Source: an uncultured Bacteroidales bacterium
GTDB lineage: Bacteria > Bacteroidota > Bacteroidia > Bacteroidales > WCHB1-69
Reading direction: 5' to 3'
DNA: 43,864 nucleotides
Assembly: GCA_905233745.1 (NCBI GenBank)
Contig: CAJODA010000009.1
Coordinates: 1-43,864 of the forward strand
The notes under the pieces: model-generated
What the model was told of the DNA's origin: nothing
Databases searched by the model: none
The model's input: only the letters and a program-made list of their open reading frames with translations
Shown: one piece after another, positions 1-43,864 of the stretch
Position numbering within the stretch: position 1 is the first letter of the stretch
Layout of the letters: each line of letters starts with the position of its first letter
Position numbers and translations under genes: made by a program

Positions 1-102
1 AAATATACAAAAACAATTTACAACGTGCAAGAGTGCAGTCCGGCCCAAGGCTCTCCCTCGTCATATTTTTTTGTATTTTCGCAGCCTGAAAAACATATCA
101 TA

Positions 103-1719
103 ATGAAAAACCACAAAGTCCTTATGCTGCTCGCATGCTGCTCTATGCTGATATGCAGTTGTCAGAAACCCAAGCCCATCGTCCTTATTCCCGAACCGGT
201 GCAATGCACCCCAAAAAGCGGAAATTTCACCATCGACAGCGACACATACCTCTGCTTTGAAAACTTGAGTGGACAGGCCTCTGAAACCTCTAAAGCCATT
301 CACAATTCCTACAAAAAGATGTTCAAACTGAGACCCAACTTGGGAGACAAGAGCAGCTGCCACCGCAACTACATCCTCTTCGAGCTCAACGACAAGGAGG
401 ATAAAGCAATCGGTGCCGAAGGATACACACTTGTGGTCAAGAGAGGCCATATCATCGCAAAGGCCAACACCCCGGCAGGACTCTTCTATGCATTCCAAAC
501 CATTTGCCAGATGGCATATCCCGACCTTCTGGCCGACAGCAAGACGTTCAGTATTCCCTGCGCGAAGATCACCGACTATCCCCGCTTTGCCTATCGCGGC
601 ACACATTTGGATGTGTCGCGCCACTTCTTCGACGTCAAATTCATAAAGCGTTACATCGACCTGCTGGCATCATACAAGATCAACAAGTTCCACTGGCATC
701 TCACCGACGACCATGGCTGGCGTATCCAAATAGACCGCTACCCTGCCCTGACTAAAGTTGGCGCATGGCGTCCGGAGCGCAGCAGCTGGGACACACTGCA
801 CCCCGTACTACCGGAGGAACCGGCCACTTATGGCGGCTATTACACCAAAGAGCAAATCCGTGACATTGTGCGCTATGCCGCTGCCCGCCACATCGACATC
901 ATCCCGGAAATTGAGATTCCGGGCCACTGCAGCGCCATCCTCGCCACCTACCCGCAATACGCCTGCGACGACTACCCGTACACGGTGGCTGTCGGGCCAT
1001 ACTGGCCGCCGAAAGCCATCATGTGTGCCGGCAATGACGATGTGCTCACCTTCTACAAGAATGTCCTTGACGAAGTGGCCGAACTGTTCCCCTATCCCTA
1101 CATCCATATCGGTGGCGACGAAGCCTTCAACGACAACTGGCAGGTATGCCCGAAGTGCCAAAAACGTATCGCCGATAAAGGCCTGGCTGATGAGACCGCC
1201 CTGCAACAATGGCTGATGAATGAGATTGAGCAACACCTTAAACAGCTCGGGAAGAAAGCCATCATGTGGGACGACATTGTCTCTGACGACATGGTGAACC
1301 AGTGTGCCGTGATGTGCTGGCAAGGCATTGATGTGGCCAAAACCGCCGCAAAACATGGCAATGAGGTGATCCTATGTCCCACCAGCCACTGCTACTTCAA
1401 CTTCTACCAGGAAGACCCCGAGAAGGAACCATTGGCTATGACAGGCCTTATTACACTTGAGAAGGCATACGAATTCGATCCCATGCCCCAAGGATTAACC
1501 AAGGAACAGGAAAAGAAAATCCTGGGCGGACAATGCAACCTGTGGAGCGAGTTCATCAACACTCCCGAGCAGGCAGAATACATGCTGCTGCCGAGGCTTT
1601 GCGCCCTTTCCGAGTGCGTGTGGTCACCCGCAAACAAGAAAGATTTCAAGAATTTCTCCCAAAGAGTCTCCTATCACCAGCAGTTCCTCTCCAAAAACGG
1701 TTATAACTGCCGCAAATAG
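103..1719 (+). CDS. Beta-N-acetylhexosaminidase, GH20, lipoprotein
   Basis: Removes terminal GlcNAc or GalNAc from glycans, probably at the outer membrane or in the periplasm. The start at 103 is preferred to the longer reading from 25 because it gives a lipoprotein signal ending at a lipobox (LICSC, Cys near residue 20). An N-terminal GH20b-type domain (about 30-160) precedes the TIM barrel, which opens with DVSRHFF and FHWHLTDDHGW. The catalytic Asp-Glu pair sits in HIGGDEAF (D339, E340), and substrate-site tryptophans are in MCWQG and LWSEF. Length (538 aa) is normal for the family. Its stop lies only 3 bases from the stop of the convergent lipoprotein gene. A weak promoter-like TATTTTCGC lies at 74-82. 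The family call is firm; the exact substrate cannot be read from sequence. Confidence 0.95.
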   Translation: MKNHKVLMLLACCSMLICSCQKPKPIVLIPEPVQCTPKSGNFTIDSDTYLCFENLSGQASETSKAIHNSYKKMFKLRPNLGDKSSCHRNYILFELNDKEDKAIGAEGYTLVVKRGHIIAKANTPAGLFYAFQTICQMAYPDLLADSKTFSIPCAKITDYPRFAYRGTHLDVSRHFFDVKFIKRYIDLLASYKINKFHWHLTDDHGWRIQIDRYPALTKVGAWRPERSSWDTLHPVLPEEPATYGGYYTKEQIRDIVRYAAARHIDIIPEIEIPGHCSAILATYPQYACDDYPYTVAVGPYWPPKAIMCAGNDDVLTFYKNVLDEVAELFPYPYIHIGGDEAFNDNWQVCPKCQKRIADKGLADETALQQWLMNEIEQHLKQLGKKAIMWDDIVSDDMVNQCAVMCWQGIDVAKTAAKHGNEVILCPTSHCYFNFYQEDPEKEPLAMTGLITLEKAYEFDPMPQGLTKEQEKKILGGQCNLWSEFINTPEQAEYMLLPRLCALSECVWSPANKKDFKNFSQRVSYHQQFLSKNGYNCRK

Positions 1720-1722
1720 GCA

Positions 1723-2790
1723 TTATTTCAAAGAAGGATACAACGGGGAGTTCCGGAAATAGCCGAAACCGAGGTCTTTCGTCTCTTGACCTGCCACCAA
1801 CGTATCCTCATTATGCTCCATCGGGCTGAATTGCAAATCACGGTAACACGTGTTGCGTGAGCACATTATACCATAGGCATCCTTATCCTCCGAAATGAAG
1901 TTCGTGTATTCCAATCGGTTCTGCACAATACTGCTGTTGGGATTGGAAACATTGTAATAGTCAAGATACGTTTGATCTGTCGCCCAAAGCTGCAGACGGA
2001 TACAGTTATAGGCTATACCGTCCACGGCATCGATGTATCGGGTGACATTCTCATTCTTCTCCAGATTCAGCGCCAACAAGGTATAGAAGTATTTGGGCAC
2101 AAAACCGGTATAGGAGACCTCGTCGGAGGTGGTAGAACGGATAAAACCGGAATTCAGCTTTTTCGTAAACACCTTATGTTCAATGGCTCCCGTTTTATTA
2201 TCCACCTCAATATAATAGAAATGGAGATACAAATCATAGGCGGCAGCATTTTCAGCTGCATAGAACTTGATGGTGGAAAAGTTCTCCTGATTCATATTCC
2301 AAGTCTGCATAGGATAACGGAAAGAGGTGTTGCCCACAATCTTGGTCTCCGCATAAACCTCCTTACCCGTATTCAACCGTTTGATGACCAGCCGATACTT
2401 ATAATCCTCGTTCAGTTTCCAAGTGGAGTAATAGAGCAATTGTTTGGGGTAGGCAAATGAGCCATCCTCTTTCTGCACCCGGGATGTAGTGTCGAGAACA
2501 GCCGTCCGCAAGAGCGTACCATACTCGGAATACTCTTCCAGTCGGACATCAATGGAATCGACGGGATAGTAAATGTTATCCCAATCAAGGGCAGCCTCAT
2601 AGGCATTTTCATCCGTCAGATAGCCCTTGTAAATTTTAAAATAGTGAACAGAGTCCTTCATGTTCAGGATTGCATACGATATGGTGATATCCTTATAATC
2701 TGCGGTAAGATCCAACTTGTCGTTGCAAGACGACATCAGCATGGAGCCGATAACGGCCAGGAACAGTATGCCGGTTTTAAGTTTTGTCAT
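1723..2790 (-). CDS. Outer-membrane lipoprotein, DUF4249-like, function unknown
   Basis: A 355-residue protein with a lipoprotein signal (GSMLMSSCNDK, Cys about residue 22) followed by a beta-rich body with many aromatic residues and no catalytic motif I recognise. The overall pattern (short Asn/Asp-rich start, DSVHYFKI, YPVDSIDVRLEEY, repeated YRLVIKR-type strands) resembles the Bacteroidota DUF4249-like surface lipoproteins, but that assignment is by eye. It begins 19 bases after the stop of the upstream barrel protein, so the two are almost certainly co-transcribed. That suggests a lipoprotein partner of the barrel at the outer membrane. Confidence 0.8.
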   Translation of the reverse strand: MTKLKTGILFLAVIGSMLMSSCNDKLDLTADYKDITISYAILNMKDSVHYFKIYKGYLTDENAYEAALDWDNIYYPVDSIDVRLEEYSEYGTLLRTAVLDTTSRVQKEDGSFAYPKQLLYYSTWKLNEDYKYRLVIKRLNTGKEVYAETKIVGNTSFRYPMQTWNMNQENFSTIKFYAAENAAAYDLYLHFYYIEVDNKTGAIEHKVFTKKLNSGFIRSTTSDEVSYTGFVPKYFYTLLALNLEKNENVTRYIDAVDGIAYNCIRLQLWATDQTYLDYYNVSNPNSSIVQNRLEYTNFISEDKDAYGIMCSRNTCYRDLQFSPMEHNEDTLVAGQETKDLGFGYFRNSPLYPSLK

Positions 2791-2809
2791 GTACTATAAT
2801 AATATTGTA

Positions 2810-3610
2810 TTACTGATATTCTGGAATATCGCGCACCCACTTGGTACCGATGCGAGTTCCATCGTTCTTGGTTTTCGTGTTGAGAACAAACTTCTCGTTG
2901 ATGTAATAGGTGAGACGGCAGGAAAAGACATGGTTATGCAATTTGCTAGTCCAGCTGTCTGTTATCTCAAAGCTCCCATCTGAAACGGGTCTGCCGATAA
3001 TATATTCCATTGTGCGGATAGGCACCATGGAATACTCCCAGCGTATGTTGAGGGTGAGGTTCTTATAGAGGCGCACACCGGCATCCACCAGGAAGGTCCA
3101 ATCGCTGGTCTTGAATGTTCCGGAGGTGACATTGGTGGTTCGAGTGAAACCATTGTAAATCTCCTTGGCGCGCACGAGGCGGCTCCAGGCGAAACCGGCA
3201 CCGATATAGCAACCGGAGCGCATATCCTCGTAACGGAAGATAATCGGTATCTGGATATAGTCAAGGGACATGCGGCATTTTATGGTGGAGTCGAACGGGA
3301 CACTCCTGTCCACATCCAGGAACATGGACGGGTGGTAGTATATGGTGTCGAACGGGTCACGGCGGTAGCTGCAGCGAGAGCCCTTCTGGGTATAGAGCAG
3401 TTCAGCGGATATGGACATATTCTGTTTTTTTCCAAGCGGAAGCATAACGCCAGGGCCGCCATTGACACCCACTTTGTAAAAACCGTGCACGTCGTCACCC
3501 TCAATCTGCGAGAAGTTCGCGCCGGCGGACACGTATCCGATAAAGCGTTGCGCTTGCACCGGAGCAAGCATTGACATAATCAGGATTGTGAGGAAAACTA
3601 ACTTTTTCAT
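2810..3610 (-). CDS. Outer-membrane beta-barrel protein, PorT/OMP_b-brl type
   Basis: A 266-residue protein with a Sec signal (MKKLVFLTILIMSMLAPVQA, cut before QRF) and the alternating-strand pattern of small Bacteroidota barrels: VSAGANFSQIEG at the first strand, SISAELLYTQKGS, LDYIQIPIIFRY, CYIGAGFAWS, FLVDAGVRLY and LNIRWEYSM. The LxIPL-like strand and G-rich early region are typical of the PorT-like family. It is first in an operon with the lipoprotein downstream (19-base gap). A promoter-like TATCTTCGC lies 20-27 bases before the start, directly beyond the rpsA terminator. Transport or structural role unknown. Confidence 0.85.
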   Translation of the reverse strand: MKKLVFLTILIMSMLAPVQAQRFIGYVSAGANFSQIEGDDVHGFYKVGVNGGPGVMLPLGKKQNMSISAELLYTQKGSRCSYRRDPFDTIYYHPSMFLDVDRSVPFDSTIKCRMSLDYIQIPIIFRYEDMRSGCYIGAGFAWSRLVRAKEIYNGFTRTTNVTSGTFKTSDWTFLVDAGVRLYKNLTLNIRWEYSMVPIRTMEYIIGRPVSDGSFEITDSWTSKLHNHVFSCRLTYYINEKFVLNTKTKNDGTRIGTKWVRDIPEYQ

Positions 3611-3628
3611 CTTTTACATAATTCGGCG

Positions 3629-3637
3629 GCGAAGATA
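3629..3637 (-). promoter_or_regulatory. Promoter -7 element for the barrel/lipoprotein operon
   Basis: Reads TATCTTCGC on the minus strand, one mismatch from the Bacteroidota -7 consensus TAnnTTTG. It sits about 20 bases before the start codon at 3610 and immediately after the T-run of the rpsA terminator, so its -33 region would lie in the terminator stem; no TTG is seen there. Confidence 0.5.
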
Positions 3638-3640
3638 CGA

Positions 3641-3671
3641 AAAAAAAAGGCGCCCTTAGTAAGAGCGCCTT
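3641..3671 (-). terminator. Rho-independent terminator of rpsA
   Basis: On the minus strand an 11-bp stem (AAGGCGCTCTT / AAGGGCGCCTT, one G-T pair) with loop ACT is followed by a run of eight T. It starts 19 bases after the rpsA stop codon and separates rpsA from the barrel operon. Confidence 0.9.
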
Positions 3672-3689
3672 CATTATTATAGGAAAAGA

Positions 3690-5639
3690 TTATCTTCCTT
3701 CCTTTTCAAGATCCTCTTTCAAGGATTGGAGAACGTCAAGATCGCCGAGCGTAGCTTTTTCAACATTGCTTTCGTTAATCTTGGCTATCTCCTTAGCCTG
3801 CTTCTTGGCTTCATTCTCTTTCATCTTCTCTTCATCCTCTTTAGAAGCCTGCCATGTTCTGGTGTGAGAAAGGTGGATCTTCTTGGATTCCTTGGAGAAA
3901 TCAACCACCATGAAGTCGAGCACATCGTCAACCTTGGCGGTGGACTTGTCCTCTTTCACCAGGTTGCGGTTGAAGGCGAAGCCCTCAATGCCGTAAGGCA
4001 AAGCCACGATGGCACCCTTGTCGTTCATAGAGGTAATCGTACCTTGATGTACGGAACCGACGGTGAAGACTGTCTCGAAAACATCCCAAGGATTCTCCTC
4101 GAGTTGCTTGTGACCCAAGCTGAGACGACGGTTTTCGGTATCGACTTCCAGAACCACGACCTCGATAGGTTCGCCAATCTTGGTGAACTCGGCCGGGTGT
4201 TTGATTTTCTTGGACCAGGAGAGGTCGGAGATGTGGATCAGGCCGTCAACGCCCTCTTCCAATTCGACGAAAATACCGAAGTTGGTGAAGTTGCGAACGG
4301 TGGCGGTGTGTTTGGAGCCAACGGGATATTTGTTGAGAATGTCAGCCCACGGATCAGGGATGAGCTGCTTGATGCCGAGAGACATCTTGCGGTCTTCGCG
4401 GTCGAGGGTGAGCACAACAGCTTCCACTTCGTCACCGACTTTGAGGAAGTCGTGAGCGGTGCGCAGGTGCTGAGACCATGACATTTCGGAGACGTGGATA
4501 AGTCCTTCAACGCCGGGGATAACCTCAACGAATGCGCCGTAGTCGGCGATGACCACCACTTTACCTTTAACTTTGTCACCAACCTTGAGCTCGGGATCGA
4601 GGTTGTCCCAAGGATGCGGGGTAAGTTGTTTGAGACCGAGGGCGATACGTTTTTTGCCTTCATCGAAGTCGAGGATAACCACATTGAGTTTCTGGTCGAG
4701 TTGAACCACTTCCTCCGGATTGGAGATGCGGCCCCAAGAGAGGTCGGTGATGTGGATCAAGCCGTCAACGCCACCCAAGTCGATGAACACACCGTAAGAG
4801 GTGATGTTCTTGACGGTACCTTCAAGAATCTGGCCCTTCTCAAGTTTGCTGATGATTTCAGCCTTCTGGGCTTCGATTTCAGCCTCGATGAGAGCCTTGT
4901 GGGAAACCACCACGTTCTTGTAGTCGTGGTTGATCTTGACCACCTTGAATTCCATGGTCTTGTCAACGAACACGTCATAGTCGCGGATGGGCTTAACGTC
5001 GATTTGGGAACCGGGCAGGAAGGCCTCGATACCGAACACGTCAACGATGAGACCGCCTTTGGTCTTACCCTTGACATAACCGGTGATGATTTCCTGATTG
5101 TCGTAAGCCTCATTAACGCGCTGCCATGATTTGAGGATGAGGGCACGTTTGTGGGAGAGTTGGAGTTGGCCGTTGGCATCCTCCTGGCTTTCCACGTAAA
5201 CTTCGATTTCGTCACCAATCTTGAGATTGGGGTTATAACGGAGTTCGGAAGCGTTGATCACACCGTCGGATTTGAAACCGATGTTGACCACCACTTCGCG
5301 GCTGCTGATGGAGACGACCTTGCCCATGATGACAGCATTCTCATCAACAGACTTGAAAGATTTTGTATAAAGCTCTTCCAATTTTGCCTTCTCGTCGGCG
5401 GCGTATTTGTCACCGTCGTCATCAATCTTATCCCAATCAAAATTTTCGATTGAAGCATACGCGCTGGTGAAATCACGTTTCTGGCGCGGTTTTTGTTCCA
5501 CTTCGGGAGCGGCTTCTGCTGCGGGTTCTGTGGCTTCGGCAACCGTCTCAACGGCTTCAGCCACGTTTTCTACTACTTCAGCGGCGTTCTCAACGGGAGC
5601 AGCCACTTCCTCGGGAGCATTAATTAATTCTTCAGACAT
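3690..5639 (-). CDS. rpsA: 30S ribosomal protein S1
   Basis: Ribosome-associated RNA-binding protein that brings structured or SD-less mRNAs to the 30S subunit, which matters in Bacteroidota, where most messages lack SD sequences. Six S1 (OB-fold) domains are visible at about 101-172, 184-252, 269-340, 354-425, 441-512 and 528-598; the middle ones carry the classic GVDGLIH(I/V)S(D/E)(L/M)SW signature. The first 50 residues are a low-complexity acidic Ala/Glu/Val segment (AEVVENVAEAVETVAEA) and the last 50 are a charged helix. Length 649 aa is usual for this phylum. The gene is monocistronic, with promoter at 5744, a hairpin leader and a strong terminator. Confidence 0.98.
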   Translation of the reverse strand: MSEELINAPEEVAAPVENAAEVVENVAEAVETVAEATEPAAEAAPEVEQKPRQKRDFTSAYASIENFDWDKIDDDGDKYAADEKAKLEELYTKSFKSVDENAVIMGKVVSISSREVVVNIGFKSDGVINASELRYNPNLKIGDEIEVYVESQEDANGQLQLSHKRALILKSWQRVNEAYDNQEIITGYVKGKTKGGLIVDVFGIEAFLPGSQIDVKPIRDYDVFVDKTMEFKVVKINHDYKNVVVSHKALIEAEIEAQKAEIISKLEKGQILEGTVKNITSYGVFIDLGGVDGLIHITDLSWGRISNPEEVVQLDQKLNVVILDFDEGKKRIALGLKQLTPHPWDNLDPELKVGDKVKGKVVVIADYGAFVEVIPGVEGLIHVSEMSWSQHLRTAHDFLKVGDEVEAVVLTLDREDRKMSLGIKQLIPDPWADILNKYPVGSKHTATVRNFTNFGIFVELEEGVDGLIHISDLSWSKKIKHPAEFTKIGEPIEVVVLEVDTENRRLSLGHKQLEENPWDVFETVFTVGSVHQGTITSMNDKGAIVALPYGIEGFAFNRNLVKEDKSTAKVDDVLDFMVVDFSKESKKIHLSHTRTWQASKEDEEKMKENEAKKQAKEIAKINESNVEKATLGDLDVLQSLKEDLEKEGR

Positions 5640-5644
5640 TTAAA

Positions 5645-5669
5645 TTTTGTCCTTTAAACCTGGACAAAA
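5645..5669 (-). promoter_or_regulatory. Hairpin in the rpsA 5' leader next to the start codon
   Basis: On the minus strand TTTTGTCC, a 9-base loop and GGACAAAA form a perfect 8-bp stem ending 5 bases before the ATG at 5639. The leader from the promoter at 5744 is about 100 nt and also holds AAAGAGGCTCTTT (5720-5732). A structured start region next to S1 is consistent with autoregulation by S1, as known for E. coli rpsA; here that is inference. Confidence 0.55.
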
Positions 5670-5743
5670 GGTTTTTTTAATGATTATTAAATGAGGTTAA
5701 CTTCTTAATCCTCAAGCTAAAGAGCCTCTTTTAACTTGGGGGT

Positions 5744-5752
5744 GCAAAGATA
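5744..5752 (-). promoter_or_regulatory. Promoter -7 element of rpsA
   Basis: Perfect TATCTTTGC on the minus strand, about 105 bases before the rpsA start. No clear TTG is seen 19-20 bases upstream. Confidence 0.7.
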
Positions 5753-5796
5753 TAAAAATATTTGATAGCCAGCCATGTCCGGAAACGATTGTGGAT

Positions 5797-5824
5797 AAAA
5801 AAAAGAGGGAGCGGTGCTCCCTCT
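5797..5824 (-). terminator. Rho-independent terminator of the lipoprotein/OmpA operon
   Basis: A perfect 9-bp stem (AGAGGGAGC / GCTCCCTCT, loop ACC on the minus strand) followed by eight T, starting 13 bases after the stop of the OmpA-family gene. Confidence 0.92.
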
Positions 5825-5837
5825 TGTATTCCGTACA

Positions 5838-7070
5838 CTAATCACCGATCATTTGGATATCCACTTCCACGCGCCGGTTCATGGCTCTGCCCTCATCGGT
5901 ATCGTTGGTCTCTATCGGATATTTGCATCCAAACCCCTTGATTGCCATCTTGTTGGCCGGTATGCCTTTTTTGAGGAAGTAGTTATACACGGAACGTGCC
6001 CGATCCTCCGAGAGTTTCTGATTATAGTCGGTTGTACCGATATTATCGGTATGCCCGTTGATTTGAAGCATCATGTTCGGGAAATTGAAATAGAGTTCGA
6101 CAAATTTGTCCAACTGTTTTTCAGACTCCTTCTTCAAGACAGCGGAGGCGAATTCGAATTTCATGTCAAACATGCAGATACGTTTGTCTTCAATGGGCAT
6201 ATTCAGGGTAATGAAGGCTTTCATCTCCTCAATCGAGTAACACTCTTTGGGTTTGTACTCGATGAGGTTCTCATTTTTAGGTTCCTCCTTCACCGGAGCC
6301 ACGGGCACGACAGGTTCCTCCTTGACCACCACCACTTCAACCACCTCGGGAGCTTTTTCCTTATGCGGTATCATCCACGAGAGTCTGGCGGCAATTTCAA
6401 ATCCGCCGTTTTTGCGTTTTCCGGTCACATCATACATGGGCAGGTTGACGGCCGTCGCGATATTGTTCTCCTCCATCTTACTGAAAGTGTTGCATAAGCC
6501 CAGGTTGTACCCGAACTCACCGCCCACATAGAGTGTCTGTTTGCCAATGCTGATTGGCGCCTTCATACCCAATCCGAAGAAAAGGCTGAAATCTACCGGA
6601 CGGAAGTTAGCCCTTGAGAGGGGCAAGACGGCATTTGTATATTCGGAATAATAGGCAGCCACGCCACCCAACGCAAAGTTCAGACTCGGAGCCACCATCA
6701 GATAAGGCTGCACCTCCTCGTCATGAAAAAAGGTATAACTGATCGGGATACGAAAATCAAAATAGTATGACGTGAGACGGTAGTCAATATCCTGCCAGGT
6801 GAGCCGGGCACCTCCGGGGGTGTAGAGCATGTCCAAGCCAATCGACAATCCTTCCCATATATAGTCAAACTCGGCAAAAAGTCCGAGCTGTTCTCTCACA
6901 CGGTAATGGTTGCGATAGATATCATAATCATCGGAGGTATAGCGCATGTCAAAAATGTTAACGCCGGCACGGGCACCGAACAATACGGAACTCTTGGCTG
7001 AATGGGAATCCTGCGCCTGAACACCTATAAAAGAAGCCAATACAAATAATGAAACAATAATTCTCTTCAT
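5838..7070 (-). CDS. OmpA-family outer-membrane protein
   Basis: Links the outer membrane to peptidoglycan. The ATG at 7070 is chosen over a GTG three codons upstream because it gives a clean signal peptide (MKRIIVSLFVLASFIGVQA). Residues about 20-230 look like an eight-stranded PorT/OmpA-type barrel, followed by a Val/Pro/Glu-rich linker (VVVVKEEPVVPVAPVKEEP) and a C-terminal OmpA domain from about 297. The OmpA domain has the NGHTDNIG motif and the RA..VYNYFLKKGI and NRRVEVDI blocks that form the diaminopimelate-binding site. Second gene of an operon, 18 bases after the stop of the upstream lipoprotein gene; a strong terminator follows. Confidence 0.95.
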   Translation of the reverse strand: MKRIIVSLFVLASFIGVQAQDSHSAKSSVLFGARAGVNIFDMRYTSDDYDIYRNHYRVREQLGLFAEFDYIWEGLSIGLDMLYTPGGARLTWQDIDYRLTSYYFDFRIPISYTFFHDEEVQPYLMVAPSLNFALGGVAAYYSEYTNAVLPLSRANFRPVDFSLFFGLGMKAPISIGKQTLYVGGEFGYNLGLCNTFSKMEENNIATAVNLPMYDVTGKRKNGGFEIAARLSWMIPHKEKAPEVVEVVVVKEEPVVPVAPVKEEPKNENLIEYKPKECYSIEEMKAFITLNMPIEDKRICMFDMKFEFASAVLKKESEKQLDKFVELYFNFPNMMLQINGHTDNIGTTDYNQKLSEDRARSVYNYFLKKGIPANKMAIKGFGCKYPIETNDTDEGRAMNRRVEVDIQMIGD

Positions 7071-7088
7071 AATAATCACGTTTTCAGA

Positions 7089-7760
7089 TTAATTCTTTTT
7101 TAAACGCACAGACTTTTCAAGTCCCTCTTCCAGAACAGATTTCGCCCAATCATAACGGATAGCAAGGCCGTCGCCATCCTCGAACACGCGAAAATCGTTC
7201 ACCGCCATAATAATGCCGGTAGGATCGTACTTGTCCAGCATCACAAAGGCATAGCGGTAATTGGAGATGCCTGCATCGGTCTTGGTCCCGGAAGCAACGT
7301 TAGACTCGGTCGTTGTAGCCACCATATTACCATCGTCGTCATACAAGGTTGTATGAGAAATGAAATAGGCTGTGAAATTGTCACCGCTACCTACTATATA
7401 CACCTCAGAGGCCTCTGACACGCCGCTTCCTTGTCGCTCAGAATAGGTAGCCATGCCACTTGCCGTCTGGTCTTGGAACGCAAAATACTGCGGGGCAAAC
7501 AGGTCTCCGGGGTCAAATTGGTAATCAGAAGTGAAGACTATCTGCAAAGGAGATGCCAGATATGCTCCCGTGACGTCAGGGGGAGTAATGCCCTCGTAGA
7601 TGGGCATATACTGTTGAAACTGTTCCCGAATCTCTTGAGGGATAACAGCATTGGGGATTTTCCCGAAAGGCAGAGCTATGGTTTCGAGCCCGTCTCGCAA
7701 ACATCCAACACATCCCACCCCGGCAAGTAAAATCAATAAAAGTAAACGAAATTTTCTCAT
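7089..7760 (-). CDS. Lipoprotein of unknown function, paired with OmpA
   Basis: A 223-residue lipoprotein: LLLLILLAGVGCVGCLRDG gives a lipobox with Cys at about 17 or 20. The body has many Asp/Gly turns (GDNFTAYFISHTTLYDDDGN) and looks like an all-beta domain; I recognise no family. It is the first gene of a two-gene operon with the OmpA-family protein, and has its own promoter about 90 bases upstream. The arrangement repeats the barrel-plus-lipoprotein pair on the other side of rpsA, in reversed gene order. Confidence 0.8.
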   Translation of the reverse strand: MRKFRLLLLILLAGVGCVGCLRDGLETIALPFGKIPNAVIPQEIREQFQQYMPIYEGITPPDVTGAYLASPLQIVFTSDYQFDPGDLFAPQYFAFQDQTASGMATYSERQGSGVSEASEVYIVGSGDNFTAYFISHTTLYDDDGNMVATTTESNVASGTKTDAGISNYRYAFVMLDKYDPTGIIMAVNDFRVFEDGDGLAIRYDWAKSVLEEGLEKSVRLKKN

Positions 7761-7848
7761 AATTGCTTGTTTTTGTAAAACTTAGTCATTATTAACCAGG
7801 CAATCAAGTCGCAAAATCCTATTACGGCTTAATCAATTTTTTATGAAT

Positions 7849-7880
7849 GCAAAATTATGAATTAAATAATAAAAATGCAA
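7849..7880 (-). promoter_or_regulatory. Promoter of the lipoprotein/OmpA operon
   Basis: On the minus strand TTG (7880-7878), 20 bases, then TAATTTTGC (7857-7849), an exact match to TAnnTTTGC with good spacing. The predicted leader is about 80 nt. Confidence 0.65.
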
Positions 7881-7952
7881 CTCCCAGTTATTTTTTTTTA
7901 ATATCCAAGATGGAGGTATGTGGGATATGGAACTATTAAAAAAACATAATTA

Positions 7953-7984
7953 TTTGCGCATAAAGAAAAAAAGTGTATTTTTGC
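7953..7984 (+). promoter_or_regulatory. Promoter of initiator tRNA
   Basis: TTTG at 7953-7956, 19 bases, then TATTTTTGC at 7976-7984: an exact Bacteroidota primary sigma factor promoter. It lies 13 bases before the tRNA. Confidence 0.85.
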
Positions 7985-7997
7985 AGCCGTTTAACAC

Positions 7998-8069
7998 TGC
8001 GGGGTAGAGCAGTGGTAGCTCGTCGGGCTCATAACCCGGAGGCCGCAGGTTCGAGTCCTGCCCCCGCTA
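7998..8069 (+). tRNA. Initiator tRNA-Met (CAT)
   Basis: A full cloverleaf: acceptor 7998-8004 with 8062-8068, D stem GAGC/GCTC, anticodon loop CTCATAA with CAT at 8030-8032, T arm GCAGG-TTCGAGT-CCTGC, discriminator A at 8069, CCA not encoded. Initiator marks are three G-C pairs at the bottom of the anticodon stem (GGG/CCC) and no Watson-Crick pair at 1:72 (T against T). Own promoter and terminator, so a single-gene unit. Confidence 0.95.
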
Positions 8070-8077
8070 CTAAGAGA

Positions 8078-8109
8078 AACTGAAAATCGTCAAGGTTTTC
8101 AGTTTTTTT
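8078..8109 (+). terminator. Terminator of the tRNA gene
   Basis: A 9-bp stem AACTGAAAA / TTTTCAGTT around a 9-base loop, running into seven T (8103-8109). It starts nine bases after the tRNA. Confidence 0.85.
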
Positions 8110-8133
8110 ATTGTCAGTATTTAAGGGACATCG

Positions 8134-8290
8134 TCACGCATCCAACAGTTTCAAACCGAATTGTCTGTAATGCGGGAATTTCATGTCATGACTTATGAGA
8201 ACCTCGCTATTTGCTATGCAACCGGCAAATTATTATCCAATTTCGGATCTTTGCAAATGAGCCAATAAAGAATATGTGTATCAAGAAAAA
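8134..8290 (-). pseudogene. Remnant of a PIN-domain (VapC-like) toxin
   Basis: Two pieces of one PIN-domain protein survive on the minus strand in different frames. The upstream piece (from about 8290) reads LDTHILYWLICKDPKLDNNL, the usual N-terminal PIN block with its first catalytic Asp, and then hits a TAG. The downstream piece reads ANSEVLISHDMKFPHYRQFG and LKLLDA before a TGA at 8134-8136, matching the C-terminal end of these toxins (an ITADxxFxxYGVKLI-like ending). About 70-80 middle residues are missing, there is no in-frame start codon, and no antitoxin gene is next to it. It is therefore dead. Confidence 0.65.
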
Positions 8291-8295
8291 AAACA

Positions 8296-9306
8296 TTACA
8301 TCGCAACCACATCATACACTGGCACCCCCACAACGGCTTGTAATGCGTTGCGCAACTGCTCCGACTCCAATTTGAATCCGGACGGTGAGACAGGATTGAT
8401 ACACATCGCCAAAAGATTGGGACGCTTCAAAACCTTCAGCTGACCTCCTTTCTGCAAGAAACCTTGTAAACAGAAGGGCGTGACAAAAATCTTCGTAAAG
8501 TCTTTTATGATCAACTGGACATCCTTCACATTCGGCTGCACCCGCAGGTAATCCAGCATATTGTCGGTTACAATGCCGCTCACAAATAGGGTGTTGCCAT
8601 GACTGAAGAGCTTATCTTTGCACTTGGTAAACAGTAGTGGGGAGGCTATGGGCAAGCGGTGCAGGTTATCACCTTCCAACGCATAGATGCCGGAATCACA
8701 CTGCATCATAAAATTCTGCTGGTCAGTTTCATACTCCGGCAATTGCGTAAGCTGATAGACAAACTTCGTCTTGGCCACAATAGAGTTCAAATCCGGTGCA
8801 ATGGCAGCCCCGGTGGTCAGTATCAGCCCGTCGGTCACCGCAGGTGAAGCGGGGCTCTTTCGTGAGAGCGCCCCGTCCACAATCGTCAAATCCACGCCCA
8901 TCCCCTTCATGTCATCAATCAGTGCCCGAATACGCCCAGTGGATGACGGGCCCGCCAAAATGACCTTGCCCTCCTGCAACACGCGGGCGGTCACCAAGCG
9001 CCCTAAAGAGGTCATATCCTCCGAAAGCTGGCATATTTCAGACAGCAGACGCCGCTGGCGATAATGGTACTCCGTGGTCACAAAATATGTTCCCGCCGCC
9101 AGTGTAACCTCCGGTTTCTCGGTCTGAGTCACCTGATCTGTCTTCTCCCCATCTATCCCGATAGATGTCACCGCTATCACCTTGTCCGTGGTTCGCAGTT
9201 GGTCAAGGACATAATTCAAGCAGACCGTTTTCCCGGTATTCTTCGCCATCCCAACAATGGAGAGACTGCTACAGGATAATATGCTTTTCAGAAGGTCTGA
9301 GTTCAA
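8296..9306 (-). CDS. P-loop NTPase-like protein of unknown function
   Basis: A 336-residue protein with an N-terminal Walker A motif (VGMAKNTGKT, residues about 18-27), followed by a Rossmann-like layout in which TIVDGALSRKSP probably holds the Walker B region. The fold suggests a MobB/CobQ-like nucleotide-binding domain. Similar proteins occur, as I recall, near amino-acid (lysine) fermentation genes, but nothing here confirms that. The start codon is TTG at 9306: an in-frame TGA lies two codons upstream and the next Met is inside the P-loop. The TTG is part of a TTTGAAC heptamer repeat. It follows the aminopeptidase P gene by 55 bases and may be co-transcribed. Confidence 0.75.
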   Translation of the reverse strand: MNSDLLKSILSCSSLSIVGMAKNTGKTVCLNYVLDQLRTTDKVIAVTSIGIDGEKTDQVTQTEKPEVTLAAGTYFVTTEYHYRQRRLLSEICQLSEDMTSLGRLVTARVLQEGKVILAGPSSTGRIRALIDDMKGMGVDLTIVDGALSRKSPASPAVTDGLILTTGAAIAPDLNSIVAKTKFVYQLTQLPEYETDQQNFMMQCDSGIYALEGDNLHRLPIASPLLFTKCKDKLFSHGNTLFVSGIVTDNMLDYLRVQPNVKDVQLIIKDFTKIFVTPFCLQGFLQKGGQLKVLKRPNLLAMCINPVSPSGFKLESEQLRNALQAVVGVPVYDVVAM

Positions 9307-9321
9307 AGTTCAAAATTCAAA
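9301..9321. repeat. Heptamer direct repeat at a start codon
   Basis: Three tandem copies of (G/A)TTCAAA at 9301-9307, 9308-9314 and 9315-9321 overlap the TTG start of the P-loop gene. Confidence 0.7.
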
Positions 9322-9361
9322 GAAAATGGATTAAAAGGCTGTTAGCTATTGGCCTTATTTG

Positions 9362-10651
9362 CTAATGGCTTCTCATGGCGTTTTCGATCTCCTCCACTTC
9401 CACTGGGGTTCCGGCGAAGAGGTCAACGGGGGTCTCGCCCACCACCACATCCGTTTCAATACGGACACCGATGCCCTCTTCTGCGATATAGATGCCCGGC
9501 TCGCAACTGAGCACATTGCCTGTCTGGAACACCCAGTCGCGCTGGCCCACATCGTGAACATCCAAACCGATGAAATGGCTGGTGTTGTGCATGTAATATT
9601 TCTTGAAGCAGGGCATGTCAGGATCCTGGTTCTTGACATCCTCCCAAGTATAAAGACCCAGTTTGATGAGTTCCTCATCCATTCTTTTAAACACAAAATC
9701 ATTGATTTTATGGATAGTCATACCGGGTTTAAATCGGGGAATCGCATCTTTGTATATAGAAAGCACCGCCTCATACACCTCTTTCTGCCGGGGCGTGAAA
9801 CGTCCGCTCACGGGCACAGTGCGGGAGCAGTCGCCGGCATAATTGGCATACTCGGCACCGAAGTCCATCAAAAGAAGGTCGCCATCTTTCATCACCTTGT
9901 CATTCTTGATATAATGCAGAATACAGGTATCGGGGCCGGCGGCCACGATGGGAGCAAAGGAGTGTGCGGTACCGCCGTTGCGCAGCAGCTCGTACGTCAT
10001 AGCTGCCTCCACCTCATATTCATAACGTCCGGGGGCGACAGCACCCAAGGCGCTCTCGAACATTTTGCGCGTGATGTCGCATGCGTATTTCATGGCCACC
10101 AACTCCTCAGAGGACTTCACCGCGCGCAGCGGGTAGAGAATGGGGGCCAACCGGCGGAAATCGTGCAACGGATAATCCGTTTTGAGTTGCCGCGCAAAAC
10201 GCACCTCATGGGTCGGATAGTCCGGTTTGATGCGCGGATCCTCCGGAATATGCAGATAGACATGCTCGGCATGCATCATCAGATCGTTCAGCACACTCTC
10301 AAACTGATCCGTGAACATCACCGTCTGCACACCACTCAATTCGGTTGCCTGCTGTTTGCTCAAGCGGTGACCGAACCAAACAATCTTCTCCGGCGAGGGA
10401 TTCTTGATGAAGAGAATCTCCCGGTAGGCAGGGTTGGGATGCCATGGCGCCAACGTCAGATAAGTGTCCTCCTGATCGATACCACAGAGGTACAGCAGGT
10501 TGGAATTCTGGCGAAAGGGCTGTGTGGTGTCACCGCAGCGCGGATATTCATCGTGGGATACCAGCACGGCGATGGAATTGCGTTCCAGCTCGCCCACCAC
10601 ATTTTTTCGGTTTCGAATGTAAAATTGCGAAGGTAGGGGTTTGTATCTCAT
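9362..10651 (-). CDS. pepP: Xaa-Pro aminopeptidase (M24, aminopeptidase P type)
   Basis: Cytoplasmic metallopeptidase that removes N-terminal residues preceding proline. The start at 10651 (MRYKPLPSQF) is preferred to one ten codons upstream because the promoter at 10678 would put the transcript start at about 10671. It has an N-terminal creatinase-like domain (about 1-175), then a pita-bread M24 domain with all five metal ligands: D263 (LLLMDFGAEY), D274 (AGDCSRT), H359 (NTSHFIGLDVHD), E384 (CEPGIYI) and E399 (VRIETDVVV). Length 429 aa is normal. First gene of a probable two-gene unit with the P-loop protein. Confidence 0.95.
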   Translation of the reverse strand: MRYKPLPSQFYIRNRKNVVGELERNSIAVLVSHDEYPRCGDTTQPFRQNSNLLYLCGIDQEDTYLTLAPWHPNPAYREILFIKNPSPEKIVWFGHRLSKQQATELSGVQTVMFTDQFESVLNDLMMHAEHVYLHIPEDPRIKPDYPTHEVRFARQLKTDYPLHDFRRLAPILYPLRAVKSSEELVAMKYACDITRKMFESALGAVAPGRYEYEVEAAMTYELLRNGGTAHSFAPIVAAGPDTCILHYIKNDKVMKDGDLLLMDFGAEYANYAGDCSRTVPVSGRFTPRQKEVYEAVLSIYKDAIPRFKPGMTIHKINDFVFKRMDEELIKLGLYTWEDVKNQDPDMPCFKKYYMHNTSHFIGLDVHDVGQRDWVFQTGNVLSCEPGIYIAEEGIGVRIETDVVVGETPVDLFAGTPVEVEEIENAMRSH

Positions 10652-10677
10652 TGTTACAATTTTTCTTGATAAAGCCC

Positions 10678-10686
10678 GCAAAGATA
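10678..10686 (-). promoter_or_regulatory. Promoter -7 element of the aminopeptidase P gene
   Basis: Perfect TATCTTTGC on the minus strand, 27 bases before the chosen start codon. No TTG at the expected distance upstream. Confidence 0.65.
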
Positions 10687-10782
10687 CAAAAATAGTGCAT
10701 TCGCCACATAATGGCGAGCCAGAGCCAACTGTGTAATCCGCCAGAAGGAACGATTGATGTAACGTGAAGAATCCCTTTTAAC

Positions 10783-13236
10783 TTAAAAACCTCCCTTCTG
10801 GCCACCGCCCTGGGCCTGCGCCTGCGCACCCTCCAGCTCCATCTTGCCGAACTTGAAGCTGATGCCCGCACGGATGCTGCGTCCCATCCAACTGCTCCAG
10901 GTGGTGTTGTTCGCGCTGTAATAGGGATTGTTGATGTCGGTGGTGGTCTTGTTCCAGTTGAAGATGTCTTGCACATCCAGATGTATGGAGATGCGGCGCT
11001 TCCAGAACTCGGCACGCAACCCTGCATCAATGCTGTAGCGCGGGCGCGTGACCGTGAACATGGATTTACTTTTGGAACTGTAGTTGGCCGAGGCATTCAC
11101 CTCCAACACGTTCCACACCTTTGCCCAGAAGTTCAAACGGAAACTGTAACCCAAGTTGTCCACCGTGTAGGGAGTCTCCTCCTGGCGAAACTGGAACGAG
11201 GATTTCATATAATAGACATTGGCATAGAAACGGATGCTCATGAAAGCCTTAAGCTGGTACATCATGTTGAATTCGGCACCCGTATTGAGTGACTTGCCAG
11301 CATTAACCGGCATCGTGAAGGTGACATAGCGTCCGAAGAATGGGCTGTAGGCCACATCCGACTGCGAGCTGAACTCATCCTTGCTGTTCCTGAACCAGGC
11401 GTTGATGCCGACATTGCCGAACTTGTCAATGTACTTGGTCCATCCCGCCTCAATGGAGTTGGTGAAGGTCTGCCGCAAATCAGGATTGCCGGTGCTGTAC
11501 TCATCCTCTCCGTAATCTATGTAAGTGGTAAGGTCTTCACCGTCGGGGTTGTTCACGCGGCGGGTGTAGCTGAGCTTGAAGTTGTGCATGTTCTTGGTGC
11601 GATAGCTCAGATGGAGGGAAGGATAAAGTCCCCAATAGCCCTTGTGCACATTGTCAGCAGGCGAATTGCGCATCAGCAGGTTGTATATTTCATACTCCGT
11701 ACGCAGGCCACCCTTGAGGGTGAAGCCGCCAAAACGATGTTGCAACGTGACGTATGCGTCGAAGCTGCCATCATGAGCCCGCACATCCTTGGAACGCAAC
11801 CGGTCCATCACGTACTCACTTGTGGAATACACTAACGTGTCAATCCGGTAATAATTAATGCTAGGATCATAGTCTCCCGACACACCCAATTCAATCTCCC
11901 CGTCCTTGTGATAGGGAATAGTGTAGTCAATGGCGGCATTAATTCCCACCATACGGTAATTCTGTTCATATCTTTTTTTCTTGTCCAAATGGTCCATAAA
12001 GAGATAGTCACGGACATCGTCACCGTTGCTCTTGCTCCCCCAAGTCCAAAAACCCGCATCGGCGCTGATTTTGTGGCCCTTGCTGTTGAACTTGTGCTCA
12101 TACCAAAGTCCGCCGTATCCGCCGAGACCCACATAATTGGATATTTGACTACGATAGTATGAACGGTCGCCAGGATTGAAAATATGCTCTTTGTGATAGG
12201 TGGAATCCGAAACGGTATAGCTTCCAAAATGTGGGTAAGTTCCCGCCCAGAAATAAATGCTGTTCATGGTATCCGGCGAGTATGAACCGTTTATGTACAC
12301 GCCAACATGGTGCGAGGGTTGCCGGGCCTTATAGATGCTGTGGATGGTGCTGGAGGTGTCTTCCTCATTGGTCAGAATGGTGCTGAAGGATTCACTCATG
12401 TCCTTGTTTATGCTATAGGAGTAGTTGAGATAAGTGCTGATGGAGAATTTCTCGTTGGCATAGACATAAGAGATGTAAGGCGTGATGTCGGGCGTGGAGG
12501 AACCGCGCAAGCCGAAGCTGAGGAAACTGTTCTTCTTGATTTTGGATGTCGTGATGATGTTGATGATGCCGCCGTTGCCCTGCGCGCTGTAGCGTGCGGA
12601 GGGATTGGTGATGACTTCGATTTTCTCGATACTGCCCGCCGGCAGCTGCTGGATGAAGTCCTTCAGCGCCTCGGCATTCATGTTGGAGGGCTTGTTGTTG
12701 ATCCAGATCTCCACGGAGGAGACACCACGCAGGGTGACATTGCCCTCCACATCCACCTCCACGCCGGGCGCGTTCTGCAAGGCATCCGCCGCCGTGCCCG
12801 ACTGCACCGTGGGATCTTCGGAGACATTGTACAGCGTTTTCTCGCCATCCACCATGTAGACCGGTTTCTCGCCCACAATCTTCACCTCCTCCAAGTCGGT
12901 GCTGGTCTTGCGCATGGGGATGCTGCCAAGATCAACGGTGCGCTTGTCACCGCCCAATGTTACTGGAATACTGATGCGCTCATAACCGATGAGCGTGGAC
13001 ACCAACTGGTACTCGCCGGCGGGGACATCCGCAATTCGGAAAGTGCCCTGTGCGTCAGTCAGCGACTTGCCCACCATCCGGGCTATTGAGTCCGGTGTCA
13101 TCAACAGCACAGTAGCAAACATAACCTTCTCTTTGTTCAGCGAATCCACCATGGTGCCCGTGACAATGTAACTATTCTGGGCTGATAAAAGGCTTATCAT
13201 GGTGATTAGCATGGAAATAATGGTAAATTTCTTCAT
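10783..13236 (-). CDS. TonB-dependent receptor, OMP_b-brl_3 type
   Basis: An outer-membrane beta-barrel of 817 residues. After a signal peptide (MKKFTIISMLITMISLLSA) comes a carboxypeptidase-regulatory-like Ig domain (about 22-112, with PAGEYQLVSTLIGYE), then a TonB plug domain (about 125-230) with ALQNAPGVEVDVEGNVTLRG and the IEVITNPSARYSAQGNGGII block, and a barrel. The plug and barrel match the family annotated as outer-membrane beta-barrel family 3 rather than SusC. The tail after the last strand (FKFGKMELEGAQAQAQGG...) is Gln/Gly-rich and ends in Phe. The substrate is not evident; no SusD or other partner is adjacent. It is divergent from hicAB. Confidence 0.92.
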   Translation of the reverse strand: MKKFTIISMLITMISLLSAQNSYIVTGTMVDSLNKEKVMFATVLLMTPDSIARMVGKSLTDAQGTFRIADVPAGEYQLVSTLIGYERISIPVTLGGDKRTVDLGSIPMRKTSTDLEEVKIVGEKPVYMVDGEKTLYNVSEDPTVQSGTAADALQNAPGVEVDVEGNVTLRGVSSVEIWINNKPSNMNAEALKDFIQQLPAGSIEKIEVITNPSARYSAQGNGGIINIITTSKIKKNSFLSFGLRGSSTPDITPYISYVYANEKFSISTYLNYSYSINKDMSESFSTILTNEEDTSSTIHSIYKARQPSHHVGVYINGSYSPDTMNSIYFWAGTYPHFGSYTVSDSTYHKEHIFNPGDRSYYRSQISNYVGLGGYGGLWYEHKFNSKGHKISADAGFWTWGSKSNGDDVRDYLFMDHLDKKKRYEQNYRMVGINAAIDYTIPYHKDGEIELGVSGDYDPSINYYRIDTLVYSTSEYVMDRLRSKDVRAHDGSFDAYVTLQHRFGGFTLKGGLRTEYEIYNLLMRNSPADNVHKGYWGLYPSLHLSYRTKNMHNFKLSYTRRVNNPDGEDLTTYIDYGEDEYSTGNPDLRQTFTNSIEAGWTKYIDKFGNVGINAWFRNSKDEFSSQSDVAYSPFFGRYVTFTMPVNAGKSLNTGAEFNMMYQLKAFMSIRFYANVYYMKSSFQFRQEETPYTVDNLGYSFRLNFWAKVWNVLEVNASANYSSKSKSMFTVTRPRYSIDAGLRAEFWKRRISIHLDVQDIFNWNKTTTDINNPYYSANNTTWSSWMGRSIRAGISFKFGKMELEGAQAQAQGGGQKGGF

Positions 13237-13265
13237 AATATTCGATTAAAAAAAAACAATTTAAG

Positions 13266-13285
13266 TAACGTATAGTATGACGTTA
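13266..13285. promoter_or_regulatory. Inverted repeat in the receptor/hicA divergent region
   Basis: TAACGT at 13266-13271 and ACGTTA at 13280-13285 are perfect 6-bp arms separated by 8 bases, 29 bases upstream of the receptor start and 62 bases before the hicA promoter box. A possible operator; its regulator is unknown. Confidence 0.35.
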
Positions 13286-13347
13286 AAATTGCATAAAGGG
13301 GCAAGAAATTTTTTTTACGGAAGATGTTATTGTGTTAGTGTTTTTTC

Positions 13348-13356
13348 TATCTTTGC
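13348..13356 (+). promoter_or_regulatory. Promoter -7 element of hicAB
   Basis: Perfect TATCTTTGC, 22 bases before the hicA ATG. The nearest upstream TTG (13330-13332) is 15 bases away, which is short. Confidence 0.7.
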
Positions 13357-13378
13357 TGCGTTGAAAACATTTTATTTT

Positions 13379-13564
13379 ATGAAATATTCTGAATTAGAAA
13401 GGAAATTGAGGAAGGCAGGGTGTTATCCCATAGCAGAAAACAGCCATCCCATTTGGTACAGTCCCATTACAGGCAACAAATTTCAGACGGGACATCATAA
13501 ATCAGAAGAGGTAAAGAGAGGAACATTGGAAAAAATATGCAAACAGGCAGGTGTGAAATTTTAA
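13379..13564 (+). CDS. hicA: HicA family mRNA interferase toxin
   Basis: A 61-residue protein of the HicA (YcfA) family, which cleaves mRNA when released from HicB. It begins MKYSELERKLRKAGC, keeps the catalytic-type His in ENSHPIW (H23), and ends with the family's GHHKSEEVKRGTL and LEKICKQAGVKF blocks. The ATG at 13379 is chosen because the longer reading from 13277 would start before the promoter box at 13348. The toxin gene precedes the antitoxin gene, the usual HicAB order, with a 19-base gap. It appears intact. Confidence 0.9.
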   Translation: MKYSELERKLRKAGCYPIAENSHPIWYSPITGNKFQTGHHKSEEVKRGTLEKICKQAGVKF

Positions 13565-13583
13565 ATCAAAAAATGTAATTATT

Positions 13584-13985
13584 ATGAAAGTTAAAACCAT
13601 TATAGAAACAGGAAAGAATCTGGACTTTGACATTTACACCGATGATGATTCCTTAGGATTCATGCTGCTCGGACAGGGCAAGACCCTTGACGAAGCTAAG
13701 GCAGATTTGCAGAAGAGCAAGGATGAAATGAAAAAACTATATGCAAACAGCGGAGAAATTTTTGATTTCGACGATTTGGATTTCGAATATGTTTTCGACA
13801 CTATATCCTTTCTCAAATATTCACCCTTCACGCTTGCCGGTTTGTCAAAAGCTACTGGTATCAATTGCAAACAACTGAGCCACTATGTTACAGGATACCG
13901 GAAGCCTTCCCAAAAAACAGTGAGAAGGATCCAAGATGGTATCACACGTTTTATCGGTTCGTTTCGAAATATGACATTGGTGTAA
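13584..13985 (+). CDS. hicB: HicB family antitoxin with HTH domain
   Basis: A 133-residue partner of HicA. Residues about 1-75 form the HicB partial RNase-H-like domain (FDIYTDDDSLGFMLLGQGKT, then an Asp-rich stretch). Residues about 80-122 form a Cro/XRE-type helix-turn-helix (FTLAGLSKATGINCKQLSHY, then VTGYRKPSQKTV) that would bind the hicA promoter region. The N-terminal half neutralises the toxin and the C-terminal half represses in well-studied HicB proteins; that is family knowledge. It follows hicA in the same transcript. Confidence 0.88.
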   Translation: MKVKTIIETGKNLDFDIYTDDDSLGFMLLGQGKTLDEAKADLQKSKDEMKKLYANSGEIFDFDDLDFEYVFDTISFLKYSPFTLAGLSKATGINCKQLSHYVTGYRKPSQKTVRRIQDGITRFIGSFRNMTLV

Positions 13986-14025
13986 ATATGAATCAATCCT
14001 GTTTTTGTGTAAAAAGCATTGAAAT

Positions 14026-15441
14026 ATGAAACTGAAATTTTCCATTCTGTTTATCATGGCGACGGTGTTATCGGGCACCGTGTCCGCCAAATCGGTGGAC
14101 TCAACCACCGCTTGCACGGTTGCAAGCCATTTTTTTGCCCTGAAATTCAACTACATCCCAAAATCACTAAACCCTGTGGTTGCATACACCTCCACAACGC
14201 TGAGTGGCGAAAACGGTTCCGCACCCAGTTTCTATGTCGTCAACTTCGAGCCTGATGGCTTTGTCATTGTTGCAGGCGATGACAGGATACAACCTATTCT
14301 GGCCTTTTCCGACGAAGGGGCTTTTGTCACCGAAAACATTCCCGCCCATATACGATTCTTCTTGGAAGGATACACAGAAGAGATGCAATATACAATTGAA
14401 AACCAACAATATGACAATGAAGTCACCCTGAAAAAGTGGGAGACATTGCTTTCTGGGGACATCCTCGAACAAAAAGACGGTGACGTGGTCGTTGGCCCGT
14501 TGCTGGGCAACAACAAATGGGACCAGACCAAATACTACAACAATCTCTGTCCTGCCGACGCGACCGGCAACCCAGCTTATGGCGGCCACGCTGCTGTAGG
14601 GTGTGGTGCACTTGTCATGGGACAAGTGATGCGCTACTGGCAATTCCCATCCTCAGGCACAGGAAGCCATTCCTATAACAGCAGTTATGGCACCCTTTCG
14701 GCCAATTTTGGCGCGACAACCTACCATTACGAGAATATGCCCAACCAACTTACAACCACTTATCATCCTAGCAGTTGTGTTGATGCCGTTGCTACTTTGC
14801 TGTACCACTGCGGCGTCGCTGTCAACATGAATTACGGTCCATCTGCAAGTGTGGTCAACTCCAACCGCATTGTATCCGCCCTCTCAACCTATTTCTGTTA
14901 TCCCTCCACCATACATTACATTGAACGCGGGGGGCTTTCTTCCAATGTCTGGCTCAACTACTTGAAAGGCGAACTTGACGAAGGTGCACCCTTTATGTAC
15001 GGGGGAAGCGGAAACTACGGCGGACATGTTTGGGTTTGCGATGGTTACCGAGACGATGACTTTTTCCATTTCAACTGGGGATGGAGTGGGCAGCAAAACG
15101 GTTTCTACGCCCTGACCAACTGCAGTTCATACGGATTCAACAACAATCATGCCATCATCATAGGCATCCGGGGGCCGGAATTGCCTGCCGCTGTCGGAGT
15201 GCACAGCAGAAAAACAGTCAAGACTTTCCCGAACCCCACGCATGACGGCGTGTATGTGTGCGCTGAATCACAGATCGTTTTAGAGGTTCAGGTTTTTGAC
15301 ATGTTCGGAAAAATGCTTTCCCGCAAAAGCGTGGGAGAAAAAGAGTTCTTCATTGATTTATCCGGTTATCATGCCGGAACTTATATGCTTCGGATAGTCT
15401 CCCGAGACGGCATCGAGACAGTCAAAATAGTAAAATTCTAG
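14026..15441 (+). CDS. Secreted C10 cysteine protease with T9SS sorting domain
   Basis: A streptopain/interpain-type protease. Signal peptide MKLKFSILFIMATVLSGTVSA; an inhibitory propeptide of about 22-165 containing GFVIVAGDDR; then the peptidase domain with nucleophile C193 (AAVGCGALVMGQVMRYW), catalytic H334 (YGGHVWVCDGY) and the NWGWSG oxyanion/Trp region. The last 75 residues are a type A T9SS C-terminal domain: TFPNPTHDGVYV, VFDMFGKML, and GTYMLRIVS before a basic end (VKIVKF). It should be exported by Sec, then by T9SS to the cell surface. It starts 40 bases after hicB and ends before a bidirectional terminator. Related to Prevotella interpain A and P. gingivalis PrtT; likely acts on host or dietary protein. 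Confidence 0.93.
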   Translation: MKLKFSILFIMATVLSGTVSAKSVDSTTACTVASHFFALKFNYIPKSLNPVVAYTSTTLSGENGSAPSFYVVNFEPDGFVIVAGDDRIQPILAFSDEGAFVTENIPAHIRFFLEGYTEEMQYTIENQQYDNEVTLKKWETLLSGDILEQKDGDVVVGPLLGNNKWDQTKYYNNLCPADATGNPAYGGHAAVGCGALVMGQVMRYWQFPSSGTGSHSYNSSYGTLSANFGATTYHYENMPNQLTTTYHPSSCVDAVATLLYHCGVAVNMNYGPSASVVNSNRIVSALSTYFCYPSTIHYIERGGLSSNVWLNYLKGELDEGAPFMYGGSGNYGGHVWVCDGYRDDDFFHFNWGWSGQQNGFYALTNCSSYGFNNNHAIIIGIRGPELPAAVGVHSRKTVKTFPNPTHDGVYVCAESQIVLEVQVFDMFGKMLSRKSVGEKEFFIDLSGYHAGTYMLRIVSRDGIETVKIVKF

Positions 15442-15494
15442 AACTTGGCAGGAATTTGGAAACAGGTCGCAACGACCTAACAACCTTGTTTGAT

Positions 15495-15538
15495 AAAAAA
15501 ATGTAGAGACGCAAAATTTTGCGTCTCTACATTTTTTT
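15495..15538. terminator. Bidirectional terminator made of a perfect 44-bp palindrome
   Basis: Seven A (15495-15501), a 15-base arm TGTAGAGACGCAAAA, its exact complement, and seven T (15532-15538). It serves both the C10 protease gene and the convergent synthetase gene. The GTAGAGACG...CGTCTCTAC arms recur at 31686 and 35917, so it is also a member of a dispersed repeat family. Confidence 0.85.
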
Positions 15539-15557
15539 GTAACCTTAACAATAAACG

Positions 15558-17630
15558 TTATTTCTGGATCCGGATACGGGCATCAACGGCGGTCACATAA
15601 CGCGGGTTGCCGAGCAGCGGGTTGAGGTCCATCTCCACGATTTCGGGAGCGGCCTGCACCAATGCGCTCACGCGAGCCACTTGGTCAGCATAGAGGTCGA
15701 TGTTGACGGGTTCCTGGCCGCGCACACCTTGCAGAATTTTGTAACCACGCAATTTCGTGAGCATCTGCTTGGCCTCCTCAGCCGTGATGGGTGCCAGTGC
15801 AGACTGCACGTCCTTGAGCACTTCGATGAAGATACCGCCCAGACCGAAGAAAATCTGGTGACCGAACTTGTCATCGCGGATAGCGCCGATATAGACATCC
15901 GTGCCATCCAGCATCGGGTACATCTCCACTGCGTAAGTTTCGGGGATTACGATGAGGCGGTCGAACTCCTTGGCAACGGTATCCAAATCCTTGACACCCA
16001 GCGTCACACCCCCCACATCGGACTTGTGCAACGGGCCCACGACCTTCATCACCAATGGCACGTCTTTGGAGCATCCGACTTCCTTGGCGAAAGCCAGAGC
16101 ATCCTCTTTTTTGGAAACTTCCACGGACTTCTTGCGGGAAATGCCGGCAGCGTCCAGAAGCTCGTTGTAGTCGGCAATCTCCAGATATCCGCTCTCGCAC
16201 TTGTCGATGGTCTTGCGGATGCGGGCCACGTCAACCTGCGGCAACTCCACATGCTCGGGTTGGGGTTTCGGGGTATTCCACACTTTGACGAGGGCATTGC
16301 CCAACACACATTCTTCAGGGAAGTTGATTCGGCCCTTGGCGATAAAGTCCTCAATCTCCTGCTTCACGTTGATAATGGACGGCAACACAGGGAAGATGGG
16401 TTTCTTGCAAGTCTTCATCTTCTCGTCGAGCAGGTCATAAACCTCTTTGTTGGAGAAAAGGCCCGGCGAGCCGAAGATAACCACGGAGAAGTCGATATCC
16501 GTGTAGTCGTTCTCGACCGTGTCGATGATATAGCCGAGTTGTTCGGCAGTACCGGTGGCGAGGAAGTCGATGGGGTTACCCACAGAGGAGCCGCCGAAGA
16601 GTTTCGCCAGCAAAGCGGGGCTGGCGGGGTGGTCCTTAAGCGGGGGCACTTCCATGCCGCCGTTCGAGAGCACGTCGGTCAGCATCACGGCGGGACCGCC
16701 AGCGTGGGTTATCACGGCACAACGCTTCCCTTTCAGTTCCGGGTGCATGAAGACGGCACAGACGGTGGTGAGTTCCTGGCGGTTGTGACAGCGCACAATG
16801 CCGGCTTTTTGGAAAAGAGCATCGACAGCGGCATCGTTAGTTGCCAGGGCACCGGTGTGCGACGAAGCCGCACGCGAGCCGGCAGCCGAGCCTCCCGACT
16901 TGATGGCCGCAATCTTGCAACCCTTGTTGATGAGGTTGCGGCTATGTTTCAGCAATCGCTGCGGATCGCCGATTTTCTCCATGTAGAGCATGATGACGTG
17001 TGAGGATTTTTCAGGATCGAAGGTCTCGTCCAAATGTTCGAGCACATCTTCGATACCGAGTTGTGCACTGTTACCCACAGCCCACACGCTGTTGAACTTC
17101 AGACCGTTGCTCATACCGTATTCCTTGATGAACACAGCTGTTGCACCGGAACCGGTGATGAAATCAACACCTTTGGGGTCGAGTTTCGGGATTGGCGTGT
17201 CGAAGCAGCCGCTGTAATTGGTATTGAGGAATCCCGTGCAATTGGGGCCGATGAGCGAGCCGCCCACGGCGTTGATGGCATCCACGATGTGCTTCTCAAT
17301 GGCAGCGCCCTCGGCATTCTCCTCAGAGAATCCCGCACTGATGATGATGAAGCCTTGAGTGCCCTTCTGCTGCGTCAGCACGTCCACCGTGTGGGCGCAG
17401 AACTTGGCCGCGATGCAGAGAATGGCGCAATCTACCTGCGGCAACTCCTCCACTTGCTGGTAACACTTGATGCCCTGCACCTCAGTCTCTTTGGGGTTCA
17501 CAGCATAAATTTCGCCCTTGAAGGCACTCTCCAGCAGGTTTTTCAGGGCCTTGCCGCCCGGTTTGTGAATGTCACTTGATGCACCGCATACCACGATGCT
17601 TTTCGGATTGATAAGTTTGGGATTAATCAT
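15558..17630 (-). CDS. Acetate--CoA ligase (ADP-forming), fused alpha-beta
   Basis: Converts acetyl-CoA (or a related acyl-CoA), ADP and phosphate to the acid, CoA and ATP, an energy-conserving step in fermenters. Domains in order: CoA-binding Rossmann domain (about 1-130, VVCGASSDIHKPGGKALKN), a succinyl-CoA-ligase-like domain (about 150-460) with the phosphorylated His at H258 (SSHTGALAT), and an ATP-grasp domain (about 480-690) with LVMKVVGPLHKSDVGGV and FGLGGIFIEVLKD. Alpha and beta parts, which are separate in Pyrococcus, are fused here; 690 aa is normal for the fused form. Convergent with the C10 protease gene, divergent from the hdr genes. Leader about 115 nt. Confidence 0.95.
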   Translation of the reverse strand: MINPKLINPKSIVVCGASSDIHKPGGKALKNLLESAFKGEIYAVNPKETEVQGIKCYQQVEELPQVDCAILCIAAKFCAHTVDVLTQQKGTQGFIIISAGFSEENAEGAAIEKHIVDAINAVGGSLIGPNCTGFLNTNYSGCFDTPIPKLDPKGVDFITGSGATAVFIKEYGMSNGLKFNSVWAVGNSAQLGIEDVLEHLDETFDPEKSSHVIMLYMEKIGDPQRLLKHSRNLINKGCKIAAIKSGGSAAGSRAASSHTGALATNDAAVDALFQKAGIVRCHNRQELTTVCAVFMHPELKGKRCAVITHAGGPAVMLTDVLSNGGMEVPPLKDHPASPALLAKLFGGSSVGNPIDFLATGTAEQLGYIIDTVENDYTDIDFSVVIFGSPGLFSNKEVYDLLDEKMKTCKKPIFPVLPSIINVKQEIEDFIAKGRINFPEECVLGNALVKVWNTPKPQPEHVELPQVDVARIRKTIDKCESGYLEIADYNELLDAAGISRKKSVEVSKKEDALAFAKEVGCSKDVPLVMKVVGPLHKSDVGGVTLGVKDLDTVAKEFDRLIVIPETYAVEMYPMLDGTDVYIGAIRDDKFGHQIFFGLGGIFIEVLKDVQSALAPITAEEAKQMLTKLRGYKILQGVRGQEPVNIDLYADQVARVSALVQAAPEIVEMDLNPLLGNPRYVTAVDARIRIQK

Positions 17631-17752
17631 AATATGGGTTGGTTAAGTTTTTTCAGTTTGCATAGTTGCAGAGAAACAGTGTGCTGCGCCTGCTCAAAAG
17701 TTCGTGAAGTTATCGAGAGAATACGTCTTAGTTCATAGCCATAGAATGGGGT

Positions 17753-17761
17753 GCAAAAATA
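17753..17761 (-). promoter_or_regulatory. Promoter -7 element of the ADP-forming synthetase gene
   Basis: TATTTTTGC on the minus strand, an exact TAnnTTTGC match, 123 bases before the start codon. No clear -33 TTG. Confidence 0.6.
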
Positions 17762-17826
17762 CTAAAAAATAGATTTCCACCATATATACGGTGAAGGGTG
17801 AAGGGTGAAAAAAATGGGGGTGTCAT

Positions 17827-17868
17827 GTATGATTGACGTAGTATGATTAATATTTTTTTTATCTTTGC
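17827..17868 (+). promoter_or_regulatory. Promoter of the hdr/glycogen run with a direct repeat
   Basis: Perfect TATCTTTGC at 17860-17868, 33 bases before the hdrB-like start. Just upstream GTATGATT occurs twice (17827-17834 and 17841-17848), 14 bases apart, where an activator could bind. No TTG at 19 bases. Confidence 0.55.
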
Positions 17869-17901
17869 GGGTTAAAATTTATAACCTACGTATATCAGAC
17901 A

Positions 17902-18957
17902 ATGGAAAAACGCTATTGGAACGAGTATCAGAAGGCAATCGCTGACGACCACTTCTTCTTCGAGCGGAGCTGCATCCGGCAGACCTTCTTCCCCGGCTCG
18001 GAAGCCGCGTTCCTGAACATACTGCGAAACGACTTAGGCAAAGACATTTACGACTCATCCCACCAACATACCTGCACTGGCATCGGCTACCATTCCGATG
18101 TGGTGCCTTTTGAAACCACCATGACCATCGTGGCCCGCCTCTTTTCCCTTATGACCGAAAGGGGATACGAGAATTACGTGCCCTCTTGCGTCACCTCCTT
18201 CGGCGTGATCACCGAGATCATGGAGAAATGGCATGAGAATCCCGCTTTACTGGAACAGGCTCGCGAATACCTGCGCAAGGCGACCGGCCGGGAGTTTAAC
18301 ATACCCAAAAACGTCGTGCACCCCTCCGATATCATCTACAAGTTCCGTTTCGAGTTGAAGGAAAAGATGAAATACCAGCTGGTGAACCGTTTTACAGGCA
18401 AGCCTCTACGCGGTGTGGAACATATCGGCTGCCATTATGCCAAGATTTTCCCCAAGCACGGCATCGGCAACGCGGAGTTCCCCTATGTGCTCGCCGGCAT
18501 GATCGAGGCCTGGGGCGGCGAAGTGGTGGACTATCCCGAACGGCGCCACTGCTGCGGCTTCGGCTTCCGCCAGTACCTCATCCAGGAAAACCGCGGCTAC
18601 TCCGTGGCCAATTCCAAGAAAAAATTTGAGTCCATGGAGCCCTATGAACCTGACTTTATCGTGGCCAACTGTCCTGGATGCACCATGTTTCTTGACAAAT
18701 GGCAATACACCATCGCCGAACTCGAACACAAAACCTATGACAAAGAGGGCTACGGCATCCCGGTGCTCTCCTACGAAGAACTTACCGGTCTGCTGCTTGG
18801 CTACGACCCTTGGGTTCTCGGTCTCCAAATGCACCAAGTCCAATGCGAAAGCCTCCTCAATAAAATCGGCATACAATACGACCCCACCTCCAAATACAAG
18901 GGTGTCTCCGGGAAACTACTTCCCAGTCCCGACAAACCCAATGTGCTTAAGGTGTAA
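17902..18957 (+). CDS. HdrB-like CCG-domain protein
   Basis: Relative of the B subunit of heterodisulfide reductase, whose CCG domains bind special [4Fe-4S] clusters and act on disulfides. The second CCG motif is complete: C177 (GCHYAK), C217-C218 (RHCCGFGFRQ), C257 and C260 (ANCPGCTMF). The first is reduced, with only C58 (HTCTG) and C96 (VPSC) in the expected places, so probably one cluster rather than two. Length 351 aa is somewhat longer than methanogen HdrB. The HdrA-like gene follows after 109 bases; no HdrC gene (ferredoxin-like) lies nearby. Likely a thiol/disulfide or electron-transfer role in energy metabolism, partner unknown. Confidence 0.85.
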   Translation: MEKRYWNEYQKAIADDHFFFERSCIRQTFFPGSEAAFLNILRNDLGKDIYDSSHQHTCTGIGYHSDVVPFETTMTIVARLFSLMTERGYENYVPSCVTSFGVITEIMEKWHENPALLEQAREYLRKATGREFNIPKNVVHPSDIIYKFRFELKEKMKYQLVNRFTGKPLRGVEHIGCHYAKIFPKHGIGNAEFPYVLAGMIEAWGGEVVDYPERRHCCGFGFRQYLIQENRGYSVANSKKKFESMEPYEPDFIVANCPGCTMFLDKWQYTIAELEHKTYDKEGYGIPVLSYEELTGLLLGYDPWVLGLQMHQVQCESLLNKIGIQYDPTSKYKGVSGKLLPSPDKPNVLKV

Positions 18958-19066
18958 AGAAATACTGTTGGCCCACCAAACCAGAAAGACCTACGTTCTG
19001 CATAACAACTCTCAAACCTTACTCTTTCCAACTTCACAAACTTCATAAACCCTAGAAACTAAAACA

Positions 19067-20077
19067 ATGACCAATATTGCAATTATCGGAGCCGGGCCCG
19101 CCGGCATTGAAGCTGCCTCCATATTAGCCCAACATACTCATGTCACCCTCTTTGAGAAAGAGGAGTACACAATGGCTAATATTCACGACAAAGCACTTCT
19201 GTTCCCCGACTTCTCCGCCGCCGAGGACCTGGCCACTGAATTGGACAGCAAATTAGAATCTTCCAACATAGAGTTGCGGTTGGGGACTGCCGTCACGGGA
19301 TTGGATAAAACAGCCGACGGATGGCGCCTGACCGATAGCAAAGGCAACACCCACGATTTCCGTTTCGTGCTGCTGGCCACAGGCTACAACGTGTTCGATG
19401 CGCACCATAAAGAGGAACTGGGTTACGGTATCTATCGCGGAGTCATGACCTCACTGGAACTGGAGAAGATGATCAGGGAGGAGCGCATCATCAACGTGAA
19501 TGGAGACCAGCCGAAGCAGGTCACCTTCTTACAGTGTGTGGGCTCTCGTGACGAAAAATCCGGCAACCACTACTGTTCCAAAATATGCTGCGTCACCGCC
19601 GTGAAGCAAGCCATTGAGGTAAAGAAGTTGTCACCCTCCACTGATGTCTATGTGTTTTACATGGACCTCCGCATGTGGGGGCAGGGATTTGAGGAGATGT
19701 ACCGCCTGTCGCAAGAGAAATATGGCATTAACTTTGTGCGTGGACGCATCTCAGAAGCGGCTTCCACATACGACAACCGCATCCAGATCAAGGCGGAAGA
19801 CACCTTGATGGGCGTGCCTATGAACCTCAACACGGACCTTTTGGTGCTTATGGTGGGAATGTGCGCCTCTGATGGCACCAAACAGCTGTCCAAAGCTGCC
19901 GGCATCGACGGACCATACGGATTTGCCCAAAGCCAGTCGGAACATCTTTCCGACAACCTGACCAGCCAAGGAGGTCTGTTCGTCGCTGGCGCCTGCAAAC
20001 GTCCGATGAGCATAAACGACACCATACAGGACGCACGTGCCGCAGCCGTCACAATATTGAAATCCATACAGGAATAA
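19067..20077 (+). CDS. HdrA-like FAD-dependent protein
   Basis: A short HdrA relative (336 aa). It has an N-terminal FAD-binding GxGxxG motif (IIGAGPAGIEAA, residues 7-17), a second dinucleotide region around LLATGYNVFD, and the HdrA iron-sulfur cysteine set C157, C170, C174 and C175 (LQCVGSRD ... YCSKICCVTAVKQA). The C-terminal GLFVAGACKRPMSINDTI is the usual FAD-contacting end. It lacks the N-terminal and C-terminal ferredoxin domains of methanogen HdrA. Sits between the HdrB-like gene and the glycogen debranching gene (22-base gap). Probably passes electrons to or from the HdrB-like protein; bifurcation cannot be judged from sequence. Confidence 0.85.
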   Translation: MTNIAIIGAGPAGIEAASILAQHTHVTLFEKEEYTMANIHDKALLFPDFSAAEDLATELDSKLESSNIELRLGTAVTGLDKTADGWRLTDSKGNTHDFRFVLLATGYNVFDAHHKEELGYGIYRGVMTSLELEKMIREERIINVNGDQPKQVTFLQCVGSRDEKSGNHYCSKICCVTAVKQAIEVKKLSPSTDVYVFYMDLRMWGQGFEEMYRLSQEKYGINFVRGRISEAASTYDNRIQIKAEDTLMGVPMNLNTDLLVLMVGMCASDGTKQLSKAAGIDGPYGFAQSQSEHLSDNLTSQGGLFVAGACKRPMSINDTIQDARAAAVTILKSIQE

Positions 20078-20099
20078 CAACTGTAAAACATAAAAAGAT

Positions 20100-22037
20100 A
20101 TGAGCTATATAGAATTTGACAAGGAGCAACTCGTCAATCTCAACTTCTCCAAAACCAAAGAGATACTTCGGTGCAGCAAGACAGGTGCATTTGCCACCAC
20201 GACATTGGCCGGACTGAACACCCGGAAGTACCACGGACTCTTCATCGCTCCACAAGACCGCATCAACCAGGAACGACACGTTCTGGTTTCCAACCTGAAT
20301 GAAACCATCATTGTCAACAACATGGATTTCCACCTCAGTCTGAACCAGTACAAAGGCGGTGTCATCAACCCCAAGGGCAACAAATATCTGCAGCATTTCA
20401 CTGCGGACGGAATTCCCACATACCTGTTTCGCGTGGGCAAATTCAACTTCACCAAAGAGATTCTCTTTCTGAAAGACGCAGACCGCTTGATCATCAAATA
20501 CACGATGCTGGACAATTTCGAGTCTGCATCTTTCCAATTCCAGCCCTTGCTGGCGTTCAGAAGCATCCATAGTCTCACACATGCCAATGGCCAAGTCAAC
20601 ACGCAGTTCCAAACTGTAGAAAACGGTGTGGGTTTCTGTCTATATGACAATTATACACCCGTCTATCTGCAGTGTTCTTCGCCTATTGACTACCAGCACC
20701 AGCCCAACTGGTTCCACGACATCGAGTATTCTGAAGAGCTGAATCGCGGATATGACGGTTTGGAAGATCTCTTTTCGCCCGGATTCATGACTGCCGATGT
20801 GAAAGACAAAGAGTTATACATCACAATAGGCACAGAGCCCATAAAGACGGAAGACATTGCAAAGTTATACAAAGAGGATGTCAGCCGCCACACTTCCCGT
20901 TCCTCCTTCTTCAACTGTCTGCAAAACGCCGCTGACCAGTTCATCGTGCAACGTAACGGCAAGACAGAGATCATAGCGGGCTATCCATGGTTCGGGCGCT
21001 GGGGTCGCGACACGTTCATCGCATTGCCGGGACTCACGCTGGCCTTTGGCAAGAATGAGTTGTGCAAAGAGATCATCGACGACATGATTGGGGATCTCAG
21101 CAACGGGCTTTTCCCAAACATCGGTTCCGGGGCCAATGCAGCCTACAACTCCGTGGACGCACCCTTATGGTTTTTCCGTGCGCTGCAGCTTTACGCCGAA
21201 GCCACCCACACAGAGCGCAAGATCTGGAAAGAGTATGGCGACACCATGAAGAAGATACTCTCCGCGTATCGTCATGGCACCCTGAACAACATCCGGATGC
21301 TGGACAATGGGCTTATCTATGCCGGTGGGCCGGGGCTCGCCCTCACCTGGATGGATGCAGTGGTCAATGGCGTACCCGTCACCCCGCGCACCGGGTGCCA
21401 GGTTGAAATCAATGCCCTCTGGTACAACGCCGTGAAGTTCGCTCTGGAGATGGCCCGTCATGGCAAAGACAGCGACTTCATTTACGAATGGGAGCCCATG
21501 GTGCAAGATTTCCCAACCGTATTCAAGGAGACCTTCTGGTCGAAGGAGATGGGCTATCTGGCCGACTACGTGGACGGCAATTACAAGAACTTCCAGATTC
21601 GCCCCAACATGATGATTGCCACTTCGCTGCCCTACTCGCCTATCAGCGAGAAGATCCGCCAGCTCATTCTGAAGCGCACCTGCGAAGAGTTGCTCACCGA
21701 GAAGGGCATCCGTTCCCTGTCACCCAACGATCCCGAGTACAAGGGGCACTATTTCGGCAACCAGGCAGAGCGTGACACGGCATATCATCAGGGCACCTGC
21801 TGGGTATGGCTGTTATTCCCCTTCACCGACGGCTTGCTGGCCGTATACCAGAAATCGGCCATCCCCGTACTGCAGAGGATTCTCTACAAGTTCGACAACT
21901 GTATGAGCAACTATGGCATCTCCACCATTGCAGAGATTGCAGACGGCGATCCTCCGCACAAACCTAACGGCTGCATCTCCCAAGCCTGGAGCGTGGCCGC
22001 TCTACTGTATATGAAATGGCGCATTGAAAGATACTAA
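20100..22037 (+). CDS. Glycogen debranching enzyme (amylo-1,6-glucosidase, GH133)
   Basis: Hydrolyses alpha-1,6 branch stubs in glycogen. The N-terminal beta domain (about 1-250) opens with CSKTGAFATTTLAGLNTRKY and HGLF, characteristic of bacterial/archaeal-type debranching enzymes. The C-terminal (alpha/alpha)6 barrel (about 285-645) has YPWFGRWGRDTFIALPGLTL, GSGANAAYNSVDAPLWFF, LTWMDAVVNG and the late RDTAYHQGTCWVWL, which together hold the acidic catalytic residues. Length 645 aa is typical. It is the first of three glycogen-related genes in a row (gap of 28 bases to the glycosyltransferase). Confidence 0.95.
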   Translation: MSYIEFDKEQLVNLNFSKTKEILRCSKTGAFATTTLAGLNTRKYHGLFIAPQDRINQERHVLVSNLNETIIVNNMDFHLSLNQYKGGVINPKGNKYLQHFTADGIPTYLFRVGKFNFTKEILFLKDADRLIIKYTMLDNFESASFQFQPLLAFRSIHSLTHANGQVNTQFQTVENGVGFCLYDNYTPVYLQCSSPIDYQHQPNWFHDIEYSEELNRGYDGLEDLFSPGFMTADVKDKELYITIGTEPIKTEDIAKLYKEDVSRHTSRSSFFNCLQNAADQFIVQRNGKTEIIAGYPWFGRWGRDTFIALPGLTLAFGKNELCKEIIDDMIGDLSNGLFPNIGSGANAAYNSVDAPLWFFRALQLYAEATHTERKIWKEYGDTMKKILSAYRHGTLNNIRMLDNGLIYAGGPGLALTWMDAVVNGVPVTPRTGCQVEINALWYNAVKFALEMARHGKDSDFIYEWEPMVQDFPTVFKETFWSKEMGYLADYVDGNYKNFQIRPNMMIATSLPYSPISEKIRQLILKRTCEELLTEKGIRSLSPNDPEYKGHYFGNQAERDTAYHQGTCWVWLLFPFTDGLLAVYQKSAIPVLQRILYKFDNCMSNYGISTIAEIADGDPPHKPNGCISQAWSVAALLYMKWRIERY

Positions 22038-22065
22038 CTTTATAACCTTATAATCTAATAACACC

Positions 22066-23352
22066 ATGAAGGTACTCATGTTCGGGTGGGAGTTCCCACC
22101 ACATATTTCAGGAGGTTTGGGCACAGCCTGCTACGGTCTCACCAAAGGGCTGGCGCTCAATGGCGTTGAAGTAACTTTTGTCATGCCCAAAGCATCTGGC
22201 GATGAGGATCAGACCCACACCAGAATTGTAAACGCCAGCGATGTGGAGGTGGACCCGCGCAACGCGGAGTTCTTCAACCGCCAAGATGAGACTTCCTTCA
22301 TACAGGTCAACTCCCAGCTGGTGCCCTATGTCGGGCTTGACGACTACTACAATGTGGTCAACCAGATTGACAGCGGCATTATCTCAGAGAGCGATGATAC
22401 CGTGCGTCGCAAATACATCTTCAACGGCGGATACGGTGACAATCTGATGGAAGAGGTGAACCGCTATGCCGAAATCGCCTCAGAGATTGCACGCAACGAG
22501 GAGTTCGACATCATACATGCGCACGACTGGCTCACCTACCGTGCCGGAATTGCGGCAAAAAGGGTGAGCGGCAAACCGCTGGTGGTTCATATTCACGCAA
22601 CCGAATATGACCGATCCGGCGAGAAAAACCGCAATGAGTTGGTCTATAACATGGAACGGGAGGGCATGTCTGCCGCAGATGCCGTGTGCGCGGTCAGCGA
22701 CCTCACCCGCAACATTGTCATCGAAAAATACGGCATAGACGCCAACAAGGTATATACCCTGCACAACGCCGTGGTGCCCAGCGACAAAAAGATAACCCGG
22801 CAAAAGTTTGTCAAAGAGAAGATCGTCACCTTCCTGGGACGCGTGACCTTCCAAAAGGGTCCTGACTACTTTGTGGAAACCGCCAAGCTCGTATTGGAGA
22901 AAGACCCCAACGTACGATTTGTGCTGGCGGGCGAGGGCGACATGATGCAGCACATCATCACCCGAGTGGCAGAGCTTGGCATCTCCGACCGTTTTCATTT
23001 TACCGGCTTCTTGCGTGGTGATGACATTGACAAGATGTTCGGAATGAGTGACGTGTACGTCATGCCTTCCATCTCGGAGCCTTTCGGCATTTCTCCACTG
23101 GAGGCCATGCGCGCACAGGTACCGGTAGTCATTTCCAAACAATCAGGCGTGGCCGAGGTGCTCCAACACGCCATCAAGGTGGATTTCTGGGACATCAACG
23201 CCACCGCCGACGCCATTTACGGACTGCTTCACTACCCTGCCCTTTCGCATCTGTTCAGCGTAAAAGGCGCCGAAGAGGTGAACAACCTAAAATGGGAAAA
23301 CGTAGCAAAAAAACTGAAAGTCATATACGAAAAAACTTTGCATTATGAATAG
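22066..23352 (+). CDS. Glycosyltransferase, glycogen-synthase-like (GT4/GT5 type)
   Basis: A retaining GT-B enzyme of 428 residues. It starts with the starch/glycogen synthase style MFGWEFPPHISGGLGTACYG, which places the substrate-binding GGLG loop at residues 16-19. The middle has FDIIHAHDWLTYRAG and the C-terminal domain has FLGRVTFQKGPDYFVE and the nucleotide-sugar signature SEPFGISPLEAMRA. It lies between a debranching enzyme and a GH57 enzyme, so it probably makes alpha-1,4-glucan. Its last codons overlap the GH57 start by 8 bases, implying translational coupling. Sequence alone does not settle whether the donor is UDP- or ADP-glucose. Confidence 0.92.
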   Translation: MKVLMFGWEFPPHISGGLGTACYGLTKGLALNGVEVTFVMPKASGDEDQTHTRIVNASDVEVDPRNAEFFNRQDETSFIQVNSQLVPYVGLDDYYNVVNQIDSGIISESDDTVRRKYIFNGGYGDNLMEEVNRYAEIASEIARNEEFDIIHAHDWLTYRAGIAAKRVSGKPLVVHIHATEYDRSGEKNRNELVYNMEREGMSAADAVCAVSDLTRNIVIEKYGIDANKVYTLHNAVVPSDKKITRQKFVKEKIVTFLGRVTFQKGPDYFVETAKLVLEKDPNVRFVLAGEGDMMQHIITRVAELGISDRFHFTGFLRGDDIDKMFGMSDVYVMPSISEPFGISPLEAMRAQVPVVISKQSGVAEVLQHAIKVDFWDINATADAIYGLLHYPALSHLFSVKGAEEVNNLKWENVAKKLKVIYEKTLHYE

Positions 23353-24532
23353 GATATGCTTCCACTTCCAAATCAGCCAGCCCTATAGATTAAGGACTTA
23401 CAGATTCTTTGACATCAATCAGAATCACGATTATTTTGATGATTACCAGAATCAATATCTAACCCGCCGTTTGGCCGAGCGCTGCTATTTACCGGCCAAC
23501 AAAATGATGTTAGATCTCATTCGGCAGTTTCCTGGCAAATTCAAGCTCAGTTTCAGCATTTCCGGCAGTTCCATCATGCTGTTCAAGAACTACTGTCCTG
23601 AAGTGATAGAGAGCTTCAAGGAGTTGGTGGCCACTGGCTGTGTGGAGATTACCGGGAACACCTACACGCACAGCATTGCCTCCTTATATGGTAAAGAGGC
23701 TTTCATGGAACAAGTGCGGCTGCAGGAGATGTTGTTGGAGGAGACATTCGGCGTAAGGCCCGTGTCATTCTGCAACACCGAAGTCATCTATTCCGACGAA
23801 ATAGGCGAGTGGCTGGGCGACGCCGGTTACCGCGTAGTCCTCACCGAAGGAGCACGCCACATATTGGGATGGAAGAGCCCGTTCTATCTGTATTGCAACC
23901 CTTACCAAACAGACGTGCGCCTGCTCCTGCGCTCGTACCGTCTGTGCGACGACATCACCCTACGGTTTAACGACCACAGCTGGGACCAGTACCCGCTGAC
24001 GGCAGATAAGTTCATCCACTTCCTGAATAACAGCAACTCTGGCGCAGAAGCCCCACTCATCAACCTGTTCTGGGACTATGAGACCATTGGTGAACACTAC
24101 ACTGAGGACACCGGTATTTTTGATTTCTTCCGCGCACTCGTAGCCCAACTGGCCGTCACCCAGGACTACTGTTTCATCACTCCGATGGAGGTGTTGAAGA
24201 TGGATCTGCCCACCTCCACCATGCACGCGCCATGGCCCATTTCGTGCTCCGGAGAAGAAAAGGACACCCACGAATGGATTGGCAACGAGCTGCAACAAGA
24301 AGCTTTCAGCCAACTGTTCAAGCTACAGGATCTGTATAAAAACTCCACCAATCAGGAAGCCAAACTCTGCTGGCTTCGCCTGCAAGGCGCCGATCATTTC
24401 AACTTCATGAGTTCCAAATGGTTCGGACACCGTTTTGTAAAACGCAACTTTGAGGTCTATTCTTCCCCCTATCAAGCGTTCATCAACTATATGAACGTAC
24501 TTAATGATGTTAAACTGCAATTAGAAGACTAG
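23345..24532 (+). CDS. GH57 family alpha-glucan enzyme
   Basis: A (beta/alpha)7-barrel glycoside hydrolase, usually an alpha-amylase or 4-alpha-glucanotransferase. The GH57 blocks are present: CFHFQISQPYRLR in place of HxHQP (residues 5-17), nucleophile E146 in SFCNTEVIYS, and the acid D244 in LFWDYETIGEHY. Length 395 aa is at the short end of the family. Its ATG overlaps the end of the glycosyltransferase gene. It is the last gene of the run; the next gene is convergent 34 bases away, with no clear terminator between. The three-gene order (debranching enzyme, glycosyltransferase, GH57) is common in Bacteroidales. Confidence 0.93.
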   Translation: MNRICFHFQISQPYRLRTYRFFDINQNHDYFDDYQNQYLTRRLAERCYLPANKMMLDLIRQFPGKFKLSFSISGSSIMLFKNYCPEVIESFKELVATGCVEITGNTYTHSIASLYGKEAFMEQVRLQEMLLEETFGVRPVSFCNTEVIYSDEIGEWLGDAGYRVVLTEGARHILGWKSPFYLYCNPYQTDVRLLLRSYRLCDDITLRFNDHSWDQYPLTADKFIHFLNNSNSGAEAPLINLFWDYETIGEHYTEDTGIFDFFRALVAQLAVTQDYCFITPMEVLKMDLPTSTMHAPWPISCSGEEKDTHEWIGNELQQEAFSQLFKLQDLYKNSTNQEAKLCWLRLQGADHFNFMSSKWFGHRFVKRNFEVYSSPYQAFINYMNVLNDVKLQLED

Positions 24533-24566
24533 AGACTTGAGACTTACATGGCAGGTCATAGTCCAT

Positions 24567-25280
24567 TTAATTCACCTCCCAGCAGAGGGATGTAATGTCT
24601 TTCCATGGTAATTTGAGCAACTCTGCAATTTCCTTGTTGCACAGAAAGCCGTTGTAGCAATAGGCGCTTTGCATCAGTAATGGGTTGCGCTGCAACAGGA
24701 ATTTGATTCTTGGCTCCTCGGCAAGTTCCTCAAAGAGAGGAAGCAGAAATGCTGATAGTGCAATATTCACGCCAGCTGCCGACCAAGTTTCCGACAATAT
24801 TTTATCAGTCATATACATGCCACGCTCCTCCTTTATGAGGTTCATGGCAAGTGCTATCACTTTCCGTTCATTCAGTTTCTGTATCTGTTCAGCTGAGATT
24901 TGGGAAGGGAACTGCGTAGAGAAAATAACCTGTTCATTCTTCATCAAAGCTATCTGCTCATCTGTAAACGGCGTAAACTTCACCAGCGTTCTGGACATAC
25001 GCGAGAGCATGAAGAAGTCGTCCACAAATTCCACTCCGGCGTTGGCATAGTCCATATCCGTATATTGCGTATGATCAGCGAAGCCATGCTGCATAAAGAC
25101 ATGCACGTTGCGTTCCACTAGCGTGTGCACTGCTTCAGGGGTTATCATCACAAAACTCCCAATCGGCTGCTCGTCTTTCAGCAAGGCGATACTGCTTTCA
25201 AGAATAGGCATCTCTATCGTATCCGGTTCAACTTGTACATCCGGAAAAGCATCTTCCAAAATTAATCCTGTTGTACTCAT
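24567..25280 (-). CDS. Alanine-dehydrogenase-like protein without the NAD domain
   Basis: A 237-residue protein. The start at 25280 is used because translation upstream of it is the tsaE region in another frame. Residues 40-145 match the N-terminal AlaDh/PNT domain: IGSFVMITPEAVHTLVERNV, DYANAGVEFV, LVKFTPFTDEQIALMKNEQV. Residues about 170-235 match the C-terminal end of Bacteroidota alanine dehydrogenases (NPLLMQSAYCYNGFLCNKEI, LPWKDI). The central Rossmann NAD-binding domain, about 150 residues, is missing and the flanks are joined. The Lys of the active site may remain (K101), but the substrate Arg and the active-site His are not seen. It is therefore unlikely to be a dehydrogenase. It follows tsaE by 4 bases. 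Confidence 0.8.
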   Translation of the reverse strand: MSTTGLILEDAFPDVQVEPDTIEMPILESSIALLKDEQPIGSFVMITPEAVHTLVERNVHVFMQHGFADHTQYTDMDYANAGVEFVDDFFMLSRMSRTLVKFTPFTDEQIALMKNEQVIFSTQFPSQISAEQIQKLNERKVIALAMNLIKEERGMYMTDKILSETWSAAGVNIALSAFLLPLFEELAEEPRIKFLLQRNPLLMQSAYCYNGFLCNKEIAELLKLPWKDITSLCWEVN

Positions 25281-25284
25281 GGTT

Positions 25285-25695
25285 CTAAAAGTAAAAAGTT
25301 CTAGTATAGTCATCCACGCGTTGTATGCGGATGGGAATAAAGTCATCTTGCAGAATCTCCTCCACTTTCTCGGTCCACTCAATAAAACAGTAGCTGCCGC
25401 TATACAGGTAATCTTCAAAACCTATACGTGTTGCATCGGCCGGCTCGTCAATGCGGTAGAAGTCGAAATGATAGAGGGGGCTCCCATTATCCGTCCAATA
25501 TTCATTGATGATGGCGAAAGTAGGTGAAGAGGTGATGTCTTGCACACCAAGCTGACGGCATATCTCCTTGATCAGGGTAGTTTTGCCGGTTCCCATCTCT
25601 CCATAGAAGCCGAAGACGCGTTCGTTCGGATAGGTTTCCAGGATGGCCTTGGCCACTTCGGGGAGTTGTTGCTGGGTTGCGGTTATCTCTTTCAT
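25285..25695 (-). CDS. tsaE: tRNA threonylcarbamoyladenosine biosynthesis ATPase TsaE
   Basis: ATPase needed with TsaB and TsaD to make t6A37 in ANN-decoding tRNAs. The 136-residue protein carries Walker A YGEMGTGKTT (residues 31-40), then SSPTFAIINEY and LYHFDFYRI, the switch-like and Walker B regions typical of TsaE, and the FIEWTEKV block near the end. Length is normal. It has its own promoter inside the end of the upstream kinase gene and is joined to the alanine-dehydrogenase-like gene. Confidence 0.97.
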   Translation of the reverse strand: MKEITATQQQLPEVAKAILETYPNERVFGFYGEMGTGKTTLIKEICRQLGVQDITSSPTFAIINEYWTDNGSPLYHFDFYRIDEPADATRIGFEDYLYSGSYCFIEWTEKVEEILQDDFIPIRIQRVDDYTRTFYF

Positions 25696-25716
25696 TTTGT
25701 ATGATTATGACGGGCT

Positions 25717-25748
25717 GCAAATATACATATTATTGTGTAACCAACAAA
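25717..25748 (-). promoter_or_regulatory. Promoter of tsaE inside the end of the upstream gene
   Basis: On the minus strand TTTG (25748-25745), 19 bases, then TATATTTGC (25725-25717): an exact consensus promoter. The -33 box lies within the last codons of the BadF-type kinase gene, 22 bases before the tsaE start. Confidence 0.65.
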
Positions 25749-26566
25749 GGCATGGGAGCCTGGATAATTTCTCCTATCCGGCAGTGCTCAATTTCCGCAG
25801 CTTGTCGCAAAACTTCCTGAAAATGAAAAGCGACGGAACCGGAAAGATTCCACGGCAACATTTCCCCTTCCTCATAATAGGATTTCTGTATGGAAAAGAA
25901 GTCTCGAAAAGCATTCAGGGCAAGATCGTGTACAAATGCATTATCGAGGTTTTGCTGCACAAAGGGGGCGAAGGAGGCCATGAATGTGTTGGGAGACGGT
26001 TCCCGATACACCCGATGGATAGCTTCTCCCAAAGAGAGTTGGTGCTCCTGTTCCAACTGTTTCGCCAAGGATGAGGGCATCTGTTCACGCAAATAGGCGG
26101 TAAGCAGACGCTTGCCCAAATTGGTGCCGCTGCCTTCATCGCCAAGCATATAGCCGAGTGAAGGGGCCCTGTTTTCAATGGTATTGCCATCAAACAAGCA
26201 CGTAGCCGCTCCGGTGCCCAGGATGCCGACCACCGAGCGACGATTTCGGCTCAGCGCATGGCACACAGCCATCAGGTCGGAATAGACCTGGACACGGGCA
26301 TTGGGGAAAAATTTCCGGATGGTACTGCCCATGCGACCCGCATTCTCCAAACTGGCACAACCTGCACCATAGTAGCAAACTTCGCGCATTCGGTCTGCCT
26401 GGCCGCTCTGGCGCACAAACTCCCCTATGATACGGGAAATCTCATCCTCTGAAGTGTAGTTGGGATTGATGCCGGCCCCGAAATACTCAAACTGAACCAC
26501 CCCGTCGCTTATTACATTGAAAGCCGTCTTGGTTGCACCAGCATCTACTAAAAGCGTTTGTGACAT
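25730..26566 (-). CDS. BadF/BadG/BcrA-family ATPase, probable amino-sugar kinase
   Basis: A 278-residue ASKHA-fold protein. It has the phosphate-1 motif LLVDAGATKTAF at residues 5-16, a second phosphate motif GILGTGAATCLFDG, and the adenosine-side LGYMLGDEGSGTNLGKRLL, all as in the BadF/NagK group that includes N-acetylglucosamine kinases. It lacks the iron-sulfur cysteines of benzoyl-CoA reductase activators, so a sugar kinase is more likely. Located between nadE (25-base gap) and tsaE. A GH20 hexosaminidase elsewhere in the window would supply a fitting sugar, but that link is inference. Confidence 0.88.
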   Translation of the reverse strand: MSQTLLVDAGATKTAFNVISDGVVQFEYFGAGINPNYTSEDEISRIIGEFVRQSGQADRMREVCYYGAGCASLENAGRMGSTIRKFFPNARVQVYSDLMAVCHALSRNRRSVVGILGTGAATCLFDGNTIENRAPSLGYMLGDEGSGTNLGKRLLTAYLREQMPSSLAKQLEQEHQLSLGEAIHRVYREPSPNTFMASFAPFVQQNLDNAFVHDLALNAFRDFFSIQKSYYEEGEMLPWNLSGSVAFHFQEVLRQAAEIEHCRIGEIIQAPMPLLVTQ

Positions 26567-26591
26567 GGATTACCTGAAATCAGACAAACAA

Positions 26592-27425
26592 TTACAAATT
26601 AACGAGGTCCTCACGCAATATGCAGCCAGGATTATGACGCTTGTACTCCGATGCATAATAGCGCTTGATCAACGTATGATCACGCAGGGAACTATCGCCT
26701 TGGAAGTAGGCCTCAAAAATCTTGTCCGCTTCAAAATAGTTGGGAACGCCTAACTGCTCGCAGTCGCACTTGCTGATACCCAAACCGTCAACAGGCGTGG
26801 CGTCAATACAGGATTGCAGGGCTGCCCGTTGTTCCTCCGTCTCCTCCTTCAACAAAAAATTGGAAAGTGCATATATTTCCGTTTTCCATAGATGCTGTAC
26901 AGGTGCAAAGTCCCCAACGTCACCATGCAGAGTCCAGAAACCAGTCAGGAATTCCGAATAGTTGTCAGTAGAGACAACCATACCGCGGTGCAGTTGGGCC
27001 AAATCGTAGAGCACCATCATACGCATACGGGCCTTCATATTGCCCTGGCGCAGTTTCGAGAGCTGGCTGTCATCGAAATCCACCAACAGCTTCTTGTTGG
27101 CAAAGAAGGTTTCCGTCAAGTCAAGATGCTGGAAATCGTGGCAGAAAGCCTTGCCCACGGCAATGGAGCGGGCAATTTCATCTTCCTTGTTGGTCTCGAT
27201 GGTAATGGAGCGACCTATAAGCGGAATATTGAACTTCTCGCAAACCGGTTTCAGCAAGGCGGCACAAAGGGCACTGTCAATACCTCCGGATATGCCGAGC
27301 ACCAGAGACTGGAGCTTACTGGTTTGCAGATAATCAGACATCGTCACCCGGATACGCCGGGCAAGTTTTTCCATCGTTTCTTCTCCAGACAAGAAGGGAA
27401 AATATTGGGATGTTGGAATGGTCAT
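26592..27425 (-). CDS. nadE: NAD+ synthase, ammonia-type
   Basis: Last step of NAD synthesis: amidation of deamido-NAD with ATP. The 277-residue protein has the PP-loop SGGIDS at residues 46-51, STDNYSEFLTGFWTLHGDVG for deamido-NAD binding, and TPVDGLGISKCDCEQLGVPN near the end. There is no N-terminal glutaminase domain, so it uses free ammonia. It follows the MORN-repeat gene by 55 bases and probably shares a transcript with the BadF-type kinase gene. Confidence 0.96.
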   Translation of the reverse strand: MTIPTSQYFPFLSGEETMEKLARRIRVTMSDYLQTSKLQSLVLGISGGIDSALCAALLKPVCEKFNIPLIGRSITIETNKEDEIARSIAVGKAFCHDFQHLDLTETFFANKKLLVDFDDSQLSKLRQGNMKARMRMMVLYDLAQLHRGMVVSTDNYSEFLTGFWTLHGDVGDFAPVQHLWKTEIYALSNFLLKEETEEQRAALQSCIDATPVDGLGISKCDCEQLGVPNYFEADKIFEAYFQGDSSLRDHTLIKRYYASEYKRHNPGCILREDLVNL

Positions 27426-27480
27426 AAAGGTAAAGGGGGAAAAGTGGGTGAAAGGGATTATTATCTAATGCATTCGTTCA

Positions 27481-28521
27481 TCATTCCTTCGGGAGTTCCC
27501 GGTTGAAGAGGGCTTTGACCATCTTGGCTTCGACACCTTCGGAATATATTTCCTCATCCGGTTCCGGTTTCAGCTTAATGATGATGGCATCGTTCCCCCC
27601 TTCTTTCAGTTCCACATAATCTACTATGGCGTCAGAGGCGGCAATCACACTGGGAGCGATTCTGGTAAAGATTGTGAAATCCGCCCAGGCAGCCACATCA
27701 TCGAGGGTTTCGTCAAACAGGATCTTTTTTCCATTTCGAAGGACAGCGGCAGTTTTCTCGCCTTTTTTCAAGAAATAGGCAATAAGGTCCTGATTGAGTT
27801 TCTGACCTTCCCCTTTCATGTACAAATAGACGTAAGTCTTCAACACGCGCTGGTCTTTGTATTCCACCGTAGAGCGGATTTTTCCCTTGGTGTCATAAAA
27901 ATCCCAACTGCCCACACGCTGACCTTTCAGATAGTTGCCTGTGGAAGACACTACGTTTTTGGGATAATAGGCGGTGCACTTGCCGTTCATCTTGCCATCC
28001 ACATAATCCTGCTCCAAACTCACTGACCCATCCAGATAGTATGTCTTACAGGTTCCGTTCAGCTTCCCGTCGCGATAATTCCGAACCTCCAGCAGGATGC
28101 CGGTTTCGGCGGAAAACACCTTCCATTCGCCAGTACGCTTGCCCATGGCATAGTTTTCAATGGCTATAAGAACGTCACTGTCAGAATAATACCTCCACTC
28201 TCCATCCTTAAGCTGATCGATAAACATGCCCTCTGAAGCCTTGTGCTCATTTTCATGATACATTACCGTTCTCACTTTATGCACACCCTGAACGAACTCT
28301 GTAGTGCTTTTCAGCTTTCCGTTAGCATGGTAATATTTGAATGTTCCGACAGGAACATCATCTTTGAACTGCCCTTCATAAACCTTTTTGCCCTTCTCCA
28401 TCTTTTTCCATATGCCCTGTTTACGTCCTTTAGCATCGGTTTTATTGATGAGAGCATCATCTTGCGCCACGGAAACGAGCACAACAGACAAACAGACCAG
28501 CAATGTCAGATACCTTCTCAT
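27481..28521 (-). CDS. Secreted MORN/YwqK-type repeat protein
   Basis: A 346-residue protein with a signal peptide (MRRYLTLLVCLSVVLVSVA). Residues about 25-215 hold roughly eight MORN-like units of the form G.W..Y...G.L....Y..GK.NG.., for example DGEWRYYSD and GKRTGEWKVFSAETG. The rest (220-346) is a non-repeat region with no motif I know. Such proteins are often labelled YwqK-family antitoxin, but no toxin is adjacent, so that label should not be read as function. It starts 14 bases after the stop of the HMA protein gene, so the two are in one transcript. Confidence 0.85.
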   Translation of the reverse strand: MRRYLTLLVCLSVVLVSVAQDDALINKTDAKGRKQGIWKKMEKGKKVYEGQFKDDVPVGTFKYYHANGKLKSTTEFVQGVHKVRTVMYHENEHKASEGMFIDQLKDGEWRYYSDSDVLIAIENYAMGKRTGEWKVFSAETGILLEVRNYRDGKLNGTCKTYYLDGSVSLEQDYVDGKMNGKCTAYYPKNVVSSTGNYLKGQRVGSWDFYDTKGKIRSTVEYKDQRVLKTYVYLYMKGEGQKLNQDLIAYFLKKGEKTAAVLRNGKKILFDETLDDVAAWADFTIFTRIAPSVIAASDAIVDYVELKEGGNDAIIIKLKPEPDEEIYSEGVEAKMVKALFNRELPKE

Positions 28522-28535
28522 AGAGGCAAAAGGAG

Positions 28536-29225
28536 TTATTTTTTATCAGTGTTAGCGTGGCCCTGGCATTTGTGTTCGCCGTTGGCTGCGCCTTGGCACT
28601 TGTGCTGACCTTCTGCGTGTTGGCATTTGTGCTCACCGTTGGCTGCACCTTGACACTTGTGCTGACCTTCCGCGTGCTGGCATTTGTGTTCGCCGTTGGC
28701 TGCACCTTGGCACTTGTGCTGACCTTCAGCGTGTTGGCACTTGTGTTCGCCGTTGGCTGCACCTTGGCACTTGTGCTGACCTTCAGCGTGCTGGCATTTG
28801 TGTTCGCCAGCAGCATGGCCTTGGCATTTGTGCTGGCCGTCGGCATGGCCTTGGCATTTGTGCTCCGGAGCGGCGGCATTGGCTGCATGGCCACAGGTTC
28901 CGCTATTCTTGCAACAAGCGGGCAGCTTCTCGCGGGCTGCGGGGTCGGCCTTCACGGCATCAGCATCATAACCCATTTTGCTGATTTCCTTGCGCAAATT
29001 ATCAGGATTTGTCTTTTTGGCATCGTAATTGATTGTGATTTTCGCCGTGCTGGCATCATACGTGTAATCTTTAACACCCTTGAAGAAAGGGACGTTATCT
29101 TTGAAACGGTCAATGCATTTCTGGCATTTGAGGGAAGCGTTGGTTTGGATGGTAACACTTTGCATTTGTGCGTATGCACCCAGTGTCACTACGGCCATCA
29201 AGGCCATCAGGATAAGTTTTTTCAT
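28536..29225 (-). CDS. Periplasmic HMA-domain protein with His/Cys repeat tail
   Basis: A 229-residue predicted metal-binding protein. Signal peptide MKKLILMALMAVVTLGAYA; a heavy-metal-associated (ferredoxin-like) domain at about 21-92 with CxxC C34-C37 (LKCQKC); a short Cys cluster C104, C105, C111 (CCKNSGTCGH); then residues 121-225, built from EHKCQ and QHKCQ units. Four exact copies of GEHKCQHAEGQHKCQGAAN span 140-215. In all there are eleven His-Lys-Cys motifs, sixteen Cys and many His, a metallothionein-like load for Cu(I), Zn or similar soft metals. Own promoter at 29307, directly downstream of a TonB-dependent receptor gene. The metal and the role (storage, buffering, detoxification) are inference. 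Confidence 0.85.
   Translation of the reverse strand: MKKLILMALMAVVTLGAYAQMQSVTIQTNASLKCQKCIDRFKDNVPFFKGVKDYTYDASTAKITINYDAKKTNPDNLRKEISKMGYDADAVKADPAAREKLPACCKNSGTCGHAANAAAPEHKCQGHADGQHKCQGHAAGEHKCQHAEGQHKCQGAANGEHKCQHAEGQHKCQGAANGEHKCQHAEGQHKCQGAANGEHKCQHAEGQHKCQGAANGEHKCQGHANTDKK
28581..28808 (-). repeat. Four tandem 57-bp repeats inside the HMA protein gene
   Basis: Four near-identical 57-bp units encode residues 140-215. Differences between units are few and mostly silent (for example CTG/TTG and GCA/GCC-type changes), which suggests recent duplication and possible copy-number variation. Being 57 bp, gain or loss keeps the frame. Confidence 0.88.
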
Positions 29226-29306
29226 CTTTACTGTTTTATTGATTATTGATTTTTTGATTCAAAAAACGTTGCAACAGACTGCTAATCTGCCCATAAGTTA
29301 AAGCGG

Positions 29307-29315
29307 GCAAAGATA
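29307..29315 (-). promoter_or_regulatory. Promoter -7 element of the HMA/MORN unit
   Basis: Perfect TATCTTTGC on the minus strand, 82 bases before the HMA protein start, in the 119-base gap after the TonB-dependent receptor gene. No TTG at 19 bases. Confidence 0.65.
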
Positions 29316-29344
29316 CATTTTTTTCAACAAACCCGAAAATTTCT

Positions 29345-31642
29345 CTATTTCAAGATACAACGGACACCCAGATACCCCATGATGCCCGTAATCGGGGCAT
29401 ATACCACCGTGGCGTCGAAATTGTCGCCGAAGGGGTTCTGCGCATCCACAATAGGCTCAGACTGCTTGTAGTTGAGCAGATTCTCCGCACCCGCATAGAT
29501 TTCCCATCTGCGGAATTTCTTGGTTATTTGTGCATTGAGGATGCAATATGCGGGGGCTTGTTCCGGAAGCGAACTGGCGGGATTGGCAGACATGTCGGGC
29601 AGCGGCTGCGGACCGTTCACCTGCAATGTGACATTGAACTTCCACTTATCGTACTTTGTGCTGTAGTTGAGATTGACGAGCGCCTTGTGCGGGCTCATCA
29701 AATCCTTCTGCCGCATCTCTCCCTGACGCATATAACGCACATCGTTGTACCGGTAGGCCAGCAACACCTCAAAGCGTTTGAACGGCCACAAGGTCAATTC
29801 GAACTGTGCCGAATGCGAACGCGACCGGTTCCCGTAACCATTGTAATCCCCGTTGAGGGCATAATAATGTATCTCGTGGACATTCTGATCCAGATCCACA
29901 ATCATCTGCTGCAGAAAATGCGTGTAGAAATAATCAACCGCCACAGAAGCCTTTCCTCCCGGCATATCGAACTGGTACACCATACTGGCTCCGGCATTCC
30001 AGGCCTCCTCAGGCTTCGGATGACCATCGAAGCAAATGCTGCGGGAAGAAAACAGCAACGACTGATTCTCGGTGAAGAAGTGGGCATTGCGGTAACCTTT
30101 ACCCGCCGAAGCACGCACGGACAAATCCTTGGTCGCCTGCCATTTGAGATGCACGCGAGGGGTCCAGAAGAGTTGATTGATGCTTTCCCAGTTGTTGGAC
30201 TGGGTTTTGTCGCGAACCATATTGTAGTCGAGACGCATACCGGCCATCAGCACCAGTTTGGGGTCAATGATGTAAGCATATTCGGCGAAAACGCCAGGAA
30301 TCAGATCATGATGATGGGGTCTGGCGTAATCATACGTATTGACAAGGTATCCACTATGGTAATACTCATTCAGGCAATCAAACTGCAAACTGCCCCCCGC
30401 CGTCAGTTTATGACGTTCGTTACTTCCGAATTTATTGGAATACAACACATTCGCATAGACGCTTTGCTGATTTCCCCGATAATCCTTGTTCTGTCCATAT
30501 TGTGAATTGAGCCAATGTCCCGTATAGGAAACAATCGTCCCGATGCTCTCATGTTCGCCATTCAGCAAGAAACCGTTCTTGGTGATGGCATCCACCCGCT
30601 TGTTGTCGGCGGTAAACCCATACGGCATGTCTATCAGCAGATACGGACTGTTGGGTTTGAAAGCCATCTGCCCGCCAAAACGGTTGTCCCACACAAAATC
30701 GACCATTGTGCGACCTTCCACCTTGGGAGATTTATAATCCCAGCGGTTCATCACATTGACCTGACGACTGCGCGGCACGTCCATGAAGCCGTCCTTATTC
30801 ATGTCCATCTTCGCAAACTGATCGGCCAGAAAAACCAGAAAATTGGTACTTGCATTCTCCCCTTTTCCCACAGGAACGCGCGTATTCATAGCCAATTCGC
30901 CTTTGCCCATCGAATTGGCGTAAAAGTTCATAAAGAAACGCTCCAGGTTAGTTTCCGGTTTCTTGTAATCCACATTGATCTGCCCCGTGATGGCCTCAAA
31001 GCCGTTCACCACAGAAGAGGTACCTTTTGACAGGCTGATAGACTCCATCCAAGAGCCGGGCACAAAGCCGAGACCGAATTGGTGGGCGAGCAGGCGTATA
31101 TAGGGAACATTCTCCAGCAGGATCTGGGAATAGACTCCCGCAAGTCCAAGCATGGAGATCTGGCGGGCTCCGCTCACCGCGTCAGGGAATTCCGAATCGA
31201 TAGCCACGCTGCTTTCAAAACTCTCTGCCAGATTGCAGCAGGCGGCGCGGCGCAAGCCCTGTTGAGTGATGACGGTTGTCAAGATGGGTTGTGTGGAGAT
31301 GAAAGAGCCGTCGCGCCCCACCACACTCACTTCCGCCAAGGAATGGGCGTGCGACAGGAACACAGTAATCTCTTGCTGCGTGCGGTCTATACGAAATGTG
31401 TCGGGTTGATATGTTGGGAAGGAGATTAGCAGCGAGTCGGATTTGGCGCGGGGCAAAGAAAACTCACCGTTGGCATCCGAATGCGTGCCCACGGAGGTGT
31501 GCAACCACTGGACCGCAGCGGACGTCACCGCTATGGTGTCACCCTGTTCATTGATTTCCAGCACTCTGCCCCGCAGGTTTTGTGCGCCAGCAAACGTGCA
31601 AACCAATGAAAAAAACAATAAAACAAAAAATCTTTTCCCCAT
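29345..31642 (-). CDS. TonB-dependent receptor, probable metal or siderophore type
   Basis: A 765-residue outer-membrane receptor. The start at 31642 (MGKRFFVLLFFSLVCTFAGA) is used because it gives a proper signal peptide. A carboxypeptidase-regulatory-like domain (about 22-105) is followed by a plug (about 115-225) with LAESFESSVAIDSEFPDAVS and GARQISMLGLAG, and a 22-strand barrel with SKGTSSVVNGFEAITGQINV at the plug end. This plug style, with no SusD partner, is that of BtuB/FecA-like receptors. The HMA protein gene is directly downstream, which hints at a metal or metal complex as substrate. Upstream is the acyl-CoA ligase gene (63-base gap). Confidence 0.9.
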   Translation of the reverse strand: MGKRFFVLLFFSLVCTFAGAQNLRGRVLEINEQGDTIAVTSAAVQWLHTSVGTHSDANGEFSLPRAKSDSLLISFPTYQPDTFRIDRTQQEITVFLSHAHSLAEVSVVGRDGSFISTQPILTTVITQQGLRRAACCNLAESFESSVAIDSEFPDAVSGARQISMLGLAGVYSQILLENVPYIRLLAHQFGLGFVPGSWMESISLSKGTSSVVNGFEAITGQINVDYKKPETNLERFFMNFYANSMGKGELAMNTRVPVGKGENASTNFLVFLADQFAKMDMNKDGFMDVPRSRQVNVMNRWDYKSPKVEGRTMVDFVWDNRFGGQMAFKPNSPYLLIDMPYGFTADNKRVDAITKNGFLLNGEHESIGTIVSYTGHWLNSQYGQNKDYRGNQQSVYANVLYSNKFGSNERHKLTAGGSLQFDCLNEYYHSGYLVNTYDYARPHHHDLIPGVFAEYAYIIDPKLVLMAGMRLDYNMVRDKTQSNNWESINQLFWTPRVHLKWQATKDLSVRASAGKGYRNAHFFTENQSLLFSSRSICFDGHPKPEEAWNAGASMVYQFDMPGGKASVAVDYFYTHFLQQMIVDLDQNVHEIHYYALNGDYNGYGNRSRSHSAQFELTLWPFKRFEVLLAYRYNDVRYMRQGEMRQKDLMSPHKALVNLNYSTKYDKWKFNVTLQVNGPQPLPDMSANPASSLPEQAPAYCILNAQITKKFRRWEIYAGAENLLNYKQSEPIVDAQNPFGDNFDATVVYAPITGIMGYLGVRCILK

Positions 31643-31685
31643 AATCCAAATCACCTGTTTAATCCCTTTTACTTCATGCTCCCTG

Positions 31686-31707
31686 GGACGCATGATTATG
31701 CGTCTCT
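31686..31707. repeat. Copy of the GAGACG palindrome family
   Basis: GGGACGCAT, centre GATT, ATGCGTCTC: arms are complementary except for the outermost position. The right flank continues TAC as in the other copies. The TAG stop codon of the acyl-CoA ligase (31706-31708 on the minus strand) lies in the right arm. Confidence 0.75.
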
Positions 31708-33499
31708 ACTCCTCTTTTTTGTCGTAATTGTATATTTCCCTGCAAAGGTCGTCGTATTTCTGGTAGATGACCTTGCGTTTCAGTTTCATCGTCTGCGACA
31801 ACTCCTCGCCTATGTTCCAGGTGTCTGGCACAATACGGAAGCGTTTGATTTGCTCGTGGTCAGCCAGCGTTTTGTTCACTTTGGCAACTTCCCTGTTCAT
31901 CAAAGACACAAACTCCGGATGAGCAATAAAGTTCGCACGCGAGGTGGGCACCGGAATGTGGCGTTTCCCAAAATAGTGCTCAACATTTTCAAAGGAGGGC
32001 ACGATAATGGCGGAGGCAAACTTCTCATTCTCGCCGATAACCATCACATTATCGATATATTCCGATTCATGCAGTTTGCTTTCCACGACTTGTGGCGCAA
32101 CATATTTGCCCAAAGAGAGTTTGAAGATTTCCTTCTTGCGGTCGGTGATTTTCAAGTAGCGACCATCCACCAACGTGCCGATGTCGCCGGTATGGAACCA
32201 GCCATCCTCGTCAATCACTTCCTTGGTGTATGCTTCGTCTTTGTAATAGCCCTTCATGAGGCAGGGGCCTTTGGTCAGGATTTCGCCATCTTCAGCCAGT
32301 TTGAACTCCACACCGCGCAGAATCTCACCCACACAGCCAATCTGAATGCTGTTGCCTCTGGGATTGTTCACGGCAATCACAGGGGATGTTTCCGTCAAAC
32401 CATAGCCCTCATACACGCGGATTTTGGCGGCGACAAACAGCCGAATCACCTTTTCAGGGATGCTGGAACCGCCGGAGACCACTGTCATCTCATGACCGCC
32501 CAACGCATCGCGCCATTTGCTGTAAACCAGTTTGTCGGCCAGGTTGTATTTCATCAGATAGAGCGGACGTTTGCAATAATAGTCGAATCGAGTGGCAAAG
32601 CGGAACGCCCAGAAGTAGATATGCTTCTTTAATCCCTTCATGGATTTGCCTGCTGCGTAGAGTTTGTCGTACATCATCTCAAACACGCGCGGCACCGCAC
32701 AGAAGCCGTCGGCGTGCATGTCATGCATGTCCTTGGCAATGGTGGCCAAACTTCCAGCATAGTAATGACTCACGCCCATGTACTGGTAGTGATAGTTCAC
32801 AATGCGCTCATAAACATGACACAACGGCAAGAAACTCAACATCTTACAGCGATAATCCAAAAGCTGGAGATCTTCCACAATGGGCAGGAAATTGTTGCAG
32901 ATGTTGCCGTGCGACAGCATCACACCCTTGGATTTTCCAGTGGTGCCGGAGGTGTAGATGATGGTGGCGATATCATCCGTAGAGATTGTTTTCTTGTTCT
33001 CCTCAATCACCGGTTTCCATTTCTCGCGGTTCTGGCGCCCCAACTCGAGCAGTTCTTCGAGCGAAGGCACATTATTCACCTTGTCCACACCATACATTAC
33101 CGGATGTTGCTGGATATCCGGAATCACGGGTTCCACTCTTTTGTAGATGGATTCAATGCCGAACACAATGCACTTGCAGTCGCAGTGGTTCAAGATGTGC
33201 CGGTACTCTTCCGGATTAAGGGTTGGATATACGGGCACATGGACCATTCCGGCCAGCATAATACCCATATCAAGGAAATTCCAGGCAGGACGGTTGCGCA
33301 TTATAGTCACAATCTTGTCACCCTTCTGAAAACCGAGTTCCAAAAAGGCACTGGCAAAATTGTGCGCATAATCTACATAGTCCTGTATGCTGTAGGTGAT
33401 CCAACCATTTCCAGAGTCATCACGTTTGGCAAAGAAATCCGGTTTTTCGTATTTTTCTGAAATAACATCCAGTATATCAAAAATTCGAGAAGGTCTCAT
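31706..33499 (-). CDS. Long-chain acyl-CoA ligase (AMP-forming)
   Basis: Activates fatty acids with ATP and CoA through an acyl-adenylate. The 597-residue protein carries the ANL superfamily motifs: IYTSGTTGKSKG (181-192), the GYGLTETSPVI adenine-site motif, DGWFHTGDIG with the ribose-binding Asp, and ITDRKKEIFKLSLGKYVAPQ at the hinge. The A10-type lysine region near the C-terminus is replaced by the family's LKRKVIYQKY. It starts 18 bases after the GT2 stop. Its last codons run into a palindromic repeat, so the extreme C-terminus may have been altered. Confidence 0.95.
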   Translation of the reverse strand: MRPSRIFDILDVISEKYEKPDFFAKRDDSGNGWITYSIQDYVDYAHNFASAFLELGFQKGDKIVTIMRNRPAWNFLDMGIMLAGMVHVPVYPTLNPEEYRHILNHCDCKCIVFGIESIYKRVEPVIPDIQQHPVMYGVDKVNNVPSLEELLELGRQNREKWKPVIEENKKTISTDDIATIIYTSGTTGKSKGVMLSHGNICNNFLPIVEDLQLLDYRCKMLSFLPLCHVYERIVNYHYQYMGVSHYYAGSLATIAKDMHDMHADGFCAVPRVFEMMYDKLYAAGKSMKGLKKHIYFWAFRFATRFDYYCKRPLYLMKYNLADKLVYSKWRDALGGHEMTVVSGGSSIPEKVIRLFVAAKIRVYEGYGLTETSPVIAVNNPRGNSIQIGCVGEILRGVEFKLAEDGEILTKGPCLMKGYYKDEAYTKEVIDEDGWFHTGDIGTLVDGRYLKITDRKKEIFKLSLGKYVAPQVVESKLHESEYIDNVMVIGENEKFASAIIVPSFENVEHYFGKRHIPVPTSRANFIAHPEFVSLMNREVAKVNKTLADHEQIKRFRIVPDTWNIGEELSQTMKLKRKVIYQKYDDLCREIYNYDKKEE

Positions 33500-33517
33500 T
33501 TTTGCAATGTAATCGTT

Positions 33518-34471
33518 CTATTCAAGTTTGTCTGAGATAAGGTATTTGTTTCTATCAGATCCATTACGTGCGATAAGTTCTCCAAGAAATCCAGCAAGAA
33601 ACATCATGAATCCGAGAATCATGGCCAGCATAGCGATGCCGAACAGGGGTTGGTCCATAACCTGACGATAGGGCAATCCATGGGCCTGGTGCACGAGTTT
33701 TGCGATGAGCAACCAGATGGCACACACGAAACCCACTATGAAGGCCAGTGAGCCCCACACGCCAAATGCGTGCATCGGTTTCTTGCCGAATCTGGTCATG
33801 AACGAAATTGTCAGCAAATCCAGATACCCGTTCACAAAACGGTCGATTCCGAACTTGGTAACACCGTATTTGCGCTTCTGATGCACCACCACCTTCTCGC
33901 CAATCTTGCTGAAACCGGCCCATTTGGCAATCACCGGGATATATCGGTGCATCTCACTGTACACCTCTATGGATTTCACCACATCCTTGCGGTAGGCTTT
34001 CAGGCCGCAGTTGAAATCGTGCAACTTGATGCCAGACATCCTCCGCGTTGTCCAGTTGAAGAATTTGGAAGGAATGTTTTTGGCAATTTTGGAGTCATAC
34101 CGGACCTTCTTCCATCCGGAAACCAGGTCGTAACCATCCTCAACAATCATCCGGTAAAGTTCGGGGATCTCATCAGGGCTGTCCTGCAAGTCAGCATCCA
34201 TCGTGATAACCACATCGCCCTGACAAGCTTCGAAACCGGTGTTCAACGCCGCCGATTTTCCATAGTTTCGACGGAAACGGATGCCTTTGACGCACTCGTT
34301 CTCCTGATGCAGATTGCACACAACGTTCCAGGAATTATCAGTGGAGCCATCGTCAACCATAAGAACTTCATAGGTGTATTGATGCTCGTCCATCACGCGT
34401 TTTATCCACGCGGCCAATTCAGGCAGGGACTCTTCTTCATTGTAAAGGGGGATTATTACGGAGATGTTCAT
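33518..34471 (-). CDS. Membrane-bound glycosyltransferase family 2 (ArnC/DPM1 type)
   Basis: Probably transfers a sugar from a nucleotide sugar to a polyprenyl phosphate at the inner face of the membrane. The GT-A domain (about 1-225) begins SVIIPLYNEEESLPELAAWI and has the metal-binding DAD at D92-D94 (ITMDADLQDSPDE), and NCGLKAYRK further on. Two membrane helices follow at about 232-258 and 275-300, as in ArnC/GtrB-like proteins. Length 317 aa is typical. A 9-bp tandem repeat fills the region before its start. DUF4199 proteins are common neighbours of this gene in Bacteroidota. Confidence 0.94.
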   Translation of the reverse strand: MNISVIIPLYNEEESLPELAAWIKRVMDEHQYTYEVLMVDDGSTDNSWNVVCNLHQENECVKGIRFRRNYGKSAALNTGFEACQGDVVITMDADLQDSPDEIPELYRMIVEDGYDLVSGWKKVRYDSKIAKNIPSKFFNWTTRRMSGIKLHDFNCGLKAYRKDVVKSIEVYSEMHRYIPVIAKWAGFSKIGEKVVVHQKRKYGVTKFGIDRFVNGYLDLLTISFMTRFGKKPMHAFGVWGSLAFIVGFVCAIWLLIAKLVHQAHGLPYRQVMDQPLFGIAMLAMILGFMMFLAGFLGELIARNGSDRNKYLISDKLE

Positions 34472-34480
34472 GTTATTAGG

Positions 34481-34534
34481 GTTCGTAAGGTTCGTAAGGT
34501 TTGTAAAGTTTGTAAAGTTTGTAAAGTTTGTAAA
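34481..34534. repeat. Six tandem 9-bp repeats before the GT2 gene
   Basis: Two copies of GTTCGTAAG then four of GTTTGTAAA, at 34481, 34490, 34499, 34508, 34517 and 34526. It begins 10 bases upstream of the GT2 start codon, in the 108-base gap after DUF4199. Confidence 0.85.
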
Positions 34535-34579
34535 ATTTAAAAGAGGAAAGGATTAATGGCTAACGGCCAAATATCGTTC

Positions 34580-35470
34580 TCAACTCTCCACTTTTTCCTC
34601 AATGGGGTTTTTGGACCGGTAGTGAAACATGGCGACAAAAAGGCCGAAGAACATGCCGTACATCAGGTCCATAAGAGCACTGACCGCAGTATAGGTCAGA
34701 GCATTGTCATAGTGTGGCACATGTGACTTGTTCTGTTCGAAGCGAATATCCGCCGGGTTGACAGCCATCAGTTTCGAGCTGGTCTGTTGCACCACCATTT
34801 CCACATAAGGTGTGGAGGGTTCGCGTTCGTTTTGCGCCACGTACAATTCCAAAGTCTCCATCAGCACTCTTCTGGAATAGGGAGCGAAATTGGCAAGCTG
34901 GTAATTTTTAGCAGTATCGGCAGCGCGACGTGCAATCATCTTCTCCTCATAGAATCTGCCAACCATCTCCTTACCACGGTGCAGGTCGGTGCGCAAGGAA
35001 TCGGAAATGTTCTCCGACTGGCACACGGCACGCTCCTGATCCGTCATAATAATCCGAACCGTGTCCAAATAGAGGTTCAGCTCCTGCGAGTTGATGGTGT
35101 CACGGTCTATGACCATTCGGAAATTCTTGAGTGCACTCTCATACTTTTTAGACAATCCCGCCTTATCAATCACTGTGTAGTGGATCATGTCGTAGCCGAA
35201 GAACAGGACAGAGCCCACAATAGAGACGACAAGACAGCATGCAAAGGCTTTGGAAAATGAGAGGCGATGCGGATATTTCTCCTTGAACTCTTTGACGCCG
35301 GCATGCAGAATCAGAATGAAGACGATAATGATGGCGATATCAAACATCTTTGCGCCCTCAAACTCCACGTTCCGGGCCACCATCTTCACCACTTCGAACA
35401 GGGACAGTGCCACGCCGAGCAGCACACCCCATTTCAGACATACCAACCAGGATTTGTTGTCGTCTTTCAT
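34580..35470 (-). CDS. DUF4199 membrane protein with a large insertion
   Basis: A 296-residue inner-membrane protein. Three helices are clear near the start (about 8-28, 42-62 and 72-98) and one near the end (about 259-284), the four-helix plan of DUF4199. Usual members are about 160-190 residues. Here about 140 residues of soluble, charged, mostly helical sequence (105-245) separate helices three and four. Function unknown; it lies between mce (18-base gap) and the GT2 gene, a common Bacteroidota neighbourhood. Confidence 0.8.
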   Translation of the reverse strand: MKDDNKSWLVCLKWGVLLGVALSLFEVVKMVARNVEFEGAKMFDIAIIIVFILILHAGVKEFKEKYPHRLSFSKAFACCLVVSIVGSVLFFGYDMIHYTVIDKAGLSKKYESALKNFRMVIDRDTINSQELNLYLDTVRIIMTDQERAVCQSENISDSLRTDLHRGKEMVGRFYEEKMIARRAADTAKNYQLANFAPYSRRVLMETLELYVAQNEREPSTPYVEMVVQQTSSKLMAVNPADIRFEQNKSHVPHYDNALTYTAVSALMDLMYGMFFGLFVAMFHYRSKNPIEEKVES

Positions 35471-35488
35471 AATTTGGATTCCAGAATT

Positions 35489-35899
35489 TTACTCCTTTGG
35501 CTTGCAGCAGAACTCTGTCAGAACGCTGCATGTGGATTTGGGGTGTGCAAAGCCGATCATAAGGCCTTCAGCGCCACAGCGGGGAGCCTTGTCTATCAAA
35601 CGGACCTCCTTCTCTGCCAGTTCGTTCAGTGCGTCTGCCGTATCATCCACGGCAAATGCGAGGTGATGGATGCCTTCGCCACGATTCTCGATGAATTTGG
35701 CGATGGTGCTGTCGGGAGATGTGGGTTCCAACAGCTCGATCTTGGTCTGTCCCACCTTGAAAAAGGCGGTCTTCACTTTCTGGTCAGCGACCTCTTCGAT
35801 GTTGTAGCACTTCAGACCCAGCACTTTCTCATAGTACGGGATTGCGGTTTCCAAGCTTTTCACGGCGATACCGAGATGTTCAATGTGTGTGATGTTCAT
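35489..35899 (-). CDS. mce: Methylmalonyl-CoA epimerase
   Basis: Interconverts the S and R forms of methylmalonyl-CoA in the succinate-propionate pathway. A 136-residue VOC/glyoxalase-fold protein with the metal ligands in ITHIEHLGIAV (His8), KIELLEPT (Glu), GIHHLAFAV (His) and the final strand TCSVLTEF (Glu). Length and motif order are standard. In this organism it supports a propionate-producing or succinate-consuming route. Confidence 0.95.
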   Translation of the reverse strand: MNITHIEHLGIAVKSLETAIPYYEKVLGLKCYNIEEVADQKVKTAFFKVGQTKIELLEPTSPDSTIAKFIENRGEGIHHLAFAVDDTADALNELAEKEVRLIDKAPRCGAEGLMIGFAHPKSTCSVLTEFCCKPKE

Positions 35900-35916
35900 A
35901 TTAATATTATTTTATT

Positions 35917-36003
35917 GTTAGAGACGCACGGCCGTGCGTCTTTACATTATTATCCGTTAGAGACGTAGGCCGTACGTCTTTACAATTGGCCGCGCGTCTT
36001 TAC
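35917..36003. repeat. Two and a half tandem copies of the GAGACG palindrome
   Basis: Copy 1 at 35917-35945 has a perfect 20-base core, AGACGCACGG CCGTGCGTCT (35922-35941). Copy 2 at 35956-35983 has arms AGACGTA and TACGTCT. Copy 3 at 35984-36003 keeps only the right half, GCCGCGCGTCTTTAC. The outer parts GTTAGAGACG and CGTCTTTAC are constant. Fills the gap between mce and the methyltransferase gene. Confidence 0.85.
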
Positions 36004-36009
36004 GATATT

Positions 36010-36801
36010 TCAGTCGCGTTGACTGTCCGCCTTCAGCCAGGTTGTTTTGTGCTTGACCAATTTGATTGCAAGAGTGATGATGAGTGCAGCGAGCAGTATG
36101 TAGAACGAGGGACGAAGCCATTTGACAAGGGGGATGCTGAACGGAGTATTCACCACCACAATCAGGACAAACATCAGATAGTCGGCAAGCACGTACATGA
36201 AGACGGTGGAGAATATGGTGGCGTACTCTCTCCGCACGAAGGTTTTGAAGGAAAACCGCAGATCTCCTTGCTCGAACAGACGGAATTTGGGGATGAAAGC
36301 GGGCACCCGGCTGGCCCATTCTTCGAACTTATCCCCGAACTGGCTTCTGAGGTAGGCCTCTTCGGCAAACATGATGCGTTCGTAGTAGAGCCAATAGCAG
36401 AGCGATATAATCAGAAAGACATAGAGATTCATCGTGAACAGGAGCACCCCGGCCCAAATCAAATAGTTACCCAAATAGAGCGGATGTCGGACAATGGAAT
36501 AGATGCCCTTGGTGTTCAGTGTTTTGGCAACTTGTCCGGAAGTGTTGCGTCCGGAGGTGCCTTTAGGAGTCGTACTGACCGTGTATGCGCGCACAGCCAA
36601 ACCGCAAAGGGACACCAACAGTGCAAGCACTATAGTGATAATGCGGAGACCCTGCCATTGGCCCAAAAACAGTTGCAAATAGAATATCCTGTTGGAACCT
36701 ATCAACAAGGGCAAAGCTAACAGGCAAAGCAGCACGGGGACCTGTCCCCGATACCTAAACAGCACGTTTCCTGACCGTTCAAAAGAATCTCTCAGCGCCA
36801 C
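36010..36801 (-). CDS. Isoprenylcysteine/phospholipid methyltransferase-like membrane protein
   Basis: A 263-residue polytopic membrane protein. The ICMT/PEMT signature is present: TLNTKGIYSIVRHPLYLGNY followed by a helix, then YERIMFAEEAYLRSQFGDKF, which form the AdoMet-binding site in this family. About six membrane helices are seen, including an extra pair at the C-terminus. The start is GTG at 36801; no ATG lies in frame nearby and the promoter at 36830 fits. The substrate cannot be told from sequence; it is probably a small lipid or thiol rather than a protein CAAX box. First gene of the long minus-strand run. Confidence 0.85.
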   Translation of the reverse strand: MALRDSFERSGNVLFRYRGQVPVLLCLLALPLLIGSNRIFYLQLFLGQWQGLRIITIVLALLVSLCGLAVRAYTVSTTPKGTSGRNTSGQVAKTLNTKGIYSIVRHPLYLGNYLIWAGVLLFTMNLYVFLIISLCYWLYYERIMFAEEAYLRSQFGDKFEEWASRVPAFIPKFRLFEQGDLRFSFKTFVRREYATIFSTVFMYVLADYLMFVLIVVVNTPFSIPLVKWLRPSFYILLAALIITLAIKLVKHKTTWLKADSQRD

Positions 36802-36829
36802 AATATATACCTATTTTTTTATTAAGGGT

Positions 36830-36859
36830 GCAAAGATACAAAAAAAAGCGAACGTGCAA
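36830..36859 (-). promoter_or_regulatory. Promoter of the methyltransferase gene
   Basis: On the minus strand TTG (36859-36857), 18 bases, then TATCTTTGC (36838-36830); the GTG start is 28 bases further on. It lies directly downstream of the rplS terminator. Confidence 0.7.
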
Positions 36860-36878
36860 TTTATGCCTCAATATCTGC

Positions 36879-36909
36879 AAAAAAAAACTTCCCCCTTTCG
36901 GGAGAAGTT
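36879..36909 (-). terminator. Rho-independent terminator of rplS
   Basis: On the minus strand AACTTCTCCC, GAAA loop, GGGGGAAGTT (one T-G pair), followed by nine T. It starts 22 bases after the rplS stop. Confidence 0.9.
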
Positions 36910-36931
36910 TTTATATGGGACCAGGTTACGA

Positions 36932-37285
36932 TTAGCCTCTGCGTTCTTTGATACGAGCCTTCTTACCGGTGAGATTACGGAAGTAATAGATACGGGCGCG
37001 ACGAACGACACCACGTTTGTTGATGGTAAGACCGGCAATCATCGGTGTTGCGAACGGGAAGATTCTCTCCACGCCAATGCCGCTGGACATTTTTCTCACG
37101 GTGAAGGTTTTGGTAGCTCCGGAGCCGTTAATTTGCAAAACGACGCCCTGGAACTGCTGGATACGCTCCTTGGAACCTTCTACAATTCTATAGGATACGG
37201 TAATCGTGTCACCTGCTTTAAATTTCGGAAATTCTTGTTTCTGAATGAAATTGTCCTCTACGTACTGAATCAGTTCTTGTTTCAT
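36932..37285 (-). CDS. rplS: 50S ribosomal protein L19
   Basis: Large-subunit protein at the 30S/50S interface. The 117-residue product shows the L19 pattern FKAGDTITVSYRIVEGSKER, QFQGVVLQINGSGATKTFTV, RKMSSGIGVERIFPF and NKRGVVRRARIYYFRNLTGK. Single-gene unit with its own promoter and terminator. Confidence 0.98.
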   Translation of the reverse strand: MKQELIQYVEDNFIQKQEFPKFKAGDTITVSYRIVEGSKERIQQFQGVVLQINGSGATKTFTVRKMSSGIGVERIFPFATPMIAGLTINKRGVVRRARIYYFRNLTGKKARIKERRG

Positions 37286-37329
37286 CTCTCTATATCTTTA
37301 ATTATTTTTATCGCTTATTTTTTCGGGCT

Positions 37330-37360
37330 GCAAAAATACATTTTTTTTGATATTGAGCAA
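37330..37360 (-). promoter_or_regulatory. Promoter of rplS
   Basis: On the minus strand TTG (37360-37358), 19 bases, then TATTTTTGC (37338-37330); the start codon is 45 bases further on. Confidence 0.75.
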
Positions 37361-37488
37361 CTTATCAAAATAAGATTTTTTCTTTTTTTCTGAAACAGCC
37401 CTATTGAAAGCAATTATTTAACTCAACTACAATCTGTTACAAAACATTGTAACGACTTATCGTAAAAGAAAGACTCAAAAATCACACA

Positions 37489-38178
37489 TCAACATTTGTC
37501 TGTCTTCTTACTGAATCCTGGTGGAATCACACATTTAAGACCGTCAATGTGTTCAAACAGTTGTGGATCAACATTTGCATTCATCGGATCCAATATGAAG
37601 TCAATGCCCTCGCGACGTGCCAACTTTGCAGCTGGAACAAAATCCGAATCTCCTGAAAAAAGGACAATGGTGTCCACTAATTTCTTTAATGACAACGAGG
37701 CAATGTCAACCCCAATTTTCATGTCAATACTTTTCTGCCTAATATTCAGAAACACATCATTTTCAGTCAAATCGCCTATTATTATGGAGCCATTCAATAG
37801 TTCTTTCACTTTTGACGGATATATTTGCCAATGGCCATTGTCTTTCAACGATCCTAATCGCAAAGCCACTTTCCGTTTTCTTTTCAAGTTATCAAACAGT
37901 CCCATTCTAAAGGCATATTCACCTGATTTGGCAAAATCTATTACTTTTTTTGAAATCGGATTGTGAAACTTCTTGTTCAAAGGATAACAATCATAGTAAA
38001 AAATTCGATACAAATAGTTACTGCTGCCCACATGAGCATGCGCCATTGTGTACATGGTGTTTGCAAAAGCATCCACAGGCATGCTTTTATCCTTATTATA
38101 CAAAGCATTGAATCTTTTGATAAAAAAACCTCCATCAATGAGGACCGCAATTCTGCGTGAGGGAATCTTGTTTTTCAT
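37489..38178 (-). CDS. NYN-domain protein (LabA/DUF88 type), putative RNase
   Basis: A 229-residue protein with the PIN-like NYN fold of LabA/DUF88 proteins, which includes metal-dependent ribonucleases. Acidic residues expected at the active site are present: D15 (AVLIDGGFFIKRF), D158 (KIGVDIASLSLKK) and D177, D179 (VLFSGDSDFVPAAK). The start at 38178 is preceded by an A-rich stretch; an ATG nine codons upstream (38205) is an alternative. Divergent from dnaE. No partner protein adjacent. The leader holds a long-range hairpin. Confidence 0.85.
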   Translation of the reverse strand: MKNKIPSRRIAVLIDGGFFIKRFNALYNKDKSMPVDAFANTMYTMAHAHVGSSNYLYRIFYYDCYPLNKKFHNPISKKVIDFAKSGEYAFRMGLFDNLKRKRKVALRLGSLKDNGHWQIYPSKVKELLNGSIIIGDLTENDVFLNIRQKSIDMKIGVDIASLSLKKLVDTIVLFSGDSDFVPAAKLARREGIDFILDPMNANVDPQLFEHIDGLKCVIPPGFSKKTDKC

Positions 38179-38211
38179 CTTGTTTTCAGTTAGTAAAAGA
38201 CTCATGGTGAG

Positions 38212-38262
38212 GCGTGCCCATTATCAAGATTAACACAGTTGCTTCTGCGTTATCGGGCACGC
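38212..38262 (-). promoter_or_regulatory. Long-range hairpin in the NYN gene leader
   Basis: GCGTGCCC (38212-38219) and GGGCACGC (38255-38262) are perfect 8-bp arms around a 35-base loop. On the minus-strand transcript it lies between the predicted start of transcription (about 38279) and the NYN start codon. Confidence 0.5.
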
Positions 38263-38285
38263 GTAGCCAAGAGAATAATCGTTGT

Positions 38286-38316
38286 GCAAAAATACATTTT
38301 TTTTGATATCACCCAA
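38286..38316 (-). promoter_or_regulatory. Promoter of the NYN-domain gene
   Basis: On the minus strand TTG (38316-38314), 19 bases, then TATTTTTGC (38294-38286). Predicted leader about 75-100 nt. Confidence 0.7.
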
Positions 38317-38401
38317 CAGGGTCGGAAAAGTTTTTTCACTTCTTCAACAATTGCGATTTTCCAACATTGATACAACCGCTTTAACTGTTGATATTTTTTT
38401 C

Positions 38402-38444
38402 TGTGATGATGCCATCACAAGTACCCATTATTTGTTATTTTTGC
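38402..38444 (+). promoter_or_regulatory. dnaE promoter with an overlapping inverted repeat
   Basis: TATTTTTGC at 38436-38444 is an exact -7 box, 36 bases before the dnaE ATG. TGTGATG-ATGC-CATCACA (38402-38419) is a perfect 7-bp inverted repeat that covers the place where the -33 box should be, so it could be an operator. Confidence 0.5.
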
Positions 38445-38480
38445 CGACAGACAATTTCTCAAACCTGAAACCCAACCATT

Positions 38481-41400
38481 ATGCCTCAATTCACACATCT
38501 TCACGTTCATACGGAGTATTCTATTCTGGACGGCATGTCCACCATATCCGGCCTGGTGGACAAATGCCTACGCACGGGAATGAATGCCCTCGCCATAACC
38601 GACCACGGCAACATGTTCGGCATCAAGGAGTTCTTTGACTATGTAGAGAAAAAGAACGGGGCCGTTAAAGATGAAATCAAAAGCTTGGAGAAAGAATTGG
38701 CGGGCATGACTTCCGAAGAGGAACTGGCCGCTTGCCGCGAAAAGCTGGCCGCCGCCAAAAGCCGGCTGTTCAAACCCATCTTCGGCTGTGAGGCATACGT
38801 GGCCAAAAGGACCCAGTCCAACCCCACAGGCAGCCGCCTGGTGAAGGAGAACAAAGAGAACTTCGGCGGAAACCACCTGGTGCTGCTCGCCAAAAACGAG
38901 ACCGGCTACCACAACCTCTGCAAAATGGTTTCCTACGCCTGGATTGAGGGCATGTACCAGCGTCCCCGCATCGACCGGGAGTTGCTGGAGAAATACCACG
39001 AGGGCATCATCGTCTCCTCTGCCTGCCTTGCCGGCGAGGTACCAAGAGCCCTCGCCAACCTCGACTACGAGAAAGCCAAAGAGGCTGTGCTCTGGTTCAA
39101 AAGCATTTTCGGCGACGACTATTATCTGGAGCTGCAAAGGCACAAAACCGACAAACCCGGCGGCGACCGCAACGTATATGAGCAACAAAAGCTGGTCAAC
39201 GAGGGCATCATGCGTCTTGCAGCAGAGACAAACACCAAGGTAATCGCCACCAACGACGTGCACTTCGTAGAGGAAGAACACGCCGAAGCACACGACCGTC
39301 TCATCTGCCTGAGCACTGGCAAGAAACTCTCCGATGCCGTCCGCCTGCATTACACCAAGCAGGAATGGCTGAAGACTCCCGAAGAGATGGCCGCCATCTT
39401 CGCCGACGTGCCAGAAGCTCTCGCCAACACTCAGGAAATTGTGGACAAGGTGGAATCCTACAAGCTGAAACACGACCCCATCATGCCGGTGTTTGACATC
39501 CCGGAGAGTTTCGGCACGGTGGAAACCTACAAACAGCGATTCACCGAAGAGGACCTTCGAGCCGAGTTTGAGGCTGATGAGGGTGGCAAAGGACGTATCG
39601 AAAAGCTGGGTGGCCTGGAAAGGGTCTACCGCATCAAACTGGAGTCCGACTACTTGAGGGAACTGACCATGATTGGTGCGCACAAACGCTATGGCGATCC
39701 GCTGCCAGAAGAGGTGCAGGAGCGTATCGACTTCGAATTGGGTGTCATGCGCAACATGGGTTTCCCCGGTTACTTCCTCATCGTGCAGGACTTCATCGCC
39801 GCCGCCCGCGACATGGGCGTGTCCGTCGGTCCGGGACGTGGCTCCGCCGCCGGTTCCGTGGTAGCATACTGTCTGAAAATCACCGATATTGACCCACTGA
39901 AATATGATTTGCTGTTCGAGCGATTCCTGAACCCCGACCGAATCTCCCTCCCTGATATTGATGTGGATTTTGATGACGAAGGCCGATACAAGGTGCTAGA
40001 CTGGATCACAAAGAAATACGGCAAGGAGCGTGTCGCGCACATCATCACCTACGGCACCATGGCCGCCAAGTCAAGTGTGAAAGATGTGGCGCGCGTCCAG
40101 GATTTGGACCTCAACGAGTCGAACCGCCTGGCCAAAATGATACCCAACAGATTCCCGGAAGATCCCAAAACCGGCAAAGCCCCCAAGGTGAATCTGAAAA
40201 ACTGTCTCGTCATGGTGCCGGAGATGAAAGACGCATACGAGAACGGTCCGAAAATTGTACGAGAAGTGCTGGAGTACGCCTCCCAACTGGAAGGCACCGT
40301 ACGCCAAATCGGCGTGCACGCCTGCGGCATCATTATCGGCGCCGACGACCTCACCAACTTTGCGCCCCTTTCCACCGTAGAGGACAAAAACACCAAAGAG
40401 GATGTGCTGGTCACAGAGTACGAGGGTTCCGTCATTGAAGATGTCGGTCTTATCAAGATGGACTTCCTTGGCCTGAAGACACTTTCCATCATCAAAGAAT
40501 CACTCCGCAACATCAAGAAGTCGAAAGGTGTTGACGTGGATATTGACGCTATTCCCATCGATGATTCCGCCACCTACGAGCTCTTCTGCAACGGTGACAC
40601 CGTAGCCACGTTCCAGTTTGAATCTCCTGGCATGCAGAAGTATCTGAAAGAGCTCAAACCAAGCAAGTTCGAGGACATTATCGCCATGAATGCGCTGTAT
40701 CGTCCCGGACCGATGGATTACATTCCGCAATTCATCAACCGGAAACAGGGACGTGAGGAAATCCAGTACGACATCCCCATCATGGAACGTTATCTGAAAG
40801 ACACTTATGGCATCACAGTCTATCAGGAGCAAGTGATGCTCCTGTCGCGACTGCTGGCAAACTTCACCCGTGGCGAGTCCGACACTCTCCGTAAGGCGAT
40901 GGGTAAAAAGCAGAAAGACAAACTGGATCATCTCAAGCCTAAGTTCATAGAACAGGGCAAAGCCAATGGCCACGACAGCAAGGTTCTGGAGAAGATTTGG
41001 GGCGACTGGGAGAAGTTCGCCTCCTACGCATTCAACAAATCCCATGCCACCTGCTACTCGTGGGTGGCTTATCAGACCGCTTATCTCAAGGCCCACTACC
41101 CTGCCGAGTTCATGGCCGCCAACCTCACCAACAACATCACCGACATTGACACCATCAGTGTCTTCATCGAGGATGTGCAACGCAAAGGGATACAGGTGCT
41201 CGGACCGGACATCAACGAATCGGATGCCACGTTCACCGTCAACTCCCAAGGCAACATCCGCTTCGGCCTCGCCGCTCTGAAGGGCGTGGGGTCCAGCGCG
41301 GTGGACAGCATCGTGGAAGAGCGTGACGCACACGGGCCATTCCAGGACATCTTCGATTTCGTAACTCGCGTCAACCTGCGAAACTGCAACAAGCGCTGCA

Positions 41401-42296
41401 TCGAAGCCCTGGCCATGACCGGCGCTTTTGACTGTTTCACAGATATGCACCGCGCCCAATTCTTCATCGAGGATGGCAGCGGGCACAACTTCATCGACAA
41501 ACTGATCGGATACGCCACCAAGAGCCAAAGCGGAGCCCAAAACCAGTTCTCCATTTTCGACATGGATGAATCGATGAAAAAAGAGAGCAATCCCGAGATT
41601 CCGCAATGCGAGCCCTGGAGCAGCTATGAGCAGCTCAAACGGGAAAAGGAAATCGCCGGATTCTACATCTCCGCCCATCCGCTTGATGAGTACAAACCCA
41701 TCATGAACAGCTATTGCAACTGCAATCTGGCACAGCTCAATGATGAGGAATACATGAAGAAAGTCTTTGGCAACAGCAAGGCTTTTTCCTTTGTGTGCAT
41801 CGTCACGGATGCCACATCAGGCATCACCCGCAACAACAAGGATTTCGGCAACATCACCATTGAAGATTACGACAACTCTTGGACCTGGCGTCTTTTCGGC
41901 GAAGAATACACCAAGTTCCGACATCTGTTCATACCCGGCAAGCGACTTTTTGTCCGCGCCCAGCTTCAAATCAAAAGCTGGCGCAACCGCGAAGGCATAG
42001 AAACCATAAGAACAGATGTGAAACCTATTCAGATTATGTATCTGGAAGATGCTTATGAGAAATTGTGCCAGGAGGTAAGACTTGTTTTCAGCATCCGGGA
42101 CATAAACGCCGCCCTGGCCATCTCCATCAAAGAGCAACTCGACAAACACAAGGGGAAGACCCCTTTCGCAGTTCGAATTGTAGAAGACAACAACGTCTAT
42201 CATGCCGACTTCTTCAATTTCTCTTCAAAAGTGGATCCCGAATCTTTCATCAAGAATCTGGAACTTCCCGCTCACTATATCGTGGAGTTGGCGTGA
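38481..42296 (+). CDS. dnaE: DNA polymerase III subunit alpha
   Basis: Replicative polymerase catalytic subunit, 1271 aa. The PHP domain opens THLHVHTEYSILDGMSTISG and includes NALAITDHGNMFG. The helical insert at about 55-95 (EIKSLEKELAGM..., AACREKLAAAKSRL) is usual for Bacteroidota. The palm has SVGPGRGSAAGSVVAYCLKI, catalytic D494 and D496 in LPDIDVDFDDE, and D661 in LIKMDFLGLKTLS. Tandem helix-hairpin-helix and OB-fold regions follow (about 900-1200). Single gene with its own promoter; a 7-bp tandem repeat follows it. Confidence 0.98.
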   Translation: MPQFTHLHVHTEYSILDGMSTISGLVDKCLRTGMNALAITDHGNMFGIKEFFDYVEKKNGAVKDEIKSLEKELAGMTSEEELAACREKLAAAKSRLFKPIFGCEAYVAKRTQSNPTGSRLVKENKENFGGNHLVLLAKNETGYHNLCKMVSYAWIEGMYQRPRIDRELLEKYHEGIIVSSACLAGEVPRALANLDYEKAKEAVLWFKSIFGDDYYLELQRHKTDKPGGDRNVYEQQKLVNEGIMRLAAETNTKVIATNDVHFVEEEHAEAHDRLICLSTGKKLSDAVRLHYTKQEWLKTPEEMAAIFADVPEALANTQEIVDKVESYKLKHDPIMPVFDIPESFGTVETYKQRFTEEDLRAEFEADEGGKGRIEKLGGLERVYRIKLESDYLRELTMIGAHKRYGDPLPEEVQERIDFELGVMRNMGFPGYFLIVQDFIAAARDMGVSVGPGRGSAAGSVVAYCLKITDIDPLKYDLLFERFLNPDRISLPDIDVDFDDEGRYKVLDWITKKYGKERVAHIITYGTMAAKSSVKDVARVQDLDLNESNRLAKMIPNRFPEDPKTGKAPKVNLKNCLVMVPEMKDAYENGPKIVREVLEYASQLEGTVRQIGVHACGIIIGADDLTNFAPLSTVEDKNTKEDVLVTEYEGSVIEDVGLIKMDFLGLKTLSIIKESLRNIKKSKGVDVDIDAIPIDDSATYELFCNGDTVATFQFESPGMQKYLKELKPSKFEDIIAMNALYRPGPMDYIPQFINRKQGREEIQYDIPIMERYLKDTYGITVYQEQVMLLSRLLANFTRGESDTLRKAMGKKQKDKLDHLKPKFIEQGKANGHDSKVLEKIWGDWEKFASYAFNKSHATCYSWVAYQTAYLKAHYPAEFMAANLTNNITDIDTISVFIEDVQRKGIQVLGPDINESDATFTVNSQGNIRFGLAALKGVGSSAVDSIVEERDAHGPFQDIFDFVTRVNLRNCNKRCIEALAMTGAFDCFTDMHRAQFFIEDGSGHNFIDKLIGYATKSQSGAQNQFSIFDMDESMKKESNPEIPQCEPWSSYEQLKREKEIAGFYISAHPLDEYKPIMNSYCNCNLAQLNDEEYMKKVFGNSKAFSFVCIVTDATSGITRNNKDFGNITIEDYDNSWTWRLFGEEYTKFRHLFIPGKRLFVRAQLQIKSWRNREGIETIRTDVKPIQIMYLEDAYEKLCQEVRLVFSIRDINAALAISIKEQLDKHKGKTPFAVRIVEDNNVYHADFFNFSSKVDPESFIKNLELPAHYIVELA

Positions 42297-42309
42297 AAAG
42301 TTGAGAGTT

Positions 42310-42363
42310 AATAGATAATAGATAATAGATAATAGATAATAGATAATAGATAATAGATAATAG
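42310..42363. repeat. 7-bp tandem repeat between dnaE and the NfeD gene
   Basis: Seven perfect copies of AATAGAT (42310-42358) plus a partial eighth. It ends 15 bases before the NfeD-family start codon. Confidence 0.9.
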
Positions 42364-42378
42364 TTTATAGATATTGAG

Positions 42379-43737
42379 ATGATAAAAAAACTTCAAAATA
42401 TTATATTGTTTTTTGCCTGCTGGTCGGCCATTTTGACTGTTTCTGCGCAGCAGAAGGTTTATTATTATGCGATTGACGACAACATTTCCAAGCCGGCGTT
42501 GCGGTTGACAGAGCGAGCGGTGAAGGATGCCACGGAGATGAAAGCCGACTATATCCTGTTGGAGTTGAACACATTCGGTGGTGAATTGGATGCGGCGGAC
42601 AAGATCAGGACGCTCCTACTGAACGCGCCCATGCCCACGATGGTGTTCATCAACAACAATGCAGCCTCCGCCGGCGCGCTGATCGCCATTGCCTGCGACA
42701 GCATCTACATGGCCTCCGGCGCCTCCATGGGTGCCGCTTCTGTGGTCAACCAAAACGGCGAAGTCCTTCCCGACAAGTACCAATCTTACATGCGTTCGCT
42801 GATGCGGGCGACTGCCGAGAAGAACCATCGGAATCCCGACATTGCCCAAGCCATGGTGGACCCCGACGTGGAAGTGAAAGGGGTTAGCGAGAAAGGCAAG
42901 GTGCTAACCTTCACGACAGAAGAGGCCATGGCAAACGGATTCTGCGAAGGGAAAGCGGAAAGTCGCGAAGAGGTTCTCCAGTCTGCCGGCCTAGGCCGGC
43001 ACAATCTTGTGGAGCAAAACCTTTCTTGGATAGACAAGTTCATCAACTTCCTTGTTAATCCGGTTGTCAGCGGCATCCTCATCATGTGCATCGTCGGCGG
43101 TCTCTATTTCGAATTGCAGTCACCGGGATTAGGACTACCCAGCATCATCGCCCTGATTGGTGCACTGCTATTCTTTGCCCCTCACTATTTGGAAGGACTT
43201 GCCCAGCACTGGGAGATACTGATATTTTTGGCAGGAGTAGTGTTGCTGATGTTGGAGATCTTCGTCATTCCCGGCTTCGGGGTAGCGGGAATTTCCGGTA
43301 TCATCCTCATATTTGCCGCATTTATCCTGACCATGGTTTTCAATGTGGGCTTCAAGTTCAATTTCAACCCCAGTTTGGACGCCGCCACGCAGATAGGCAC
43401 CAGCGCGCTCATCGTCGTAATCAGCACAACCGCCGGGTTCTTCCTGTCGTTGTGGCTGGGCAAGAAACTCATCACGGCCGACACCCGGTTCGGCAGTCTG
43501 GCGCTGAAAACGGAGCTGGACACCAGCCACGGCTTCTCCGCCCAGGACATGCGCATGCAGCAATACGTGGGCAAGGAAGGCGTTGCAGCCACCTTCATGC
43601 GTCCTGCCGGCAAAATCAACATTGACGGCGAGATTCTGGAGGCCACCTCCGAGCACGGCCTCATTGACAAAGGAACCGATATTGTAGTGGTGAAATTCGA
43701 GAATGCACAACTGGTAGTGAAAAAGGGCAAGGGATGA
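42379..43737 (+). CDS. NfeD-family membrane serine protease
   Basis: A 452-residue membrane protein linked in other species to stomatin-like partners and membrane quality control. After a signal sequence (MIKKLQNIILFFACWSAILTVSA) there is a ClpP-like Ser/Lys protease domain (about 26-215) with TFGGELDAAD, nucleophile S97 (NNNAASAGALIAIACDS) and a Lys candidate K148 (MRATAEKNHR). Four membrane helices lie at about 230-370, and a soluble NfeD OB-fold (about 385-452) has YVGKEGVAATFMRPAGKINI. No stomatin/SPFH gene is in the window. Usual length for the long form. Confidence 0.93.
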   Translation: MIKKLQNIILFFACWSAILTVSAQQKVYYYAIDDNISKPALRLTERAVKDATEMKADYILLELNTFGGELDAADKIRTLLLNAPMPTMVFINNNAASAGALIAIACDSIYMASGASMGAASVVNQNGEVLPDKYQSYMRSLMRATAEKNHRNPDIAQAMVDPDVEVKGVSEKGKVLTFTTEEAMANGFCEGKAESREEVLQSAGLGRHNLVEQNLSWIDKFINFLVNPVVSGILIMCIVGGLYFELQSPGLGLPSIIALIGALLFFAPHYLEGLAQHWEILIFLAGVVLLMLEIFVIPGFGVAGISGIILIFAAFILTMVFNVGFKFNFNPSLDAATQIGTSALIVVISTTAGFFLSLWLGKKLITADTRFGSLALKTELDTSHGFSAQDMRMQQYVGKEGVAATFMRPAGKINIDGEILEATSEHGLIDKGTDIVVVKFENAQLVVKKGKG

Positions 43738-43763
43738 TTTGCCCTTAAACTATAATGTACATC

Positions 43764-43864
43764 CTATTGCCGCACCACTTTCCTTACCCCCATTACATTT
43801 CCGTTGCCCACGGCCTTGATGAAATACACGCCATTGGCGTAACGGGACAGGTCGATTTGCGCGG
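43764..43864 (-). CDS. C-terminal end of a T9SS-secreted protein (partial)
   Basis: The minus strand from the window edge to a TAG at 43764-43766 reads AQIDLSRYANGVYFIKAVGN, then GNVMGVRKVVRQ. This is the final part of a type A T9SS sorting domain (IDLSxYxxGVYFIK ... KVV). The rest of the gene lies beyond 43864, so the passenger protein is unknown. It is convergent with the NfeD gene, 26 bases away. Confidence 0.8.
   Translation of the reverse strand, partial: AQIDLSRYANGVYFIKAVGNGNVMGVRKVVRQ

Follow-up and report, generated by a model that had tools for sequence, protein, structure and literature searches.

Several known metal-handling systems come close to the protein described here, and each matches it in part. 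CopZ and MerP are single-HMA chaperones. SilE, as described in excerpts of PMC5008109, is disordered without metal and carries His and Met motifs. The excerpted accounts of plant HMA4 (PMC6394093, PMC6255694) describe a fast-evolving C-terminal extension rich in Cys pairs and His, with di-Cys motifs of nanomolar Zn affinity and, in BjHMA4, a region of four Cys-pair repeats by which tolerance to Cd is increased. OprC and CrtA are copper TonB-dependent transporters (PMC12914433, PMC8610252); in PMC12914433, the cruR-crtA-bp2921 operon starts with a small gene and CrtA orthologs are without conserved Cys. Finally, the excerpts of PMC11213822 report periplasmic CopZ-like proteins of Bizionia argentinensis that combine a signal peptide with an HMA domain, one of them encoded together with a Cu ATPase and an RND subunit.

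The window, the whole stretch of DNA analyzed here, comprises 43,864 nt of contig CAJODA010000009.1 (GCA_905233745.1), and its genome is labeled G000 (completeness 100, contamination 0.74). It encodes a protein that shares the HMA fold and CxxC motif with CopZ and MerP but differs from both in having an export signal, a C-terminal Cys pair, and a long Cys/His tail. Like SilE and PcoE as excerpted in PMC5008109, the tail, modeled at low confidence, is periplasmic, consists of metal-ligand repeats, and likely has multi-ion capacity; however, the ligands of SilE are His and Met, whereas those of the window tail are Cys and His without Met. The plant HMA4 extension resembles the tail by description, not by unit sequence, and is a cytosolic part of a P1B ATPase rather than of a secreted bacterial chaperone. 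The Bizionia proteins (PMC11213822) are likewise from Bacteroidota and have a signal peptide and an HMA domain; this likeness too is by description, and the excerpts do not mention a Cys/His tail. The receptor encoded upstream resembles OprC and CrtA as a TonB receptor in a metal operon, but it has an invariant plug di-Cys, and its partner is an HMA protein, not the PepSY_TM protein given in the excerpts of PMC12914433. Among the literature matches listed (titles, abstract starts, and passages), no treatment of the receptor-HMA pair or of the tail was found.

An Exported HMA Protein with a Cys/His-Rich Tail

The HMA-tail gene (28536..29225) lies on the reverse strand, as do all features of the locus given below, and encodes 229 aa made up of an export signal, an HMA domain, an LPACC motif, and a Cys/His-rich repeat tail. 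The signal peptide (aa 1-19, MKKLILMALMAVVTLGAYA; 29169..29225), read by eye and modeled as a helix at residues 3-14, has no lipobox Cys. Pfam profile PF00403 matches aa 32-87 (28965..29132) at 35.6 bits against a gathering cut-off of 24.8, placing the domain in this family. Both readings bear out the exported protein with a single HMA domain proposed in the earlier note. The CxxC metal motif (C34, C37; 29115..29126) is invariant across 55 aligned sequences (the window and 54 relatives), and LPACC (aa 101-105; 28911..28925), modeled with helices at 95-99 and 103-106, places the Cys pair C104-C105 directly behind the HMA fold. The remaining 124 aa (28539..28910) form the tail, whose 12 Cys and 19 His exceed the background of the other long ORFs of the window (1.5% Cys, 2.3% His; binomial 3e-7 and 7e-11) and which has no Met. 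The whole protein contains the 16 Cys and 11 HKC motifs counted previously, and TRF recovers the 57-bp tandem array at 28563..28808 (4.3 copies of QHAEGQHKCQGAANGEHKC, 92% match). The previously reported tail of 105 residues covers about the repeat part and falls short of the full 124 aa. A 230-aa ORF that overlaps the gene on the opposite strand is taken as a by-product of the stop-free repeat.

The AlphaFold2 model, computed from the same 55 sequences, has a mean pLDDT of 93-98 per block of ten over aa 21-100, up to 80 in the block holding LPACC, and about 39-53 per block in the tail past aa 110. The best Foldseek match is CopZ (2qif; TMt 0.85, E 7.6e-4), which identifies an HMA fold with CxxC. 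Copper HMA domains make up most of the further matches, and the rows listed also include ZiaA (Zn) and MerP; a sequence search of solved structures likewise returns mostly copper HMA domains plus a zinc-transporting ATPase. Such model-based and structural matches do not fix the metal identity. The metal motifs of HMA loops include the Met of MxCxxC and the Asp of Zn types; the loop of the window protein has neither.

Membership in named families was examined by profile. The protein scores 32.1 bits with the MerP model TIGR02052 (cut-off 92.55) and 27.5 bits with the CopZ model NF033795 (cut-off 91), and CopZ is cytoplasmic whereas the window protein carries an export signal. A Pfam scan of five window ORFs gave no mer-type match, and no metallothionein model in Pfam or NCBIfam matched at E ≤ 0.001. 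At 229 aa, with HMA the only domain found, the protein is no P1B ATPase. Its tail, with 19 His, 12 Cys, and 0 Met, is not of the His/Met repeat type of SilE/PcoE, and SilE presumably lacks an HMA domain. The protein, a member of none of these families by the tests made, may combine a CopZ-like head with a sponge that acts as SilE or a metallothionein does.

Distribution and Forms of the Tail

Homologs in the genus and family were sought with aa 1-114 of the window protein. G-numbers denote the genomes of the genus (n = 40, G000 among them) and L-numbers the fetched loci or records; the relatives read are the best 80 of 195 from a scan of named genome contigs, a set that overlaps the 40 genus genomes and is not independent of them. 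The gene is matched in 34 of the 40 genus genomes (22/23 where completeness is ≥90% and contamination ≤5%) and in 52 of 58 family genomes at least 90% complete, 24 of which belong to the same genus. The best 80 of 195 relatives are nearly all metagenome bins or uncultured Bacteroidales, Bacteroidetes, or Bacteroidota, and their sources include rumen and other ruminant gut, horse faeces, lake, and groundwater. The exceptions are L115 (a Flavobacteriales bin), L087 (a strain, not a bin), and L111, labeled Alphaproteobacteria but probably mislabeled, because its neighbor families are the same as in Bacteroidales bin L109.

Among these best 80 of 195, PxCC stands behind the HMA fold in 79. What follows it varies: 23/80 end within 9 aa of the CC pair, 41/80 have at least 4 Cys in the tail, and 72/80 have no tail Met. 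Within the genus, where the tail was counted on the longest copy per genome and at least 4 tail Cys define a tailed protein, 32 of 34 genomes are tailed (exceptions G011 and G035), so the fusion called unusual in the earlier note is the common form here. No tail Met occurs in 31 of these 34 longest copies. Their tails span 6-164 aa (the 156 aa of G032 counts an out-of-frame part), and the core is never lost. Two kinds of unit make up the tails, EHKCQ-type and CGNH/CAGHQDGKS-type; both supply Cys and His, so it is the Cys/His content that is kept and not the unit sequence. A search for HKC arrays in the genus (E ≤ 1e-6) gave 21 matches in 15/40 genomes, all inside the HMA-tail gene; it was not exhaustive, since it missed the known HKC tails of G018, G019, G021, and G027. 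Unit number does change between related species, with 11 H[KQ]C motifs in G000, 14 in G014, and 13 in G002; the variation predicted between strains is thus seen in a comparison of species. Elsewhere in Bacteroidota, relatives often stop soon after LPxCC and lie behind a TonB receptor, and the tail therefore looks like a later addition. The spread of the short form, rather than a rooted tree, points to it as the ancestral state. Together the tails offer a natural series, from 0 to 16 Cys on a related core, in which repeat number can be set against metal capacity.

Constraint on the Repeat Units

Codon changes among repeat units were compared in 31 genes, of which the 12 with a clear period were counted (11 of them with HKC-type tails, so that the other tail type is hardly covered); 19 genes lacked a period, and L066 was dropped beforehand. 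The four clean 19-aa units of the window differ at 7 bases, all at silent third positions, an outcome with a chance of ∼6e-6 under random change. pN is below pS in each of the 12 genes. In the pooled units, Cys/His codons give a pS of 0.76, a pN of 0.037, and a pN/pS of 0.049, as compared to 0.54, 0.064, and 0.118 for the other codons; the units were chosen by protein similarity, a choice that lowers pN. The combination of near-saturated pS with a conserved protein goes beyond what this bias alone would give, so most of the units are old and maintained by selection. A contribution from gene conversion is possible. The expansion described earlier as recent is accordingly doubtful, given the seven silent differences. 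Judged from codon changes, selection maintains the tail at the protein level wherever a period allowed the comparison.

These results bear on the explanation that the tail arose by neutral slippage of a GC-rich repeat that stays in frame by chance, or is an assembly artefact of metagenome bins. Such an origin could account for the differences in unit number between species and for an array that is out of frame in one bin (L013/L066, both G032); moreover, most tails (19 of 31) have no clear period and fall outside the constraint count. However, 7 of 7 silent bases in the window units (∼6e-6 by chance, with the caveat that unit choice by protein similarity lowers pN), different unit sequences that supply the same ligand residues, and the recurrence of a tail in 32/34 genomes make it highly improbable. 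Neutral expansion was rejected on the silent-change pattern. The earlier note had regarded HMA homologs without a tail and without a metal response as pointing to a neutral repeat; homologs without a tail exist (the 23/80 ending within 9 aa of CC among the best 80 of 195, 18 of the 23 beside a receptor), but the tail is constrained where it could be compared, so neutral expansion is not the better reading. The proposal that expansion preserves the frame holds for most arrays, with one of 30 loci read carrying an out-of-frame array. In that locus (L066, 8510-8690), a single metagenome bin, an HKC-type array leaves the frame part way, either as a real change or as an assembly error.

The TonB-Dependent Receptor Partner

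Directly upstream of the HMA-tail gene lies a TonB-dependent receptor (29345..31693, Pfam), whose start is more likely near 31642 because many relatives align from about residue 18-37. A di-Cys, C152-C153 (31235..31240), falls within its Plug-profile match (135-237). C152, C153, and H515 are invariant in 46/46 aligned receptors, and M216 is present in 45/46. An OprC-type copper receptor was considered and rejected; the CxxxM/HxM motif, taken from excerpts of PMC11213822, is absent from the window receptor.

The receptor occurs in 34/40 genus genomes. Both genes are found in 32, the HMA gene only in 2 (G009 and G030, which have the tailed gene and no receptor at E ≤ 1e-100), the receptor only in 2 (G029, G039), and neither in 4, all under 90% complete. 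Among the best 80 of 195 relatives, 41 have the receptor directly upstream on the same strand and 39 have no adjacent complete receptor. Counting the 71 of these loci with >2.6 kb of upstream sequence, the receptor is adjacent in 41 and no complete receptor is adjacent in 30; L082 has an incomplete receptor upstream, and in 4 further best-80 loci a receptor lies elsewhere in the locus. For the short forms the receptor is adjacent in 18/23. Gene order and co-occurrence thus establish the link between the receptor and HMA genes. With CxxC, PxCC, and an upstream TonB receptor, the window has every feature of the receptor-linked HMA family of Bacteroidota defined here.

The receptor and the tail are separable. 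In G011, G012, G018, G019, and G027, the receptor adjoins a tailless copy of 117-120 aa, and in 4 of these genomes the tailed copy is on another contig; G015 is a further two-copy genome, its second copy being L130. The tail is therefore not needed beside the receptor, and because the tailed gene lies elsewhere in part of the genus, the tailed form can act apart from it. The arrangement suggests a division of labor, with a short form for the receptor and a tailed form for buffering. In the window's clade, where the tailed gene adjoins the receptor, both tasks may fall to a single protein. The 119-bp gap between the two genes in the window holds TATCTTTG (29308..29315), which reads as a Bacteroidota-type -7 box, for which we take TAnnTTTG to be the consensus. 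This consensus occurs upstream of the gene in 21/75 loci examined versus 3.6 expected from single-base shuffles; it is present in L044, L045, and L046 and absent in L048, L063, and L064. Given the box in the gap, the HMA-tail gene of the window's clade may also be transcribed alone.

In 17 of the best 80 of 195 loci (L072, L075, L078, L079, L081, L083, L084, L085, L087, L109, L111, L116, L117, L120-L123), the receptor follows a gene for a small, Cys-rich protein that begins with a hydrophobic stretch. Bernardetia sp. Wsw4-3y2 (Cytophagales) has the same order: small Cys-rich protein, receptor with CC, HMA protein with LPACC. The likeness of the small protein to CruR of Bordetella, as described in excerpts of PMC12914433, is positional only. 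Three examples gave no NCBIfam match and no convincing Pfam match, and the gene was left unnamed.

Besides the receptor (41 loci), the families within 1.2 kb among the best 80 of 195 are SulP (10 loci), F9 (7), F17 (5), and others in at most 4 loci each. In the 10 SulP loci the transporter is directly upstream of the HMA gene and the receptor is absent there; an eleventh has it slightly further off. SulP lies upstream of the tailed gene, next to it or close by, in L049, L050, L055-L058, L062, L065, L066, L074, and L077, and the one scanned has PF00916 and STAS. These neighbors bear on a regulatory or assembly role, under which some periplasmic enzyme or sensor would receive its metal from the HMA module and the tail would adjust stability or interaction, storage being secondary. 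A chaperone with a single CxxC normally hands on one ion, which fits such a role, as do a CC pair far more widespread than the tail (79/80, best 80 of 195) and tails of 6-164 aa in the genus on a core that is kept. However, the neighbor families recur only in small groups (SulP 10, F9 7, F17 5 loci) and none is shown to be a metal enzyme, and constraint on the Cys/His codons of the tail is no weaker than on the rest (pN/pS 0.049 versus 0.118). We consider this role improbable.

Three further loci are recorded here. In the Flavobacteriales bin L115, at 329-2049 past the HMA match start, a receptor, an HMA gene, an ORF that resembles a fusion of HMA with thioredoxin, and a 351-aa ORF containing His stand in a row. 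L119, an outlying relative, has extra Cys in its loop as well as LDACC; the ORF ahead of it resembles a P-type metal ATPase. Downstream of the window gene, a MORN_2-repeat protein is encoded at 27481-28521; among the best 80 of 195 loci it is matched there in L044 only (84%) and, weakly (30%) and further off, in L102.

Metal Genes of the Genome and Genus

Across the whole G000 genome, no HMA domain besides that of the window gene was found at E ≤ 0.001, and no P1B ATPase at E ≤ 1e-10 in a search that was positive in 14/14 controls. Two CDF exporters are present. No RND pump exceeds the heavy-metal cut-off; CzcA/CusA efflux, with a best score of 425.6 bits against 701.45, was not counted for G000, and G023 is the only member of the genus to pass that cut-off. 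No VKOR match was found in G000 by a search positive in only 3/14 controls. P1B ATPases occur in 23/40 genus genomes. Those of sister genomes G028 and G030 belong to the Cd family (TIGR01512) and score below the Cu cut-off, and this assignment in both examples fits Zn/Cd as well as Cu. Beside the sister P1B genes are a Fur-family regulator in L138 (PF01475, above cut-off) and a Fur-like ORF in L135 that is under every NCBIfam cut-off.

Among gene-bearing genomes, HKC tails occur in 14/15 without P1B versus 5/19 with P1B (Fisher p 1e-4), and the median number of tail Cys is 10 versus 6 (MWU p 0.002; 34 genus genomes). On a tree from a 111-column alignment, P1B state changes just 4 times and tail type 3 times, and independent pairs give no signal (3 pairs on starred branches; p 1 by sign test). 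Because the raw association disappears once the tree is taken into account, the idea that tails grew for lack of P1B was rejected. With 3-4 events behind it, the tie between a missing ATPase and a long tail proves nothing and is kept as a lead, not evidence.

HMA-CC modules are also found among efflux genes beyond the genus. A tblastn search of plasmid records with a short relative returned 13 records, none covering 80% of the query, of which six were opened. On a Pontibacter plasmid, an HMA protein with LPGCC lies amid RND, SCO, four-helix copper-binding, and P-type ATPase genes; in Prevotella oral taxon 299, HMA with LPGCC follows RND, OEP, and CusB/HMBD-type genes; in Haliscomenobacter, an HMA protein with a nearby CC (HGCC) precedes RND genes; and in a Flavobacterium record the match falls within a DUF3347 gene near a CusA/CzcA-family pump. 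On a Parabacteroides distasonis plasmid (L145, 2633-4258), an RND adaptor ends in an HMA-like stretch with LPACC. The occurrence of the module with efflux genes favors a soft-metal setting and weakens the import direction.

This evidence can be read in terms of a detoxification sponge independent of the receptor, in which the tail chelates toxic Cd, Zn, or Cu in the periplasm like a metallothionein, substituting for an absent P1B exporter, and the receptor link is inherited but no longer relevant. The raw tail-P1B association (14/15 versus 5/19; median 10 versus 6), the Cd-family P1B of the two sister genomes, the 4 genomes with the tailed copy on a different contig from the receptor, and the LPxCC relatives that adjoin efflux genes all speak for it. 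The last of these, which show the module in export, weigh slightly against the import reading and in favor of this alternative. However, the tree has only 4 P1B-state and 3 tail-type changes, and independent pairs give no signal; HKC tails also occur in P1B-bearing G001, G020, G021, G027, and G032; in G011, which has no P1B, no tailed copy was found; and receptor and tailed gene are adjacent in the window's clade. On balance, receptor-independent detoxification appears somewhat unlikely.

Proposed Function

Our preferred reading, to which we assign a probability of about 0.48, is that the window protein receives and buffers a soft metal in the periplasm, in concert with the TonB-dependent receptor. 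By this reading the receptor would import a soft metal, most likely Cu(I) and next Zn(II), and its plug Cys pair would pass the metal to the CxxC of the HMA domain. The LPxCC pair and the tail would then take it from CxxC, so that one chaperone could hold several ions, with tail length setting the capacity. A chaperone buffered in this way would limit free metal in a cell without P1B exporters. With its selected Cys and His, the tail probably takes up metal in the periplasm. We infer the metal, its binding, and the direction of flow, with import-storage and capture-detoxification as the candidate modes and Cu(I), Zn, or Cd as the candidate metals. The observation of the earlier note is confirmed and its interpretation partly supported; it did not mention the TonB receptor with its di-Cys, the LPxCC pair, or the lack of P1B ATPases and of any second HMA domain in this genome.

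A broader proposal would make this a thiol-based outer-membrane import line in Bacteroidota, running from the plug di-Cys via Cu(I) or Zn to a dedicated HMA chaperone, with the gut and rumen tail as a selected Cys/His storage polymer replacing P1B efflux and unit copy number as the capacity dial; in this full form it is unlikely. Bacteroidales, a Flavobacteriales bin, and a Cytophagales isolate all pair a secreted HMA protein with a receptor that has the invariant plug di-Cys. This pairing gives a concrete, testable metal route, and copper and zinc uptake and holding in gut Bacteroidota seems little studied. The P1B-free, single-HMA genome G000 is a test case for buffering instead of efflux.

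Other Repeat Arrays in the Window

Two further arrays were found by TRF. A nine-base array of GTTTGTAAA (34481-34538, 6.4 copies) lies between a glycosyltransferase-like ORF and a 296-aa ORF. A seven-base TAATAGA array (42309-42373, 9.3 copies) lies behind a 1271-aa ORF and ends just before the ATG of a 452-aa ORF (42379-43737), the expression of which could be altered by the number of units.
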